Source of the DNA: Actinotalea sp. Marseille-Q4924
GTDB taxonomy: Bacteria > Actinomycetota > Actinomycetes > Actinomycetales > Cellulomonadaceae
Assembly: GCF_916618755.1 (NCBI RefSeq)
Contig: NZ_CAKAKB010000005.1
Span: forward strand, 1-64,000
Direction of reading: 5' to 3'
DNA length: 64,000 nt
Position numbers and translations under genes: made by a program. Below, piece by piece: positions 1-64,000 of this stretch; position 1 is the stretch's first letter; every line of letters starts with the position of its first letter. The notes beneath the pieces are model-generated. The model was given only the letters and a program-made list of their open reading frames with translations. It did no database searches and had not been told where the DNA came from.

Positions 1-608
1 ACGTGACGCTGCCGACGACGACCGGTGTGGTCTACACCGAGGTGCGTGAGGGCAGCACGGTGACGGTGACCGCGGCCGCCGCGGAGGGCTACGTGCTGGC
101 CGACGGTGCGATCACGGAGTGGGTGTTCGAGTTCACGGACGTCCCCTGCCAGCCGGGCACGGTCGAGATCCCGGTGCCCGCTGCGCCGGCTCCGGTCGGC
201 CCGACCTGCTCGGCGCCGGGTTCGCTCACGCTGGTGGACGGCGCGTCCTTCACGTGGGCCGGACCGCGGGTCCTGGGCGCCGGCACGCACACGGTGACGG
301 CGACGGCGAAGGACGGGTTCGTGTTCGTCGGCGGCAAGGCGACTGTGTCCTACACGGTCACGGTGCTTGCGGCGACCGGCTTCCAGTCGACCGACGCGAG
401 CAAGCCGTGCTACGTGGCTCCCTCGACCGTGTCGAAGCCCGTGGTGCCCGCAAAGCCGGCTGCGGTGGTCGTGCCGCCGCGGCGCCCCACGCCCCAGCTC
501 GCCGCCACCGGCGCCGAGGGTGTCCTGGCGGCCGGCGCCACGGCGGCCGCCCTGGCTCTCATGGGTGCCCTGGGCATCGCGTGGTCCCGACGGTCAGCGC
601 GCAGCTGA
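1..608 (+). CDS. LAXTG-anchored repeat surface protein, 5' truncated by window edge
   Basis: This is the C-terminal part of a secreted cell-surface protein; its start lies outside the window, so no signal peptide can be seen. The readable part opens with a beta-rich module (LPTTTGVVYTE to FTDVPC) clearly homologous to a module in the next gene. A Pro/Val/Lys linker follows, and the end is a sorting signal: LAATG (about bases 498-512), a hydrophobic stretch and an Arg-rich tail (RRSARS). LAXTG is the recognition motif of actinobacterial class E sortases, so the protein is probably linked to peptidoglycan. No sortase gene is in the window. Function beyond surface display is unknown. The ligand-binding or S-layer-like roles sometimes proposed for such proteins cannot be judged here. 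Confidence 0.8.
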   Translation, partial: VTLPTTTGVVYTEVREGSTVTVTAAAAEGYVLADGAITEWVFEFTDVPCQPGTVEIPVPAAPAPVGPTCSAPGSLTLVDGASFTWAGPRVLGAGTHTVTATAKDGFVFVGGKATVSYTVTVLAATGFQSTDASKPCYVAPSTVSKPVVPAKPAAVVVPPRRPTPQLAATGAEGVLAAGATAAALALMGALGIAWSRRSARS

Positions 609-620
609 GTGAGGTGTGTA

Positions 621-656
621 CGGAGGGGCGGGTCGCAGTCGCGGCCCGCCCCTCCG
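621..656 (+). terminator. Intrinsic-type hairpin after surface protein 1
   Basis: A perfect 12-bp inverted repeat (621-632 with 645-656, stem CGGAGGGGCGGG) with a 12-nt loop begins 12 bases after the stop codon. It lacks a U tract, as is common in high-GC actinobacteria. Confidence 0.7.
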
Positions 657-1025
657 GCGTCCTACCAGCAGACCGCTGCAGCGGCGCGTCGGTATGCGTC
701 CGCACAAGGAACGATCTTGGCGCAAGCGCCTGATCGGGTGAATCTCCTCATTCAGGGTGCAGGTGTGTATACCGCGGAATAGCGTCGATATCGGGCATCC
801 CGCCCAGTACGGGTCGGGATCGTCGGAGATGGGCTGGCCGTTCGAGGGCGGGCGGAGATCGACGCGCACGGGGGCGCGGAGGTGTCCGGGCGCACATCAC
901 CATCGCAGCAGATGGTGGGGACGACACCTGGCTCCACGGGCGGCACCCGGACACCTACCGGGACCCGTTCGCCCGACCACCGGCCGACCGGCCGAGGGTC
1001 CGGCAGATCTGGGTGGGGGAACGCG
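657..1025. other. Non-coding leader/promoter region before surface protein 2
   Basis: About 370 bases without a convincing gene. A TATACC hexamer (768-773) could be a -10 box, and an imperfect inverted repeat with arms ATCCCG/CGGGAT sits at 797-820. No known riboswitch was recognised. A GGGGGA ribosome-binding site lies at its end (1015-1020). The ORF upstream in the same frame (from 882) has no signal-peptide character, so it is treated as non-coding. Confidence 0.4.
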
Positions 1026-3407
1026 ATGAGACGAGTACTGGCAGTAGCGACAGCGGGGCTCATGGCCCTCGCTCTCGCAGGTCCCGCGGTCGCGACCGTG
1101 GGTACCGACGAGCAGTCCACCGACGGCGTCGTGGCCGTCGAGCCGGCACCGGTGGTGGAGGAAGCCCCCGCGGTGACCGAGGCCCCTCCGGCGGTCGAGG
1201 AAGCACCTCCCGCAGCCGAGGAGGCGCCGCCTGCAGTGCAGGAGGCAGCGCAGCCCGCCCCAGCCCCCGCCGCACAGGAAACCTCCGGTGAGGCTGCTGC
1301 CGCGATGGCCAAGCCCGCGGTCAAGCCTGCCGATCCCGGCAACTCCGGCAACGACAACGGCGGGGTCTGTCCTGACACCTTCGTCGAGGGCGTTGGCGGC
1401 TGGTTCAAGTACGACGGCCTGAACGGCGAGACGTTCTCCGTGCCCGCGATGGACGGCTACGTCGTCGCCGAGGTCTGCTACAAGGCCTCCACCGAGGTCG
1501 TCTACCTCGGCGCGGTCACCTCCGTCACCTCGACCGTGCTCAACGACAACGGCAAGGCCCAGGCCCTGAGCCACGTCTCCGTCCGTTACGTGCCGGTCAC
1601 CCAGCCGACCGTCGTCACCCCGGGCATCCCGCAGTTCGTGGAGCTCTGCGGCACCGAGGACGACGACGTCGTCCTGCCGACCACCGCCGGCGTCGTCTAC
1701 ACCGAGACGTGGGACGGGCTGACCGTGACGGTCACCGCCACGGCAGCGGCCGGCTACACGTTGGCCGTGGGCGCCGTGACGAGCTGGACCCACACCTTCA
1801 CCGACCTGCCGTGCGACTACGTGCCCGTCGTGGTGACACCCGAGGTGCCCGAGTTCGTCGACGAGTGCGGCACCGCCGACGACGAGGTGATCCTCCCCGA
1901 GGACACCGAGTACGTGACGTACGAGATGACCCGCGACGGCATGGTCGTCACCGTGACGGCCGTCCTCGTCAACGAGGCCGACGTCTTCGCCGACGGCGTG
2001 GACACCGAGTGGGAGTTCACGTTCACCGACGTCGCGTGCGACACCGACACGGTCGTCAAGGTCCCGCTGTGCCACGCGACGGGCTCCGAGACGAACCCGT
2101 ACGTCTTCATCGAGGTCAGCGTCGCCGCGTTCTTCCAGGCCGGCCACATCGACCACGAGGACGACATCTTCGACTCCTTCACCTACGTGAAGCACGGTGA
2201 GACCCTCACGGTCGACGCCCAGGGCGACCTGTCCCTGCTGGAGAACGAGTGCGACACCGGCGGGGTCGTCGTCCCCGACGAGGTGACCCCGTCCGTGATG
2301 GTCGAGGACACCGTGTGCGTGCCTGGTGAGTTCCAGCTCATCGGTGGGTCCATCACCCTCGGCGACGAGGACGGCGTGACCTACGTCGTGACCCTGGACG
2401 GTGAGGAGGTCACCGACCTGACCGACCTGGAGCCGGGCCACTACGTCGTGACGGCCATGCTCGAGGACGGCTACGAGTTCGGCGAGCTCGGTGCCGGCTG
2501 GACGCTGGACGAGGACGGCAACGCCGTCTTCCACGTGATGATCACCGATCTCCCGTGCGAGCCCGGCCTCCTGGGCGTCACCCCGTCCGTGTCGGTCGTG
2601 GACGCCGTGTGCGTGCCCGGCGAGACGGAGCCCGTCGGTGGGTCCATCACCGTCGGCGACGAGGACGGCGTGACCTACGTCGTGACCATGGACGGGGAGG
2701 TCGTCACCGACCTCACCGACCTGGCGCCCGGCGAGTACACGGTCACCGCCATGCTCGACGAGGGCTACCAGTTCACGACGCTCGGCACGGGCTGGATGCT
2801 GGACGAGGACGGCAACGCCGTCTTCACCGTCGAGATCTCCAACCTGTCCTGCGGCGTCGTCGGTGGTGTCTTCGGGCCGATCGTGACCATCACCACGCCG
2901 ATCTGCGTCGAGGAGGACGACGAGCTCTTCGGGGCCGTCGACATCACCCTCGACAACTCCGACTCCACCACAGCCGTCACGTTCGTGATCTGGGTGGACG
3001 AGGACGAGGTCGACGAGATCGAGCTCGCGGCCGGTGAGATGGAGACCGTCGAGCTGCTCTTCGAGGACGCCGCCACGTATGACGTCGTCGTCGAGGCGAT
3101 CGGCGTCGACATCGAGGACACCGACACCTACGCGGTGTTCGAGACCACCATCGTCGTCGACTGCGCCGAGGACCAGCCGCAGAAGCCGGTCATCGTGACC
3201 CCGGTGGTCAAGCCGGTCGTCACCACGCCTGCCCGCCCGGCCGTGATCGTCTCGCCGACGATCCGCGGACCGCAGCGGCCGACGATGCTGGCGCAGACCG
3301 GCGTCGACGACACCACTCCGTGGCTGCTGGCCGGGGCTGCGGGCCTGATGGGCCTGGGCGGCATCGCCCTGGTCGTCGGCCGGCTCCGTGGCCGAGTGGA
3401 GGAGTGA
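1026..3407 (+). CDS. LAXTG-anchored secreted repeat protein (surface protein 2)
   Basis: A 793-residue secreted protein. Start ATG 1026 is chosen because a GGGGGA site precedes it and a clean signal peptide follows (MRRVLAVATAG..., cleavage near AVA, about residue 23). Next comes a Pro/Glu/Ala-rich low-complexity segment (about residues 35-95), then beta modules: two related about 73-residue units starting near residues 204 and 277 (FVELCGT, FVDECGT), and two highly similar about 98-residue units starting near 420 and 518 (VTPSV...CVPGE). The C terminus has a LAQTG sorting motif (residues 755-759), a transmembrane helix and a basic tail, as expected for class E sortase anchoring to the cell wall. 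Paired Cys in each module may form disulfides. Its module family is shared with the preceding gene, so the two are tandem paralogues. Very acidic composition. Function unknown. Confidence 0.88.
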   Translation: MRRVLAVATAGLMALALAGPAVATVGTDEQSTDGVVAVEPAPVVEEAPAVTEAPPAVEEAPPAAEEAPPAVQEAAQPAPAPAAQETSGEAAAAMAKPAVKPADPGNSGNDNGGVCPDTFVEGVGGWFKYDGLNGETFSVPAMDGYVVAEVCYKASTEVVYLGAVTSVTSTVLNDNGKAQALSHVSVRYVPVTQPTVVTPGIPQFVELCGTEDDDVVLPTTAGVVYTETWDGLTVTVTATAAAGYTLAVGAVTSWTHTFTDLPCDYVPVVVTPEVPEFVDECGTADDEVILPEDTEYVTYEMTRDGMVVTVTAVLVNEADVFADGVDTEWEFTFTDVACDTDTVVKVPLCHATGSETNPYVFIEVSVAAFFQAGHIDHEDDIFDSFTYVKHGETLTVDAQGDLSLLENECDTGGVVVPDEVTPSVMVEDTVCVPGEFQLIGGSITLGDEDGVTYVVTLDGEEVTDLTDLEPGHYVVTAMLEDGYEFGELGAGWTLDEDGNAVFHVMITDLPCEPGLLGVTPSVSVVDAVCVPGETEPVGGSITVGDEDGVTYVVTMDGEVVTDLTDLAPGEYTVTAMLDEGYQFTTLGTGWMLDEDGNAVFTVEISNLSCGVVGGVFGPIVTITTPICVEEDDELFGAVDITLDNSDSTTAVTFVIWVDEDEVDEIELAAGEMETVELLFEDAATYDVVVEAIGVDIEDTDTYAVFETTIVVDCAEDQPQKPVIVTPVVKPVVTTPARPAVIVSPTIRGPQRPTMLAQTGVDDTTPWLLAGAAGLMGLGGIALVVGRLRGRVEE
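2283..2852 (+). repeat. Two tandem 98-residue modules inside surface protein 2
   Basis: Unit 1 (2283-2576) and unit 2 (2577-2852) encode near-identical modules. Shared blocks include GDEDGVTYVVT, VTDLTDL and LDEDGNAVF. The high identity suggests a recent internal duplication or ongoing homogenisation. Confidence 0.8.
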
Positions 3408-3457
3408 CCGCCCGCACCGGTCGCCCCTGAGGGCGTCGGTGTGAGGACAGGATGAGT

Positions 3458-3492
3458 GGAGGCCCCCGGTGCGTGACGCACCGGGGGCCTCC
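3458..3492 (+). terminator. Strong hairpin terminator after surface protein 2
   Basis: A perfect 15-bp stem (3458-3472 with 3478-3492) closes on a 5-nt loop, 50 bases after the stop codon. It separates the surface protein from mfd. Confidence 0.85.
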
Positions 3493-3505
3493 GTCCGTGC
3501 GCACG

Positions 3506-3511
3506 TAGACT
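3506..3511 (+). promoter_or_regulatory. Candidate -10 element for mfd
   Basis: TAGACT just downstream of the terminator matches the actinobacterial TANNNT -10 form and is identical to the boxes before ispH and ychF in this window. It would give mfd a leader of roughly 60 bases. Confidence 0.45.
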
Positions 3512-3577
3512 TGCCCCACACCCCGTCCGATCCTCGGCCGGGGCCCGTCGTGCTGCCCCCGGCCTCTGACAGGACCC

Positions 3578-6500
3578 ATGAACCTCACCGGTCTGCTGCC
3601 CCTCCTCCTCGCCGACCCGGCCGCCGCGCGCCTGCGCGAGCTGGCCGCGGCGAGCCCCGCCGCGCGGGAGGAGACCGTCGACGTCGTCGCGCCCGCCGGC
3701 ACCCGGCCCCCGCTCCTGGCTGCCGTCGCGGCTGCGCTCGACGGGTCGACGGCGATCGGCACCTCCACGCCGCCCGTCACGGTGGTCGTCACCGCCACGA
3801 CCCGTGACGCCGACGACCTGGCCGCCGCGCTGCGCTGCTTCCTCCCCGCCGACGACGTCGCGGTGCTGCCCGCGTGGGAGACGCTCCCGCACGAGCGGCT
3901 CTCGCCGCGCAGCGACACCGTGGCACGCCGTCTCGCCGTCTTCCGCCGGCTGGCGCACCCTGTGGCCGACGGCGGCCAGGCGGGCGCCATCCGCGTCCTC
4001 GCGGTCCCGGTGCGCGCGCTGCTCCAGCCCGTCGTCGAGGGTCTCGGCGAGCTCGAGCCCGTCTCGTTGCGCACGGGCGAGCGCGCCGACCTGCAGGACG
4101 TCGCCGAGCGACTCAGCGCTGCCGCCTACACGCGTGTCGACATGGTCGAGCGGCGCGGCGAGTTCGCCGTTCGCGGCGGCATCCTCGACGTCTTCCCGCC
4201 GACGGACGACCACCCGCTGCGCATCGAGTTCTGGGGCGACGAGATCGAGGAGATCCGCTGGTTCGCGGTCGCCGACCAGCGCAGCCTCGAGGTCGCCACC
4301 GAGGGTCTGTGGGCGCCGCCGTGCCGCGAGATCCTCCTGACCGACACCGTCCGGGGCCGCGCCGCCGCCCTCGCGCAGCAGCTCCCCGGCGCCGCCGAGA
4401 TGCTCGAGAAGCTCGCGCACGGCATCGCCGTGGAGGGCATGGAGTCCCTCGCGCCCGTCCTCGTCGAGCGCATGGTGCCGGTCCTGGGGCTGCTGCCCGC
4501 CGGGTCGCTCGTCACCGTCGCCGACCCGGAGCGGGTCCGCCGTCGGGCGCACGACCTGCTCGCCACGAGCCAGGAGTTCCTGGATGCCGCGTGGACCGCG
4601 GCGGCTGCGGGCGGCAGTACCCCGATCGACCTCCGGGCGGCGTCGTTCGTCGAGTACGCCGACACGCGCGAGGACGCCCTGGCGCGCGGCCTCGGCTGGT
4701 GGTCCTTCAGCGCCTTCTCGCTCGAGGCAGCGGCGGCGCAGGACGACCTCCTTCCCGCCGCGGCGGGCCAGGACGGCCCCAGCACCGCCGCGCTCCAGGA
4801 CGGCGCCCCGCGCGCGGCCGTCGTCGACGGCGACGAGGGGACCACCGTCGTCGTCGGTGCCCGGGACGTGCGCGGCTACCGCGGCGACGTGCCGGCGGCG
4901 GTCGCGGACCTGCGCACCCTGCAGCGCGAGGGCTGGCGTCTCGTCATGACGACCGAGGGCCACGGCCCGGCCCAGCGCATGGTCGAGCAGCTGACGGCCA
5001 TGGAGGTCCCCGCCCGCCGGGTGGGCGAGGTGGCGGAGGCGCCGGAGGAGGGCGTCGTCGTCGTCACGCCCGCGCCGGGCGGCCGGGGCTTCGTCGCGCC
5101 GGCGCTCCGGCTCGCCGTCTTCAGCGAGTCCGACCTCACCGGGCGTGCGGGGACGTCCACCAAGGACATGCGGTCGATGCCGTCGCGGCGCCGCAACGTC
5201 GTCGACCCGCTCGCCCTGCGCCCGGGGGACTTCGTGGTGCACGAGCAGCACGGCGTCGGCCGGTTCGTCGAGCTGGTCCGGCGGACCGTCGGGACCGGCG
5301 CTGCCAAGGGCACGCGCGAGTACATGGTCATCGAGTACGCGTCGAGCAAGCGCGGGCAGCCCGGCGACCGCCTGTACGTCCCGACCGACCAGCTCGACCA
5401 GGTGACCAAGTACACCGGCGGGGAGTCCCCGACGCTCAACAAGATGGGCGGCTCGGACTGGGCGAGGACGAAGGGCCGCGCGCGCAAGGCCGTCAAGGAG
5501 ATCGCGTCGGAGCTCATCCGCCTGTACTCCGCCCGCATGGCGACCTCCGGGCACGCGTTCAGCACGGACACCCCGTGGCAGGCCGAGCTCGAGGACGCGT
5601 TCGCCCACGTCGAGACCCCCGACCAGCTCGCCACGATCGACGAGGTCAAGGCGGACATGGAGAAGTCCGTGCCGATGGACCGGCTCGTCTGCGGCGACGT
5701 CGGCTACGGCAAGACGGAGATCGCCGTCCGCGCCGCGTTCAAGGCCGTCCAGGACGGCAAGCAGGTCGCCGTCCTGGTCCCGACGACGCTCCTCGTCCAG
5801 CAGCACCTCGACACCTTCTCCGAGCGGTACGCCCAGTTCCCCGTGACGGTCCGGGCGCTGTCCCGCTTCCAGTCCGACAAGGAGGCGAAGGAGGTCGTCG
5901 AGGGCATCTCGGACGGCACGGTCGACGTCGTCATCGGCACGCACCGCCTCATCACCGGGCAGGTCAGGTTCAAGGACCTCGGCCTGGTGGTCATCGACGA
6001 GGAGCAGCGGTTCGGCGTCGAGCACAAGGAGACGCTCAAGCAGCTGCGCACCGACGTCGACGTGCTGGCGATGAGCGCCACGCCGATCCCGCGGACGCTC
6101 GAGATGGCCGTCACGGGCATCCGGGAGATGTCCACGCTGGCGACGCCGCCGGAGGAGCGACACCCCGTCCTCACGTTCGTCGGGCCGTACGACGAGAAGC
6201 AGATCACCGCCGCGATCCGCCGCGAGCTGCTGCGCGAGGGCCAGGTCTTCTTCGTGCACAACAAGGTCGACAGCATCGAGCGGACGGCGGCGCGGCTGGC
6301 CGAGCTCGTCCCCGAGGCCCGGATCGCGACCGCGCACGGGAAGATGGGGGAGCACCAGCTCGAGCAGGTCATCGTCGACTTCTGGGAGAAGCGGTTCGAC
6401 GTCCTCGTCTGCACGACGATCGTCGAGACGGGCCTGGACATCTCCAACGCCAACACGCTCATCCTCGACCGTGCCGACCGCATGGGCCTGTCCCAGCTGC

Positions 6501-7300
6501 ACCAGCTGCGCGGACGCGTCGGCCGCGGTCGGGAGCGGGCGTACGCGTACTTCATGTACCCGCCCGAGCGGCCGCTCACCGAGACCGCGCACGACCGCCT
6601 CGCCACGATCGCCGCGAACACCGACCTGGGCTCCGGCATGCAGGTGGCCATGAAGGACCTGGAGATCCGCGGCGCGGGCAACCTGCTCGGAGGCGAGCAG
6701 TCCGGGCACATCGCCGGCGTGGGCTTCGACCTCTACGTCCGCATGGTGGGGGAGGCCGTCGCGGCCTTCCGCGGCGAGCCGGACACCCGCCCGGCCGAGG
6801 TCACCCTCGAGCTGCCCGTGGACGCGCACGTGCCGCACGAGTACATCGGGCACGAGCGCCTGCGCCTGGAGGCGTACCGCAAGATCGCCGACGCCACGAC
6901 GGCCGAGCGGCTCGACGCCGTGCGCGCCGAGCTCGTCGACCGGTACGGGCTGCTGCCCGAGCCGGTCGACAACCTCTTCGAGGTGGCCGCGTTCCGCAAC
7001 CTCGCCCGCGACACCGGACTCACGGACGTCACCGCGCAGGGCAAGTTCATCCGCTTCGCGCCCGTCGAGCTGCCCGAGTCGGCGCAGCTGCGGCTGCGGC
7101 GGCTGTACCCCGGCTCCATCCAGAAGCCGGCGATCCGCACGATCCTCGTGCCGTTCCCGACGACGGGCCGCATCGGCGGGAAGGCCCTCGCCGGCGGGGA
7201 GCTCCTCGCCTGGGCGCGGGACCTGGTCGACGGCGTGCTCCAGGGATCGATCGGCGCGGCGGCCCACGTCGCCCAGCCGACGACGACGGACGCCCGGTGA
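3578..7300 (+). CDS. mfd: Transcription-repair coupling factor Mfd
   Basis: Mfd is a DNA translocase that removes RNA polymerase stalled at lesions and recruits UvrA to start nucleotide-excision repair. The 1240-residue product has the expected length and order: an N-terminal UvrB-like module, a CarD-type RNA-polymerase-interacting domain (about residues 545-620, GDFVVHEQHGVGRF), then a superfamily 2 helicase core with Walker A GDVGYGKTE (about residue 705), DEEQ box (about 807) and SATPIPRTLEMA, a C-terminal helicase lobe with RGRVGRG, and the TRCF C-terminal domain. Start ATG 3578 has an AGGA sequence just upstream. It heads a conserved actinobacterial neighbourhood with mazG and eno. No missing motif was seen. 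Confidence 0.97.
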   Translation: MNLTGLLPLLLADPAAARLRELAAASPAAREETVDVVAPAGTRPPLLAAVAAALDGSTAIGTSTPPVTVVVTATTRDADDLAAALRCFLPADDVAVLPAWETLPHERLSPRSDTVARRLAVFRRLAHPVADGGQAGAIRVLAVPVRALLQPVVEGLGELEPVSLRTGERADLQDVAERLSAAAYTRVDMVERRGEFAVRGGILDVFPPTDDHPLRIEFWGDEIEEIRWFAVADQRSLEVATEGLWAPPCREILLTDTVRGRAAALAQQLPGAAEMLEKLAHGIAVEGMESLAPVLVERMVPVLGLLPAGSLVTVADPERVRRRAHDLLATSQEFLDAAWTAAAAGGSTPIDLRAASFVEYADTREDALARGLGWWSFSAFSLEAAAAQDDLLPAAAGQDGPSTAALQDGAPRAAVVDGDEGTTVVVGARDVRGYRGDVPAAVADLRTLQREGWRLVMTTEGHGPAQRMVEQLTAMEVPARRVGEVAEAPEEGVVVVTPAPGGRGFVAPALRLAVFSESDLTGRAGTSTKDMRSMPSRRRNVVDPLALRPGDFVVHEQHGVGRFVELVRRTVGTGAAKGTREYMVIEYASSKRGQPGDRLYVPTDQLDQVTKYTGGESPTLNKMGGSDWARTKGRARKAVKEIASELIRLYSARMATSGHAFSTDTPWQAELEDAFAHVETPDQLATIDEVKADMEKSVPMDRLVCGDVGYGKTEIAVRAAFKAVQDGKQVAVLVPTTLLVQQHLDTFSERYAQFPVTVRALSRFQSDKEAKEVVEGISDGTVDVVIGTHRLITGQVRFKDLGLVVIDEEQRFGVEHKETLKQLRTDVDVLAMSATPIPRTLEMAVTGIREMSTLATPPEERHPVLTFVGPYDEKQITAAIRRELLREGQVFFVHNKVDSIERTAARLAELVPEARIATAHGKMGEHQLEQVIVDFWEKRFDVLVCTTIVETGLDISNANTLILDRADRMGLSQLHQLRGRVGRGRERAYAYFMYPPERPLTETAHDRLATIAANTDLGSGMQVAMKDLEIRGAGNLLGGEQSGHIAGVGFDLYVRMVGEAVAAFRGEPDTRPAEVTLELPVDAHVPHEYIGHERLRLEAYRKIADATTAERLDAVRAELVDRYGLLPEPVDNLFEVAAFRNLARDTGLTDVTAQGKFIRFAPVELPESAQLRLRRLYPGSIQKPAIRTILVPFPTTGRIGGKALAGGELLAWARDLVDGVLQGSIGAAAHVAQPTTTDAR

Positions 7301-7335
7301 CAGGGCCGGTCGGCCGCGCCGACCTGCGCTGGGCC

Positions 7336-7341
7336 TACGAT
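7336..7341 (+). promoter_or_regulatory. Candidate -10 element for the SurA-like lipoprotein gene
   Basis: TACGAT lies 32 bases before the GTG start at 7374; a GGAGG ribosome-binding site (7362-7366) lies between them. This implies a short, led transcript independent of mfd. Confidence 0.4.
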
Positions 7342-7373
7342 GCTGGCGACGCTTCGACCCTGGAGGTACCCCG

Positions 7374-7928
7374 GTGAGCCTGACCACGCCGACGTGGAGC
7401 CGCACGCGGCGCCGTGCCGCCCGCACCGTCGCCGCCCTCGCGGTGGGCGCGGCGCTGCTGACCGGCTGCGCGCAGACGCCCGGCACCGCTGCGGTCGTCG
7501 ACGGGCGGACGATCACGGAGGCGACGCTCCAGGAGGCGACCGCCGAGCTCGGGACGCTCATCCCCCAGGGCATCCCGACGCAGCAGGTGCTCATCAACCT
7601 CATCGCCGCGCCGTTCCTCCTGGACGCCGCCGCGGCGGCCGGTGCCGGGGTGTCCGAGGCCGAGGCCGTCCAGCTCGCCGAGCAGCTCGCCGCGCAGGCG
7701 GGTCTCGCGGAGACGCCGGAGCTCGGGGACGGCAGCCTCACAGTGCTGCGCTCCACGCTCGCGCAGCAGAAGCTCACGCAGTCGCCCGACGCCGCCGAGG
7801 TGTTCGCGTCCTTCGAGGAGGAGCTGACGAACGCCGACGTCGAGCTCAGCCCGCGCTACGGGAGCTTCGACCTGACCGCTCCGGGCGGCATCGTCGCCCC
7901 GGAGCGGCCCTGGATCGACGCGCGCTGA
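7374..7928 (+). CDS. SurA N-domain-like lipoprotein
   Basis: A predicted lipoprotein of 184 residues. A twin-Arg-rich N region and hydrophobic segment end in the lipobox LLTGC (Cys32), so the mature protein should be lipid-anchored outside the membrane. After it, AAVVDGRTITEATLQEA resembles the start of SurA/PrsA-type N-terminal chaperone domains. No parvulin PPIase domain follows, so a role in folding exported proteins is inference. GTG 7374 is preceded by GGAGG at good spacing. Its place between mfd and mazG is seen in many actinobacteria. Confidence 0.8.
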   Translation: MSLTTPTWSRTRRRAARTVAALAVGAALLTGCAQTPGTAAVVDGRTITEATLQEATAELGTLIPQGIPTQQVLINLIAAPFLLDAAAAAGAGVSEAEAVQLAEQLAAQAGLAETPELGDGSLTVLRSTLAQQKLTQSPDAAEVFASFEEELTNADVELSPRYGSFDLTAPGGIVAPERPWIDAR

Positions 7929-7933
7929 CCCTC

Positions 7934-8671
7934 GTGCGCGAGTCCGTGGCAGACGCCGGGCCGACGGCCGACGGGCCTGCCGTGCCGCCCGCCGAGCCGT
8001 CCGCCGGCGCGGACCCTGAGGCGGGCGGTGGGATCGCGGATCTCGTCGCGGTCATGGACCGCCTCCGCTCGCCGGGCGGCTGCCCGTGGGACGCCGAGCA
8101 GACGCACGAGTCGCTCGTCCCCTACGCGGTGGAGGAGGTCGCCGAGGTCGTCGAGGCGGTCGAGACCGGCGACCGCGCGGGGCTGCGCGAGGAGCTCGGC
8201 GACCTGCTCCTGCAGGTGGTCTTCCACGCACGCGTCGCGCAGGACCACCCGGACGACCCCTTCGACATCGACGACGTCGCCCGCGGCATCGCGGCCAAGC
8301 TCCGTCGGCGGCACCCGCACGTCTTCGGTGACGTGACGGTCGCGGGCGCCGCGGAGGTCCACCGCAACTGGGACGCCATCAAGCAGACGGAGAAGAGCCG
8401 GGCGTCGGCGGTCGACGGGATCCCGCCCGCGCTGCCCGCGCTCGCCCGCGCGCAGAAGGTGCTGGGCCGCCTCCGGCGGGCCGGCCTGCCGGTCCCCGAC
8501 CGCACCGCGCGGGACGCGCCCGACACCGCGCCCGACGACGCCGCGGCGGACCTCGGCGCCCGGCTGCTCGCGCTGGTGGTCGAGGCCGACGCCGCCGGTG
8601 TCGACGCCGAGCAGGTGCTCCGGGGGACGGTCCGTGAGCTCGAGGACCGCGTCCGTGCGACCGGCGCGTGA
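7934..8671 (+). CDS. mazG: Nucleoside triphosphate pyrophosphohydrolase MazG
   Basis: MazG hydrolyses (d)NTPs to the monophosphate and pyrophosphate, cleaning damaged or excess nucleotides. The core begins at IADLVAVMDRLRSPGGCPWD and carries the Mg-binding EExxE-type helix (YAVEEVAEVVEA) followed by EELGDLLLQVVFHA. The second half (KLRRRHPHVFG, NWDAIKQTEK) is also typical of bacterial MazG. The start is uncertain: GTG 7934 lies 5 bases after the previous stop, GTG 7946 is possible, and about 35 N-terminal residues are low-complexity. The product is about 245 residues. It is probably cotranscribed with the lipoprotein gene. Confidence 0.9.
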   Translation: MRESVADAGPTADGPAVPPAEPSAGADPEAGGGIADLVAVMDRLRSPGGCPWDAEQTHESLVPYAVEEVAEVVEAVETGDRAGLREELGDLLLQVVFHARVAQDHPDDPFDIDDVARGIAAKLRRRHPHVFGDVTVAGAAEVHRNWDAIKQTEKSRASAVDGIPPALPALARAQKVLGRLRRAGLPVPDRTARDAPDTAPDDAAADLGARLLALVVEADAAGVDAEQVLRGTVRELEDRVRATGA

Positions 8672-8767
8672 GCCCAACGTCCTGGATCCCGGCGACCGCC
8701 GGTTCTAAGGTCGCGTCGGTGGCGGCTGCCCCCGGCCGTGCAGTCGAGGAAGGCAGGCGATGAGGCG

Positions 8768-10333
8768 ATGAGAGTCGGCGTCCCCCGGGAGCCGCGTCCC
8801 GGCGAGCGGCTGGTCGCCGCGACGCCCGCGACGGTCGCCCAGCTGCGCAAGCTCGGCTACGAGGTGCTCGTCGAGGCGGGCGCCGGCGTCGCCGCGTCCT
8901 TCCCCGACCAGGCGTACGCCGACGCCGGGGCCGCCGTCGTCGGCGCCGAGGAGGCGTGGGCGGCCGACGTCGTCACCACGGTCAACACCCCGCCGCACGA
9001 TCGCCTCGCCCGGCTCATGCCGGGCCAGACGCTCGTCGCCATGCTCGGGCCGGCCGGGTCGCCGGGAGTCGTCGGCACGCTGGCCGAACGTGGTGCGACA
9101 GCCCTGGCGCTCGACGCCGTGCCCCGCATCTCCCGCGCGCAGGCGCTCGACGTGCTCAGCACGCTGTCCAACGTCGCCGGGTACCGCGCGGTCATCGAGG
9201 CCGCCGAGGAGTACGGCGGCATGTTCACCGGCCAGGTCACCGCCGCCGGGAAGACGGCGCCCGCGAACGTCTTCGTCATCGGCGCCGGCGTCGCCGGGCT
9301 GGCGGCCATCGGCGCCGCGGCCAGCCTCGGCGCGCAGGTCCGGGCGTTCGACGTGCGGCCCGAGGTCGGCGAGCAGATCGCGTCGATGGGCGGCCAGCCC
9401 GTGCGCGCGGAGGCGGCCCAGCAGCAGGTGTCCGCCGACGGCTACGCCGCCGCGCTGACCGAGGAGCAGGAGCTCCTGACCCGCCGCATGTACGCGGAGG
9501 AGACGGCACGCGCCGACGTCGTCGTCACGACGGCCCTGGTCCGCGGGCAGGCGCCGACCACGATCACGGCCGAGATGGTCGCTGCGATGCGACCCGGCAG
9601 CGTCGTCGTCGACCTCGCCGCGTCCGGCGGCGGCAACTGCGAGCTCACGGTGCCGGGGAAGCGCGTCGTCACCGACAACGGCGTCGTGGTGCTCGGCTAC
9701 ACCGACCTCACGAGCCGCATGCCGCGGCACACCTCGCAGCTGTTCGGTACCAACGTCGTCAACCTGCTGACCCTCCTCACGCCGGAGAAGGACGGCGAGC
9801 TGACCCTCGACCTCGAGGACCCCGTGCAGCGCGGCATGACCGTGACGCGGGCGGGCGAGGTGCTGTGGCCACCGCCGCCGGTGCAGGTCTCGGCGGCGAT
9901 GGCGGCCCAGCCCGCCGTCGACCCCGTCGAGGCGGAGCGGCTGGCCGCCGAGGCACGGGCGACGGCAGCCGCCCAGGCGGCACGCCGCCGGACCCGCCGC
10001 ACCGCGCTCACCGGGCTCGGCGCCGTGGCCCTGGCCCTCGCCCTCACGTTCGCGCCGGAGGAGACCCGTCAGCACCTCGTGGTGTTCGCGCTCGCGGTCG
10101 TCGTCGGCTACTACGTGATCTTCAACGTCACGCACGCGCTCCACACGCCGCTCATGGCCCAGACGAACGCGATCTCCGGGATCATCCTCGTCGGCGCGCT
10201 CCTGCAGATCGGCTCGGAGAACCTCGTCGTCTCCTCGATCGCCTTCGTCGCCGCGGCCGTGGCCAGCATCAACATCTTCGGCGGGTTCCTGGTCACGTAC
10301 CGGATGCTCGGCATGTTCCGGAAGGGCGACTGA
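8768..10333 (+). CDS. pntA: NAD(P) transhydrogenase subunit alpha
   Basis: PntA is the NAD(H)-binding part of the proton-translocating transhydrogenase, which couples hydride transfer between NADH and NADP+ to the proton gradient. The 521-residue protein starts at [17 protein letters not shown], has a Rossmann motif ([11 protein letters not shown], about residue 178) and ends with about four hydrophobic helices that form the membrane alpha-2 portion. The alpha-1 and alpha-2 parts are therefore fused, as in E. coli, rather than split. ATG 8768 is preferred over the upstream ATG at 8738 because family homology begins there. pntB follows after one base, so the two are cotranscribed. Confidence 0.95.
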
Positions 10334-10334
10334 C

Positions 10335-11735
10335 GTGCTCACCTCCCTCGCGCAGGCCGTGTACGTCGTCGCGGCGCTGCTGTTCATCGCGAGCCTCGCC
10401 GGCCTGTCCGGGCAGGCGACGGCGCGTCGCGGCAACGTCCTCGGCATGGTGGGCATGGGCCTCGCGCTCGGCGCGACGGTGCTCCTCGCCGCCGAGACCA
10501 GCGAGCGGCCCGTGCTCGTGACGCTCCTGCTCATCGCGCTCGTCTTCGCGATCGGGGCCACCGTCGGGATCTGGCGGGTCCGCAGCGTCGAGATGACGCA
10601 GATGCCCGAGCTCATCGCGATCCTGCACAGCTTCGTCGGTCTCGCCGCGGTGCTCGTCGGCTTCAACTCCTACCTCACCGAGGAGGCCGACGCCGTCCAC
10701 CAGGTCGAGGTGTTCCTCGGGGTGTTCATCGGCGCCGTGACGTTCACCGGGTCGATCGTCGCCTACCTCAAGCTGGCGGGACGGCTCAGCTCGGCGCCGC
10801 TCGTCCTGCCCGGACGCAACCTGCTCAACCTGGCCGCCGTCGTCGTCTCCCTCGGCCTCATGGCGTGGTTCGTCGTACAGAACGCGCTCGTCCCGCTCGT
10901 CGCGATGACGGCGATCGCGCTCGTGCTCGGCTGGCACCTCGTGGCGGCGATCGGCGGCGGCGACATGCCCGTCGTCGTGTCGATGCTCAACTCGTACTCG
11001 GGCTGGGCGGCGGCCGCGGCGGGCTTCATGCTCGGCAACGACCTGCTCATCGTCACCGGCGCGCTCGTGGGCTCCTCCGGCGCGATCCTGTCGTACCTCA
11101 TGTGCCGCGCGATGAACCGCTCGTTCATCAGCGTCATCCTCGGGGGCTTCGGCGTCGAGGGCGGGACCGTGGCGGCCGACGGCGAGCAGGGGGAGCACCG
11201 GGCGGTGCTCGCCCCGGAGGTCGCGCAGATGCTCACGGACGCACGGTCGGTCGTCATCACGCCCGGCTACGGGATGGCGGTGGCCAAGGCGCAGTACCCG
11301 GTCGCCGACCTCGTGACGCGGCTGCGGGCGCAGGGCATCCAGGTGCGGTTCGGCGTCCACCCGGTCGCCGGTCGTCTGCCCGGGCACATGAACGTGCTGC
11401 TCGCCGAGGCGAAGGTGCCGTACGACATCGTGCTGGAGATGGACGAGATCAACGACGACCTGGCGCAGACCGACGTCGTGCTCGTCATCGGCGCGAACGA
11501 CACCGTCAACCCTGCGGCGCTGGAGGACCCGGGGTCGCCGATCGCCGGCATGCCGGTGCTGGAGGTGTGGAAGGCGAAGCAGGTGGTCGTCTTCAAGCGG
11601 TCGATGGCGACGGGCTACGCGGGGGTGCAGAACCCGCTGTTCTTCCGCGAGAACACGGCGATGCTCTTCGGCGACGCGAAGGACCAGGTCGAGGCGATCA
11701 TCACGGCCCTGCAGACGCAGCCCGCACACGTCTGA
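10335..11735 (+). CDS. pntB: NAD(P) transhydrogenase subunit beta
   Basis: PntB contains the proton channel and the NADP(H)-binding domain of the membrane transhydrogenase. The 466-residue product has about eight to nine hydrophobic helices in its first 270 residues. The NADP-binding domain follows, with [30 protein letters not shown] and [12 protein letters not shown], all hallmarks of domain III. GTG 10335 starts one base after the pntA stop, which implies translational coupling. The pair supplies NADPH for biosynthesis and antioxidant enzymes such as MsrA. Confidence 0.95.
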
Positions 11736-11752
11736 CGCCGCCCGCACGAGAT

Positions 11753-13199
<1,447 letters not shown>

Positions 13200-13231
13200 G
13201 ACGCACCACCAGCGCCGCCCCGCGGCGCACC

Positions 13232-13266
13232 GGCAGGGCCCGACCGTCCCACGGTCGGGCCCTGCC
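13232..13266 (+). terminator. Strong terminator after eno
   Basis: A perfect 16-bp stem (13232-13247 with 13251-13266) closes on a 3-nt CCC loop, 32 bases after the enolase stop. Confidence 0.88.
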
Positions 13267-13333
13267 CGCGTCCGGGTGACCTCGGCGGGGCAACGCGCCC
13301 GGCCGCCTGACGGTCCCGCCCCTCCGGAGCGGG

Positions 13334-13339
13334 CACAAT
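13334..13339 (+). promoter_or_regulatory. Candidate -10 for a leaderless ftsB-like transcript
   Basis: CACAAT lies 7 bases before ATG 13347. No Shine-Dalgarno sequence is present at the right spacing. Confidence 0.45.
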
Positions 13340-13346
13340 CGAGGGC

Positions 13347-13988
13347 ATGTCCCGCCGTCCTCCCGCTCCGGTGCGCCCCTCGGGCGCCAGCGCTGGGACC
13401 CGGCGACCCGTGCGCCCCACCTCCGGCCCGGCCGCCTCCGGCGGGGGCGCCCGGCCGGCGCCCCGACCGACCGCGGAGCGTGCCCCGTCCGGGCCGCGAC
13501 CCGCGCCACCCGCCCGCCCGGTGCGCGCCACGGGCGCGACGGCGGAGGCCCGCCCGGTCCGGCTGGCCCGCCTGCTGTCCGTCCGGGCGATGGTCCTGGG
13601 CGTCGTCGGGCTCGTGGCGTTCACGCTGCTCTTCCCCTCCGTGCGCGCCTACCTCGGGCAGCAGGCCGAGCTCGACGCCCTCGAGCAGGATCTCGTCGCC
13701 GCCCAGCAGCGCCAGGAGGACCTGCGCGCCGAGCTGGACCGCTGGGAGGACCCGGCCTACGTGGAGGCCCAGGCGCGGTCACGGCTGTCGTACGTCATGC
13801 CGGGGGAGACCCCGTACCGCGTCATCGACCCGGAGGTCGTGGTCGAGACGCCCGTCGTCGAGGGCACGGCGTCCGCCGAGACGGGACCCGCGCTGCCCGT
13901 CGGGGGCTCCGGTACACCCTGGTACGCGACCATCTGGGACTCCGTCGAGGTCGCGGGCGAGCTGCCGGTCCCGGACGGCGAGGGGTGA
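13347..13988 (+). CDS. FtsB/DivIC-like septum formation initiator
   Basis: A bitopic membrane protein of the divisome. It has a long Pro/Ala/Arg-rich cytoplasmic N tail (about residues 1-78), one transmembrane helix (about 82-100, VLGVVGLVAFTLLF), then an extracytoplasmic coiled coil (QQAELDALEQDLVAAQQRQEDLRAEL) and the conserved DivIC end motif (DPAYVEAQARSRLSYVMPGETPY). In relatives FtsB-type proteins bridge FtsQ and FtsL and help recruit septal synthases. The location between eno and a DUF501 gene is the standard actinobacterial arrangement. 213 residues; the N tail is longer than in E. coli FtsB, as usual in this phylum. Confidence 0.88.
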   Translation: MSRRPPAPVRPSGASAGTRRPVRPTSGPAASGGGARPAPRPTAERAPSGPRPAPPARPVRATGATAEARPVRLARLLSVRAMVLGVVGLVAFTLLFPSVRAYLGQQAELDALEQDLVAAQQRQEDLRAELDRWEDPAYVEAQARSRLSYVMPGETPYRVIDPEVVVETPVVEGTASAETGPALPVGGSGTPWYATIWDSVEVAGELPVPDGEG

Positions 13989-14602
13989 GCGGGCACCGGG
14001 ACCTGCCCGGTCCCCGCGGCGCCACGGCCGACGACGACGCCGCGGCTCCGGCCTCCCCGGCGGTCGCCGAGGAGCCGGGCACCGGCGCCTCGGGCAGGAC
14101 CGGGCCCGGCGCGACCGAGGTGGTCACCGAGGCGGACGTCGCCACGCTGACCGCCCAGCTGGGCCGGCCCCCGCGCGGCGTCGTCGGCATCGCGGCCCGG
14201 TGCGTGTGCGGCCGGCCGACGGTCGTGCGCACCGCTCCCCGGCTCCCGGACGGCACGCCCTTCCCCACGACGTACTACCTCACCCATCCGCGGGCGGTGG
14301 CGGCGGTCTCCACGCTCGAGGCGTCGGGGGTGATGAGGGAGATGACGCAGCGGCTCGAGGACGACCCGGAGCTGGCCGACGCGTACCGGCGGGCGCACGA
14401 GCACTACCTGCGCAGCCGCGCGGAGCTCGGCGAGGTGCCGGAGATCGCCGGCATCAGCGCCGGCGGCATGCCGGGCCGGGTCAAGTGCCTGCACGTGCTG
14501 GTCGGGCACGCGCTCGCCGCCGGTCCCGGCGTCAACCCGCTCGGTGACGAGGCGCTGGCCCTGCTGGCGGAGCACTGGCGGCCGGACGTCTGCACCTGTT
14601 GA
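13985..14602 (+). CDS. DUF501 family protein
   Basis: A conserved actinobacterial protein of unknown function. The DUF501 region runs from about residue 48 (TEADVATLTAQLGRPPRGVVGIAARC) to the C terminus, with conserved Cys residues (CVCGRP, KCLHVLVGHALA, CTC at the end) and the block LPDGTPFPTTYYLTHPRA. The first 45 residues are low-complexity. GTG 13985 overlaps the previous stop by 4 bases (GTGA), so it is coupled to the ftsB-like gene and followed by ppx. This three-gene order is widely conserved, but no biochemical role can be assigned. The Cys pattern could bind metal; that is inference. Confidence 0.85.
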   Translation: MSGHRDLPGPRGATADDDAAAPASPAVAEEPGTGASGRTGPGATEVVTEADVATLTAQLGRPPRGVVGIAARCVCGRPTVVRTAPRLPDGTPFPTTYYLTHPRAVAAVSTLEASGVMREMTQRLEDDPELADAYRRAHEHYLRSRAELGEVPEIAGISAGGMPGRVKCLHVLVGHALAAGPGVNPLGDEALALLAEHWRPDVCTC

Positions 14603-14681
14603 CGCGGCATCGTCGTCGGCGTCGTGTGCGGCTGCTGAGCGGGCGCGACCCCGGCGCTCGACGGGTGGCACGCTTGCGGCC

Positions 14682-15650
14682 ATGACGCGTGTTGCGGGCA
14701 TCGACTGCGGGACCAACTCCATCCGTCTGCTGGTCGCGGACGTCGACCTCGGGGCCGGGACGTTGACCGACCTGGAGCGGACGATGGAGGTCGTCCGGCT
14801 GGGGCAGGGCGTGGACCGGACCGGCCGCATCGCGCCCGAGGCGCTGGAGCGCACGCTCGACGCGAGCCGACGCTACGCGCGCCGCTGCGAGGAGCTCGGC
14901 GTCGAGCACGTCCGCTTCGTCGCGACGTCGGCCTCGCGGGACGCGGAGAACCGCCAGGACTTCGTCGACGGCGTCCTGGACGCGCTGGGTGTCGAGCCCG
15001 AGGTGATCAGCGGGCACGAGGAGGCGGAGCTGTCCTTCCGCGGGGCGACCGGCGTCCTCGCCGGCAGGCACCTCGGGCCGTTCCTCGTGGTCGACCTCGG
15101 CGGCGGCTCGACGGAGCTCGTGCTCGGGACCACGTCGGTCGTCGCCGCGCACTCGATGGACGTCGGCTGCGTGCGGATGACCGAGCGCCACCTGGCCGGC
15201 GACCCACCGACACCCGAGCAGGTCGCGGCGGCCAGCGCGGACATCGAGGCGGCGCTGGACGCGGCGGCGCGGGACGTCCCCCTCGGTCGCGCCGCCACGC
15301 TCGTCGGGCTGGCGGGCACCGTCACCACCGTGACCGCGCACGCGCTCGACCTGGACGCCTACGACCCTCAGGTCATCGACGGCTCCCTGCTGCCGGTGGA
15401 CCGGGTGCTGACGTCCTGCCGCGAGCTGCTCACGATGAGCCGGGCCAAGCGGGAGCGCCTGCCGTTCATGCACCCCGGCCGCGTCGACGTCATCGGGGCG
15501 GGGGCGCTCGTGTGGTCGGCGGTCGTCGCGCGCGTCCGGACCGAGGTGGCCCGGTCCGGCGGGAACCTGCGGACGGTGGTGACCTCCGAGCACGACATCC
15601 TCGACGGCATCACGTGGAGCGCGGCGGAGCGGTCGGCCGACCGCGTCTGA
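14682..15650 (+). CDS. ppx: Exopolyphosphatase, Ppx/GppA family
   Basis: Predicted to hydrolyse terminal phosphate from polyphosphate or pppGpp. The 322-residue protein has the ASKHA phosphate-binding motif at the N terminus (VAGIDCGTNSIRLLVAD), the second motif VDLGGGSTELVLG and GLAGTVTTV, consistent with the short two-domain actinobacterial Ppx without the HD domain. ATG 14682 is preferred: upstream reading frame is not conserved, and a CACGCT hexamer (14669-14674) sits 7 bases before it, fitting a leaderless start. Which substrate dominates cannot be read from sequence. Confidence 0.92.
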   Translation: MTRVAGIDCGTNSIRLLVADVDLGAGTLTDLERTMEVVRLGQGVDRTGRIAPEALERTLDASRRYARRCEELGVEHVRFVATSASRDAENRQDFVDGVLDALGVEPEVISGHEEAELSFRGATGVLAGRHLGPFLVVDLGGGSTELVLGTTSVVAAHSMDVGCVRMTERHLAGDPPTPEQVAAASADIEAALDAAARDVPLGRAATLVGLAGTVTTVTAHALDLDAYDPQVIDGSLLPVDRVLTSCRELLTMSRAKRERLPFMHPGRVDVIGAGALVWSAVVARVRTEVARSGGNLRTVVTSEHDILDGITWSAAERSADRV

Positions 15651-15668
15651 CCCGGGCATCATCGGGGG

Positions 15669-16553
15669 ATGCCACCCACCTCCCTGCCGGACCCGCGCCT
15701 CCTGCCGCACCCGCGGACCGGCGCGGGGTTCCCCTCCCCGGTCCCCCCGGGCACGGGCTGGCCGGGGGACCCGGCCCACCCCTCGACGCCGGTCGCCACG
15801 ACGGCTGACGGCGTCGCCGCGCTCGCGGACGCGGCGCCCGACCTCACGGCGCTCGACGAGGCGTCGTCGGTGTGCCGGGCGTGCCCACGCCTCGTCGCGT
15901 GGCGCGAGGAGGTCGCCGTCGTCAGGCGTCGGGCGTTCCGGGACCAGCCGTACTGGGGGCGCCCCGCGCCGGGCTTCGGTGACCCGGCCGCGCGCCTGCT
16001 CGTCGTGGGGCTGGCGCCGGCCGCGCACGGCGCGAACCGCACCGGCCGGCTGTTCACGGGGGACCGGTCGGGGGACTGGATCTTCGCGGCGCTGCACCGT
16101 GCGGGGCTCGCGTCCCAGGCGGAGTCCGTGGACGCCGCGGACGGCCTCACGCTCACGGACGTCCGCATGGTGCCCGCCGTGCGCTGCGCCCCGCCCGACA
16201 ACGCGCCGCTGCCGGTGGAGCGGGACACCTGCGCGGGGTGGTTCCGGCGCGAGGTCGAGCTGACGGCGGGCACCGTCCGCGCGGTGCTCGTCCTCGGGGC
16301 GTTCGGCTGGCGTTCGATGCTCGGCGCCGCCCGCTCGTTCGGCTGGGAGGTCCCGCGGCCCGCGCCCGTCTTCGCCCACGGCGCGCACGCCCCGCTGCGC
16401 CGGCCCGACGGCGTCGTGGTGCACCTGGTGGGCAGCTACCACGTGTCGCAGCAGAACACGCAGACGGGCCGCCTGACGGAGGGGATGCTCGATGAGGCGA
16501 TCTCGACCGCGGTCCGTCTCGCGCGGCACCCGGAGCCCTCCGCGGAGACCTGA
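15669..16553 (+). CDS. Family 5 uracil-DNA glycosylase (UdgB-like)
   Basis: Removes uracil and other deaminated bases from DNA as the first step of base-excision repair. The 294-residue protein has an N-terminal 50-residue Pro-rich lead, then CRACPRL (iron-sulfur Cys pair), the motif A region VVGLAPAAHGANRTGRLFTGD and the C-terminal SYHVSQQNTQTG block. These fit the Fe-S family 5 enzymes rather than Ung. The two further Cys (VRCAPP, RDTCAGWF) would complete the cluster. ATG 15669 follows ppx by 18 bases. A CATCAT hexamer 6 bases upstream may be its own leaderless -10 box. Confidence 0.88.
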   Translation: MPPTSLPDPRLLPHPRTGAGFPSPVPPGTGWPGDPAHPSTPVATTADGVAALADAAPDLTALDEASSVCRACPRLVAWREEVAVVRRRAFRDQPYWGRPAPGFGDPAARLLVVGLAPAAHGANRTGRLFTGDRSGDWIFAALHRAGLASQAESVDAADGLTLTDVRMVPAVRCAPPDNAPLPVERDTCAGWFRREVELTAGTVRAVLVLGAFGWRSMLGAARSFGWEVPRPAPVFAHGAHAPLRRPDGVVVHLVGSYHVSQQNTQTGRLTEGMLDEAISTAVRLARHPEPSAET

Positions 16554-16744
16554 CCCCCTCTGCCTCGAGCGCCCACCTTGTGTGGAGAGCTCACCGCGTC
16601 TCGCGCGGGTGACCCTCCACGGTGTGTCGCTGCCGTGGCGGGCCCGGGCCGGCTGCAGGTGGAGCGCCGGGTCGGAGACCGGCGAGAGGTGCGCGAGACA
16701 TGGGACGACTGTGGCCCGACTCACGGTCCGAGCCGTGAGAAACG

Positions 16745-16764
16745 CTTGTGAAGTGTTTCACAAG
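16745..16764. promoter_or_regulatory. Rex redox operator upstream of ndh
   Basis: CTTGTGAA-GTGT-TTCACAAG is a perfect 8-bp inverted repeat with a 4-base spacer. It contains TTGTGAA-N4-TTCACAA, the consensus for Rex, the NADH/NAD+-sensing repressor. It ends 17 bases before the ndh start, so bound Rex would block transcription or elongation. ndh is a known Rex target in other Gram-positive bacteria. Confidence 0.88.
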
Positions 16765-16781
16765 AGCGCATCCTGGGACCT

Positions 16782-18206
16782 ATGGCCTCCACGACCGACG
16801 CCGTGCTGCCCTCCGGCGCCCCCCGTCCGCGCAAGGTGCCCCGCATCGTCGTCCTCGGCGGCGGGTACGTCGGCTTCTACACGGCGCTGCGCCTGCGCCG
16901 ACGGCTCGGTCGGCGCGACGCGGCGATCGTCGTCGTCGACCCCCGGCCCTACATGACCTACCAGCCCTTCCTGCCGGAGGCGGCGGCCGGCTCGCTCGAG
17001 CCGCGGCACGTCGTCGTCGCGCACCGGCGTGAGCTCGACGGCGTCGACAGCCTCACGGCACGCGTCACGCAGATCCGGCACGCCGACCGCACGGTCCGCC
17101 TCCAGCCGGACGAGGGCGAGGCGTACGAGATCACCTACGACCACCTCGTCGTCGCGCTCGGCTCCGTGGCCCGCACGCTCCCCATCCCGGGCCTGGCGGA
17201 GGAGGCGATCGGCTTCAAGCAGGTGGAGGAGGCCATCGCGCTGCGCAACCACGTGCTCAGCAAGATCGACCTGGCCGCCTCCACGTGGGACCCCGACCTG
17301 CGCCGTCGCCTGCTGACGTTCACCTTCGTCGGCGGCGGCTTCGCAGGCATCGAGGCGATCGCCGAGGTCGAGGACATGGCCCGCGACGTCGTCCGGTACT
17401 ACGACTCGCTGTCGATCGACGACCTGCGCTTCGTCATGATCGAGGGTTCCACCCGGATCCTGCCCGAGCTCGGGGAGGAGATGGGCGGGTACGCGCTGGA
17501 GCAGCTGCGCAAGCGGCACATCGAGGTGCACCTGTCCACGTTCCTCAGCTCGTGCGTGGGCGGGCACGTCGTCACGTCGACCGGGCTCGAGCTGGACTCC
17601 GCGACCATCGTGTGGACCGCAGGCGTCCGTGCCAACCCCGTGCTGCAGGACTCCGACCTGCCGCTCGACGCGACGGGCCGGCTCATCGCCCTGCCGACCC
17701 TCCAGGTCGCGCACGAGGACGGCACGGTCGTCGAGGGTGCCTGGACCGCCGGCGACTGCGCCGCCGTCCCGGACCTCGCCAACCCCGGCATGCTCTGCTC
17801 GCCGAGCGCGCAGCACGCCGTGCGTCAGGCGCGGCACCTGGGCGACAACCTGGCGCGGGCGCTGCGCAGCGCGCCCGTCGAGCCCTACAAGCACAAGCAC
17901 GTCGGCACCGTCGCGTCCCTCGGCCTCGGCAAGGGCGTCGCGCAGGTCTACGGCGTCAGGCTGCGCGGCTGGCCCGCCTGGTTCATGCACCGGACTTACC
18001 ACATGGCCCAGATGCCGACGATGAACCGCAAGGTCCGGATCGTGCTCGACTGGACACTCGCGATGTTCTTCCGCCGCGAGATGGTGGCGCTGGGCCGCCT
18101 GCACGACCCGCGCGCCGAGTTCCGCGAGGCCTCGGCGCCGCGGCCGAAGGCGACGCCCCAGCCCGCGGACAAGTCCCGGGGCGCGACGGCACCCGCGACC
18201 GTCTGA
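16782..18206 (+). CDS. ndh: Type II NADH dehydrogenase
   Basis: A monotopic membrane flavoprotein that passes electrons from NADH to menaquinone without pumping protons. The 474-residue product has the FAD-binding Rossmann motif at the N terminus (RIVVLGGGYVGFYTALRL), the NADH-binding motif FTFVGGGFAGIEAIAEVEDM near residue 183, and an FAD-contact region (GDCAAVPDL near residue 325). Its C-terminal amphipathic and hydrophobic part (AWFMHRTYHMAQMPTMNRKVRI, DWTLAMFFRREMVAL) fits membrane attachment. A Rex operator lies directly upstream, so expression should rise when NADH accumulates. Confidence 0.94.
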   Translation: MASTTDAVLPSGAPRPRKVPRIVVLGGGYVGFYTALRLRRRLGRRDAAIVVVDPRPYMTYQPFLPEAAAGSLEPRHVVVAHRRELDGVDSLTARVTQIRHADRTVRLQPDEGEAYEITYDHLVVALGSVARTLPIPGLAEEAIGFKQVEEAIALRNHVLSKIDLAASTWDPDLRRRLLTFTFVGGGFAGIEAIAEVEDMARDVVRYYDSLSIDDLRFVMIEGSTRILPELGEEMGGYALEQLRKRHIEVHLSTFLSSCVGGHVVTSTGLELDSATIVWTAGVRANPVLQDSDLPLDATGRLIALPTLQVAHEDGTVVEGAWTAGDCAAVPDLANPGMLCSPSAQHAVRQARHLGDNLARALRSAPVEPYKHKHVGTVASLGLGKGVAQVYGVRLRGWPAWFMHRTYHMAQMPTMNRKVRIVLDWTLAMFFRREMVALGRLHDPRAEFREASAPRPKATPQPADKSRGATAPATV

Positions 18207-18261
18207 GGCGTCCGGCCGGTCGGGCCGACGACGGCGCCCCTGGCAGGATGGCCTGCGCGTC

Positions 18262-18335
18262 GCCCCCGTAGCCCAACCGGCAGAGGCAGCCGGCTTAAAC
18301 CCGGTCCAGTGCGGGTTCGATCCCCGCCGGGGGCA
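18262..18335 (+). tRNA. tRNA with UAA anticodon (Leu, UUA codon) on a class I body
   Basis: A full cloverleaf can be drawn by hand. The acceptor stem is 18262-18268 with 18328-18334. The D arm has a 3-bp stem (GCC/GGC) and a GG pair in its loop. The anticodon stem is GCCGG/CCGGT, with a 7-base loop reading C-U-UAA-A-C. The variable region is only 5 bases (18306-18310). The T arm is GCGGG/CCCGC with loop TTCGATC, and the discriminator is A. CCA is not encoded. Anticodon UAA reads the UUA leucine codon. Bacterial leucine tRNAs normally have a long variable arm (class II), which is missing here, so charging identity is not certain. Confidence 0.88.
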
Positions 18336-18411
18336 CGCCACGCCACGCCCGCCAGACTGTGCGCCACCTCTCGCCGCGCGCGGGAACTCCGGCGGGGCCC
18401 GTCGCGTTCCC

Positions 18412-18417
18412 TAGGAT
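18412..18417 (+). promoter_or_regulatory. Candidate -10 element for the Bax inhibitor-1 gene
   Basis: TAGGAT, about 70 bases before the GTG start, gives a leader that ends in a strong AGGAGG site (18479-18484). Confidence 0.4.
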
Positions 18418-18488
18418 GTAGTGAACGGCCAGCGACAAGTGTCCGCCCGCAAACCCGCGGGCGGAGGCCGCCGCGACCAGGAGGTTCC

Positions 18489-19310
18489 GTGTCCAACCCA
18501 GTCCTGAGCAACAACGCCGTCTTCGGCGAGCGTCGCGGCCGGGGGGCTGCCCAGGCCCCGTACGGTCAGCCGCAGCGGAACCCGTACGGCGAACCGCAGT
18601 ACAGCCCGGCCGAGCTCGAGCAGATGTACGGCTCGCCGTCGGCCACCACGCGTGACACCGGCCGCCTGACGTACGACGACGTCATCGTCAAGACGGCGGG
18701 CCTGTTCGCGGTGCTCCTGGTGACGGGCGCCCTGACCTGGATGCTGGCGCCGGGGCTCTTCTTCATCGGGATGATCGTCGGCCTGGTCCTCGGCCTGGTC
18801 AACGCGTTCAAGAAGAACCCCAGCCCGCCGCTGATCATCGCCTACGCCGCGGCGCAGGGAGTCTTCCTCGGCGGCATCAGCTACATGTTCGAGGCCCAGT
18901 GGCAGGGCATCGTCCTGCAGGCCGTGCTCGCGACCGCGTCGACCTTCGCCGCCTCGCTGGTGCTCTTCCGCTCCGGGAAGATCCGCGTGACGCCGAAGTT
19001 CACGCGCTGGCTCATCATCGCGATGTCCGGCTACCTCGTCTTCTCGCTGGTGAACTTCGGCCTGGTCATGTTCGGCGTCCTCGACGGCTTCGGCCTGCGC
19101 GAGGGCCCGTTCGGCATCCTCATCGGCCTCTTCGCGGTCGGCCTCGCGGCCTTCTCGCTCATCGTCGACTTCGACGCGATCAAGCGCGGTGTCGAGCAGG
19201 GCGCCCCGGCGAAGTTCGCCTGGACCGCGGCGTTCGGTCTCATGGTCACGCTGGTCTGGCTCTACGTCGAGTTCCTGCGCCTGCTCGCGATCCTGCGCGG
19301 CAGCGACTGA
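18489..19310 (+). CDS. Bax inhibitor-1 family membrane protein
   Basis: A multi-pass membrane protein of 273 residues in the TMBIM/YccA-like family. The first about 65 residues are a Gly/Pro/Tyr/Gln-rich cytoplasmic tail (QAPYGQPQRNPYGEPQ), followed by about seven hydrophobic helices and the family's C-terminal acidic/aromatic pattern (IVDFDAIKRGVEQGAPAKFAW...VTLVWLYVEFLRLL). Homologues have been linked to calcium leak or protease regulation, but the role here is unknown. GTG 18489 is fixed by AGGAGG five bases upstream (18479-18484). It lies just after the tRNA gene. Confidence 0.9.
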   Translation: MSNPVLSNNAVFGERRGRGAAQAPYGQPQRNPYGEPQYSPAELEQMYGSPSATTRDTGRLTYDDVIVKTAGLFAVLLVTGALTWMLAPGLFFIGMIVGLVLGLVNAFKKNPSPPLIIAYAAAQGVFLGGISYMFEAQWQGIVLQAVLATASTFAASLVLFRSGKIRVTPKFTRWLIIAMSGYLVFSLVNFGLVMFGVLDGFGLREGPFGILIGLFAVGLAAFSLIVDFDAIKRGVEQGAPAKFAWTAAFGLMVTLVWLYVEFLRLLAILRGSD

Positions 19311-19333
19311 CGTCGGCAGCCAACCTCCCACCC

Positions 19334-19368
19334 GGACCGCCCCGGTGCCTCGTGCACCGGGGCGGTCC
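19334..19368 (+). terminator. Terminator after the Bax inhibitor-1 gene
   Basis: A perfect 15-bp stem (19334-19348 with 19354-19368) with a 5-nt CTCGT loop, 23 bases after the stop. Confidence 0.88.
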
Positions 19369-19422
19369 TGCGTCACGGGCCGGTGGCCGCACCGGACGAC
19401 GCGGTACGTGCGTCCCGTTGCC

Positions 19423-19428
19423 TAGAGT
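19423..19428 (+). promoter_or_regulatory. Candidate -10 element for cbs
   Basis: TAGAGT, 39 bases before the GTG start, with a GAGGAG ribosome-binding site (19454-19459) between them. Confidence 0.4.
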
Positions 19429-19467
19429 GGGCGCCGCAGACCACCCCTGCCCCGAGGAGCCCGCGCC

Positions 19468-20898
19468 GTGACGTACGCCCAGCACATCTCCGAGCTCGTG
19501 GGCGGCACGCCCCTGGTCCAGCTGACGTCCGTGACCCAGGGGCTCGCGGCGACCGTGCTGGCCAAGGTGGAGTACCTCAACCCCGGCGGCTCCGTGAAGG
19601 ACCGCATCGCGCTGAAGATGATCGAGGCGGCGGAGGCGTCCGGCGAGCTGCGCCCCGGCGGCACGATCGTCGAGCCCACGAGCGGCAACACCGGCGTCGG
19701 CCTGGCGCTCGTCGCCCAGCGCAAGGGCTACCGCTGCGTCTTCGTCTGCCCGGACAAGGTGTCCCAGGACAAGCGTGACGTCCTTGCGGCCTACGGCGCC
19801 GAGGTCGTCGTCACGCCGACGGCGGTCCACCCCGAGGACCCGCGCTCGTACTACTCGGTCTCCGACCGGCTGGCGCGCGAGATCCCCGGCGGCTGGAAGC
19901 CCAACCAGTACTTCAACGTCAACGGCCCGGCGAGCCACTACGAGTCGACGGGGCCCGAGATCTGGGGCGACACCGACGGCACCGTGACCCACGTCGTCGT
20001 CGGCGTCGGGACCGGCGGCACCATCACCGGGACCGGCCGCTACCTCAAGGAGGTCAGCGCCGACCGTCCCGCCGACGCAGGCGGCCCCGTGCGCGTCGTG
20101 GGCGCCGACCCGGCCGGCTCGGTGTACTCCGGCGGTGACGGCCGCCCGTACCTCGTGGAGGGGGTCGGCGAGGACTTCTGGCCCGGGGCGTACGACCCCA
20201 CCGTGCCTGACGAGATCATCGCCGTCACCGACGCCGAGTCGTTCGCCATGACGCGCCGCCTCGCGCGGGAGGAGGGGCTGCTCGTGGGTGGCTCGTGCGG
20301 GATGGCCGTCGTCGCCGCGCTGCGCCTCGCGGAACGGCTCCAGCAGGAGGACCCCGAGGCCGCCGCGCGCGCGACGATCGTGGTGCTCCTCCCCGACGGC
20401 GGTCGCGGCTACATGTCCAAGATCTTCTCCGATCGTTGGATGCAGGAGCACGGCTTCCTGGCGGAGGAGGTCGGTGCCGGGCAGGACGCCGGCGCCGGTC
20501 CGTCCGTCCGCGCCGTCGCCGAGGCCGTCGTCGCGCGCCGCGCCGGCGTCTTCCCGCACGTGCGCGCCGACCAGTCGGTCGGCGACGCCGTCGCGGCGCT
20601 CCGGGAGCAGGGGCTGCCCGCGGTGCCGGTGGTCACCGCGCCGGTGCCGGTGAGGCTCGGCGAGGTGGCGGGCTCGGTCAGCGAGCGTGGCCTGCTCCGT
20701 CTCCTCGCCGACGGCGGCGCACCGTCCGACCCGGTCGCCGACCACCTGGAGCCGGCCCTGCCCCTCGTCGGGCACGGCCAGAGCCTCACGTCGTTGCGGG
20801 CGGCGCTGAGCGATGCCGTCGCCGTCGTCGTCACCGCCGACGGCAACCCGGTGACCGTCGTCGGCCGCGCCGACCTCCTCGCCGACCTCACCCCGTGA
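19468..20898 (+). CDS. cbs: Cystathionine beta-synthase
   Basis: A PLP enzyme that condenses homocysteine with serine to give cystathionine (reverse transsulfuration). The N-terminal about 330 residues form the catalytic fold, with the Schiff-base Lys44 in NPGGSVKDR, the PLP-binding TSGNTGVGLA loop and the phosphate-binding GTGGTITG loop. Residues about 340-476 form a paired CBS regulatory module (VFPHVRADQSVGDAVAALREQGLPAVPVV ... VTADGNPVTVVGRADLLADL), which separates it from plain cysteine synthase. GTG 19468 is preceded by GAGGAG. Its partner enzyme metB lies about 8 kb downstream. Confidence 0.93.
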   Translation: MTYAQHISELVGGTPLVQLTSVTQGLAATVLAKVEYLNPGGSVKDRIALKMIEAAEASGELRPGGTIVEPTSGNTGVGLALVAQRKGYRCVFVCPDKVSQDKRDVLAAYGAEVVVTPTAVHPEDPRSYYSVSDRLAREIPGGWKPNQYFNVNGPASHYESTGPEIWGDTDGTVTHVVVGVGTGGTITGTGRYLKEVSADRPADAGGPVRVVGADPAGSVYSGGDGRPYLVEGVGEDFWPGAYDPTVPDEIIAVTDAESFAMTRRLAREEGLLVGGSCGMAVVAALRLAERLQQEDPEAAARATIVVLLPDGGRGYMSKIFSDRWMQEHGFLAEEVGAGQDAGAGPSVRAVAEAVVARRAGVFPHVRADQSVGDAVAALREQGLPAVPVVTAPVPVRLGEVAGSVSERGLLRLLADGGAPSDPVADHLEPALPLVGHGQSLTSLRAALSDAVAVVVTADGNPVTVVGRADLLADLTP

Positions 20899-20964
20899 CC
20901 CGGTCCGGAGCGTCGGTCCGCCGCGCCGCGCCGCCCATGGCGAGCTAGCGGGTTCTCCTCCAGG

Positions 20965-21010
20965 CAGCGGGTCGGAACCCGCTGTCTCGCGTCGCACCCG
21001 CTGTCTCGCG
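20965..21010. repeat. Hairpin and direct repeat between cbs and the esterase gene
   Basis: CAGCGGGT-CGGA-ACCCGCTG (20965-20984) is an 8-bp hairpin. Its right half is part of the 15-base word ACCCGCTGTCTCGCG, which recurs at 20996-21010, 19 bases later. It could be a terminator for cbs or a regulator-binding site for the esterase. Confidence 0.55.
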
Positions 21011-21125
21011 GTGGGGGAGAGGGAGCAGGCGGCCCACGCGCTGGTGGGCGGTGCGTGGTAGAACGATTTCCGCTGCCGGAGGCGAGTCGCCTCGGGACCG
21101 TGGCGACCGTCCGTGAGGAGATGCC

Positions 21126-22121
21126 GTGCCCCTGATCGACCTGCCCGTCGAGGAGCTCCGCCGTTATCGCGCGCCGCTGACAGAGCCCGACGGCCTCGAC
21201 GACTTCTGGGCGGGGACGCTGGCCGAGGCACGCTCGCACGACCTGGCGCTCGTCGCCGACCGCGTCGACGTCGGCCTGCCGCTGGTCGAGGTGCGGGACG
21301 TGACGTTCGCGGGGTTCGGCGGGCACCCCATCAAGGCGTGGCTCACACGCCCTGCCGGAGCGACGGGGGACCTGCCCGCCGTCGTCGAGTACCTCGGCTA
21401 CGGCGGGGGCCGGGGCCTGCCGCACGAGCACACGCTCTGGGCCGCCGCCGGGTACGCGCACCTCGTCATGGACACCCGCGGCCAGGGCAGCGGCTGGGGC
21501 TCGGGCGGCGCGACGGCGGACCCGGTGGGCGCGGGCAACGCCACGCCGGGCGTCATGACCCGCGGCGTCGAGGACCCTCGCGACCACTACTACCGGCGCC
21601 TGTTCACGGACGGGGTGCGCGCCGTCGAGGCGGCCCGGGCGCTGGACGGCGTCGACGCGTCGCGGGTGGCGGTCAAGGGGATCAGCCAGGGCGGCGGCAT
21701 CGCGCTCGCGGTCGCCGGGCTCGTGCCCGACCTGGTCGCGGTGATGCCCGACGTGCCCTTCCTGTGCCACGTCCGACGGGCGCTCGACGTCACCGACGCG
21801 TTCCCGTACCAGGAGCTCGCGACCTACCTGTCGGTGCACCGTGACCGGGTCGAGACCGTGCTGCGGACCTTCGACCACCTCGACGCCCTGCACCTGGCCC
21901 GTCGCGCGACGGCGCCCGCGCTGTTCTCCGTCGCGCTGCGGGACCGCACGTGCCCGCCGTCCACGGTCTACGCGGCGCACAACCACTACGGAGAGCTGAC
22001 GGCGGAGCGCGGCGGCACGCGGCCGACCGCCGAGATGGTCGAGTACCCGTTCAACGAGCACGAGGGGGGCCAGCAGCACCAGCTCGCGCGGCAGCTGCGC
22101 TGGTTCGCCGAGCGGCTCTGA
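21126..22121 (+). CDS. CE7 family acetylxylan esterase / cephalosporin-C deacetylase
   Basis: An alpha/beta-hydrolase of 331 residues that removes acetyl groups from xylo-oligosaccharides and similar esters. The catalytic set is visible: nucleophile Ser187 in GISQGG, Asp273 in LRDRTCPPST and His312 in FNEHEGG, plus the CE7 RGQ motif (DTRGQGSGW, about residues 116-124). There is no signal peptide, which is usual for the cytoplasmic CE7 enzymes that act on imported acetylated oligosaccharides. GTG 21126 has GAGGAG six bases upstream. The neighbours are not xylan genes, so the natural substrate is uncertain. Confidence 0.92.
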   Translation: MPLIDLPVEELRRYRAPLTEPDGLDDFWAGTLAEARSHDLALVADRVDVGLPLVEVRDVTFAGFGGHPIKAWLTRPAGATGDLPAVVEYLGYGGGRGLPHEHTLWAAAGYAHLVMDTRGQGSGWGSGGATADPVGAGNATPGVMTRGVEDPRDHYYRRLFTDGVRAVEAARALDGVDASRVAVKGISQGGGIALAVAGLVPDLVAVMPDVPFLCHVRRALDVTDAFPYQELATYLSVHRDRVETVLRTFDHLDALHLARRATAPALFSVALRDRTCPPSTVYAAHNHYGELTAERGGTRPTAEMVEYPFNEHEGGQQHQLARQLRWFAERL

Positions 22122-22218
22122 CGCGCGCGCACCTGCCCAGGTCCTCCCGCCCCGGATGGGGCACGATGGACGACGGCCGCGGCTCGACCGCGCGGCGAAC
22201 CGACACGAGAGGCGACCC

Positions 22219-22626
22219 ATGCCCGAGAACCTGCCCACCGCGTCCGGCTCCTTCGGGGACAAGCCCGTCCTGACCTTCCCCGACACCCCGGCACCGCACG
22301 ACCTCGCCGTCCACGTCCTGCACCAGGGCTCGGGCGACACGGTGGAGGCCGGGGACGACATCGAGGTCAACTACTACGGCCAGGTGTGGGGCGGCCGGAT
22401 GTTCGACAACAGCTACGACCGGGGCTCGTCCATCTCGTTCGGCATCGGTGTCGGCCAGGTCATCGCCGGCTGGGACGAGGGCCTGGTCGGCCAGCAGGTC
22501 GGCTCCCGCGTCCTCCTGTCGATCCCGCCGCACCTCGGCTACGGGGAGCGTGGCATGCCTGCCGCGGGGATCGGTGGCTCGGACACCCTGGTCTTCGTCG
22601 TGGACGTCGTCGGCACGCGCCACTGA
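22219..22626 (+). CDS. FKBP-type peptidyl-prolyl cis-trans isomerase
   Basis: A single-domain FKBP of 135 residues that speeds proline isomerisation during protein folding. The core shows the usual pattern: IEVNYYGQVWGGRMFDNSYDRG, the FGIGVGQVIAGWDEGLVGQQVGSRVLLSIPPHLGYGERG block with the FK506-site Trp and Tyr, and SDTLVFVVDVV at the end. No signal peptide is visible, so it is probably cytoplasmic. ATG 22219 has a GAGGCGA site upstream. A hairpin directly after it is shared with the convergent oxidase gene. Confidence 0.94.
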   Translation: MPENLPTASGSFGDKPVLTFPDTPAPHDLAVHVLHQGSGDTVEAGDDIEVNYYGQVWGGRMFDNSYDRGSSISFGIGVGQVIAGWDEGLVGQQVGSRVLLSIPPHLGYGERGMPAAGIGGSDTLVFVVDVVGTRH

Positions 22627-22675
22627 CCTCCTGCGCCACCGACGCGCGCTCCTGGGGCGCGCGCCCGGCGTGCCC

Positions 22676-22714
22676 GCAGCGGCCCGGTCCCCCCGTGTTG
22701 GACCGGGCCGCTGC
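22676..22714. terminator. Bidirectional terminator between convergent genes
   Basis: A perfect 15-bp stem (22676-22690 with 22700-22714) with a 9-nt loop lies between the FKBP gene (plus) and the lactone oxidase gene (minus). It can serve both. Confidence 0.88.
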
Positions 22715-22715
22715 G

Positions 22716-24050
22716 TCACCCCACCAGGCCGTGCCGCTCGAGGAACGCGTTGTGGAAGCGGCCCTGCGGGTCCAGCCTCGCCGCCAGCGCGCGGAAGTCG
22801 TCGAACCGTGGGTACGCGGCGCGCAGCGCGGTCGGGGAGCCCGCGCCGGAGACGGTGAAGAGCTTCGCCCAGTGCGGTCGCGGGGAGAAGGGACCGAGGG
22901 CCTCCTCGACGTGCGGCAGCAGCGCAGCGACCGCGTCGACGTCCAGACGCCAGGTGAAGTGGAACCCCACGGTCGGGCCCCCGTACGCGCCGCTGAGCCA
23001 CTGCTGGTCGCCCGCCATGGTGCGGACCTCGGACACGAGCAGGGCGCCGGCCAGCCGGGGACCGAGCCGGCGCAGCGCCCCGATCGCGTCGACGGCGTGC
23101 TCCCGCGGGACGAGGTACTCGGTCTGCAGCTCCTGCCCGTGGCTGGGGGTGTGCTCCATGCGGAAGTGCGACAGGCGCTCGTGCCACGGTCCCGGCACGC
23201 CGAGCTGCGCGGTGGTGCTGCGCGGGTCCACGTCCTCCAGCGGGTGCAGCTCGACCGTCGACCGGGGCACACCGAGCAGGCTCGTGCGCGGCTCCCAGCC
23301 CGCCACCACACGACTCTTGCGCCACACCTGCCCGATCGCGCCGGAGCGCCAGTCGGTGAAGAGGCTGACGCTGTCGGCGCTGCCGGTGACCGCGTCGAGG
23401 TCGGCGAGCGCGTCGTCCCACGGCACGCCCGGGTAGACCTCCTGCGCCACGTCGAACGTCGGCTCGATCGCGAGCGTCACCGCGGTGACGACGCCCAGAG
23501 CCCCGAGCCCGACCACGGCGGCGTCCAGGTCGACGTCGGGGAGCTGCCGCGCCACCGCTCCGTCACCTGCCGCCTGCGCCGCGCCGACGCCGACGACCTC
23601 GCCGTCGGCGGTCACGAGCTCCAGGCCGCGGACCGCGGTCGCGAGCGTCCCGCTGCGGTCGCCCGAGCCGTGCGTCCCCGTGGCCACCGCGCCGGCGACG
23701 GAGATGTGCGGCAGGGACGCGAGGTTGTGGACCGCCCAGCCGCGCTCGTGCAGAGCCGCCGCGAGCGTGCCGTACCGCGTCCCGGCCGGTAGCCGCACGG
23801 TGCCGGCGTCGGCGTCGACCTCGATGTCGCCGGGCATCCGGTCCAGGCTGACGAGGGCGTCGCCGTCCGCCACATCGGTGAACGAGTGCCGGCTGCCGAG
23901 GGCACGCAGCCGCGGCTCGCGCACGACGACGTCACGCAGCTCCTCGAGCGAGCGCGGCTCGTGGAGCTGCTGCGCGCGGTAGGCGAGGTTCCCCGCCCAG
24001 TTCCTCCCGGCCGGGCCGGGTGCCTCGGCTCTCGCCGCGTCCTCGTTCAT
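22716..24050 (-). CDS. D-arabinono-1,4-lactone oxidase-type FAD oxidoreductase
   Basis: An aldonolactone oxidoreductase of 444 residues in the vanillyl-alcohol-oxidase flavoprotein family. It has an N-terminal FAD (PCMH) domain with RALGSRHSFTDVA and GTHGSGDRSGTLA, and a C-terminal ALO domain with the signature HWAK (RPHWAKLFTVSG). Relatives oxidise L-gulono-, L-galactono- or D-arabinono-lactone; substrate and electron acceptor cannot be set from sequence. ATG at 24048-24050 overlaps the response regulator stop by 4 bases, so it is the last gene of the exporter-kinase-regulator operon. It has no signal peptide. Confidence 0.88.
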   Translation of the reverse strand: MNEDAARAEAPGPAGRNWAGNLAYRAQQLHEPRSLEELRDVVVREPRLRALGSRHSFTDVADGDALVSLDRMPGDIEVDADAGTVRLPAGTRYGTLAAALHERGWAVHNLASLPHISVAGAVATGTHGSGDRSGTLATAVRGLELVTADGEVVGVGAAQAAGDGAVARQLPDVDLDAAVVGLGALGVVTAVTLAIEPTFDVAQEVYPGVPWDDALADLDAVTGSADSVSLFTDWRSGAIGQVWRKSRVVAGWEPRTSLLGVPRSTVELHPLEDVDPRSTTAQLGVPGPWHERLSHFRMEHTPSHGQELQTEYLVPREHAVDAIGALRRLGPRLAGALLVSEVRTMAGDQQWLSGAYGGPTVGFHFTWRLDVDAVAALLPHVEEALGPFSPRPHWAKLFTVSGAGSPTALRAAYPRFDDFRALAARLDPQGRFHNAFLERHGLVG

Positions 24051-24739
24051 GCGCCACCCGCCAGTCCGGTCTCGTACGCCAGGACCACCGCCTGGACCCG
24101 GTCGCGCACGCCCAGCTTGGCCAGGATGCGGCCGACGTGCGTCTTCACTGTGGCCTCCGAGAGGAAGAAGCGCGCGGCGATCTCGGCGTTGGACAGTCCC
24201 TCGGCGACGGCGCGCAGCACCTCGAGCTCGCGCGGTGTGAGGCCCGACAGGCGCGGGTCGGGACCCGCCGCGCTGCCCGGCTCCGCCGACGCCGGCAGCC
24301 GGTCCGCGAACATCTCCAGCATCCGGCGCGTCACCCTCGGCGAGACCACCGCGTCCCCGGAGGCCACCGCGCGGATCGCCGCGACGAGCTCGGCAGGGCG
24401 GGCGTCCTTGAGCAGGAACCCGGACGCGCCGGCCCGCAGCGCGGCGAACGCGTACTCGTCGAGGTCGAACGTCGTGAGGATGAGGACGCGCACGCCGGGG
24501 TGCTCGGCGACGATGCGCTCGGTCGCGTCGATGCCGTTCATCCCCGGCATCCGGACGTCCATGAGGACGACGTCGGGGCGCAGCGCCGCCACCTGCGCGA
24601 GGGCCGCACGCCCGTCGCCGGCCTCGCCGACCACCTGGAGGTCCTCCTCGGCGTCGAGGACCAGCGCGAAGCCCATCCGCAGGAGGGCCTGGTCGTCGAC
24701 GAGGAGCACACGGATCGGTGCCCCGGGCTGCGTCGTCAT
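24047..24739 (-). CDS. NarL/FixJ-type response regulator
   Basis: A DNA-binding response regulator of 230 residues. The receiver domain (about 8-125) has the acidic pair in LLVDDQ, phospho-acceptor Asp61 (VVLMDVRMPGMNG), Thr in LTTF and Lys in FLLKDA. The C-terminal LuxR-type HTH runs from LSGLTPRELEVLRAVAEGLSNAEIAARFFLSEATVKTHVGRIL. It is coupled to the kinase gene by a 4-base ATGA overlap (24736-24739) and in turn overlaps the oxidase start. The kinase next door is the likely partner, and the operon's own promoter, with an inverted repeat at 28019-28036, is a candidate target. Confidence 0.95.
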   Translation of the reverse strand: MTTQPGAPIRVLLVDDQALLRMGFALVLDAEEDLQVVGEAGDGRAALAQVAALRPDVVLMDVRMPGMNGIDATERIVAEHPGVRVLILTTFDLDEYAFAALRAGASGFLLKDARPAELVAAIRAVASGDAVVSPRVTRRMLEMFADRLPASAEPGSAAGPDPRLSGLTPRELEVLRAVAEGLSNAEIAARFFLSEATVKTHVGRILAKLGVRDRVQAVVLAYETGLAGGA

Positions 24740-26103
24740 GTCCCCGTCCCCGTCCCCGTCCCCGTCGGTACCCCCGGACCCGTCGTCGTGCTGGCGCGGC
24801 TCGCGCCGTCCCACGGCAGGCAGGCGCGGACGCGCCACCCCGCACCGTGCGGGCCGGCCTCGACCCGCCCGCCGTACACCGCCGCCCGCTCGCGCATGCC
24901 GATGAGGCCCTGCCCGGCCCCTCCCGTGTCGGCGCGGGACGCGTCGGACGCAACGGCGGGGCCGGCGTCGATCACCTCCACCACGACGTCCCCCTCCTCG
25001 CGGCACAGCGACACGTCCACCCGGTCGGTGCCCGGGGCGTGACGCAGGGCGTTGGTGAGCGACTCCTGGACGATGCGGAACACGGCGAGCTGGAGGCCGG
25101 CGTCGGGCGGCAGCGGCGTGCCGAGACCCGTCGTCCGCACCGGGAGGCCCGCGGTCCGGAACCGCTCGACGAGAGCGCCGAGGTCGACGGCGCCCGGCTG
25201 CGGCTCGAGCGGCGCGTCGACGTCCTTGAGCACCCCGAGGATGCGCCGCATGTCCGCCAGTGCCGACCGCCCCGTCTCCGACAGCTCGTCCAGCGCGGCG
25301 CGGGACCGGTCGGGCGAGCGCTCCAGGGCGGCGGACGCGCCGTCGGCGAGGGCGATCATCACGGACAGGCTGTGCGCGACGACGTCGTGCATCTCGCGGG
25401 CGATCCGGGTGCGCTCACCGGCGAGCGCGAGCTGCGCCTGCCGGTCCCGCTCCCGCGCCACGGCGTTGGCCCGCTCGACCAGGTCCGCGAGGTGGACCCG
25501 ACGGTTGCGGACGCTCGTGCCGATGGCCATCGCGGCGAGCGCGAAGACGAGGATCCCCGTCACCTCCGCCACGCGACCCTGCGGCGAGAGCGGAGCACCC
25601 GGGACGAGCACCTCCCGGTCCCCGATCGCGAGGATCGTGATCGCCATGATGCCGACGCCCGCCCCGGCGACGGGCCACGCGACCCGGCCCGGCCGCAGGG
25701 AGGCGACGGCGTAGAGCCCCAGGGCCAGGGCGAGGTCGAACCCCGTGAGGGCGTCGGTCAGGACCATCGTGAGCGACCCGAGCAGCGCGAGGGCGATCGC
25801 GACGGCGGCAGGCGCCCGCCGCCGCGCCGCGAGCACCGCGCCGCCGGCGAGCACGAGGACGACGGTGAGCGCGACCGGCCGGCCGGGCGTGGGGTCGAAG
25901 GCCGCCGCCAGCAGGCTGGGCACGGTGAACCACGCGACGACGACCGCGTCCATCGCGCCCGGGTGCCCCAGGAAGAAGCGGCGGAGCCAGCCGGCGCGCT
26001 GCGCGCCCTGGAGCGTGAAGAGGGTGCCTGGCGCGGGGGCTGCCACCACCGGCGACGCGGCGGGCGCCGTCGTCGGCCCGCTCGCGTCACCGGTGGTGCT
26101 CAT
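24736..26103 (-). CDS. NarL-family sensor histidine kinase
   Basis: A membrane sensor kinase of 455 residues. About five hydrophobic helices lie between residues 50 and 200 with no large extracytoplasmic domain, so it may sense something in or near the membrane. A short coiled linker (LADLVERANAVARERDRQAQLALAGERTRIAREMHD) leads to a HisKA_3 H-box with phospho-acceptor His239, and a HATPase_c domain follows (N box VQESLTNALRHA, G boxes DAGPAV and GQGLIGMRERA). The extreme C terminus is a Gly-Thr repeat tail encoded by a 6-base microsatellite. Its stop overlaps the regulator start. The architecture resembles kinases paired with antibiotic- or lipid-responsive exporters; the signal is unknown. 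Confidence 0.93.
   Translation of the reverse strand: MSTTGDASGPTTAPAASPVVAAPAPGTLFTLQGAQRAGWLRRFFLGHPGAMDAVVVAWFTVPSLLAAAFDPTPGRPVALTVVLVLAGGAVLAARRRAPAAVAIALALLGSLTMVLTDALTGFDLALALGLYAVASLRPGRVAWPVAGAGVGIMAITILAIGDREVLVPGAPLSPQGRVAEVTGILVFALAAMAIGTSVRNRRVHLADLVERANAVARERDRQAQLALAGERTRIAREMHDVVAHSLSVMIALADGASAALERSPDRSRAALDELSETGRSALADMRRILGVLKDVDAPLEPQPGAVDLGALVERFRTAGLPVRTTGLGTPLPPDAGLQLAVFRIVQESLTNALRHAPGTDRVDVSLCREEGDVVVEVIDAGPAVASDASRADTGGAGQGLIGMRERAAVYGGRVEAGPHGAGWRVRACLPWDGASRASTTTGPGVPTGTGTGTGT
24741..24764. repeat. (TCCCCG)4 microsatellite at the 3' end of the kinase gene
   Basis: Four perfect copies of a hexamer encode the Gly-Thr-Gly-Thr tail of the kinase, directly before its stop and the regulator start codon. 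Copy-number change would alter only the tail length, since the unit is a multiple of three. Confidence 0.85.
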
Positions 26104-26142
26104 GCCCTCACTCTCCCAGGCGGGTGCCCGGCGAGGTGCCCG

Positions 26143-28002
26143 TCAGGCGTCGCGCCGGCGCAGGAGGACGGCGGCGCCGCCCAGCAGCACCACGACCCAC
26201 GCGAGCATGACGCCGTAGCCCTGCCAGGGCGTGAGGACCGCACCGCCCTCGTTCATGGTGTCGAGCATGGCCAGCATCGAGCCGTCGTACATGATCCGGG
26301 CGCCCGCGGTCGCGGGCAGGAACGGGCTGATGACCTCGAACAGGCGCAAGGGCACGAGCATGAAGACGTTCTCGATGACGAGCAGCAGGCCGACGACCGT
26401 CGCGATGGCACCGGCGGAGCTGCGCAGCAGGGCCCCGAAGCCGAGGGCCAGGAGCGCGACGGCGACGAGGTACAGCGGCAGGCCAAGAGCCATGCGGACG
26501 GTCTCGCCGTCGGAGAGGTCGAGGGTCGCACCGAGCGCGTCGTGGAACGGGAGCGTCGTGACGTAGGACAGGCCCATCGAGACGAGGCTGACCACGAGCG
26601 TCACCGCTGTGAGCACGAGCGCCTTCGCGGCGAGCGTCGGCAGGCGGCGCGGGACGGCCGCGAACGTCGAGCGGACCATGCCGGTGCTGTACTCGGTGGT
26701 GACGGTGAGCACGCCGAGCACCGCGACGACGAGCTGCGCCATGGAGACCCCGGAGGCGAGCAGCGTCACCACGTTCGCGGTGCCCGGGCCCGCCTGCGCC
26801 TCCGCGGGCGCCATGGACATGGCCCACGCGCCCAGGGTGTTGATCCCGACCATCGCCACGATCGTGACGAGGACGGTCCAGACGGTGGAGCGCACGGTGC
26901 GGAACTTGATCCACTCGGCCGCGACGACGCGCGGGAACGTGACCGGGTGGACGACGGTGCGCCCGGGTCTGGTCGGGGCGTGCCCGGACGGGGTGGTGGT
27001 GGCGAGCGTGGTCATCGCAGGGCGCCTTCGGTCGTCGGCGCGGTGGCGCCGGAGGGGGTGGGTGGGGTCGCCGGGGGTTGCCGTGCGGCCCGTCGCGGTC
27101 GGGTCGGCGTGGTACTCGACCTCGTCCGCCGTGAGCTGGAGGTACGCGTCCTCGAGCGACCCGTGGACGGGCGTGAGCTCGTGCAGGGCGATCCCGGCCG
27201 CGGCGGCGGCGTCGCCGATCCTCGCCGCGTCACCGCCGGTCACCTCGAGCAGGCCGTGCTCGGTGGAGGTGACGGCCAGGCCCTGGCGGCGGAGCACCTC
27301 CTCGAGCGGCCCCGCCTGCGGGCTGCGGACGCGCACGGTGGTGCCGGAGGCGAGGCCGACGATCTCCTGGACGGGCGCGTCGGCGAGCAGCCGGCCGCGT
27401 CCGACGACGACGACGCGGTCCGCCGTCACCGCCATCTCGCTCATGAGGTGGCTGGACAGGAACACGGTCCGGCCCTGGCCGGCCAGGTACCGGACGAGGT
27501 TGCGGACCCACAGCACGCCCTCGGGGTCCAGGCCGTTGACAGGCTCGTCGAGGATGAGCGTCGCCGGGTCGCCGAGCATCGCCGAGGCGATGCCGAGGCG
27601 CTGCCCCATGCCGAGCGAGAACCCGCCGACGCGTTTGCGGGCGACCGGACCTAGGCCCGTCATCTCGATGACCTCGTCGACCCGCCTGCGGCTGATGCCG
27701 TGCGTCGCCGCCATCGCCAGCAGATGGTTCTGCGCGGTCCGGCCGGTGTGGACAGCCTTGGCGTCCAGCAGGGCGCCGACCTCCTGCAGCGGGGCGCGGT
27801 GCTCGGCGTAGCGGCGGCCGTTGACGGTCACCGTGCCGGCGGTCGGCCGGTCCAGGCCGACGACCATGCGCATCGTGGTCGACTTCCCGGCCCCGTTCGG
27901 GCCCAGGAAGCCGGTCACCTTCCCCGGCTGGACCGTGAACGTCATGTCGTCCACCGCGGTCTTCGAGCCGTACCTCTTGGTCAGGCCCCGGGCCTCGATC
28001 AT
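26143..28002 (-). CDS. ABC exporter: ATPase and permease fused in one reading frame
   Basis: Residues 1-about 300 are an ABC ATPase: Walker A GFLGPNGAGKST, signature GGFSLGMGQ, Walker B ATLILDEPVNGLDPEG and the switch His (SSHLMSE). Residues from about 330 form an ABC-2-type permease with about six hydrophobic helices, starting at an internal Met (MTTLATTTPS, ATG at 27013-27015). In relatives these are two genes. Here one frame runs through the junction as PTHPLRRHRADDRRRPA, a basic, atypical stretch. The other frame would end naturally as GATAPTTEGALR-stop, overlapping the permease ATG by 4 bases as elsewhere in this operon. A one-base indel in the C-rich run is therefore likely. GAGGAGGGGA precedes the first ATG. 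It belongs to the kinase-regulator operon. Confidence 0.85.
   Translation of the reverse strand: MIEARGLTKRYGSKTAVDDMTFTVQPGKVTGFLGPNGAGKSTTMRMVVGLDRPTAGTVTVNGRRYAEHRAPLQEVGALLDAKAVHTGRTAQNHLLAMAATHGISRRRVDEVIEMTGLGPVARKRVGGFSLGMGQRLGIASAMLGDPATLILDEPVNGLDPEGVLWVRNLVRYLAGQGRTVFLSSHLMSEMAVTADRVVVVGRGRLLADAPVQEIVGLASGTTVRVRSPQAGPLEEVLRRQGLAVTSTEHGLLEVTGGDAARIGDAAAAAGIALHELTPVHGSLEDAYLQLTADEVEYHADPTATGRTATPGDPTHPLRRHRADDRRRPAMTTLATTTPSGHAPTRPGRTVVHPVTFPRVVAAEWIKFRTVRSTVWTVLVTIVAMVGINTLGAWAMSMAPAEAQAGPGTANVVTLLASGVSMAQLVVAVLGVLTVTTEYSTGMVRSTFAAVPRRLPTLAAKALVLTAVTLVVSLVSMGLSYVTTLPFHDALGATLDLSDGETVRMALGLPLYLVAVALLALGFGALLRSSAGAIATVVGLLLVIENVFMLVPLRLFEVISPFLPATAGARIMYDGSMLAMLDTMNEGGAVLTPWQGYGVMLAWVVVLLGGAAVLLRRRDA
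27012..27090 (-). other. Junction of the fused ATPase and permease: probable one-base indel site
   Basis: This stretch is rich in C runs on the coding strand (CCCCACCCACCCCC near 27053-27069). Reading in the alternative frame restores a stop (TGA at 27012-27014) overlapping an ATG for a separate permease gene. The permease part alone would be 26143-27015, 290 residues. Confidence 0.6.
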
Positions 28003-28018
28003 GTGTGTCCCCTCCTCT

Positions 28019-28036
28019 GGTTCGACATCTCGAACC
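28019..28036. promoter_or_regulatory. Inverted-repeat operator at the exporter operon promoter
   Basis: GGTTCGA-4-TCGAACC is a perfect 7-bp inverted repeat, 17 bases upstream of the exporter start. On the minus strand it overlaps a TAGGTT hexamer that could be the -10 box. The neighbouring NarL-type regulator is the obvious candidate ligand. Confidence 0.6.
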
Positions 28037-28179
28037 TAGGCAGGGGCGCAGGACCGGGGGACCCCCTGCGGGCGTAACCTCACGCGCCGCGGCCGTACCT
28101 CTCGAGGATGATCTCGTCCGTCTCGGGGCGGGGGAGCGGGTTCCCGGCGCCTCGCGTCAGGAGGTTCCGGCGGGCGCGG

Positions 28180-28845
28180 TCAGGACGGCAGCGGGCACGC
28201 GACGCCGGTCGCGTGGACGGGGCAGTAGCCGTTGGGCACCTTGTGCAGGTACTGCTGGTGGTAGTCCTCGGCGTACCAGAACGTGCCCGCGTCCTCGACG
28301 GGCCGGATCTCCGTGGTGATGTCCCCGTAGCCGTTGCGCCGCAGCTCCGGGGCGTAGAGCTCGCGGGTGGTCCGCGCGAGCTCGGCCTGATCCTCGGTCG
28401 TGGTGAAGATCGCCGAGCGGTACTGGGTCCCGACGTCGTTGCCCTGCCGGAAGCCCTGCGTCGGGTCGTGCAGCGTCCAGAAGTGACGCAGCAGCTCGGC
28501 GGTGGGCAGCCGCTCGGGGTCGTACGCGACGAGGACGGTCTCGGTGTGGCCGGTCAGCGCCGAGCACACCTCGTCGTACGTCGGGTTCTCGGTGTACCCG
28601 CCCTGGTAGCCGGCGGCGGTCGTGACGACGCCGGGGAGCTGCCACATCTCCTTCTCCGCCCCCCAGAAGCAGCCCATGGCGAGGTGCAGCACCTGGGTGC
28701 CCTCGGGCCACGGGCCGCGCAGCGGCGTGCCGAGCACGGCGTGGGTCTCCGGCACGGAGTACACCGGCTCGGGGCGGCCCTTGAGGGCGCGCTCCGCGGT
28801 GACCATGGTGGTGCGCATCGTGGAGCCGAACAGCGATCCGAACAC
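28180..28845 (-). CDS. msrA: Peptide-methionine (S)-S-oxide reductase MsrA
   Basis: Repairs the S-epimer of oxidised methionine in proteins. The 221-residue product has the catalytic Cys59 in the invariant GCFWGAE motif, the substrate-pocket blocks GYQGGYTENPTY and GHTETVLVAYDP, and C-terminal Cys residues (GYCPVH, ACPLPS) for recycling through thioredoxin or mycothiol systems. GTG at 28843-28845 is chosen because GGAGGG precedes it at good spacing. The longer in-frame extension upstream is Arg-rich and not family-like. It is divergent from metB; the start-to-start gap is about 180 bases. Confidence 0.94.
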   Translation of the reverse strand: MFGSLFGSTMRTTMVTAERALKGRPEPVYSVPETHAVLGTPLRGPWPEGTQVLHLAMGCFWGAEKEMWQLPGVVTTAAGYQGGYTENPTYDEVCSALTGHTETVLVAYDPERLPTAELLRHFWTLHDPTQGFRQGNDVGTQYRSAIFTTTEDQAELARTTRELYAPELRRNGYGDITTEIRPVEDAGTFWYAEDYHQQYLHKVPNGYCPVHATGVACPLPS

Positions 28846-29016
28846 GGGGTTCCCTCCTGCAGACGGCGTCGGGCGACGCTCGCGCGTCTCCCGGGCAACG
28901 CCCGACGGCGGGGTCCGTGTTCCCCGACGTCCGCCACGCACCCGCTGCCGTGGGCCCCGGAGTTGCCGCAGGCCCCCGCCGGGCCGCGCGTCGACCCACG
29001 TGTCGCCGGTGACAAC

Positions 29017-29022
29017 TAGCCT
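29017..29022 (+). promoter_or_regulatory. Leaderless -10 element for metB
   Basis: TAGCCT is followed by exactly six bases and then the GTG start at 29029, with no Shine-Dalgarno sequence. Transcription should begin at or next to the start codon. Confidence 0.65.
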
Positions 29023-29028
29023 GGGCGC

Positions 29029-30237
29029 GTGACCTCATCGACGCCGAACGACTGGACCGACGCCGGGTTCGCGACCCGTGCCATCCACGCCGGGCAGGAC
29101 CCCGACCCGACCACGGGCGCCGTCGTCCCGCCGATCCACCAGGTCTCCACCTACAAGCAGGACGGCGTCGGTGGCCTGCGCGGCGGGTACGAGTACTCCC
29201 GGTCGGCGAACCCGACGCGCACGGCGCTCGAGGAGGCCCTCGCGGCCGCCGAGCGGGGGTCGCGCGGGTTCGCCTTCGCGTCCGGGCTCGCGGCCGAGGA
29301 CACGCTGCTGCGCGCCGTCCTGCGGCCCGGTGACCACCTCGTCGTGCCCGACGACGCCTACGGCGGCTCGTACCGGCTCATCGCACGGGTGTTCGCGCCC
29401 TGGGGCGTGGAGCACACCGCGGTGGACCTGGCGGACCTCGACGCGGTGGCGGCGGCGATCCAGCCGGGCCGGACGAAGGTGGTGTGGGTCGAGACGCCGA
29501 CCAACCCGCTGCTGGGCGTCAGCGACATCGCGGCCATCGCCGCGCTCGCCGGTGCGGCCGGTGCGGTGCTCGTCGTCGACAACACCTTCGCGACGCCGTA
29601 CCTGCAGCAGCCGCTGGCGCTCGGCGCGGACGTCGTCGTGCACTCGACGACCAAGTACATCGGCGGCCACAGCGACGTCGTCGGTGGAGCGCTGGTCGTG
29701 CGCGACGGGGCCCAGCTGCCGGTGGGCCTGGAGGGGCCGACCGGCTCCAGCGACCTCGCGGCGACCATCGCCTTCCACCAGAACGCCTCGGGCGCCGTGG
29801 CCGGGCCGTTCGACGCGTGGCTCACGCTCCGCGGCCTGCGGACCCTCGCGGTCCGGATGGACCGGCACTGCGCCAACGCCGACGCGGTCGCCCGCTTCCT
29901 GGAGGGGCACGCGGCCGTCCACCAGGTCATCTACCCCGGGCTGGCCTCCCACGTGGGCCACGAGCTCGCGGCCCGGCAGATGTCGGGCTTCGGCGGCATG
30001 GTGTCGTTCCGCGTCGGCAGCCGCGACAAGGCGCTCGAGGTGTGCGACCGGACCCGGGTCTTCACGCTGGCGGAGTCCCTCGGCGGCGTCGAGTCGCTCA
30101 TCGAGCACCCGGGGCAGATGACGCACGCGTCGGTCGCCGGCTCCCCGCTGGAGGTGCCGGACGACCTGGTCCGGCTCTCGGTCGGGATCGAGGACGTGGC
30201 GGACCTCGTGGCGGACCTGGGCCAGGCGCTCGCATGA
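29029..30237 (+). CDS. metB: Cystathionine gamma-synthase
   Basis: A PLP enzyme of the Cys/Met metabolism family, 402 residues. It condenses an activated homoserine with cysteine to give cystathionine, and may also cleave cystathionine as a gamma-lyase. The Schiff-base Lys209 lies in VVVHSTTKYIGGHSDVVGG. Other family blocks are GGYEYSRSANPTR, ETPTNPLL and the C-terminal SLGGVESLIEHPGQMTHAS. The GTG start follows a leaderless promoter signature. The order metB then greA/mca matches Mycobacterium tuberculosis. Synthase and lyase cannot be told apart reliably, although cbs in the same window fits a two-way cystathionine route. Confidence 0.92.
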   Translation: MTSSTPNDWTDAGFATRAIHAGQDPDPTTGAVVPPIHQVSTYKQDGVGGLRGGYEYSRSANPTRTALEEALAAAERGSRGFAFASGLAAEDTLLRAVLRPGDHLVVPDDAYGGSYRLIARVFAPWGVEHTAVDLADLDAVAAAIQPGRTKVVWVETPTNPLLGVSDIAAIAALAGAAGAVLVVDNTFATPYLQQPLALGADVVVHSTTKYIGGHSDVVGGALVVRDGAQLPVGLEGPTGSSDLAATIAFHQNASGAVAGPFDAWLTLRGLRTLAVRMDRHCANADAVARFLEGHAAVHQVIYPGLASHVGHELAARQMSGFGGMVSFRVGSRDKALEVCDRTRVFTLAESLGGVESLIEHPGQMTHASVAGSPLEVPDDLVRLSVGIEDVADLVADLGQALA

Positions 30238-31565
30238 CGGTCGCGCCCGGGGGGGACGCCGCCCCCGAGCGGCCGGTCCTGGAGTCCGTGCCACGGTCGG
30301 TCCAGGTGGCCGCCGCGTGGGCCTGGCGGCTCATCGTCATCGCGATCGCGCTGGCCGTCGTCCTGCTCGGGCTGTCGGTCGGCAAGGTCATCTGGGTCCC
30401 CGTGGCGATCGCCCTGCTGCTCACCGTCCTGCTCAACCCCCTGGCCGAATGGCTCGTCCGGTGGGCACGGATGCCGCGCGTGCTCGCCGCGGCCCTGTGC
30501 GTCGTCGGGCTGCTCGTCGTGGTGGGGAGCCTGCTCACGCTCGTCGGCCGGCAGCTCGTCATGGGCTTCGGCGAGCTCTACGGCCAGGCGCAGGAGGGGT
30601 TCTCGGCGCTGCTCGTCTACCTCGCCGACAGCCCGCTCGGCATCGACACCGCGCAGATCGAGGCCTACATCGACGAGGCCCAGGCGCAGCTCCAGGCGAA
30701 CAGCGACTCGCTCGTCTCGGGTGCGCTCGCGGTCACGACGACCGTCGGCAGCGTCCTCGCCGGGATGATCATCTCGCTGTTCGTGCTGCTGTTCTTCCTC
30801 AAGGACGGCCCGATGATCGGGGCCTGGCTCGTGCGGCTGCTGCCGGCGGGAGCGCGCCACCGCACGTGGGAGGCGTCCCGGCGCGGTCTGGTGACGCTCT
30901 CCTCGTACGTCCGGGCGCAGATCCTCGTCGCGTTCGTCGACGCGGTCGGCATCGGCCTCGGGGCGGCGCTCCTCGGACTGCCGCTCGTGGTCCCGCTCAC
31001 GGTCCTCGTGTTCCTCGCCTCCTTCATCCCCTTCGTCGGCGCGATCGCCACGGGCGCGATCGCCGTCCTCGTGGCGCTCGTCGACCAGGGTCCGGGCGCA
31101 GCGGTGATCATGCTCCTCATCGTCCTGGGCGTGCAGCAGCTCGAGGGGAACGTCCTGCAGCCCCTGCTCCTGGGCCACGCCGTCTCCCTCCACCCGGTGG
31201 CCGTGCTGCTGGCGGTGACCGCCGGCTCGCTGACGGCCGGGATCCTCGGCGCGCTCCTCGCCGTCCCCGTCGCCGCGACGATCAACACCGTCGTCCTCTA
31301 CCTGCACGGGAGGGACAAGTTCCCCCGGCTGGGCAGGGACCCCGACGGGCTCGACACCCGCCTCGCGCGGCTCGGCGGGCCGCCGCCGGAACCCCGGCGA
31401 CCCCGGCGTGGCCCGCGCCGGGACGCCCAGGGGCGCCCCATCACCACCGGGGCGACCGCCGCCGGAGCGACCGTGCCCGGACGTCGGGCCGGACCGGCCT
31501 CCGAGCCGGCCCCGGCGGCGACCGCCGGGTCGGACGGGTCGACCCGGTCCGGTGACGTCCGGTGA
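30234..31565 (+). CDS. AI-2E family transporter (YdiK/TqsA-type)
   Basis: A multi-pass membrane protein of 443 residues in the AI-2 exporter superfamily. About eight hydrophobic helices are visible, with the family layout: two to three N-terminal helices, a soluble loop (residues about 110-165), then the conserved block IISLFVLLFFLKDGPMI...SYVRAQILVAFVDAVGIGLG and VQQLEGNVLQPLLLGHAVSLHPVAVLLAV. The C-terminal about 80 residues are Pro/Arg/Ala-rich and probably cytoplasmic. ATG 30234 overlaps the metB stop by 4 bases. Substrates vary in this family (AI-2, Na+/H+), so none is assigned. Confidence 0.88.
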   Translation: MTVAPGGDAAPERPVLESVPRSVQVAAAWAWRLIVIAIALAVVLLGLSVGKVIWVPVAIALLLTVLLNPLAEWLVRWARMPRVLAAALCVVGLLVVVGSLLTLVGRQLVMGFGELYGQAQEGFSALLVYLADSPLGIDTAQIEAYIDEAQAQLQANSDSLVSGALAVTTTVGSVLAGMIISLFVLLFFLKDGPMIGAWLVRLLPAGARHRTWEASRRGLVTLSSYVRAQILVAFVDAVGIGLGAALLGLPLVVPLTVLVFLASFIPFVGAIATGAIAVLVALVDQGPGAAVIMLLIVLGVQQLEGNVLQPLLLGHAVSLHPVAVLLAVTAGSLTAGILGALLAVPVAATINTVVLYLHGRDKFPRLGRDPDGLDTRLARLGGPPPEPRRPRRGPRRDAQGRPITTGATAAGATVPGRRAGPASEPAPAATAGSDGSTRSGDVR

Positions 31566-32773
31566 CCACACCGCCCGTGGGCCCGGACGACGTCGCGGCC
31601 GCGGCGGAGCTCGTCGCGGGCGTCGCGCGACGCACGCCCGTGCTGGACAGCCGAGCGGTGTCGACGCTCGCCGGCGGTCCCGTCCTCCTCAAGTGCGAGA
31701 ACCTGCAGCACTCCGGCTCTTACAAGGTCCGGGGCGCGTACGTCCGGCTCGCCCGCCTCTCCGACGAGGAGCGCGCCCGTGGGGTCGTCGCCGCCAGCGC
31801 AGGCAACCATGCCCAGGGCGTGGCCCTCGCCGCGGGCCGCCTGGGGGTCCGGGCGACGGTCTTCATGCCCCAGGGCGCGGCCCTGCCCAAGGTCGCCGCC
31901 ACCCAGCAGTACGGGGCGCACGTGGAGCTCGGCGGGGACTCGGTCGACGAGGCGCTCGCCCACGCCCGGGAGCACGCCGAGCTGACCGGTGCGGTGCTCG
32001 TCCACCCGTTCGACCACGTCGACGTCGTCGCCGGTCAGGGCACGGTGGGCCGCGAGATCCTCGAGCAGGTGCCCGACGTCCGCACGATCGTCGTGCCCGT
32101 CGGCGGCGGAGGCCTCGCCGCGGGGATCGTCGCCGCGCTGGGGGACGACCACCCCCAGGTCGAGGTCGTGGGAGTGCAGGCCGCCGCGGCGGCCGCCTAC
32201 CCGCCGTCCCTGGACGCCGGCCGGCCGCTGACGGTGCCCCTGCACTCGACGATGGCCGACGGCATCGCGGTCGGGCGCCCGGGCGACGTCCCGTTCGCGC
32301 TGCTCCACGGCCGCCACGTCCCGGTGCGGACCGTGTCCGAGGAGGAGCTGTCCCGGGCGCTGCTCATGCTCCTCGAGCGCTCCAAGACGGTCGTCGAGCC
32401 GGCCGGCGCGGCCGGGGTGGCTTCGATCCTCGCCGGCCACCCGGTGCGGACCCCGGCGGTCGTGGTCCTGTCCGGCGGGAACATCGACCCGCTCCTGCTG
32501 CTGCGCGTCGTGCGGCACGGGCTCGCGTCGGCCGGGCGCTACCTCCAGCTCCGGGTGCGCGTCGACGACCGGCCTGGCCGTCTCGCGGCCATGGTCGGGG
32601 AGGTGGCCGCGGCGGGGGGCAACATCACCCACGTGGGCCACGTGCGCACCGGGGTGGACCTGGCGATCGACGAGGTCGAGGTCGGGCTGCAGGTCGAGAC
32701 CCGCGGACCGCAGCACAGCGGCGAGGTCGTCGAGCGGCTCCGCGCGGCGGGCTACCGCGTCACCGACGCCTGA
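31562..32773 (+). CDS. ilvA: Threonine ammonia-lyase (threonine dehydratase) with ACT domain
   Basis: A PLP enzyme that deaminates threonine to 2-oxobutanoate for isoleucine synthesis, 403 residues. Lys55 in SGSYKVRGAY binds PLP, followed by ASAGNHAQGVA and the phosphate loop VPVGGGGLAAG. A single C-terminal ACT-like domain (about residues 325-403, YLQLRVRVDDRPGRLAAMVGEVAAAGGNITHV) suggests the short form, with amino-acid control. GTG 31562 overlaps the previous stop (GTGA), so metB, the AI-2E gene and ilvA form one operon. Confidence 0.92.
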   Translation: MTTPPVGPDDVAAAAELVAGVARRTPVLDSRAVSTLAGGPVLLKCENLQHSGSYKVRGAYVRLARLSDEERARGVVAASAGNHAQGVALAAGRLGVRATVFMPQGAALPKVAATQQYGAHVELGGDSVDEALAHAREHAELTGAVLVHPFDHVDVVAGQGTVGREILEQVPDVRTIVVPVGGGGLAAGIVAALGDDHPQVEVVGVQAAAAAAYPPSLDAGRPLTVPLHSTMADGIAVGRPGDVPFALLHGRHVPVRTVSEEELSRALLMLLERSKTVVEPAGAAGVASILAGHPVRTPAVVVLSGGNIDPLLLLRVVRHGLASAGRYLQLRVRVDDRPGRLAAMVGEVAAAGGNITHVGHVRTGVDLAIDEVEVGLQVETRGPQHSGEVVERLRAAGYRVTDA

Positions 32774-32805
32774 GTCCCTCGGGAGCCCGGGTCCCCCCGG
32801 GACGC

Positions 32806-32842
32806 CGACCGGCCCCGCCGCACGAGGCGTCGGGGCCGGTCG
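32806..32842. terminator. Bidirectional terminator between ilvA and greA
   Basis: A 12-bp perfect stem (CGACCGGCCCCG at 32806-32817 with 32831-32842) and a 13-nt loop lie between the convergent genes. Confidence 0.82.
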
Positions 32843-32857
32843 ATGCCGAGGGCCGCG

Positions 32858-33346
32858 TCAGGACTGGAAGGGCTTCGCCTCGTGGATGACCACGGGGATG
32901 GTCCGGCCGTTCGGCGCCTCGTACGACGTCTCCTCGCCGGCGGAACGGCCGATGATCGCGGCACCGAGCGGCGACTTCTCGGAGAACACCTCGATGTCCG
33001 TGCCGTCGGCGACCTCGCGGGAGCCGATGAGGAACGTCATCCGGTCGCCGGCGACCGACGCCGTGACGACCATCCCCGGCTCCACGACGCCGTCGTCGGG
33101 CGGGGCAGCACCGACCACGGCGTTGCGCAGGATCTGCTGGAGCTGCTGGATGCGCGCCTCCTGCTTCGCCTGCTCCTCCCGCGCAGCGTGGTAGCCGCCG
33201 TTCTCCTTGAGGTCGCCCTCGGAGCGCGCGGACTCGATCTTCTCCGCGATGTCGCGCCGGCCGACCGTGGTGAGCTGCTGGAGCTCGGCGCTCAGGCGGT
33301 CGTGCGCCTCCTGGGTCAGCCAGGTGACGGTGGTGGACTCGGTCAC
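32858..33346 (-). CDS. greA: Transcription elongation factor GreA
   Basis: GreA rescues backtracked RNA polymerase by stimulating transcript cleavage. The 162-residue product has the N-terminal coiled coil (LSAELQQLTTVGRRDIAEKIESARSEGDLKENGGYHAAREEQAKQEARIQQL) with the acidic tip residues in SEGDLKENGGY, and the C-terminal globular domain ending in SYEAPNGRTIPVVIHEAKPF. GTG at 33344-33346 is set by an AAAGGAG site. The upstream 287 bases to the DUF4307 gene hold no gene; a TACACT hexamer on the minus strand at 33616-33621 could be the -10 box, giving a long leader. Confidence 0.95.
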   Translation of the reverse strand: MTESTTVTWLTQEAHDRLSAELQQLTTVGRRDIAEKIESARSEGDLKENGGYHAAREEQAKQEARIQQLQQILRNAVVGAAPPDDGVVEPGMVVTASVAGDRMTFLIGSREVADGTDIEVFSEKSPLGAAIIGRSAGEETSYEAPNGRTIPVVIHEAKPFQS

Positions 33347-33633
33347 GGTCGCTCCTTTCGAGCTTCTCGTCGTGCGGCGCGGTCGGCGCCGTGCACTCCT
33401 CGTTGCTGTGTCTGGTCGCTCCGGGCGGTCGCGGGCTCCGCGAGCCACCCGGATCTGTCGTGGTCACGTCCTGAGGCGCAGCACGCGACGCCGGGCGCCG
33501 GGTGGTCGTGGCCCGTGCCCCTCCGGGCCGGGTGCCGCGTGTGCGCGGCGACCCCGGCGCGACGCGGGCGCAGGTCACACCACCGTGTGCAACGCCCTCG
33601 GGCGCGGGAAACGACCAGTGTAGCCCTCGTGTC

Positions 33634-34044
33634 TCAGCGGTCGACGACGACGCAGGTGTCCACGATGCCCGTGACCGCCTGCTCGGACGTGCGGACGGTC
33701 GTGCTGAGCCGCACCGCCGTCGCGGTGGCGGGCGGCACGTCGACCTCGACCAGGCCCACCTGGGCGTACTGCTGGTTGAGGGCCTGGACGGTGCACCGCA
33801 CCGGCACCGACGGGTCGGTGCGCGCGACCTCGAACACCACCTCGACCCGGTCCGCGCCGTCGAGCGAGAAGCCGACGTCGGTCCACGTGACGGGTGTCCG
33901 GGCGGCGCCGACACCGATCCACAGGGCGCCGGCGACCCCCAGGGCACCCAGCACCCACAGCGCGGCGCGCCCGGCGCGTCGGCGACGCTCGTCCGGGATC
34001 GGCCCGTAGCGGCCCGGCGGCGGCCGCAGAGGTGTCTGGTCCAT
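33634..34044 (-). CDS. DUF4307 family single-pass membrane protein
   Basis: A 136-residue protein with a short cytoplasmic N tail (PPPGRYGPIPDERRRRAGRAA), one transmembrane helix (about residues 29-48, LWVLGALGVAGALWIGVG) and an extracytoplasmic beta-rich domain with two Cys (VRCTVQALN, VDTCVVV) that may pair. It matches the actinobacterial DUF4307 family found next to greA and mca, as in M. tuberculosis. Function unknown. ATG at 34042-34044 is preceded by GAGGAG; an upstream in-frame start is less likely. It is divergent from mca. Confidence 0.82.
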   Translation of the reverse strand: MDQTPLRPPPGRYGPIPDERRRRAGRAALWVLGALGVAGALWIGVGAARTPVTWTDVGFSLDGADRVEVVFEVARTDPSVPVRCTVQALNQQYAQVGLVEVDVPPATATAVRLSTTVRTSEQAVTGIVDTCVVVDR

Positions 34045-34167
34045 GGCGGCGCCGTCTCCTCGGGTGTCGGTCGGTGGTGCGACCATTGTCCCCGACGTCA
34101 CAGGCGCCGACGGCGCTTCGGGACCGGACGGCACACGCGCAGGACGACAGGAAGCAGAGGTGGGACG

Positions 34168-35142
34168 GTGACCGCAGCGGGGTCCGCCGGGCAGCACGAG
34201 GACCGCACGGCGGGGGAGCCGGACGCGGCCGTCGCGGCAGCGGGCTCCCGCCGGGGTCTGCGGCTCATGGCCGTGCACGCGCACCCGGACGACGAGTCGA
34301 GCAAGGGTGCGGCGACGACGGCGCGCTACGCGGCCGAGGGCGTCGAGGTGCTCGTGGTCACGTGCACCGGCGGTGAGCGCGGCAGCGTCCTCAACCCTCG
34401 GTACGTCGACCCGCCGACGTCGACGGAGGAGCTGGCCGCGGTCCGCCGCGACGAGATGGCCCGGGCCGCCGTGGCCCTGGGCGTCCGTCAGCACTGGCTC
34501 GGCTTCGTCGACTCCGGCCTGCCGGAGGGTGACCCGCTGCCGCCGCTGCCGGAGGGATGCTTCGCGCTGGTCCCGCTGGAGGAGGCGGCGGCGCCGCTGG
34601 TGGAGCTCGTGCGGTCCTTCCGCCCGCACGTCATGACGACGTACGACCCGAGCGGCGGCTACCCGCACCCGGACCACATCATGTGCCACAAGGTCGCGTT
34701 CGAGGCCTTCCACGCGGCCGGCGACAGGGACCGGTACCGGGGCCGCGGCGAGCCGTGGCAGCCCCTGAAGCTGTACTACAACCACGACTTCTCGCTGCAG
34801 CGCATGCGGACCGTCCACGAGGCGCTCCTCGAGGCGGGGCAGGAGTCGCCGTTCGGCGACTGGATCGAGTCCCGCGCGATGCGCGAGGTGCCGGAGCGCC
34901 CGGTGACGACCCGCGTGCCGTGCGCCGAGAAGTTCACGGCACGTGACGAGGCGCTGCGGGCGCACGCGACGCAGATCGACCCGGAGGGGTTCTTCTTCGC
35001 GGTGCCCCGGGAGGTCGAGGCGCGGGTCTGGCCCGTCGAGGAGTACGAGCTCGCCGTCTCGCACGTGCCGACCACGACGTCGCCCCCCGAGGACGACCTG
35101 TTCGCCGGTGTCCACGCCGACGACGTCGCGGGCGCCCGCTGA
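34168..35142 (+). CDS. mca: Mycothiol S-conjugate amidase
   Basis: Mca cleaves mycothiol S-conjugates so that the toxin-bound mercapturic acid can be exported. Mycothiol is the glutathione substitute of actinobacteria. The 324-residue product has the zinc-binding AHPDDE motif (residues 38-43 in MAVHAHPDDESSKG) and the second HPDH motif (167-170), with TCTGGERGSVLNP between them, the pattern of Mca rather than MshB. A 30-residue Ala/Gly-rich N extension precedes the core. GTG 34168 follows a GAGGTGGGA site. The next two genes are coupled to it. Confidence 0.93.
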   Translation: MTAAGSAGQHEDRTAGEPDAAVAAAGSRRGLRLMAVHAHPDDESSKGAATTARYAAEGVEVLVVTCTGGERGSVLNPRYVDPPTSTEELAAVRRDEMARAAVALGVRQHWLGFVDSGLPEGDPLPPLPEGCFALVPLEEAAAPLVELVRSFRPHVMTTYDPSGGYPHPDHIMCHKVAFEAFHAAGDRDRYRGRGEPWQPLKLYYNHDFSLQRMRTVHEALLEAGQESPFGDWIESRAMREVPERPVTTRVPCAEKFTARDEALRAHATQIDPEGFFFAVPREVEARVWPVEEYELAVSHVPTTTSPPEDDLFAGVHADDVAGAR

Positions 35143-35537
35143 TGGGCCCGCTCGTGGGCGTCATGGCCGGAGCCCCCGTCGACGCCGTCGTGGCGCTGCT
35201 CGTCCTGGCCGGGGCCGAGGACGGGCTGCGCCCCGACCTGGAGCCGACGGACGTCACGCCCGGCGTGCTCGGCTTCGCCGTGACGGCCCTCGTCGTGGTC
35301 GGGCTCATCGGCCTGCTCCTGTCCATGGTCGTGAAGCTGCGGCGGGTCAACCTGGGCACGGAGCGTCCCGCGCCGCCATGGGCTGCCCCCGCCCCGCGGG
35401 ACGAGCCGCAGGACCGGACGACACCCGCCCGGGACGAGACGCAGGACGGGACGGACCCGCAGGGGCCGGTCGACGGCCGGGGGAGCCGACCGGCGGACCG
35501 GACGCCGGGGACGACGGACCCGGACGCCGACCGGTGA
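35142..35537 (+). CDS. Small single-pass membrane protein downstream of mca
   Basis: A 131-residue protein with an N-terminal hydrophobic segment (about 4-24), a second clear transmembrane helix (about 44-66, GFAVTALVVVGLIGLLLSMVV), a KLRRVN stop-transfer segment and a long disordered Pro/Asp/Arg-rich tail. No enzyme motif is present. Small membrane proteins at this position after mca are conserved in actinobacteria (Rv1083-like). The ATG shares its first base with the mca stop and the gene is followed by a GTGA overlap, so it sits inside a coupled operon. Function unknown. Confidence 0.75.
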   Translation: MGPLVGVMAGAPVDAVVALLVLAGAEDGLRPDLEPTDVTPGVLGFAVTALVVVGLIGLLLSMVVKLRRVNLGTERPAPPWAAPAPRDEPQDRTTPARDETQDGTDPQGPVDGRGSRPADRTPGTTDPDADR

Positions 35538-36394
35538 GCGTGCGCGCCCACGCGGTCGCCTTCAGCAGCGGCCGCGACGTCGGCGCCAACCGCGCCGCCG
35601 CGGTGGCCGCGGTCGAGAGCGCGGCCGAGGACGGGGCTGCACTGGTCGTGCTCCCGGAGTACGCGGCCCTGTTCGACCCGAGCGGCGTGCCGCCGGAGCT
35701 GGCCGAGCCCCTCGACGGTCCCTTCGTGACCGCGCTGCGCGAGGCGTCGTCGCGCACGGGGGTCACCGTGGTCGCCGGCACGTGCGTGCCCGGCTCGCGC
35801 CCGGACCGGGCGCAGAACGCGGTCGTCGTCGTCGCGGGTGGTGAGGTCGTCGGCGACTACCGCAAGGTGCACCTCTACGACGCCTTCGGCCACCGCGAGT
35901 CGGACAGGCTGGAGGCCGGGGCGGCCGACGCGGACGCGGTCGTGGTGGAGGTCGGGAGCCTGCGCGTCGGTGTCATGACCTGCTACGACCTGCGCTTCCC
36001 GGAGGCGGCGCGCCGCCTCGTGGACGCCGGCGCCGACGTCCTCGTCGTCCCTGCCGCGTGGGCGTGGGGTGAGCACAAGGCCGACCACTGGCTCACGCTC
36101 CTGCGCGCCCGCGCCATCGAGAACACCGCGTACGTCGTCGCGGCGGCCCAGCAGGGGCACGGGGTGACCGGCGCGTCGGTGGTCGTCGACCCTCTCGGGG
36201 TGGTGCTCGCGGATGCGGGTGCCCCCGAGCGCGAGCCGGCGCCGGCCACCGGGCTGCTCGGCGGCGCCCCGTCGGGCGCGGCCTCACCGACGGCCCCGGC
36301 GGCGGTCGCCGACCTCCGTCCGGAGCACGTCGCCGCCGTGCGGGAGAAGAACCCCTCCCTGCGCAACCGGCGCTACCGCGTGGTCCCGGCCTGA
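35534..36394 (+). CDS. Carbon-nitrogen hydrolase (nitrilase superfamily amidase)
   Basis: A nitrilase-fold amidase of 286 residues with the full catalytic triad: Glu42 (VVLPEYAAL), Lys111 (GDYRKVHLYDAF) and Cys150 (VMTCYDLRFPEA). The YDLRFPE block and the overall length resemble the Nit1/Nit2-like omega-amidase and deaminated-glutathione amidase branch. Given the mca linkage, a role in thiol or amide repair is conceivable but not shown. A Pro/Ala-rich insert (about residues 225-260) near the C terminus is unusual. GTG 35534 overlaps the upstream stop by 4 bases. Confidence 0.9.
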   Translation: MSVRAHAVAFSSGRDVGANRAAAVAAVESAAEDGAALVVLPEYAALFDPSGVPPELAEPLDGPFVTALREASSRTGVTVVAGTCVPGSRPDRAQNAVVVVAGGEVVGDYRKVHLYDAFGHRESDRLEAGAADADAVVVEVGSLRVGVMTCYDLRFPEAARRLVDAGADVLVVPAAWAWGEHKADHWLTLLRARAIENTAYVVAAAQQGHGVTGASVVVDPLGVVLADAGAPEREPAPATGLLGGAPSGAASPTAPAAVADLRPEHVAAVREKNPSLRNRRYRVVPA

Positions 36395-36477
36395 GCCGTC
36401 GTCGTCGTGGTGGTGCTCGTCGTGTGCGGCGCGGTGGCGCTCGCGGCAGGCCGAGGGGCGCGCGGCGGACGGCGCCG

Positions 36478-37164
36478 TCAGCCGGCGGCGTGCACCGCGA
36501 TCGTCACGGCGGCGTAGTGGCAGCCGTACCCGATGACGGTGAGCACGTGGAAGATCTCGTGGAACCCGAACCACCGCGGGCTGGGGTTCGGCCGCTTCGT
36601 GCCGTAGACGACGGCGCCGACGGTGTAGGCGAGGCCGCCGACACCGACGAGCCACGCGATCGCCGCACCGCCGGATGCCGCGTAGTCCGGCAGGAACCAG
36701 ACGGCGACCCAGCCGAGGGCGACGTACACCGGAACGTAGAACCAGCGCGGTGCGTGCAGCCAGAAGACGCGCGCCAGCAGGCCGGCGATCGCCCCCGCCC
36801 ACACGACGACCAGCAGGTTCCGGTTGAGCGGCCACGGCAGGAGCAGCGCCGTCAGCGGCGTGTACGTCCCCGCGATGATGAGGAAGATGTTGGTGTGGTC
36901 GAGCCGTCGCAGCACGGCGCCCGTGCGGGGGGACCAGGTCCCGCGGTGGTAGACGGCCGACGTGCCGAACAGGAGGACGGCGCTCACGCCGAAGATCGTC
37001 GACGTGACCCTGCCGGCCGTGGTCGGCGCCATGACGACCAGCACCACCGAGGCGACGACGACGATCGGCGTCACGCCCGCATGCACCCAGCCGCGCAGGC
37101 GCGGCTTGATGCCGTGGTGCGTCGCGGCGGGCGCGTCCCCGACGCTGCCCGTGGGCACGCTCAT
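36478..37164 (-). CDS. Hemolysin III / PAQR family membrane protein
   Basis: A seven-helix membrane protein of 228 residues. Family metal-site motifs are present: FGTSAVYHRG and LRRLDHTNIFLIIAGTYTP near the middle, and HEIFHVLTVIGYGCHY at the C-terminal helix. Eukaryotic relatives (AdipoR) are ceramidases; bacterial members have been tied to membrane lipid state. ATG at 37162-37164 is preceded by GGAGGG. The gene is divergent from the Z-prenyl synthase, an arrangement shared with M. tuberculosis Rv1085c-Rv1086, and an inverted repeat lies in the shared promoter region. Confidence 0.9.
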   Translation of the reverse strand: MSVPTGSVGDAPAATHHGIKPRLRGWVHAGVTPIVVVASVVLVVMAPTTAGRVTSTIFGVSAVLLFGTSAVYHRGTWSPRTGAVLRRLDHTNIFLIIAGTYTPLTALLLPWPLNRNLLVVVWAGAIAGLLARVFWLHAPRWFYVPVYVALGWVAVWFLPDYAASGGAAIAWLVGVGGLAYTVGAVVYGTKRPNPSPRWFGFHEIFHVLTVIGYGCHYAAVTIAVHAAG

Positions 37165-37257
37165 GTCACCCTCCGGTCCTGGTGCCGGTCGTCGGACCGA
37201 CGCTCCTGGCGGCCTCGGATCCAGCGTGCCATCTCGCCGGACCACTCGTCAGCCTCT

Positions 37258-37290
37258 CCTACGCAAGCGTAGGTTACTGGACCGTAGGTT
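37258..37290. promoter_or_regulatory. Candidate operator in the hemolysin III / prenyl synthase divergent promoter
   Basis: CCTACG-CAAG-CGTAGG (37258-37273) is a perfect inverted repeat. Its right part, CGTAGGTT, recurs as a direct repeat at 37283-37290, 15 bases along. The shape resembles TetR-family operators. Confidence 0.5.
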
Positions 37291-37414
37291 CGTCTTCACC
37301 ACACCTCCACGCGGCGCCGCGGACCTCTACCGCCTGCGACCGCCGACGCGCCGTCGGCCCGGCCGCGCGAGCGCTACCGTGTGCTCGTCCGGACCACGCT
37401 CGGAGGACCCCTGC

Positions 37415-38176
37415 ATGCGTCTGCCCCACCCGGTCTACGGGCTGTACGAGCGGCGGCTGGCCGCGTCGCTGCCCAAGGACGCCATCCCGCGGCACATCGG
37501 GGTGATCCTCGACGGCAACCGGCGGTGGGCGCGGAGCCTCGGCGAGTCCGCCTCCCACGGGCACCGTCGCGGAGCGGACAAGATCGTCGAGCTGCTGGAG
37601 TGGTCGGAGGAGGCAGGCGTCGAGGTCGTGACGCTGTGGATGCTCTCCACCGACAACCTGTCGCGGGCGTCGGACGAGCTCAGCGAGCTGCTCGGCATCA
37701 TCCAGGACGCCGTCAGCGACCTCGCCGCGCGGGGTCGGTGGTGCCTGCAGGTGGTCGGCGCCCTCGACCTGCTGCCGCCCGGGGCGGCCGCGACGCTGCG
37801 CGAGGCCGAGCGCCGGACGTCGAACGTGCCGGGGCTGCACGTGAACATCGCGGTCGGGTACGGCGGACGTCGTGAGATCGCCGACGCCGTCCGCGCCATG
37901 CTCCGGGCGCACGCGCACGACGGCACCGCGCTGGAGGACCTGGCCGAGAGCTTCGACGTCGAGCACATCGCCGAGCACCTCTACACGAGAGGTCAGCCGG
38001 ACCCGGACCTCGTCATCCGCACGTCGGGGGAGCAGCGGCTCGGCGGCTTCCTGCTGTGGCAGAGCGTCCACACCGAGTTCTACTTCTGCGAGGCCTACTG
38101 GCCGGACTTCCGGCGCGTGGACTTCCTGCGGGCCCTGCGCAGCTACGCCCAGCGCGAGCGGCGGCTCGGGCGCTGA
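37415..38176 (+). CDS. Short-chain Z-isoprenyl diphosphate synthase
   Basis: A cis-prenyltransferase of 253 residues that adds isopentenyl diphosphate with Z geometry. The active-site motif HIGVILDGNRRWAR contains the essential Asp33, followed by HRRGADKI, TLWMLSTDNLSR and the C-terminal PDLVIRTSGEQRLGGFLLWQS and EFYFCEAYWPDF blocks. TLWMLSTDN replaces the TLYAFSTEN of long-chain undecaprenyl synthases and matches the mycobacterial Z-farnesyl diphosphate synthase type, next to hemolysin III in both cases. The product chain length is inferred from this match. ATG 37415 follows CGGAGGA. Confidence 0.9.
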   Translation: MRLPHPVYGLYERRLAASLPKDAIPRHIGVILDGNRRWARSLGESASHGHRRGADKIVELLEWSEEAGVEVVTLWMLSTDNLSRASDELSELLGIIQDAVSDLAARGRWCLQVVGALDLLPPGAAATLREAERRTSNVPGLHVNIAVGYGGRREIADAVRAMLRAHAHDGTALEDLAESFDVEHIAEHLYTRGQPDPDLVIRTSGEQRLGGFLLWQSVHTEFYFCEAYWPDFRRVDFLRALRSYAQRERRLGR

Positions 38177-38467
38177 GGCCGGCCCGCGCGTCGTCGGCCG
38201 GGTGACCGTCGTACGACGTCCGGGTGAACCCCCGCGCCCGGGCGTGTCGTGCGGCGTGTCACGGCGCGCGACGCGCGGAGGGCGGGCGTACGTTCCGAGA
38301 TGTCAGGACGACATCCCGCCGTCCTCGGGAGGCCCCATGGAGCACAGGCTCCGGGAAGGGGGCCGGTCCCGGCCCTCGTGGCCGACCGACCCCCACCCAG
38401 CCGTCGAGCGCCGGACGACCGGCGCGAGGTGGCGCGAACGGCGCTGAGGCGCCGGAGGGAGCCTGCC
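38177..38467. other. Leader region of phoH2 with inverted repeat and possible short ORF
   Basis: A TACGTT hexamer (38288-38293) could be a -10 box. Just after it, GATGTC-5-GACATC (38299-38315) is a perfect 6-bp inverted repeat. A 36-codon ORF (ATG 38337 to stop 38447) with a GGGAGG site upstream then precedes the phoH2 ribosome-binding site by a few bases. It could be a leader peptide; coding status is uncertain. Confidence 0.4.
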
Positions 38468-39832
38468 GTGGCCACGACAGCCGGTACGAGCCGTACGACC
38501 GCCGAGGACCGGGACCCGCAGGTGCGGCGCACGTTCGTGCTCGACACGTCAGTCCTCCTCTCCGACCCGCGCGCGATGCTCCGCTTCGCCGAGCACGCCG
38601 TCGTCCTGCCCGTCGTCGTCATCACCGAGCTCGAGGGCAAGCGGCACCACGCCGAGCTCGGCTACTTCGCCCGGAGCGCCCTGCGACTGCTCGACGAGCT
38701 GCGCGTCCAGCACGGGCGCCTGGACGAGGCGGTGCCGGTCGGCGACCAGGGCGGCACGCTGCGCGTCGAGCTCAACCACGTCGATCCGCAGGTGCTGCCC
38801 GCGGGCTTCCGCCTCGGGGACAACGACACCCGGATCCTCGCCGTCGCCCGGAACCTCGCTGACGAGGGCGCCGAGGTGACGCTCGTGTCCAAGGACCTGC
38901 CGCTGCGGGTCAAGGCGTCCGCGGTGGGGCTGACCGCGGAGGAGTACCGCGCGGAGCTCGCCGTGGACTCCGGCTGGACGGGGGTGACGCACCTGCAGCT
39001 CGGGGACGCGCAGATGTCGGAGCTCTTCACGGCCGAGCAGATCGACCTGGCCGACGTCGACCTCACCGGTCAGGACACGGGTCCGCTGCTGTGCCACACC
39101 GGCGCGGTCGTCACGTCGACCCGTGGCTCGGCGCTGGCCAGGGTGACCGCGGACAAGCGGCTCCGGCTCGTCCGCGGGGACCGCGACGTCTTCGGGGTCC
39201 ACGGTCGCAGCGCCGAGCAGCGCATCGCGATCGACCTGCTCATGGACGAGGAGATCGGGATCGTCTCCCTCGGCGGCCGGGCCGGGACGGGCAAGTCGGC
39301 CCTGGCGCTCTGCGCGGGGCTGGAGGCGGTCCTCGAGCGGCGCAAGCACCGCAAGGTCATGGTGTTCCGGCCGCTGTACGCGGTGGGCGGCCAGGAGCTC
39401 GGCTACCTGCCGGGCAGCGAGGCCGAGAAGATGAACCCCTGGGCGCAGGCGGTGTTCGACACGCTCGGCGCGCTCGTCGCGCCCGAGGTCGTCGAGGAGG
39501 TCATGGCCCGCGACCTGCTGGAGGTCCTGCCGCTCACCCACATCCGCGGCCGGTCGCTGCACGACGCGTTCGTCATCGTCGACGAGGCGCAGTCCCTCGA
39601 GCGCAACGTGCTGCTCACCGTGCTGTCCCGGATCGGCCAGAACTCGCGCGTGGTGCTGACGCACGACGTCGCGCAGCGCGACAACCTCCGCGTGGGGCGG
39701 CACGACGGCGTCGCGGCCGTCATCGAGGCGCTCAAGGGCCACCCGCTCTTCGCGCACGTGACGCTCACCCGGTCCGAGCGGTCGCCGGTCGCCGCGCTGG
39801 TCACGGAGATGCTGGAGGGCATCGAGGCCTGA
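38468..39832 (+). CDS. phoH2: PhoH-family ATPase with PIN domain (PhoH2)
   Basis: PhoH2 proteins join a PIN ribonuclease domain to a PhoH RNA-helicase-like ATPase. The 454-residue product begins with [20 protein letters not shown], carrying the first PIN acidic residues; further ones appear in TELEGKR and [11 protein letters not shown]. The PhoH ATPase starts near residue 255: Walker [10 protein letters not shown] (269-277), Walker [11 protein letters not shown] and motif [18 protein letters not shown]. The M. tuberculosis homologue unwinds and cuts RNA. GTG 38468 has GGAGGGAG seven bases upstream. In mycobacteria phoH2 is preceded by a short antitoxin-like gene; here only a 36-codon ORF is visible there. 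Confidence 0.93.
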
Positions 39833-39869
39833 GCGAGGCGGCGCGCGTCCCCGGACGCGCACGCAGGAT

Positions 39870-39910
39870 CGGGGAAGGCCGGTTGCGGATGCTGCAACCG
39901 GCCTTCCCCG
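39870..39910. terminator. Bidirectional terminator after phoH2
   Basis: A perfect 17-bp stem (39870-39886 with 39894-39910) with a 7-nt loop between convergent genes. Confidence 0.9.
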
Positions 39911-39937
39911 TTCGCGTGCCCGGCCTCGCTCCCGCGG

Positions 39938-40561
39938 TCACTCCGGGTGGTCGCGCAGGAGCGCCGCAGGTCCGCGGTCCGCCCGGCCGTGCCCGGCGGG
40001 CTCGTGGGTGTGCCCGCCACCGTTCTCACCGTGCCCACCGACGTGCACGTCCCCGTGCCCACCCGCGTGCACCGCCTGGTGGACGCCGTGGGCCCACACC
40101 TGCAGGCTCAGCATCGCCTCGACCCAGCGACGGGCCTGCGGGACGCCGTCGTGGACGTCCTCGGCCGCGGCGGTCGCCACGCCGAGCCGCCGCTCGGCCT
40201 CCGCGCGGACCTCCTCGGTGAGCAGCGCGACGAGCGCCGTGGCGTCGCCGTCGGCGAGCGCCTGCTCGGCGAGCGGGATGGCGGGGCCGACGTCGAGGCC
40301 CGCCGGCTTGAGGCCCGTGAACGGGGCGCCTTCACCGGCCCGGTGCACCCGGACCACCGTCTCGAAGAGCAGCCGGTCCGCGACCTCGCGGGCCGTGACG
40401 CCCTCGCGCCGGGCGGTGCGCACGAGGGCGAACACGTCGCGCACCTCGTCCTCGCCCTCGGTGTGGACGTAGGGCAGGAGGAGGTTGACGTCGTCGGCCT
40501 CCAGCGCGCGCCGCGCAGCGGTCACGACGGGGCCGTCCAGGGAGTCGCAGTGCGGGGGCAT
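39938..40561 (-). CDS. DUF6448-like protein with His-rich C terminus
   Basis: A 207-residue protein, mostly alpha-helical and with no signal peptide. It opens MPPHCDSLDGPVVTAARRALEADDVNLLLPYV and continues with LVRTARREGVTAREVADRLLFETVVRVHRAGEG. This resembles the conserved DUF6448 family seen in varied bacteria (family recalled, not searched). The last about 50 residues are unusual: repeated His-Gly units (HAGGHGDVHVGGHGENGGGHTHEPAGHGR) that look like a metal-binding tail. ATG at 40559-40561 has AGAGGACC upstream. The function is unknown; nickel, zinc or copper storage or chaperoning is inference from the tail alone. Confidence 0.75.
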   Translation of the reverse strand: MPPHCDSLDGPVVTAARRALEADDVNLLLPYVHTEGEDEVRDVFALVRTARREGVTAREVADRLLFETVVRVHRAGEGAPFTGLKPAGLDVGPAIPLAEQALADGDATALVALLTEEVRAEAERRLGVATAAAEDVHDGVPQARRWVEAMLSLQVWAHGVHQAVHAGGHGDVHVGGHGENGGGHTHEPAGHGRADRGPAALLRDHPE

Positions 40562-40688
40562 GGCAGGTCCTCTCGTCGACCTCTCCAGCGTCCGTCCGCC
40601 CGGGTGGCTCGGGGAAGGGACCGACGTCCCCTCGCGTCCGCGACCGGACGCACGCCGTCGTCGCCCGACGGGACCGACGTGCCTGCCG

Positions 40689-42131
40689 TCACCCCTGGGG
40701 CGGCCGCGTCATGGACAGGACGTCGAGGGCCTCGTCGAGCTGGGCCTCGGTGACCTCGCCCCGCTCGACGAAGCCGAGGTCCACCACGGCCTGGCGGACC
40801 GTGACACCCGTCTTGACGGCGTGCTTGGCCACCTTCGCCGCAGCCTCGTACCCGATGACGCGGTTGAGCGGCGTGACGATCGACGGCGAGGACTCCGCGT
40901 ACGCGCGCGCCCGCTCCTCGTTCGCGGTGATGCCGGCGACCGTCCGGTCAGCGAGGAGCCGCGCCGCGTTGGCGAGCAGCCGCTCGGACTCCAGCACGCC
41001 GAGTGCCATGACCGGGATCTGCACGTTGAGCTCGAAGGAGCCGCTCGCCCCCGCCCAGGCGACGGTCGCGTCGTTGCCGACGACGCGCGCCGCGACCATG
41101 AGCACGGCCTCGGGGACGACCGGGTTGACCTTTCCGGGCATGATCGAGGACCCCGGCTGGAGGTCCGGGATGAAGATCTCGCCCAGCCCGGTGTTGGGGC
41201 CCGACCCCATCCAGCGCAGGTCGTTGCAGATCTTCGTCAGGCTCACGGCGATCGTGCGCAGCGCGCCGGACAGCTCGACCAGGCCGTCCCGGGCGCTCTG
41301 CGCCTCGAAGTGGTCCCGCGCCTCGGTGATCGGCAGGCCGGTGTCCTCCCGCAGGAAGTTGATCACATGGGCGGGGAAGCCGGCCGGGGTGTTGATCCCG
41401 GTGCCCACCGCCGTCCCGCCGAGCGGGACCTCCGCGACGCGGGGGAGCGCCGCGTGGAGCCGCTCGACGCCGTACCGGACCGCCGCGGCGTAGCCGCCGA
41501 ACTCCTGGCCGAGCGTCACCGGCGTGGCGTCCATGAGGTGCGTCCGGCCGGACTTCACGACGTGGGCGAGCTCGGCGGACTTGGCCTCGAGGGCCGCGGC
41601 GAGGTGCTCGAGCGCGGGGACGAGGTCCCGTGCCAGTCCGGCCGTCGCGGCCACGTGCACCGACGTCGGGAACACGTCGTTGGAGGACTGCGAGGCGTTG
41701 ACGTGGTCGTTGGGGTGCACGGGGCTGCCGAGGCGCTGCGACGCCAGCGTGGCGAGCACCTCGTTCATGTTCATGTTCGACGACGTGCCCGAGCCGGTCT
41801 GGAAGACGTCGACGGGGAAGTGCGCGTCGTGCGCGCCGTCGGCCACCTCGTCCGCCGCGGCGGCGATCGCCTCGGCGAGGTCCTGCGGCAGCACGCCGAG
41901 CGCGGCGTTGGCGCGGGCGGCGGCCTTCTTCACCCGCGCCAGCGCCTCGATGTGCCCGCGCTCCAGGGGTGTGCCGGAGATCGGGAAGTTCTCGACGGCC
42001 CGCTGGGTCTGCGCGCGGTACAGCGCGTCCTCGGGGACGAGGACGTCGCCCATGGTGTCGTGCTCGACGCGGTACCCCGGCGGCGGCGTGGTGGGGTCGG
42101 GAGCTGCTGGGGTGACGGCGCTGTCGGTCAT
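40689..42131 (-). CDS. fumC: Class II fumarate hydratase
   Basis: Interconverts fumarate and malate in the TCA cycle. The 480-residue product carries the family blocks [44 protein letters not shown] and the signature [11 protein letters not shown] with the catalytic Ser, so it is the Fe-independent, heat-stable type. ATG at 42129-42131 is preferred: the sequence before it (CAGAAT, then 7 bases) fits the leaderless pattern in this window and no ribosome-binding site is present. Carbonic anhydrase lies just upstream on the same strand. Confidence 0.95.
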
Positions 42132-42174
42132 GGGACCCATTCTGGCAGCGGTGCGCGGGTGGTCCGGCGGTGGC

Positions 42175-42825
42175 TCAGTCCTCGACGGAGCCCGCGACCT
42201 CGACGACGCGCACGCGTCCCTCGGCCAGGGCGTACTCGGCGCCGACGACGGCCACACGGCCCGCCTCGACGCCCTCGCGCAGGTATGCGGAGTAGCTCTG
42301 CAGCATGCGGACCGTCACGCCCACGTGCTCCTGGCCGAGCTCCGCCGCGGTGGGCGTGAGCGACCCGCCGCCGGCCCAGCCCTCGGCCGGTGGGCGGGTG
42401 AGGGAGACGACGCTGGGGATGACCCGGTCCACGACCGCGCGGACGAACCCGGTCGGCATCACCCCGGTGCGCAGGGCCTCCACGGCGGCACCGACCGCCC
42501 CGCACGAGTCGTGCCCCAGGACGACGACGAGCGGTGCGCCGAGCACCTGCACCCCGTACTCGATGGAGCCGAGCACGGTGGTGTCGACCACGTGGCCCGC
42601 GGTCCGGACCACGAAGAGGTCACCGAGCCCCTGGTCGAAGACGAGCTCGGCGGCGACCCGGGAGTCCGAGCAGCCGAAGACGACCGCGAAGGGCTCCTGC
42701 AGCGAGCTCACCGCCGACCTGCGGTCCAGCCCCTGGGAGGGGTGCTCCATCGCGCCGTGCAGGAAGCGCTCGTTGCCGTCGCGCAGCGCGCGCCAGGCCT
42801 GGGCCGGGGTGAGGGTGCTCGACAC
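42175..42825 (-). CDS. Beta-class carbonic anhydrase
   Basis: Hydrates CO2 to bicarbonate, supplying carboxylases and pH balance. The 216-residue product shows the zinc ligands of the beta class: Cys52 with Asp54-Ser-Arg (GCSDSR), then His105 and Cys108 in [29 protein letters not shown] is typical of actinobacterial enzymes. GTG at 42823-42825 is chosen because homology begins there. A CACACT hexamer lies 7 bases upstream on the minus strand, fitting a leaderless transcript. It is divergent from the GH15-like gene. Confidence 0.93.
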
Positions 42826-42958
42826 GCGGGCCAGTGTGGCGCACCTCCGCCGGCGGCGCCGCCCGACGGCGGTGCCCGACGGCCGGGCCCGGCCACGCCC
42901 CGTGCGCGCCGGCGACGACAGGGACGTGCGGCCCTGGCCCGTGCCCTCCGGGGTTGCG

Positions 42959-42964
42959 TAGGGT
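42959..42964 (+). promoter_or_regulatory. Leaderless -10 element for the GH15-like gene
   Basis: TAGGGT, exactly six bases before GTG 42971, with no Shine-Dalgarno sequence. Confidence 0.65.
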
Positions 42965-42970
42965 GCAGCG

Positions 42971-44245
42971 GTGCCCCTCGCCCGACGTCGTCGTCGCCTG
43001 CTGGTCGGCAGCACGGCGCTCCTGACGGTCGGGTTCCTCGCCACGGGTGCCAGCAGCCCTGCCGAGCCCGCACACGCCCGGATCGCCCTCTACTCCGACG
43101 GGGTCGCGCTCGACGCCGACGGCGTGCCGCGGCTCGTGGAGGTCGGGGCCGACGTCGTCGACGACCCCGTGCAGCGGGCGCGGCAGGACGCCTGGCTCGC
43201 CGCGGGACGGGTCCCGGGACCGGAGCGCTACCGGGACATGGCGGAGCAGGCGCTGCGCGACCTCGACGCGCTGGTGCTGGACGACGGCGCGGCCCTCGCG
43301 GCCGGGAGCCCCTACTGGCGGTACGTGTGGCCCCGCGACGCGTCCTTCACGGCAGCGGCGCTGGCGCGCACGGGTCACGCCGACGACGCCCACCGGGTGC
43401 TCACGTACCTGGCGCGGATGCACGAGCGCAGCACGGTGGACGGCGTCCTGCAGGCGCGCTACCTGCCCGACGGCTCCGGCGGCACGCCCGACGCCCGGGC
43501 GCCCCAGCTCGACGGCAACGGCTGGGTGCTGTGGGGCGTCGCGCAGTGGTACGCGGCGGCCGGCCCCGGCCGCGACGCGCAGCTGGAGGAGCTGCGGGGC
43601 CTCGTGACGGGGTCGCTGGCGACGATCCGCGCGCACGTGGACCCCGTCACCGGTCTGCCTCCCGCGTTCCCCGACTACTGGGAGGTGCGCGAGAGCCGCC
43701 CGACGCTCGGCACGGCCGCACCGCTGCTGGCCGGTGCGCGCGCGGCCGGGCCGGTGCTGGCGGCGCTCGGCGAGCCGCCCGTCGGCGACCTCGTCGCGCT
43801 GCTGGAGCGGGGCGTCGAGGGGAACTTCGCGCCGCACTACCCGCGGCGCCTCGGCGGCCGCGCGCAGGACACGGCGGTCGCGTGGCTCATGCCGCCGTTC
43901 GGGGCCGCCGACGACCAGGTCACCTCGGCGTGGCGGGACGCCGCGGCGGGGATGGCCCGGCCTGCTGGCGGCCTCGCCCCGGGCGAGGACTGGAAGAACG
44001 ACGGCGTCTCCTGGACCCCCGAGACGGCGATGTGGGCGCTGACGGCGGCCGCGTCGGGGGAGGTGGAGCTGGCGGAGGACCGGCTGGACTGGCTGGACCG
44101 GCACCGCACGGACCGCGGGTCGCTTCCCGAGAAGGTGCTGCACGACGGCTCGCCTGCTGCGGTTGCGCCGCTGGCGTGGACGGCGTCCACTGTTCTCCTG
44201 GCACTGGACGAGCTGGACCGACAAGGTGCAGGCTCGGGCCCCTGA
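42971..44245 (+). CDS. Secreted GH15-like (glucoamylase-type) protein
   Basis: A 424-residue protein with a signal peptide (Arg-rich N end, then LLVGSTALLTVGFLATGASS) followed by an all-alpha domain resembling the six-hairpin glycosidase fold. GH15-type marks are PYWRYVWPRDASFTAAAL (about 114-130), LDGNGWVLWGV and a late acidic SLPEKVLHDG that could hold the catalytic base. It is shorter than usual glucoamylases and lacks the N-terminal beta-sandwich and a starch-binding domain. Substrate is unknown. A GTG start directly behind TAGGGT indicates a leaderless message. Assigned by fold motifs, so the activity is tentative. Confidence 0.78.
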   Translation: MPLARRRRRLLVGSTALLTVGFLATGASSPAEPAHARIALYSDGVALDADGVPRLVEVGADVVDDPVQRARQDAWLAAGRVPGPERYRDMAEQALRDLDALVLDDGAALAAGSPYWRYVWPRDASFTAAALARTGHADDAHRVLTYLARMHERSTVDGVLQARYLPDGSGGTPDARAPQLDGNGWVLWGVAQWYAAAGPGRDAQLEELRGLVTGSLATIRAHVDPVTGLPPAFPDYWEVRESRPTLGTAAPLLAGARAAGPVLAALGEPPVGDLVALLERGVEGNFAPHYPRRLGGRAQDTAVAWLMPPFGAADDQVTSAWRDAAAGMARPAGGLAPGEDWKNDGVSWTPETAMWALTAAASGEVELAEDRLDWLDRHRTDRGSLPEKVLHDGSPAAVAPLAWTASTVLLALDELDRQGAGSGP

Positions 44246-44369
44246 GGCGGATGCCTCGTCGGCACGCAGCGGACGCGACCCGTCCGCGCCGGTTCACCGG
44301 CGACGTGCAAGGAGTGGTCGACCGGCCACACAGAGCAGGTGGGTTGTCGCCGACGGCGAGGGGGCCGAG

Positions 44370-44549
44370 ATGGCACAGGCACGTGCAGCACGGGTCGGCC
44401 GCGAGGCCGAAGGTCAGCGGCTCGTCGTCCTCAAGGCGATCCTCGTGGTGGCCGTGACGGTCGCGCTCGCCGGTGTGGCCGCGGCGGCCGGTCTGGGCGT
44501 CACGGTCCCCGGCGCGGACGTCGACGTGGTCGTGCCCGTCGGGGAGTGA
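44370..44549 (+). CDS. Small (59-residue) membrane protein, hypothetical
   Basis: A short ORF encoding a basic N end (MAQARAARVGREAEGQRL), one transmembrane helix (about residues 18-45, VVLKAILVVAVTVALAGVAAAAG) and a short acidic outside tail (GADVDVVVPVGE). The hydrophobic profile and codon use look coding, and a GGGGG-rich stretch precedes the ATG. It sits alone between the GH15-like gene and the convergent kinase gene. No family was recognised. Confidence 0.5.
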   Translation: MAQARAARVGREAEGQRLVVLKAILVVAVTVALAGVAAAAGLGVTVPGADVDVVVPVGE

Positions 44550-44579
44550 CCCGGACGGCGGGCGGTCCGGCAGCCCCCG

Positions 44580-45773
44580 TCACAGGGGCGTGGTGAGCTC
44601 GTCGGACGTGGGCGGGTTCGCCCCCGGCCGGCTCACGGTGATGGCGGCGATCTCTGCGCAGCGGGTCAGCACCGACCTCAGCACCGTCTCGTCAGCCTCG
44701 CGCAACGCGTCCCGGTGGGCGGCGCCGAGCAGGCCGACGGACCACAGGCCGTCGATGAGCCCACCCATGAACGAGTCGCCCGCGCCGACGGTGTCGGCGA
44801 CGGTCACGCGTGGTGCCGCCACGTCGATGACGCGTCCGTCGACCGTCACCGCGGTCGCGCCCTCGCCGCCGCGCGTGACGACGACCAGCGCCGGGCCGCT
44901 CGCGGCCCACCGGAGGGCGACCTCGGTCGGGTCGGCCCCGGGCTCGAGCCAGGCGAGGTCCTCGTCGCTGACCTTGACCACGTCCGCGAGGGCCACGAGC
45001 CGCTCGACGACCGGGCGGGTCACCTCGGCCGGCGGCATGAGGGAGGGCCTCAGGTTCGGGTCGTACGTCACCGTGGCCGAGCCGCGCAGGGCCTCGAGGA
45101 TGCGCGCGACGTCCGGGCCGCCGGGCTCGAGGACCGCAGCGATGGACCCGGTGTGCACGACCACCGGCGCTCCGGACGGGGCCGACCACCGCGCCGGGAC
45201 GTGCCACGAGAGGTCGAAGTCGTAGGTCGCGACGCCGTTGGCGTCCACGTGCGCGACGGCGACCGACGTGCGGTCCGCCGTCTCGCTGCCGGCGACGACG
45301 GTGACACCGGAGGCCTCCAGGTGCCGTCGCAGGAGCGCGCCGTGCGCGTCGTCGCCGAACCACGTCAGCAGGTGGGCGTCGCGTCCGAGGCGCGCCAGCC
45401 CGAGCGCGACGTTGGCGGGGCTGCCGCCGGGGTGCTCGGCCACCGCGCCGTCGGACGTGCGGACCACGTCGATGAGGGCCTCGCCCACGACGAGGGCCAC
45501 CCCCTCGTCACCGGCCACGGCCACCTCGCCGAGGTCGGGCTCGGAGGCGGAGTCGAACGCCCGCTCGCGGGTGCCCGTGCTGACGACCCCGCTGGGCGGG
45601 GCGTCCACGCCGGCCTCCGGGGTCCCTGGCTCGGCGGGAGGGGCGGTGGGGGTGCCCGCAGGGTCCGACGGCGCCGTGGGCGTCGAGGACGTCGGCGACG
45701 CGACGGTCGTGGCGCGAACCGGCACGGTGGGCGCGTCCTGCTGCGGTGCTGCGTCGGTGCGGTCGTCGCTCAT
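44580..45773 (-). CDS. PfkB-family sugar kinase (fructokinase-like)
   Basis: A ribokinase-fold kinase of 397 residues. The domain starts near residue 95 ([14 protein letters not shown]), with the substrate Gly motif [17 protein letters not shown] and the C-terminal signature [17 protein letters not shown] holding the catalytic Asp. A fructose or similar sugar substrate is likely from the pattern but not proven. Residues 1-90 are a Pro/Ala/Thr-rich unstructured lead, longer than usual, so a later start is possible. ATG at 45771-45773 overlaps the xseB stop by 4 bases, making it the last gene of the xseA-xseB operon, an odd functional pairing. Confidence 0.88.
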
Positions 45774-46099
45774 GAGCCGTCCTCGGGGTCGGTCGGGTCG
45801 TCGTGGCTGTCGGCGGTGCGGGGTCCGGCCGAGGCGGCGGGCGCCGCCGCGACGGGACCGCCCGCGCGAGCCTGCTCGAGGCGCCGTCGTGCGCCGTCGA
45901 GCCACTCCTGGCACCGCTGGGCGAGCGCCTCGCCCCGTTCCCACAGTGCCAGGGAGCCCTCCAGGGTCTCGCCACCGGCCTCCAGGCGGGACACGACGGA
46001 GGTCAGCTCGTCGCGGGCCTGCTCGTAGCTGAGCTCCTCGACGGGTACGGGCTGCTCCGCACCGGTGGTGGGCCTGCTCGTCGGCGTGTCGGTCGGCAC
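45770..46099 (-). CDS. xseB: Exodeoxyribonuclease VII small subunit
   Basis: XseB is the small helical subunit that forms the stalk of exonuclease VII with XseA. The 109-residue product has the core [55 protein letters not shown], with the usual LE.G..LE.SL..WERGE pattern. The C-terminal 35 residues are low-complexity. GTG at 46097-46099 has AGGAGGAG upstream. It starts one base after the xseA stop and overlaps the kinase start. Confidence 0.93.
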
Positions 46100-46100
46100 G

Positions 46101-47423
46101 TCACTCCTCCTGGGCGGGGGGCCGTCGGCGGCCCGCACGGGGCTCAGTAAACCGTGGTGGGGCTCCGGGTGCGCCGGTGCTCGCGGCGCCGAGCTCGCCG
46201 GCGGCGAGGCGGAGGCGAAGCGGCGTCCCGGTCGGGGCGTCCTGCGGGGTGCGCACGACGGCGCCGTCCTCGGACCGCTGCACGACGGCGTAGCCGCGCT
46301 CGAGGGTCGCGGCGGGGGAGAGGGCCCGGACCTGCGCCTCGAGGCGGGAGACCTCTGCGTGCCCTGCCCGGATCCGGTCCTCGAGGGCGCGGCACGCCGC
46401 TGCGCGGAGACGTTCGACGTCGTCGTGGCGACCCTGCAGGAGCAGCTCGGGACGGGCGAGCACGGGGCGGGACCGCAGCGCGGCCAGCCCGTCCCGCTCC
46501 CGGTGGAGCCGGTGGCTGACGGCCGACCGGACCCGACCCCGCAGCTGGACGAGCCGCGCCCGCTCCTCGCCGACGTCCGGGACGACCCGCTTGCCGGCGT
46601 CGGTGGGCGTCGACGCCCGGTGGTCCGCGACGAGGTCGAGCAGCGGGCTGTCCGTCTCGTGCCCGATGGCGCTCACCAGGGGCGTCCGGCACGCCGCGGC
46701 GGCGCGCACGAGGGCCTCGTTGCTGAACGGCAGGAGGTCCTCGACGGACCCGCCGCCGCGCGCGATGACGATGACCTCGACGGCGGGGTCGGCGTCGAGC
46801 TCGCGCAGGGCGGCCGACACCTCGGGCACGGCCGCGACGCCCTGCACGGCGACCTCACGGATCTCGAACCGGACCTGCGGCCAGCGCGCCCGGGCGTTGA
46901 CGACGACGTCGTGCTCCGCCTTGGACTCCCGTCCGCAGACCAGCCCCACGACGTGCGGGAGGAACGGCAGCGGCCTCTTGCGGGAGGCGTCGAAGAGGCC
47001 CTCGGCGGCGAGGACCCGTTTGAGGTGCTCGATGCGGGCCAGGAGCTCCCCGAGGCCGACCGGCCGGATCTCGTCCGCCTCGAGCTGCAGCGTGCCCCGT
47101 TTGGCCCAGAACCGCGGGGTGGCGTGGACGACGACGTGGGCGCCCTCCTGCACCGGCGCGGTGGCGGCGTCGAGGACCTTGACGTGCACGGACACCGGGA
47201 GCGACACGTCCGCCTCCGTGTCCCGCAGCGTCAGGAACGCCAGGGTGGTGCCCGGCCGGCGGTTGAGCTGCACGACCTGGCCCTCGACCCAGACGCCCGG
47301 CATCCGGTGGACGTACTCGGCGATCCGCGCGGACAGGTGGCGGACCGGCCACGGCGCATCCGGGGCGGTGTCGAGCGCCCGGGGAGGCAGGCGGCGCCGG
47401 GGCGTCGTCGTCGGCTCGGTCAC
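46101..47423 (-). CDS. xseA: Exodeoxyribonuclease VII large subunit
   Basis: Catalytic subunit of exonuclease VII, which degrades single-stranded DNA from both ends. The 440-residue product has the N-terminal OB domain ([24 protein letters not shown]), the catalytic core with [16 protein letters not shown] and the hallmark [21 protein letters not shown], followed by [26 protein letters not shown]. The C terminus is coiled coil plus the LERGYAVVQ repeat. GTG at 47421-47423 is chosen because CAGGGT lies 7 bases upstream and no ribosome-binding site is seen. It is divergent from ispH. Confidence 0.95.
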
Positions 47424-47560
47424 GGCGACCACCCTGCCACCTGTCACCGACGCGGGATGCCGGGGACGGTCGCACGGGGCGTCGGCCGGCCCGCCGGGTA
47501 CCGGACTTCGCCCGTAGCGCACAGCGAGCCCGCAGGCGCGGTCGCCGGCGGGGCGTTCCG

Positions 47561-47566
47561 TAGACT
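47561..47566 (+). promoter_or_regulatory. Leaderless -10 element for ispH
   Basis: TAGACT, exactly six bases before GTG 47573, with no Shine-Dalgarno sequence. Confidence 0.68.
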
Positions 47567-47572
47567 GAGGCG

Positions 47573-48595
47573 GTGAACCCCTCCACCTCTGCCAAGCGTG
47601 TGCTGCTCGCCGCGCCCCGCGGCTACTGCGCCGGGGTCGACCGTGCCGTCATCGCGGTCGAGAAGGCGCTGGACCACTACGGCGCACCGGTGTACGTCCG
47701 CAAGGAGATCGTGCACAACAAGTACGTGGTGGAGACGCTCTCCCGGCGGGGTGCGGTGTTCGTCGACGAGACGGACGAGGTCCCGGAGGGCGCCCGTGTC
47801 GTCTTCTCGGCCCACGGCGTCTCGCCCGCCGTGCACGCGGCCGCCGCGGCGCGCTCGCTGCAGACGATCGACGCGACGTGCCCGCTGGTGACGAAGGTCC
47901 ACAAGGAGGCGGTCCGGTTCGCCCGGGACGACTTCGACATCCTCCTCATCGGCCACGAGGGGCACGAGGAGGTCGAGGGCACGATGGGGGAGGCCCCCGA
48001 CCACGTGCAGCTCGTCAACAGCCCCGACGAGGTCGACGACGTCGTGGTGCGCGACCCCGACAAGGTCGTCTGGCTGTCGCAGACGACCCTCTCGGTCGAC
48101 GAGACGATGGAGACGGTTCGCCGGCTCCGGGAGCGCTTCCCGAGCCTGCAGGACCCGCCGAGCGACGACATCTGCTACGCCACCCAGAACCGCCAGGTCG
48201 CGGTGAAGAAGCTCGCCCCGTCGTGCGACCTCGTCATCGTCGTGGGGTCCGCGAACTCCTCCAACTCCGTCCGGCTGGTCGAGGTGGCGCTGGACGCGGG
48301 GGCGCGCGCCTCCTACCGCGTGGACCAGGCCTCGGAGATCGACCCGGCGTGGTTCGACGGTGTCAGCACCGTCGGCCTCACGTCGGGCGCCTCCGTGCCG
48401 GAGATCCTCGTGCGGGACGTCCTGGACCTGCTCGCGCGGCACGGGTACGCCGACGTCGAGGAGGTCCGCACCGCGACCGAGGACCTGATGTTCTCGCTGC
48501 CGCGCGAGCTGCGGGCGGACCTCAAGGCGGCCGGACAGGCCCCCGCCCGGCCGCAGCGCGGCGGGCGTCACGCGCTGACGGTCGACCCCGCCTGA
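47573..48595 (+). CDS. ispH: 4-hydroxy-3-methylbut-2-enyl diphosphate reductase
   Basis: IspH makes IPP and DMAPP in the last step of the MEP pathway. The 340-residue product has the three Fe-S cluster cysteines: Cys19 ([11 protein letters not shown]), Cys103 ([11 protein letters not shown]) and Cys201 ([10 protein letters not shown]), with the substrate-binding SAHGVSP and [15 protein letters not shown] blocks. The GTG start at 47573 sits at the predicted transcription start. Its product feeds the Z-prenyl synthase at 37.4 kb. The gene order xseB-xseA-ispH divergent is shared with mycobacteria. Confidence 0.96.
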
Positions 48596-48653
48596 CGGCC
48601 GACGGCCCGAAGGGGTCCGACGCGCCGGACCGGACCTGACGGGCTCGACCGGG

Positions 48654-50054
48654 TCAGCGCTCGGCGGCCTGACGCCGATCGTCGAGGTCCGGCTCACCGT
48701 GCACGTCGACGTGCGCGTCGGCGTGGCCGTCGATGGCGACGACGCGCGCGGTGGCGGACGCGACGAGCTCCGGTGCCTGCACCTGTCGCGTCACGCGGTC
48801 GAGCTGGGCGGGCGCCTCGAGGTCCGCGTCGGTCACCTGCAGGTCGGCGAGACGACGGGCGCTCACGAGCACGCGGGACTCGAGCGACGCCACGGCGTCG
48901 TTGTAGGAGCGCACGGCCCCGTCGAGCTGCCGACCGAGCCGGCTCACGTGCCCCCCGAGGGTCGCCAGACGGCTGTGCAGCTCCCGGCCGAGGACGAGGA
49001 CCTGCTGGGCGTTCTCCGCCAACGCCTCCTGCCGCCATCCGTACGCCACCGTCCGCAGCAGAGCGACGAGCGTCATCGGGCTGGCCAGGACGACGTCCCG
49101 CTCCATGGCGTACTCGTAGAGGCTCGGGTCCACGTCGAGTGCCGCGTGCAGGAACGGCTCCGCGGGGACGAACAGCACCACGAACTCCGGCGCCGGGGAG
49201 AACTGCTCCCAGTACGCCTTCGACGCCAGGTCGTCGACGTGACGGCGCAGGTGGCGGGCGTGGGCCGTCATGCGCGCGGCGCGCTGGGCGTCGTCGTCGG
49301 CCTGGACGGCCTCGAGGTAGCCGAGGAAGGGCACCTTGGCGTCGACGACGACGTTCTTGCCCCCGGCCAGACGCACCACCATGTCCGGCCGCTGCACCCC
49401 GTCGTCGGTGCGGGTCGAGGCCTGCTCGACGAAGTCGACGTGGGGCAGCATCCCGGCCGCCTCCACCACCCGGCGCAGCTGGAGCTCACCCCAGCGCCCT
49501 CGCACGTGCGAGGCGCGCAGCGCCGTCACCAGACGGCTCGTCTCCGAGCGGAGCTGCTCGGACGTCTGCTGCATGGCCCGCACCTGCTCGCCGAGCGCCG
49601 CGTGTCCGGTGGCCCGCGCCTGCTCGGCGACGGTCACCTGGGTCCGCACCTCCTCGAGCACCTTGGTGAGCGGCTCGACCATCTGCCGGACCGCCTCCTC
49701 GCGCTGGGCGAGCGTCGCCGCGTGGGTGCGCTCGGTGGCCCCGAGTCGCTGCTCCGCCAGGCCGAGGAACTGCTCGTTGCTGCGCTCGAGCACCTCCGAC
49801 GCCACCGAGCGGAACTGGTCGACGAGACGGTCGTGGTCCGCCCGTGCGGCGTCGAGGCGCTCGGTGCCGACCCGCCGCTCCGCCTCGAGCTCCGCCCGCA
49901 GGCCGGCGAGCTCGACGCGCGCGTCGGCGAGCGCACGGGCCGACCCCGGGGCGCCCGCCGCCGCGTCACCGGCGGCACGCCGCGCCACCGCCACGACGTA
50001 ACCCACGACGCACCCGAGCACGAGCCCGACCAGGAGCAGCATCACCTCGACCAT
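48654..50054 (-). CDS. rmuC: DNA recombination protein RmuC homologue
   Basis: A 466-residue membrane-anchored protein with one N-terminal transmembrane helix (VMLLLVGLVLGCVVGYVVAV), a long coiled coil (about residues 40-180) and a restriction-endonuclease-like RmuC domain (about 195-370). That domain carries the blocks RGRWGELQLRRVVEAAGM, PDMVVRLAGGKNVVVDAKVPFLGYLEA and FVVLFVPAEPFLHAAL. RmuC limits inversions at short repeats and takes part in phage defence in some hosts, but its biochemical activity is unclear. The C-terminal His/Asp-rich tail (DGHADAHVDVHGEPDLDDR) is unusual. ATG at 50052-50054. Confidence 0.9.
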   Translation of the reverse strand: MVEVMLLLVGLVLGCVVGYVVAVARRAAGDAAAGAPGSARALADARVELAGLRAELEAERRVGTERLDAARADHDRLVDQFRSVASEVLERSNEQFLGLAEQRLGATERTHAATLAQREEAVRQMVEPLTKVLEEVRTQVTVAEQARATGHAALGEQVRAMQQTSEQLRSETSRLVTALRASHVRGRWGELQLRRVVEAAGMLPHVDFVEQASTRTDDGVQRPDMVVRLAGGKNVVVDAKVPFLGYLEAVQADDDAQRAARMTAHARHLRRHVDDLASKAYWEQFSPAPEFVVLFVPAEPFLHAALDVDPSLYEYAMERDVVLASPMTLVALLRTVAYGWRQEALAENAQQVLVLGRELHSRLATLGGHVSRLGRQLDGAVRSYNDAVASLESRVLVSARRLADLQVTDADLEAPAQLDRVTRQVQAPELVASATARVVAIDGHADAHVDVHGEPDLDDRRQAAER

Positions 50055-50159
50055 GACGTCACCGTGCCACCGCCCACCGACACGACGCGTGAGGCGGTGC
50101 CCGGGAGGTGCCGGATCGGCTCGGGGCGCCCGTGGCGACGGCCTGAGCAGCCACGCCCG

Positions 50160-50165
50160 TAGACT
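50160..50165 (+). promoter_or_regulatory. Leaderless -10 element for ychF
   Basis: TAGACT, eight bases before GTG 50174. The same hexamer precedes ispH and mfd. Confidence 0.6.
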
Positions 50166-50173
50166 TGCCGCCC

Positions 50174-51268
50174 GTGGCTCTAACCATCGGCATCGTCGGA
50201 CTGCCCAACGTCGGCAAGTCCACCCTGTTCAACGCGCTGACCCGCGCGGGCGTCCTCGCGGCGAACTACCCGTTCGCGACGATCGAGCCGAACATCGGGG
50301 TGGTGTCCCTGCCTGACCCGCGCCTGGACCGGCTGGCCGAGATCTTCGACAGCGAGCGGATCGTGCCGGCCACGGTGTCCTTCGTCGACATCGCCGGCAT
50401 CGTCCGCGGCGCGAGCGAGGGGGAGGGCATGGGCAACCAGTTCCTCGCCAACATCCGCGAGGCGGACGCCATCTGCCAGGTGGTGCGGGCCTTCACCGAC
50501 GAGGACGTCCACCACGTCGCGGGCAAGGTGGACCCGGCGGACGACCTGGAGACGATCAACACGGAGCTTGTCCTCGCCGACCTGCAGACGGTGGAGAAGC
50601 AGATCCCGCGGCTGGAGAAGGAGGTCCGCGGCAAGAAGACCGACGCGGCCGTCCTCGCGGCCGCGCAGCAGGCGTACGAGGTGCTCGCCGAGGGCACCAC
50701 CGTCTTCGCCGCGCGGGACCGCCTCGCGAAGGCCGGTGTGGACGCCGCGGCGCTGAAGCAGCTGCAGCTGCTCACCTCCAAGCCGTTCATCTACGTCGTC
50801 AACACCGACGAGGCGGGCCTCGGGGACGAGGCGATGAGGGCGCGGATGCGAGAGCTCGTCGCACCGGCCGAGGCGATCTTCCTCGACGCGAAGCTGGAGT
50901 CCGAGCTCGTCGAGCTGGACCCGGAGGACGCCGCCGAGATGCTGGCCTCCACCGGTCAGGAGGAGTCCGGCCTCGACCAGCTCGCGAGGGTGGGGTTCGA
51001 GACCCTCGGCCTGCAGACGTACCTCACCGCGGGCCCCAAGGAGTCCCGCGCGTGGACGATCCGCAAGGGCTGGACCGCTCCTCAGGCGGCGGGCGTCATC
51101 CACACCGACTTCGAGCGGGGATTCATCAAGGCGGAGGTGGTCGGTTTCGACGACCTCGTCGAGGTGGGGTCGATCGCGGCTGCCCGCGCGGCGGGCAAGG
51201 CGCGCATCGAGGGCAAGGAGTACGTCATGGCCGACGGCGACGTCGTGGAGTTCCGCTTCAACGTGTAG
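50174..51268 (+). CDS. ychF: Redox-regulated ATPase YchF (OLA1 family)
   Basis: A ribosome-associated P-loop protein of 364 residues. It belongs to the Obg GTPase group but prefers ATP because its G4 motif is altered. P-loop GLPNVGKS is at residues 9-16, G2/G3 follow (NYPFATIEPN, VDIAGIVRGASEGEGMGNQFL), then a coiled-coil insert and a C-terminal TGS domain (FETLGLQTYLTAGPKESRAWTIRKG to EFRFNV). GTG 50174 gives the conserved N terminus VALTIGIVGLPNVGKST, better than the TTG three codons earlier, and fits a leaderless transcript from TAGACT. Confidence 0.95.
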   Translation: MALTIGIVGLPNVGKSTLFNALTRAGVLAANYPFATIEPNIGVVSLPDPRLDRLAEIFDSERIVPATVSFVDIAGIVRGASEGEGMGNQFLANIREADAICQVVRAFTDEDVHHVAGKVDPADDLETINTELVLADLQTVEKQIPRLEKEVRGKKTDAAVLAAAQQAYEVLAEGTTVFAARDRLAKAGVDAAALKQLQLLTSKPFIYVVNTDEAGLGDEAMRARMRELVAPAEAIFLDAKLESELVELDPEDAAEMLASTGQEESGLDQLARVGFETLGLQTYLTAGPKESRAWTIRKGWTAPQAAGVIHTDFERGFIKAEVVGFDDLVEVGSIAAARAAGKARIEGKEYVMADGDVVEFRFNV

Positions 51269-51370
51269 CGCCGGCGCCGACCGGGGACTCCTCCATCACC
51301 GAGGTCCACCGGGTCCGGAGACGCACCCCGGACGCAGCGTGCTGGAGCCCCGCCCCGGGTCGTTCGCCGC

Positions 51371-51402
51371 GGGGTCACCGTGACCCCGTCGAGGGCTAGT
51401 CT
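51371..51402 (+). promoter_or_regulatory. Inverted-repeat operator plus leaderless -10 element of the GNAT gene
   Basis: GGGGTCAC-C-GTGACCCC (51371-51387) is a perfect 17-base palindrome that would cover about -38 to -22. TAGTCT (51397-51402) follows, with exactly six bases to GTG 51409. Confidence 0.62.
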
Positions 51403-51408
51403 GGGGTC

Positions 51409-51975
51409 GTGCTCGGGGGTCCGTCCGTGAACCTGCGCCAGGTCCGTGAGGCGGACGTGGACGCGCTGTACGACGCACACACGAACATCCGCAACCGCGG
51501 TGCGTTCTTCCCGCTGGGCGTCATGTCGCAGACCGACTTCCGTGGCGAGTTCGCCAAGCACGGGTTCTGGCAGAAGTCCGAGGGGATGCTCGTCATCGAG
51601 TCGCCGGACGGCGAGATCGCGGGCCACATCGAGTTCTTCCGCCCGGTGTCGTACTGGGACGCGTTCGAGCTGTCCTACCAGCTCTACTCCGACCAGCACG
51701 CCGGACGCGGGTTCGTGACCGAGGCGGTCCAGCTGCTCGTGGACTACCTCTTCGCGACGAAGAAGGAGCACCGGATCCACCTGGTCATCGTCCCGGAGAA
51801 CTCTCCCTCCCGACGCATCGCGGAGAAGTGCGGCTTCGTGCTGGAAGGAACCGTACGAGGCGCGTTCTTCAACGACGGCCGCAACCAGGACGTCCTGCTC
51901 TACTCGCTGCTGAGGACCGACCCGCGACCCTGGCACGGAGCGGCAGCCGGCAACGCCCCGAGCCCGGCCACCTGA
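51409..51975 (+). CDS. GNAT-family N-acetyltransferase (RimJ/RimL type)
   Basis: A 188-residue acetyl-CoA-dependent acetyltransferase. The fold runs from VNLRQVREADVDALYDAH, through SYQLYSDQHAGRGFVTEAVQLLVDYLF (acetyl-CoA pyrophosphate loop with GRG) to PENSPSRRIAEKCGFVLEGTVRGAFF, a layout typical of enzymes acting on protein N termini or small amines. The substrate is unknown. The GTG start lies directly behind a leaderless -10 box and a palindromic site, so it is probably regulated by a dedicated repressor. GTG 51427 is an alternative start. Confidence 0.88.
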   Translation: MLGGPSVNLRQVREADVDALYDAHTNIRNRGAFFPLGVMSQTDFRGEFAKHGFWQKSEGMLVIESPDGEIAGHIEFFRPVSYWDAFELSYQLYSDQHAGRGFVTEAVQLLVDYLFATKKEHRIHLVIVPENSPSRRIAEKCGFVLEGTVRGAFFNDGRNQDVLLYSLLRTDPRPWHGAAAGNAPSPAT

Positions 51976-52064
51976 CACGGTCGGACTGTCGGACCCGGCC
52001 CGGGCAGGCCGTGCGTGCCCTACTCTCCGGACACGCACGGCCGAACGACGAGAGGGACGCACCC

Positions 52065-52517
52065 ATGGACCACATCGAGGTCGCACGCCACGTCGCCGCC
52101 CCGCCCGAGCGGGTGTGGGCGCTCGCGACCGACCTGGCCGGCGCGCCGCGGGTCCTCAGCGGCGTCGAGCGCGTCGAGGTGCTGACCCCCGGGCCGTTCG
52201 GCGTGGGCACCCGGTGGCGGGAGACCCGCACGATGTTCGGCCGGGAGGCCACGGAGGAGATGGCCGTGACGGCCGTGGAGCCGCAGCGCAGCTACACCGT
52301 GGAGGCGGACGGCTCGGGCGCCCACTACGTCTCCACCTTCACGTTCGCGCCGTCCGCCGGGGGCGGCACCGACGTCGTGCTCACGTTCGGCGCCCGGCCG
52401 ACGACGCGGGTCGCGCGGGTGCTCTCGGCGCTCACCGGCCCCCTCGCGCAGCGGTCCGTCGCGAAGGCGCTGCGCGGTGACCTGGAGGACCTGGCGCGGG
52501 CGGCGGAGGCCGGCTGA
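52065..52517 (+). CDS. SRPBCC (START-like) family protein
   Basis: A 150-residue helix-grip protein, probably binding a hydrophobic small molecule or lipid. It begins MDHIEVARHVAAPPERVWALATDLAGAPRVLSGVERVEVL, the usual polyketide-cyclase/SRPBCC opening, with the GTRWRETRTMFGREATEEM strand pair and a C-terminal helix (LRGDLEDLARAAEA). No catalytic site can be assigned. ATG 52065 has AGAGGG upstream; a TACTCT hexamer (52020-52025) may be its -10 box. A hairpin follows the stop. Confidence 0.85.
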   Translation: MDHIEVARHVAAPPERVWALATDLAGAPRVLSGVERVEVLTPGPFGVGTRWRETRTMFGREATEEMAVTAVEPQRSYTVEADGSGAHYVSTFTFAPSAGGGTDVVLTFGARPTTRVARVLSALTGPLAQRSVAKALRGDLEDLARAAEAG

Positions 52518-52534
52518 CGGGGCCCGTCGGCGGA

Positions 52535-52553
52535 CCCGGGAGCGCCTCCCGGG
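52535..52553 (+). terminator. Hairpin after the SRPBCC gene
   Basis: An 8-bp perfect stem (CCCGGGAG with CTCCCGGG) with a 3-nt loop, 17 bases after the stop. Confidence 0.6.
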
Positions 52554-52709
52554 CGGTGCACGACGGCCACCGAGCGGGCCGGTCCCCGTCCACCGACTGC
52601 ACCGTGGACACGCCTGTTCTCGCCAGGTGAGCGATTCCGCCTCCCACGCTGCGGGCCAAGATCAGCGCGCGTAGTGTCGAGCCACTGCACTCGACCGAAG
52701 GGGACAGCG

Positions 52710-53075
52710 ATGGAGCTGCCAGCGGCCACCGGCGTCGACCTCCCGCCCGCGGACCCCGCACCGACCGTCCCCGAGGACGCCGGCTCGGTGACGGTCGACC
52801 GCCTCGACGACCACGTCCTCGTCGTCCTCGTGGGGGAGATCGACGTCGAGATGAAGGACGAGCTGTTCGACGCCCTCCAGGAGGCGGCACGGCACGGCGT
52901 GCCGGTGACCGTGGACTGCTCCGCCGTCCTCTTCATCGACTCCACCGGCATCAGCGGCCTCGCGTGGCTGGCGAACCTGGCCGCGGAGCCCCCCTGCCTG
53001 GTGGCGGTGCCCCAGGTGATGTACGAGCTGCTGCAGCTCACCGGGATGGAGCACGTGTTCCGTTTCGCGACCTGA
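52710..53075 (+). CDS. STAS-domain anti-sigma factor antagonist
   Basis: A 121-residue protein. After a 27-residue Pro/Ala-rich lead it has a STAS domain: VLVVLVGEIDVEMKDELFDALQEA, then VTVDCSAVLFIDSTGISGLAWLANL, where the DSTG Ser/Thr is the usual phosphorylation site. Such proteins bind and release anti-sigma kinases according to their phosphorylation state. No anti-sigma kinase is in the window, but a PP2C-type phosphatase gene lies about 1 kb away and could act on it (inference). TAGTGT (52672-52677) may be the -10 box. Confidence 0.87.
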   Translation: MELPAATGVDLPPADPAPTVPEDAGSVTVDRLDDHVLVVLVGEIDVEMKDELFDALQEAARHGVPVTVDCSAVLFIDSTGISGLAWLANLAAEPPCLVAVPQVMYELLQLTGMEHVFRFAT

Positions 53076-53167
53076 CGTCGCCCGACGCCGGCACGGGCGG
53101 TACCTGACCACCCCGCGCCCGGCACTGCGCCTTGACCGCACCGGGGCACGCCTGGAGGGTGCCCACC

Positions 53168-53713
53168 ATGTCCGTCTCACTCCACCCGCTCGACGTCCGC
53201 GGCGCCGACCGAGCAGCCCTCGTCGAGCTGCTCACCCGGAACCACTTCCCCTTCCACGTCGTCCCGCGCCCGACCGTGGACGGCGTCGAGCGCTGGATCG
53301 TCTCCGGCCGGTACGACGACGAGGACCACGCCGCCTCCTGGGTCGACGTCGAGGGCCAGGGACGCGTGGGACTCGTCGTGCTCGAGGACCTCACCGACGA
53401 CGCGCCGCTGTTCGACCTGCGGCTCGCCGAGCGCTTCCGTGGTCGGGGGCTCGCCGCGCCGGTGCTGCGCGCCGTGACCGCCCACGTGTTCGCCACCCGC
53501 CCGCGTGTGCACCGGTTCGAGGGGCAGACCCGGGAGGACAACGTGGCGATGCGCCGGGCGTTCGTGCGGTGCGGGTTCGTCAAGGAGGCGCACTACCGCG
53601 ACGGCTGGCCGGTCGAGGGCGGCGACCCGGTCGCGTCCGTGGCGTACGCCGTCCTGCGCCGCGACTGGGTGTCGGGGACGACGACGCCCGTGCCCTGGTC
53701 CGACGAGCCGTGA
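53168..53713 (+). CDS. GNAT-family N-acetyltransferase
   Basis: A 181-residue acetyltransferase. The acetyl-CoA site is visible in LAERFRGRGLAAPVLRAVTAHVF, followed by HRFEGQTREDNVAMRRAFVRCGFVKEAHYRDGWP, the usual beta-alpha-beta end of the fold. The N terminus includes FPFHVVPRPTVDGVERWI. The substrate is unknown. ATG 53168 has GGAGG nine bases upstream. It ends four bases before the convergent yidD-like gene. Confidence 0.87.
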   Translation: MSVSLHPLDVRGADRAALVELLTRNHFPFHVVPRPTVDGVERWIVSGRYDDEDHAASWVDVEGQGRVGLVVLEDLTDDAPLFDLRLAERFRGRGLAAPVLRAVTAHVFATRPRVHRFEGQTREDNVAMRRAFVRCGFVKEAHYRDGWPVEGGDPVASVAYAVLRRDWVSGTTTPVPWSDEP

Positions 53714-53717
53714 GTCC

Positions 53718-53996
53718 TCAGAAGCGGAACGGGACGGGGATGCCGCCGCAGCAGCACACCCCCTGCACGTTCGACTCCCGCAGGAGCGCCGCCGCCTGGT
53801 AGCACGCCAGGAAGCGCACCGCGGTGGGGACGGCTCCACGGAGCAGCCCCCGCTGGCTGAGGATGCGCTGCACTGCCGCGGAGCACGACGTGCCGCCGTG
53901 GGCGACGAGGTGGGCGCACGTGAAGCCCTTGCGCGCGGACAGGTGACGCTGGTAGCCGCGGATGAGGGCGTCGACGGCGCGGGCTGCTGAGGGCAT
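53718..53996 (-). CDS. yidD: YidD-like membrane protein insertion efficiency factor
   Basis: A short Cys-rich protein of 92 residues: ALIRGYQRHLSARKGFTCAHLVAHGGTSCSAAVQRILSQRG, then RFLACYQAAALLRES and a CCCGG cluster near the end. The YQ..LS....C.....SCS.A....G pattern matches the YidD/Hemolytic family, which aids membrane protein insertion. In most bacteria yidD sits between rnpA and yidC. Here it stands alone between a GNAT gene and the phosphatase gene, and the central Pro-rich YidD motif (FxPTCS) is altered, so it may be a divergent paralogue. Confidence 0.62.
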   Translation of the reverse strand: MPSAARAVDALIRGYQRHLSARKGFTCAHLVAHGGTSCSAAVQRILSQRGLLRGAVPTAVRFLACYQAAALLRESNVQGVCCCGGIPVPFRF

Positions 53997-54040
53997 GGCG
54001 TGCACGGTAGGCGCCGTAGGGGCGGTGCGCGCGGTGGGAG

Positions 54041-56155
54041 TCAGCGGGTCGGTGCCGGCCCGGCGGCCGGGACGTCGGGGTCCTCCGGCACGTCGGGCGG
54101 GACGACGTTCGGGCCGGCCTCGGCGGGGCGCTCGCGGTCCTGCGGGTGGAGGCGGACCGCCACCAGGGCGACGTCGTCGTCGGGGTGGCCCGGCACCAAC
54201 CGGGCGAGGAGCTCGTCGCACAGGTCGGTCAGCGGCAGCCCCGCGAGATCGCCGAGGGTGTCCTGGAGCTCGCGGAGGCGTTCGAGCAGGTCCGCGCCGC
54301 GGCGCTCCACGAGACCGTCGGTGTGCAGCAGCAGGGTCGCGCCCCGCTCGATCGTCACCACGGACTCGCGGCGCTCCGTCTCGGCGTCCACCCCGAGCAG
54401 CAGGTCCGAGCGCTCGCCGCGCAGCACGTGCACCGCGCCGTCCGCCGTCACGAGCAGCGGCGGGAGGTGACCCGCGCTCGACCAGCGGACCCGCGAGACG
54501 CCCGCGGCGCGCTCCTCGACGGTCTGCTCCAGCCGCGCGACGAGCGCCGTCGCGAGGGTCGGCGCCTGGAGGGTGCGCATCGCCTCGTCGACCTCGCGCA
54601 GCAGGTCCGCCGGGCCGGCGCCCGTCGCGACACCGATGCCGCGCAGCAGCGACCTGAGCTGCCCCATGGACGCGGCCGCGGCCATGTCGTGCCCGACGAC
54701 GTCCCCGATGACGACGACGGTGCCGCCGTCCCGCTGGAGGAACGCGTCGTACCAGTCACCGCCGATCTGCGCCGCCTCGGCGGCGGGCTCGTACCGCACC
54801 GCGATCTCGACGTGGTCGGGCTCTGGCGGGTCGGTGAGCATCGAGCGCTGCAGCGCCTCGGCGAGCAGCCGCTGCTGGCGGTAGAGCCGCGCGTTGTCCA
54901 GCGCCAACCCCGCGCGCCCGGCGACCTCCCAGGCGGTGGTGAGGTCCTCGGAGGTGAACGGTCCGTGCTCGACGTCGCGGAAGAGGCTGAGGATCCCCAC
55001 GATCCGGCCGCGGGCGCGCAGCGGCAGCAGGACGGCGTGCTCCGGCCGCAGCACGGCGAGCATGTCCCGGGCCTCGCCGGGCGCGAGGAGCGCAGCGATC
55101 GCCTCGTGGGCCGGCTCCGGGACCGGCTGGGCCCGCCGGGTCTGGATGACGCGGTCGACGTAGGAGCCGGGCGCCAGGGCCTGGAGGCGGTGGGCCGTGT
55201 AGCGCTCGACCGCGTCGCGCAGGGCCGGGTCCGCGTGCCAGCAGCCGATGTCGGTGAGGTGCCGTCGGTCGACCGCCTCGTCCTCGTCGCCGGTGAGGGT
55301 GACGATGCACCAGTCGGCCAGGGCAGGGACCGTCAGCTGGGCGAGCCGGCCGACGGCCTCCTCCGCGTCGAGCGTCTCGACGAGGGACGCCGTGACGTCG
55401 GCGATGAGCTGCGCCCGCCGGGCGGCGCGCGCGAGCTCCTCCTGCTGGCGGTGCCGCTCGGTGACGTCGACGAAGTACACGGACAGCCCGTCGGGACCGG
55501 GCCAGGCACGGACCTCGAACCAGCCGTCGAGCGGCGCGGGGTAGTACGCCTCGAAGGCGACGGGGCGACCGGTCTCGACGGCCCGGCGGTACTCCCGCTC
55601 GAAGTGCGACGTGACGGCGGCGGGGAAGAGGGTCCACACGGACCCGCCGACCAGCTCGCCGCGGGTCACGCCGAGGAGCTTCTCGGCCTCGGCGTTCACG
55701 TAGGTGAAGCGCCAGTCGTCGTCGAGGGAGAAGAAGGCCGACGGCATGCTCTCCAGGACGCGGACGACGCGCGCGTCCGCCTCGACGTGCGCCGTCGTGT
55801 CGAACGCGGCACCGAGCACGTGGGCGGCGCGTCCGTCCGGGCCGGCGATGGCGCGCCCTCGCGCCGTCACCCAGCGGACCGTGTCGCCCGGCAGGACGAT
55901 CCGGTACTCCGCGCCCCAGTCCGAGGAGGCTGCGATCGCCGCGTCCAGGCCCTCGCGGACGCGGGCCCGGTCCTGGGGGTGCACCCGGGCGTCGAAGGCG
56001 TCGATCGTGCCGTCGAACGTCTCCTGCGTGTACCCGAAGAGCGCCAGGAGGTGGTCGTCCCAGGTGAGCCGCCCGGTGGTGAGGTCCCAGTCGTAGAAGC
56101 CGATCCCGGCGGCCTCCATCGCCAGCCGCTCGAGGAGCCGCAGGGCTTCCTGCAC
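54041..56155 (-). CDS. PAS-PAS-GAF-PP2C (SpoIIE-type) protein phosphatase
   Basis: A soluble 704-residue signalling phosphatase. The order is PAS 1 (about 12-130, GIGFYDWDLTTGRLTWDDHLLALFGY), PAS 2 (about 135-245, SMPSAFFSLDDDWRFTYVNAEAEKLLG), GAF (about 255-425) and a SpoIIE/PP2C domain (about 440-670) with metal-binding Asp in QIGGDWYDAF, VIGDVVGHD, SSAGHLPP and the C-terminal HPDDDVALVAVRL. Such proteins dephosphorylate STAS anti-anti-sigma factors in response to sensed signals. GTG at 56153-56155 has GAGGAGG upstream; the far longer ORF is out-of-context sequence. The STAS gene at 52710 is a candidate partner. Confidence 0.92.
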   Translation of the reverse strand: MQEALRLLERLAMEAAGIGFYDWDLTTGRLTWDDHLLALFGYTQETFDGTIDAFDARVHPQDRARVREGLDAAIAASSDWGAEYRIVLPGDTVRWVTARGRAIAGPDGRAAHVLGAAFDTTAHVEADARVVRVLESMPSAFFSLDDDWRFTYVNAEAEKLLGVTRGELVGGSVWTLFPAAVTSHFEREYRRAVETGRPVAFEAYYPAPLDGWFEVRAWPGPDGLSVYFVDVTERHRQQEELARAARRAQLIADVTASLVETLDAEEAVGRLAQLTVPALADWCIVTLTGDEDEAVDRRHLTDIGCWHADPALRDAVERYTAHRLQALAPGSYVDRVIQTRRAQPVPEPAHEAIAALLAPGEARDMLAVLRPEHAVLLPLRARGRIVGILSLFRDVEHGPFTSEDLTTAWEVAGRAGLALDNARLYRQQRLLAEALQRSMLTDPPEPDHVEIAVRYEPAAEAAQIGGDWYDAFLQRDGGTVVVIGDVVGHDMAAAASMGQLRSLLRGIGVATGAGPADLLREVDEAMRTLQAPTLATALVARLEQTVEERAAGVSRVRWSSAGHLPPLLVTADGAVHVLRGERSDLLLGVDAETERRESVVTIERGATLLLHTDGLVERRGADLLERLRELQDTLGDLAGLPLTDLCDELLARLVPGHPDDDVALVAVRLHPQDRERPAEAGPNVVPPDVPEDPDVPAAGPAPTR

Positions 56156-56273
56156 GCGACCGCCTCCTCGTCCTCGACCCCCGGGGGGCCGTGCCTCACG
56201 GAACGCTATCGCGGGGCCCCCGGCCGGGGCACGTCTCGTGACGGGCACCTGGGTCGTCACAGGTACGCGGTCG

Positions 56274-56279
56274 TACCGT
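56274..56279 (+). promoter_or_regulatory. Leaderless -10 element for the PQQ-like gene
   Basis: TACCGT, exactly six bases before GTG 56286, with no Shine-Dalgarno sequence. Confidence 0.6.
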
Positions 56280-56285
56280 GTGGCG

Positions 56286-57734
56286 GTGAGCGCGGGCAGT
56301 GGTCGTCCCGAGCCCGTCGAGCTGACGGACGAGACGGTCCCTACCGCGCCCGACGACGTCGCCCGCGCACCTCGGCCGCCGGCAGCCACCGCGTCCCGCT
56401 GGTGGGCCGCCGCCCTGCTGCTGGCGCTCGCGGCGGCCCTCGTGGTGGGTGCCCTGGTGTCCGCCGGGGCGGACAACCGCGACGACGACGACGTCGCGCG
56501 GCTGGCGGGTGTGCAGGGCTTCACCGGCTCACTGCGTGAGCCGCTGGTCGAGCTGTGGAGCACAGGCGACCGGGTCGTGGGCCACGGCGCGGGCCTCGTC
56601 CTCCTCGAGGACCGCGCCGCGCCGTCGTCGGTGCGGGCGGTCGAGGCGGGGACGGGCACGACGCGCTGGCGCGGCGGCTGGACGTCCCGGACGGGCGTGA
56701 CGCACTGCGAGGCCGCCTCGGGGGTCGTCCTCTGCGAGGTGCTCGGGACGGGCTTCGGGTCGCCGAACACCGACGAGATGCTGGGCGAGGTGCCCGGGCG
56801 GCTCCTGGCCGTCGACGCGGGCGACGGCACACTGCTGGGGGAGACGGCGCTGGACGGCAGGACGGTGGGCTGGGCCGTGGTGGGCGGCGACGCCGTGGTG
56901 GCACGGCGCGACGGCGACCGGCTGACCGTGTCGCGCCTGACCGTGCCGACCGGCGCCCCGGGGAGCAGCGGCCCGTCCGCCGGCCCCGGTCCTTGGGAGA
57001 CCGTGTGGACCACGCGGTTCGCCCTGCCGGGCCGTGTCACGGCGAACCAGCTGACCCTCCGGGTGGAGCGGGGCTCGGTCGTCGTCGACGGCCGCCTGGG
57101 CGTCGTGCTCGACGTGGTCGACGGGTCGATCACGGTCGCCCCGCAGCAGGCGGCGGGAGGCGGGTCGGTACGCGTCGTCGTCGCCACGACCGGTGCGGGG
57201 GTGTGGACCGCGCCGGGCACCGGGACCTGGCACGACCGGCGCGGCACCGTGACGACGCTCGACGGGGATCCGGTCGCCGAGGCGCCCCGCGACGACTCGG
57301 CGCCCGACGTGGTGCTGCTGGAGGGCTCGGCGGGGCTGCGCGCCGTGGACGTCGTGTCGGGGACGACCCTGTGGGAGCGGCCCGCGCAGCCGTGGCGCAG
57401 GGTGGCCAGGGTCGGGGGGTCCGTGGTGCTCGTCGAGCCGGGCGCGCTCGCGGTGGTCGACGTGCTCTCCGGCGCGGAGTCGTGGCGGCGGTCGCTGCCT
57501 GCCGCGCCGGACGGCCCTCCGGCGGCCGCGGCGTTCGTGCTCGACGCCCGCCGGGTGCTCCTCGGCGGCGCGCTCACCGGGGCGGGCCCGGTGGTCCTCG
57601 ACCTCGACGACGGCGTCCAGCTGTGGGCCGCCGACGCGCCCTCCGCGGGCACCCTGCGCCCCGGGACGGGGCCCGCGGTGGTGCTCGTCGGCGGCGACGG
57701 TCGGACCGCCGCGTGGGGCCCGGAGGCTGCCTGA
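56286..57734 (+). CDS. PQQ-like beta-propeller membrane protein
   Basis: A 482-residue protein with a cytoplasmic Pro/Ala-rich lead (about 1-38), one transmembrane helix (about 39-60, WWAAALLLALAAALVVGALV) and an outside region of repeated beta-blade units. The units are marked by AVEAGTGTTRWRGGW, AVDAGDGTLLGETAL, AVDVVSGTTLWERPA and VVDVLSGAESWRRSL, the A-x-D-x-x-x-G-x-x-x-W pattern of PQQ-like propellers. No PQQ-binding or catalytic residues are obvious, so it is probably structural or scaffolding (BamB-like fold). GTG 56286 matches a leaderless promoter. Confidence 0.85.
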   Translation: MSAGSGRPEPVELTDETVPTAPDDVARAPRPPAATASRWWAAALLLALAAALVVGALVSAGADNRDDDDVARLAGVQGFTGSLREPLVELWSTGDRVVGHGAGLVLLEDRAAPSSVRAVEAGTGTTRWRGGWTSRTGVTHCEAASGVVLCEVLGTGFGSPNTDEMLGEVPGRLLAVDAGDGTLLGETALDGRTVGWAVVGGDAVVARRDGDRLTVSRLTVPTGAPGSSGPSAGPGPWETVWTTRFALPGRVTANQLTLRVERGSVVVDGRLGVVLDVVDGSITVAPQQAAGGGSVRVVVATTGAGVWTAPGTGTWHDRRGTVTTLDGDPVAEAPRDDSAPDVVLLEGSAGLRAVDVVSGTTLWERPAQPWRRVARVGGSVVLVEPGALAVVDVLSGAESWRRSLPAAPDGPPAAAAFVLDARRVLLGGALTGAGPVVLDLDDGVQLWAADAPSAGTLRPGTGPAVVLVGGDGRTAAWGPEAA

Positions 57735-58091
57735 TCTCGCCCCTCGGCACGAACCGTTCCGATGTGCTAGGCGGTCTCGGAGAGGCGCGTTGGAACGGAT
57801 ATCGTCGCCAGATCCCGGTCTGACGGTCGAGAAGTGCTGCTGCGGACAACGGGTGTCGCGGAGTGATCTACCTCACCCCGCCCGGACGTCTCATAGAGTG
57901 AGAACTACCACCCAGTATCGAACTGGTAACGATCCGGTACCTGGGTGATGACGTGTCCCAGATGTCGAAACGAGCGGGGGTAGGCTCCCGGCCATCCATT
58001 GGTGGATGTCCCGCGGGGCGCGGCCATGGTGGTCCGCTCGGGCCACCGGCAGTGTTCCCGGGTGTGCACCGCATCCTTGTCAGGAGGAACA
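57735..58091. other. Promoter region of the peptide ABC uptake operon
   Basis: A 357-base stretch with no gene. CACCCAG (57909-57915) and CTGGGTG (57941-57947) form a widely spaced inverted repeat flanking ACTGGTAACGATCC, and CCAGT-5-ACTGG lies inside it. This could be an operator. Several A/T-rich hexamers (for example TAGAGT at 57894-57899) could be -10 boxes. An AGGAGG site ends the region. Confidence 0.45.
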
Positions 58092-59978
58092 TTGAGGATC
58101 TCACGCAAGGCCGCGCTCACCGCGGTCGTTGCCTCGAGCGCGCTGCTGCTCTCCGCGTGCGCCGACACCGGTAACGGTGACGGCGGCGAAGACGGCGGCG
58201 GCGACGCCAGCGAGGCGCCGGACGACAACGCCGGCATCAACACCGACACGGCCGTCAACATCGCGTGGAACCAGCCGTTCTACTCGTACAACGCGAACAG
58301 CGCGACGGGTAACGCGACCGCGAACGCGATCATCAAGTACCTGATGAACTCGTCGTTCAACAACTACGACGAGAGCCTCGAGCTCGTCCCGGACGAGTCC
58401 TTCGGGACCTACGAGGTCACCAGCGAGGACCCGCTGACCGTCACCTACACCTTCGCGGACACGGCGCAGTGGTCCGACGGTGTCCCGGTGACCCCCGCGG
58501 ACATGCTGCTCGAGTGGGCGGCGCAGAACGGCAAGTTCAACAACGTCGAGCCCGAGCTCGACGAGGAGACGGGCGAGGTCCTGAACCAGGACGCGCTCGA
58601 CGCGGGCGTGTACTTCGACGGCGTGTCCGCCTGTGCGGCGCTCATCGAGGAGACCCCCGAGATCGACGGCAACTCGATCACCTTCGTCTACTCGGTGCCC
58701 TTCGCCGACTGGGAGACCTGCATCACCGGCCCCGCGGTGCCGGCGCACGTCGTCGCCCAGCGCGCCCTCGAGATCGAGGACGCGGAGGAGGCCACGCAGG
58801 CCCTCGTCGACGCGATCAACGAGGAGGACTTCACCACCCTCAGCCCGATCGCCCGCGTGTGGAGCAACGACTTCAACTACACGTCGCTCCCGGACGACCC
58901 GGCGCTCTACCTCTCCAACGGCGCCTACGTCATGACGGAGTTCGTCGAGGAGCAGTTCATGACCCTCAAGGCGAACGAGAACTACCAGGGCGACCACGCC
59001 GCGAGCATCGAGACCGTCACCATCCGGTGGAACGGCGACCCGCTGGGTCAGGTCCAGGCGCTCCAGAACGGTGAGGTCGACCTCATCAGCCCGCAGGCGA
59101 CCGCCGACGTGCTCGCAGCCCTCCAGGGCATCGAGGGCGTCGAGGTCGAGACGAGCGACGAGGGCACGTACGAGCACGTCGACCTGCAGTTCACCAACGG
59201 CGGCCCGTTCGACCCGGCCACCTACGGTGGCGACGCCGAGAAGGCCAAGGCCGTCCGCCAGGCGTTCCTCAAGACGATCCCGCGCCAGCAGATCGTCGAG
59301 CAGCTCATCCAGCCGCTCAACCCCGAGGCCGAGGTCCGCAACTCGTACACCACCGTGCCGGGCTCGCCCGCGTACGACCAGATCGTCGAGGCCAACGGCA
59401 TGGCGACCGAGTACGGCGAGCCGGACGTCGCGGCTGCGCAGGCCCTCCTGGCCGAGGCCGGCGTGACCACGCCGGTCCAGGTCCGTCTGCTCTTCGACCC
59501 GAACAACACGCGTCGCCAGAACGAGTACGAGCTGATCCGCCAGTCGGCGGAGCCGGCCGGCTTCGAGGTCGTGCCCTACCAGGTCCAGACCGACTGGGGC
59601 ACCGACCTGTCGAACGCGACCGCGTTCTACGACGCCGCGCTGTTCGGCTGGCAGTCCACCTCGACCGCCGTGACGGAGTCGAAGGCGAACTACGCCACCG
59701 GTGAGGGCAACAACTTCTACGGGTACTCCAACCCCCAGGTGGACGAGCTGTTCTCGCAGCTCGACGTGGAGACCGACCCGGAGGAGCAGGCCAGGATCCT
59801 GGCCGAGATCGAGACGCTCCTGGTCGAGGACGCCTTCGGTGTGACGATCTTCCAGTTCCCGGGCGTCACCGCCTGGAACCCGGAGAACATCTCCGGCGTC
59901 TCGAAGATCGCCATCTCGCCGACCATCTTCCAGGGCTTCTGGAACTGGGAGCCGGGGAGCGCGGCCGCGGCCGAGTGA
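58092..59978 (+). CDS. Peptide ABC transporter substrate-binding lipoprotein (family 5)
   Basis: The extracytoplasmic binding protein of a dipeptide/oligopeptide uptake system, 628 residues. The signal peptide ends in lipobox LLLSAC (Cys23), and after an acidic Gly/Asp linker the SBP_bac_5 fold follows. Family blocks are AQWSDGVPVTPADML, LSNGAYVMTEF, AVRQAFLKTIPRQQIVEQL and ALLAEAG. The start is TTG 58092, unusual but supported by an AGGAGG site four bases upstream and by the signal peptide; earlier in-frame starts add unrelated residues. The permeases follow after a 259-base gap with three hairpins. Confidence 0.93.
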   Translation: MRISRKAALTAVVASSALLLSACADTGNGDGGEDGGGDASEAPDDNAGINTDTAVNIAWNQPFYSYNANSATGNATANAIIKYLMNSSFNNYDESLELVPDESFGTYEVTSEDPLTVTYTFADTAQWSDGVPVTPADMLLEWAAQNGKFNNVEPELDEETGEVLNQDALDAGVYFDGVSACAALIEETPEIDGNSITFVYSVPFADWETCITGPAVPAHVVAQRALEIEDAEEATQALVDAINEEDFTTLSPIARVWSNDFNYTSLPDDPALYLSNGAYVMTEFVEEQFMTLKANENYQGDHAASIETVTIRWNGDPLGQVQALQNGEVDLISPQATADVLAALQGIEGVEVETSDEGTYEHVDLQFTNGGPFDPATYGGDAEKAKAVRQAFLKTIPRQQIVEQLIQPLNPEAEVRNSYTTVPGSPAYDQIVEANGMATEYGEPDVAAAQALLAEAGVTTPVQVRLLFDPNNTRRQNEYELIRQSAEPAGFEVVPYQVQTDWGTDLSNATAFYDAALFGWQSTSTAVTESKANYATGEGNNFYGYSNPQVDELFSQLDVETDPEEQARILAEIETLLVEDAFGVTIFQFPGVTAWNPENISGVSKIAISPTIFQGFWNWEPGSAAAAE

Positions 59979-59983
59979 CCCGA

Positions 59984-60114
59984 ACGACGGCACCCGTGCC
60001 GTCGTGACCCCGCCGGGCGGCCGGTGGGTGGGACCGCGGTCCCACCCACCGGACCGTCCCGGGGGACACCGCACCAACCCGAGGGCGCTGGGATCGCCGG
60101 TCCCGGCGCCCTCG
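59984..60114 (+). terminator. Three tandem hairpins between binding-protein and permease genes
   Basis: Hairpin 1: 10-bp stem at 59984-60005. Hairpin 2: perfect 15-bp stem at 60021-60052 with almost no loop. Hairpin 3: 14-bp stem with one G-U pair at 60080-60114. They could attenuate transcription or protect the 3' end of the abundant binding-protein mRNA. Confidence 0.75.
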
Positions 60115-60185
60115 GTCGTGCGTGGCGTACCGTCGTCCCGCCGGGGGCGCGGACACGGAACCCGGCGACCCCGGGATCCCGTGGT

Positions 60186-60191
60186 TAGGAT
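60186..60191 (+). promoter_or_regulatory. Candidate -10 element for the permease genes
   Basis: TAGGAT, about 46 bases before GTG 60238, after the three hairpins. It suggests that the permeases have their own promoter. Confidence 0.45.
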
Positions 60192-60237
60192 CACCCGCTG
60201 ACGACGACGTCACCTGTCGACGACAAGGACAACCCTG

Positions 60238-61758
60238 GTGCTGACCTTCCTCACCCGCCGCACCCTGGCGGGCCTCGCCACCCTCTTCGTGGCCCTCTTC
60301 CTGATGTTCCTGCTGGTGAACCGGGCCATGGACCCCCTGGCCGACCTGCGTGAGAGCACGGACCCGAACAAAGAGCTGCTCATCGCCCAGCGCATCGATC
60401 AGCTCAACCTGGACACGAACGTCGTCCTCCGCTTCTTCCAGTGGTTCGGCAACCTCATCACCGGCGACCCCGGGGTCGCGTGGCGGTCCGGACAGGACGT
60501 GGGCCCTCTGGTCGCCAACGCGATCGGCTCGACGCTCGAGCTCGTGACCGCCGCGACGCTGCTGTCCCTGGTCCTCGGCGTCGCGGTCGGCATCGTGAGC
60601 GCCCTGCGCCAGTACAGCTCGTTCGACTACCTGATCATCTTCCTGTCGTTCCTCCTGTACTCGCTGCCCTCCTTCTGGGTCGCGGTCCTGCTCAAGCAGT
60701 GGGGCGCCATCGGGTTCAACGACTTCCTCCGCGACCCGGTGCTCGGGACGGTGGTGATCGTCGTGCTCTCGCTGCTCGCGGGTGTGGTGTGGTCGCTCGC
60801 CGTCGGCGGCACGCCGCGGCGCCGCGTGCAGACCTTCCTCCTCGGCACCCTGGCCACCGGCGGCATGCTCGCCTTCCTGCAGCTCACCGACTGGTACCTC
60901 AACCCGCGGATCGGGCCGGTGCTGCTGCTGGTCCTCGGCGGCGCCGCCGCGCTCGCCGTGACCGCGGTCTCGGCCGGCCTGCACAACCGGCGGGCGCTCT
61001 ACGCCTCCCTGACCACCGTCGCGCTCGGCGTCGTCCTCTACTTCCCGCTGCAGGGCTTCTTCCGGGCGATCCTCGAGTCCCACTGGATCATCGCCGGGCT
61101 CGGGCTGCTGAGCATCGGCGTCGGTGTCGGGATCGGCGTCCTCTTCGGCGGACCGGACCGGGGCGTCTCCGCCCGGTCGGCGGCGATCACCGCGTTCATC
61201 ATCGCGACGATGATCTTCGTCGACCAGGTCATGAGCGTGTGGCCGCCGTACTTCCAGGCGCTCCGCGGCCGTCCCATCCCGACCTTCGGTGACCGCACCC
61301 CGAACCTGGGCGGCAACTACTGGGTGCAGGTCCTCGACTCGTGGACCCACCTCGTGCTGCCGACGCTGACCCTCATCCTCATCGCGTTCGCCGCCTACAC
61401 GCGCTACTCGCGGTCGAGCATGCTCGAGGTGATGACGCAGGACTACATCCGGACAGCCCGGGCCAAGGGGCTCCCCGAGCGGGTCGTCATCGTGCGGCAC
61501 GGGTTCCGCAACACCCTCATCCCGCTCGCCACCATCGTGCCGATCGACATCATCACGCTCATCGGCGGCGCGGTCATCACCGAGAACGTGTTCGCCCGTC
61601 CCGGCATGGGCCAGCTCTTCGTGCGGTCGCTGCAGGACGCGGAGGTCGACCCGCTGATGGCGTACCTCCTCATCACCGCAGCCCTCGCGATCACCGCCAA
61701 CATCGTGGCCGACATCGTCTACGCCGCGGTCGACCCCCGGATCAGGTTGGAAGCATGA
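60238..61758 (+). CDS. Peptide ABC transporter permease (DppB-type), extended form
   Basis: One of two membrane channel subunits, 506 residues against about 310-340 for typical DppB proteins. The N-terminal part (LTFLTRRTLAGLATLFVALFLMFLL, then VANAIGSTLELVTAATLLSLVLGV) and the C-terminal EAA-type loop (SRSSMLEVMTQDYIRTARAKGLPE, then HGFRNTLIPLATIV) are normal. Between about residues 165 and 360 there is an extra stretch with about six hydrophobic segments that canonical DppB lacks. Such long permeases occur in some actinobacteria, but the role of the insert is unknown. The next permease overlaps its stop by 4 bases. Confidence 0.93.
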   Translation: MLTFLTRRTLAGLATLFVALFLMFLLVNRAMDPLADLRESTDPNKELLIAQRIDQLNLDTNVVLRFFQWFGNLITGDPGVAWRSGQDVGPLVANAIGSTLELVTAATLLSLVLGVAVGIVSALRQYSSFDYLIIFLSFLLYSLPSFWVAVLLKQWGAIGFNDFLRDPVLGTVVIVVLSLLAGVVWSLAVGGTPRRRVQTFLLGTLATGGMLAFLQLTDWYLNPRIGPVLLLVLGGAAALAVTAVSAGLHNRRALYASLTTVALGVVLYFPLQGFFRAILESHWIIAGLGLLSIGVGVGIGVLFGGPDRGVSARSAAITAFIIATMIFVDQVMSVWPPYFQALRGRPIPTFGDRTPNLGGNYWVQVLDSWTHLVLPTLTLILIAFAAYTRYSRSSMLEVMTQDYIRTARAKGLPERVVIVRHGFRNTLIPLATIVPIDIITLIGGAVITENVFARPGMGQLFVRSLQDAEVDPLMAYLLITAALAITANIVADIVYAAVDPRIRLEA

Positions 61759-62858
61759 GCACCTCTCAGCAGGGCGAGCCGCAGGACCGCCTCGAGAACG
61801 AGATCGAGCTCCGGGACGTCGCGGGCCTGTCGCAGGGCGAGATCGTCCGTCGCCGGTTCTTCCGCCACAAGGGCGCGATGATCGGTCTGGCCATCCTGCT
61901 CGCGACGATCGTGCTCGCGTTCAGCTCCATGGGGTTCGGGCCGGTCCCAGGGTGGTGGAAGCACAGCGGGGCGCCCGCGGACACGCTCAACCCCGGCGGC
62001 ACCCCGACGCTGAGCATGCCCACCTGGCTCGGTGGCTCCGGCTTCGCCCTGGGCGAGCACCCGTTCGGCCAGGACGAGATCGGCCGCGACATGTTCGCCC
62101 AGGTGATGCGGGGCACCCAGACGTCCCTCAAGGTCGTCGCCATCATCGGCGTCGTCGCCGCGATCATCGGCGTGACGGTCGGCTCCCTGGCGGGCTTCTT
62201 CCGCGGTCGGGCGGACGCGCTGCTCATGCGGACCACCGACCTGTTCATCACCATCCCGACGATCGTCATCGGAGCGGTGATCGGGAAGATCTCCGGCACG
62301 ATCAGCTCGACGTTCTTCGCCGTGGCGCTCGGCGCCATCCTGTGGACGAGCCTGGCCCGTCTGGTGCGTGGCGACTTCCTCACCCTGCGGGAGCGCGAGT
62401 TCGTCGACGCGGCGCGCGTCGCGGGCGCGAGCAGCACCCGGATCATCTTCAAGCACATCCTGCCGAACGCGATCGGCGTCATCATCGTGAGCACGACGCT
62501 GCTCATGAGCGCCGCGATCCTGCTCGAGACGGCGCTGTCGTACCTGGGCTTCGGGATCGTCCGGCCCGAGATCTCCCTCGGTGGGCTCATCAGCGAGTAC
62601 CAGGCGGCGTTCTCGACGCGGCCGTGGCTCTTCTGGTGGCCCGGCCTCTTCATCGTCATCATCGCGCTGAGCATCAACTTCATCGGCGACGGGCTGCGCG
62701 ACGCCTTCGACCCGCGGCAGAAGCGCATCCCGTCCGCACGCAAGATGGCGCGCGCGGGGATCGTGGCCGCACGGCAGCAGGCCGACACCAGTGCGACGTC
62801 GTCGCAGGACGCGGCCGACGAGTCGACGCGCCGACGGGGCGACGAGGCGGGCCTGTGA
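61755..62858 (+). CDS. Peptide ABC transporter permease (DppC-type)
   Basis: The second permease, 367 residues. A cytoplasmic N segment precedes TM1 (GAMIGLAILLATIVLAFSS); a periplasmic loop (about 60-110) then leads to the five-helix core. Family blocks are FGQDEIGRDMFAQVMRGTQTSL, RLVRGDFLTLREREFVDAARVAGASSTRIIFKHILPN (EAA loop) and SLGGLISEYQ. The C-terminal 45 residues are a disordered charged tail. ATG 61755 overlaps the first permease stop (ATGA). The ATPase gene does not follow directly because a minus-strand gene intervenes. Confidence 0.94.
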   Translation: MSTSQQGEPQDRLENEIELRDVAGLSQGEIVRRRFFRHKGAMIGLAILLATIVLAFSSMGFGPVPGWWKHSGAPADTLNPGGTPTLSMPTWLGGSGFALGEHPFGQDEIGRDMFAQVMRGTQTSLKVVAIIGVVAAIIGVTVGSLAGFFRGRADALLMRTTDLFITIPTIVIGAVIGKISGTISSTFFAVALGAILWTSLARLVRGDFLTLREREFVDAARVAGASSTRIIFKHILPNAIGVIIVSTTLLMSAAILLETALSYLGFGIVRPEISLGGLISEYQAAFSTRPWLFWWPGLFIVIIALSINFIGDGLRDAFDPRQKRIPSARKMARAGIVAARQQADTSATSSQDAADESTRRRGDEAGL

Positions 62859-62920
62859 CCCTGCGACCGCTCCGGGCGCCTCGTCGGGGACCGGCCGCGG
62901 CGTCCGTGACGCCCGACCCC

Positions 62921-63508
62921 TCAGAGCACCCGGGTGGCCAGCGCGCCGGCCGCGAGCACCAGCACGGCGGCGATCGTGCCGACGTGCCACGTCGACGTCA
63001 CGCGGAGGCCCGCCTCGGCGGCGCGTCCGCGGGCGCCGTCGAGGTGGCCCGCGGCGAGCAGCGCGGCCTGGCGCTCCTCGACGGCCGACTGCACGCCCTC
63101 GGCGGTGGCACGGTGGCGAGCGTCCTCGGCGCCCCGGCGCCGTGCCGCGCGGACGGCGCTGCCGGTCGCGCTGGAGCGCGGCGCCGCCCAGGCGGTCCAG
63201 CGGCGCCCGTCGACGGTCCGCACCTCGAGGGACCAGCGGGCCTGGGCGCTCTCGAGCAGCGGCCAGGGGATGCGCACCGTGCGGGTGACGTTGACCAGGA
63301 CGACCTCGCCGTCGGAGACCTCGACCGCAGGGCGCCCGAGCGTCGCCCAGACGACGAGGGTCACCAGGGCACCGACCATCACGGTCGTGAGGACGTCGCG
63401 CAGCGGCAGGTCACCCGCGACGGCCACGACCGCGACGACGGCGGCCAGCCCCGTCATGACCGTGAGGATGCGGCCGTAGGCCGAGGAGTAGACGTCCGTG
63501 GGGCTCAC
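62921..63508 (-). CDS. Two- to three-helix membrane protein with PH-like domain
   Basis: A 195-residue protein with two N-terminal helices (about residues 15-60, LTVMTGLAAVVAVVAVAG and LTTVMVGALVTLVVWATLG) and a cytoplasmic beta segment (VEVSDGEVVLVNVTRTVRIPWPLLESAQARWSLEVRTVDGRRWTAWAAP) that resembles the bacterial PH domain found in many actinobacterial membrane proteins. A helical stretch and a C-terminal helix (TIAAVLVLAAGALATRVL) follow. GTG at 63506-63508 is preceded at six bases by CAGGCT, fitting a leaderless transcript. It lies on the opposite strand inside the peptide transporter cluster. Function unknown. Confidence 0.8.
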   Translation of the reverse strand: MSPTDVYSSAYGRILTVMTGLAAVVAVVAVAGDLPLRDVLTTVMVGALVTLVVWATLGRPAVEVSDGEVVLVNVTRTVRIPWPLLESAQARWSLEVRTVDGRRWTAWAAPRSSATGSAVRAARRRGAEDARHRATAEGVQSAVEERQAALLAAGHLDGARGRAAEAGLRVTSTWHVGTIAAVLVLAAGALATRVL

Positions 63509-63594
63509 CGTCCCAGCCTGACAGACCAGAGCACGACACCCCAGGCGCTGGACCAGCACCTGGGTGACCGCTCGCAGGAAGGATCCTGATCACC

Positions 63595-64000
63595 GTGGCG
63601 ACCGACACCTCGCACTCCGGGACGGCCATCGCCGCGCCCGTGCTCTCCGTGCGCGACCTGCGCGTCGACTTCTACGTCGACGGGCAGTGGTTCCCCGCCG
63701 CCGTCGACATCTCCTACGACGTCCGCCCCGGTGAGGTGCTCGCGATCGTCGGCGAGTCCGGCTCGGGGAAGACCCAGTCGTCGATGTCGCTGCTCGGGCT
63801 GCTCCCCTCCAACGGGCGCGCGAGCGGGTCGGCGAAGCTCGAGGACCGCGAGCTCATCGGCATGCCGACGAGCCGGCTGCGGCGGGTCCGTGGCCGGGAG
63901 ATCGCCGTGATCTTCCAGGAGCCCATGACCGCGCTCAACCCGGTGTTCACCGTGGGCTTCCAGATCGTCGAGACGCTCCGGGCGCACTTCGAGATCGGCC
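63595..64000 (+). CDS. Peptide ABC transporter ATP-binding protein, 3' truncated by window edge
   Basis: The first 135 codons of an oligopeptide-type ATPase (DppD/OppD-like) that powers the uptake system to its left. Seen here are VLSVRDLRVDFYVDG near the N terminus, Walker A VGESGSGKT, and the Q-loop region AVIFQEPMTALNPVFTVG, characteristic of peptide transporter ATPases. The signature and Walker B motifs lie outside the window. GTG 63595 is preceded by AGGAAGGA at 63577-63584. The length beyond the edge, and whether a second ATPase domain is fused, cannot be told. Confidence 0.92.
   Translation, partial: MATDTSHSGTAIAAPVLSVRDLRVDFYVDGQWFPAAVDISYDVRPGEVLAIVGESGSGKTQSSMSLLGLLPSNGRASGSAKLEDRELIGMPTSRLRRVRGREIAVIFQEPMTALNPVFTVGFQIVETLRAHFEIG

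Follow-up and report, generated by a model that had tools for sequence, protein, structure and literature searches.

A class I leucine tRNA gene in Actinotalea as a probable reader of UUA in place of the usual long-armed form

The window (the whole stretch of Actinotalea DNA that was analysed, 64,000 nt) contains a single match to the Rfam tRNA model RF00005 at the gathering threshold. This match, at positions 18262-18335, covers the full model with a score of 54.8 bits (gathering threshold 29, E = 4.6e-09), and ARAGORN called a tRNA-Leu(taa) at 18262-18336. Both programs confirm the initial annotation, which had described a complete cloverleaf with a UAA anticodon and a variable region of only 5 bases. 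The gene, its parts and its upstream neighbour are as follows.

16782..18206, forward strand: NADH dehydrogenase-like ORF of 474 aa, the upstream neighbour (named by inspection; context only)
18262..18335, forward strand: class I tRNA-Leu(UAA) gene, 74 nt including the discriminator A73 (from ARAGORN, Rfam, alignment and covariation)
18262..18268, forward strand: 5' strand of the acceptor stem, pairing with 18328-18334
18271..18287, forward strand: D-arm, with a 3-bp stem (18271-18273 with 18285-18287) and a leucine-type loop (A14, A15, G18, G19, A20a)
18289..18305, forward strand: anticodon arm, loop CTTAAAC
18296..18298, forward strand: anticodon TAA (UAA), reader of UUA, as called by ARAGORN
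18306..18310, forward strand: variable region, CCAGT, 5 nt
18311..18327, forward strand: T-arm

The canonical bacterial class II tRNA-Leu, as found in E. coli and in the CAG, UAG and GAG genes of the same genome, shares with this gene the leucine anticodon family, A73, A15-U48 (U48 at 18310 opposite A15 at 18276), G18G19, A20a and a 3-bp D-stem with a leucine-type loop. It differs in the variable region, which is 13-16 nt long in the class II tRNA-Leu of this genome and 5 nt here, and in the core, where the class II sequences sampled have G9 and G12 and the class I sequences A9 and C12C13. With 5 nt in place of a long arm (at least 10 nt), the gene was not assigned to class II. The CCA 3' end is not encoded, and a search around the gene gave no promoter-like site, an absence that carries little weight in this phylum.

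A homologue of the NADH dehydrogenase-like ORF was present at 24 of 29 tRNA loci in the family and at 7 of 29 in the class. The initial annotation had proposed looking for conservation of the tRNA upstream of Bax inhibitor-1 genes; that link is not a general one, with a homologue at two of the 29 family loci (about 3 kb each).

The Actinotalea genome (G000) has forty-five tRNA genes, all above the Rfam tRNA cut-off, and we read out every one. Its class II tRNA-Leu genes are CAG, UAG and GAG only, and its class I tRNA-Leu genes are UAA and CAA. An own-genome sequence search placed the sister tRNA-Leu(CAA) at G000:C3:629424-629497, with 82 per cent identity to tRNA-Leu(UAA); the next closest tRNAs are Leu-UAG (65 per cent) and Met and Arg (both 62 per cent). 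Overall identity to other tRNAs is thus not decisive for the isotype. The gene in the window is the sole UUA-capable tRNA found in the genome. A normal class II tRNA-Leu(UAA) had been suggested as a thing to look for elsewhere, and neither the forty-five Rfam tRNAs nor the class II exact pattern (0 matches) included a class II reader of UUA or UUG. This absence is relative to Rfam, ARAGORN and exact patterns, all of which could miss a gene with an intron or an unusual D-loop. As no class II UUR reader was found, the class I tRNA-Leu(UAA) would replace, and not supplement, the normal one.

In coding-like frames totalling 35,147 codons, leucine was encoded by 2 TTA, 33 TTG and 3,372 CTN codons, so that the rarity of UUA remarked on in the initial annotation is real. 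One of the two TTA codons (at 37274) seems to precede the point where its gene really starts.

We then aligned tRNA-Leu(UAA) with its relatives (31 sequences, 30 distinct) and used 500 shuffles as a control. Standard pairs fill 99.5 per cent of the 600 pair cells, which none of the 500 shuffles match, and 67 pair cells show changes on both sides, a number that again none of the 500 reach. High standard pairing together with these double changes means that the cloverleaf varies by compensation. Two weaker measures are less distinctive: nine of the twenty pairs have a change on both sides (equalled by 13 of 500 shuffles), and 287 of 500 shuffles have at least as many pair types as the alignment. 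Free folding of the tRNA is unexceptional (z = -1.5, with 17 of 200 shuffles folding equally well), and the best free fold departs from the cloverleaf in the D-arm.

A census of eighty-one genomes from the family, made with exact patterns and with anticodons read from the listings, shows that class I and class II UUR forms have been exchanged one for one. Sixty-four genomes carry class I genes for both UAA and CAA and no class II gene; fourteen combine a class I UAA with a class II CAA; and one (G080) has class II genes for both. In 79 of the 81 there is therefore a single UAA tRNA and a single CAA tRNA, each belonging to one class or the other. The other two genomes (G036 and G062, 89 and 81 per cent complete) have one UUR reader each, of class I. 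The UAA gene itself occurs in eighty genomes, as class I in seventy-nine and as class II in G080. Within the order, the most common combination among thirty genomes (including our own) is one class I and one class II pattern match (twenty-five genomes), followed by two class I and no class II (three genomes); G106 has one class I match only and G237 one class II match only. The class II exact pattern behind these order counts, and behind those for the class, misses bldA-type tRNAs.

Genus g9 (G009, G067, G034, G051, G080) contains differing types of class II tRNA-Leu(CAA) inside one genus. Together with the class II genes for both anticodons in G080, these types represent repeated replacement. 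Of the 65 hits to class I tRNA-Leu(CAA) in the family, 52, spread over many genera, share one and the same 42-nt core, while the UAA core varies; the identical CAA core reflects either unusually strong conservation or recent spread.

The gene might instead be a decayed or accessory tRNA-like gene, with a normal tRNA-Leu(UAA) missed by our searches. Selection on a reader of a codon seen twice in 35,147 could conceivably be weak, and cyanobacterial tRNA-Leu(UAA) genes are known to contain group I introns, as noted in the part of PMC4033280 consulted. The compensatory variation described above speaks against this, and a class I UUR match is found in 80 of 81 family genomes and in 233 of 296 genomes of the class. 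In addition, the genome has no class II UUR reader by pattern or among its forty-five Rfam hits, and decay would need hidden class II genes in all sixty-four class I-only family genomes, visible solely in the others. We regard this explanation as exceedingly improbable.

If the gene is a working tRNA, its amino acid has to be established. According to the available portion of PMC9976931, E. coli LeuRS depends on A73, A15-U48, G18G19, A20a and contacts between the D- and T-loops and not on the variable arm, and tRNA-Leu variants that lack the variable arm (and the anticodon arm) remain active. A73, A15-U48, G18G19 and A20a are all present in tRNA-Leu(UAA), and both UUR readers of the genome keep these E. 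coli determinants. Across the alignment, A73 is invariant (31/31), as are A15, G18, G19 and A20a, and U48 is found in at least 90 per cent of the thirty-one sequences. Among the forty-five tRNAs of the genome, eight have both A15-U48 and A73, and twelve have G19 and position 34 spaced 15 nt apart; the three features combined pick out exactly the five tRNA-Leu.

Two other assignments were considered and set aside. A non-leucine class I isotype does not fit a gene with this determinant combination, which is confined to those five tRNAs. Allo-tRNAs come in 8/4 and 9/3 types, named for the lengths of the acceptor and T-stems, and the acceptor stem here has 7 bp and the T-stem 5 bp.

Codon meaning was assessed with LeuRS itself, using an alignment from thirty-one genomes of the class in which TTG and TTA codons were masked and a column was considered conserved at 70 per cent or more. 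TTG fell in conserved columns that are leucine in 107 of 117 cases and TTA in 33 of 35. When every column is counted, leucine made up 72.8 per cent of the residues aligned to TTG and 69.7 per cent of those aligned to TTA; the corresponding share for CTG/CTC is 70.1 per cent. Four genomes of family f28 (G101, G118, G133, G145) have class I UUR matches and zero class II UUR matches, and in their LeuRS the leucine columns account for 35 of 38 TTG and 28 of 29 TTA codons in conserved columns. For G101, G133 and G145 the count of two class I genes and no class II gene comes from patterns only; in G118 we read the full set of forty tRNAs, and its sole UAA and CAA tRNAs are class I. The G118 LeuRS alone has leucine at 7 of 7 TTG and 7 of 8 TTA codons in conserved columns.

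A similar comparison in the Actinotalea genome, with low-complexity filters, drew on thirty-three ORFs (15,346 codons) and, given the rarity of UUG, yielded seven TTG sites and no TTA site. Six of the seven sites are mostly leucine and one is mostly alanine; of the twenty-four residues aligned to them, nineteen are leucine, all nineteen from CTC or CTG codons. UUG and UUA therefore mean leucine in the relatives, and UUG does so at most of the sites tested in Actinotalea.

These results bear on the idea that the tRNA carries a different amino acid, so that UUA (or UUR) would have a changed or ambiguous meaning in this lineage. In its favour are the class I architecture; C2-G71 with A73 is also found in some non-leucine tRNAs of the genome, and one of the seven sites is mostly alanine. 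Set against this, TTG and TTA align with leucine at the same rate as CTG/CTC, also where a genome gives no class II UUR match; among the tRNAs of this genome only the tRNA-Leu combine the leucine determinants; and relatives exchange the gene one for one with a class II tRNA-Leu. We consider a different amino acid very improbable. The initial annotation had listed a differently charged tRNA among its options, which finds no support in the leucine positions of UUG and UUA (also in the LeuRS of genomes with class I but no class II UUR matches) or in the leucine identity set. Its suggestion of an unusual isoacceptor fits, as a leucine isoacceptor without the long arm.

One LeuRS gene was above the cut-off in the Actinotalea genome among the matches listed. 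LeuRS comes in two layouts in the class: some sequences carry an insertion near model position 142, and others have no match at about 569-604, a segment that we take to be the leucine-specific domain. No link between layout and tRNA class was found, as both layouts occur in genomes with class I UUR genes (G000 on the one hand; G101, G118, G133 and G145 on the other).

The class II pattern, which misses bldA-type tRNAs, matched 80 of the 296 genomes of the class. A covariance model built on the family matched 279 of the 296 at E = 1e-11, though this threshold also admits some class II tRNA-Leu, so that the figure cannot be read as the number of class I genes. In a sample of the phylum, 67 of 246 genomes matched, including 17 of 25 in the same class and 50 of 221 outside it; the latter belong to at least ten families (f42, f49, f50, f51, f62, f64, f78, f80, f85, f91). 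Named carriers of a class I tRNA-Leu(UAA) include Nocardia farcinica (NZ_LN868939), Nonomuraea gerenzanensis (NZ_LT559118), Arthrobacter sp. StoSoilB13 (NZ_AP024648) and a plasmid of Mycolicibacterium sp. TY66. On that plasmid the gene is part of a tRNA array (322-1824) with several oddly shaped tRNAs and an HNH endonuclease gene nearby.

Phages carry such genes as well. Corynebacterium phage StAB has a class I tRNA-Leu(CAA), and Myxococcus phage Mx1 has class I UAA and CAA tRNA-Leu genes, at 1001-1074 and 1902-1976. An HNH endonuclease gene lies between the two Mx1 genes, and Mx1 places class I tRNA-Leu outside the Actinomycetota. Short-armed tRNA-Leu(UAA) genes are also present in Acidimicrobiales and in another actinobacterial MAG, with a pattern one base longer after the anticodon than in the window.

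In genus g54, which we infer to be Streptomyces, 29 of 30 genomes have a class II (bldA-type) UAA gene. Seven of the thirty have a class I UUR match, and the two for which the sequence was shown are CAA. A further alternative is a bldA-like switch as in Streptomyces, in which the main role of the tRNA would be to gate translation of a few UUA-containing genes. UUA is nearly absent, yet the UAA gene is kept in 80 of 81 family genomes, and a separate CAA tRNA serves UUG. The gene is, however, no member of the bldA type: bldA, like the form in almost all g54 genomes, is class II, and the two tRNAs have in common that a rare UUA is read as leucine (PMC4255298, from the part available). The same source, in that part, states that the developmental role may not reach beyond Streptomycineae, and no UUA-gated gene was identified here. 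A switch of this kind is unlikely, and the regulatory RNA of the initial annotation has no support.

The preferred reading, a leucine tRNA of class I, raises the matter of origin. C12C13 is found in all seventy-nine distinct class I sequences, A9 in seventy-six of them (one has G9, and two rows were miscut), whereas all thirty-six distinct class II tRNA-Leu sequences have G9 and G12. Since similarity or pattern searches supplied both sets, this contrast is partly one of construction. Since the sampled class I sequences share C12C13 and nearly all A9, unlike class II, a single origin of the class I form through one ancient change in the core is probable, although the comparison is only suggestive. 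In several genera the CAA gene has later switched form. One hypothesis, speculative and on balance rather doubtful, is that the UUR tRNA-Leu of Actinomycetota went through a single ancient change from class II to class I (with loss of the arm and A9/C12 for G9/G12), followed by one-for-one exchange that may have been aided by phages or plasmids, and that the switch was adaptive, for example as an escape from toxins that attack tRNAs or from other factors that hold class II tRNAs by their long arm.

In the consulted portions of several reviews (PMC9976931, PMC7609411, PMC4033280), the long variable arm is taken as a mark of cytosolic tRNA-Leu. Human mitochondrial tRNA-Leu(UUR) also lacks it and has its identity mainly in A73 and A14 (PMC9976931, as far as available), but it is organellar, with the anticodon branch of the transcript partly unfolded, while the tRNA described here is bacterial and GC-rich. 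A short variable loop in an actinobacterial tRNA-Leu is described in the accessible part of PMC6582537, for a mycobacterial tRNA-Leu(TAG); that gene has a different anticodon and is an additional copy, located in a tRNA cluster, that accompanies a normal class II isoacceptor. By title and abstract, we found no description of class I tRNA-Leu(UUR) in actinobacteria in the open-access literature, a scope that takes in few subscription papers. Phage records already label short-armed genes of this kind as tRNA-Leu, and given these labels and that scope, prior notice is possible.

The leucine assignment is supported by the identity determinants, the codon meaning and the exchange of class I for class II genes. 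Judged from these sequence comparisons, the gene very probably encodes a working elongator tRNA that inserts leucine at UUA, and is the UAA member of a class I tRNA-Leu(UUR) pair that replaces the class II pair here. The gene would be expressed, and the cell's own LeuRS would charge its product through A73 and the elbow of the D- and T-loops with A15-U48, with no need of a variable arm. One LeuRS would then accept both arm types within one cell.

Actinobacteria thus seem to depart on a large scale from the usual long-arm rule for leucine tRNAs. In many of the sampled Actinomycetes the UUR tRNA-Leu lacks the long arm; in G000 and G118, the two genomes with fully read tRNA sets, the CUN tRNA-Leu keep it. 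Such mixed arm types would offer a natural within-cell comparison of what LeuRS requires, and tRNA annotation and isotype models would have to allow for them as an exception across the lineage. They may also provide a case in which a single isoacceptor family has exchanged class I and class II forms, an exchange that could be dated on a tree.
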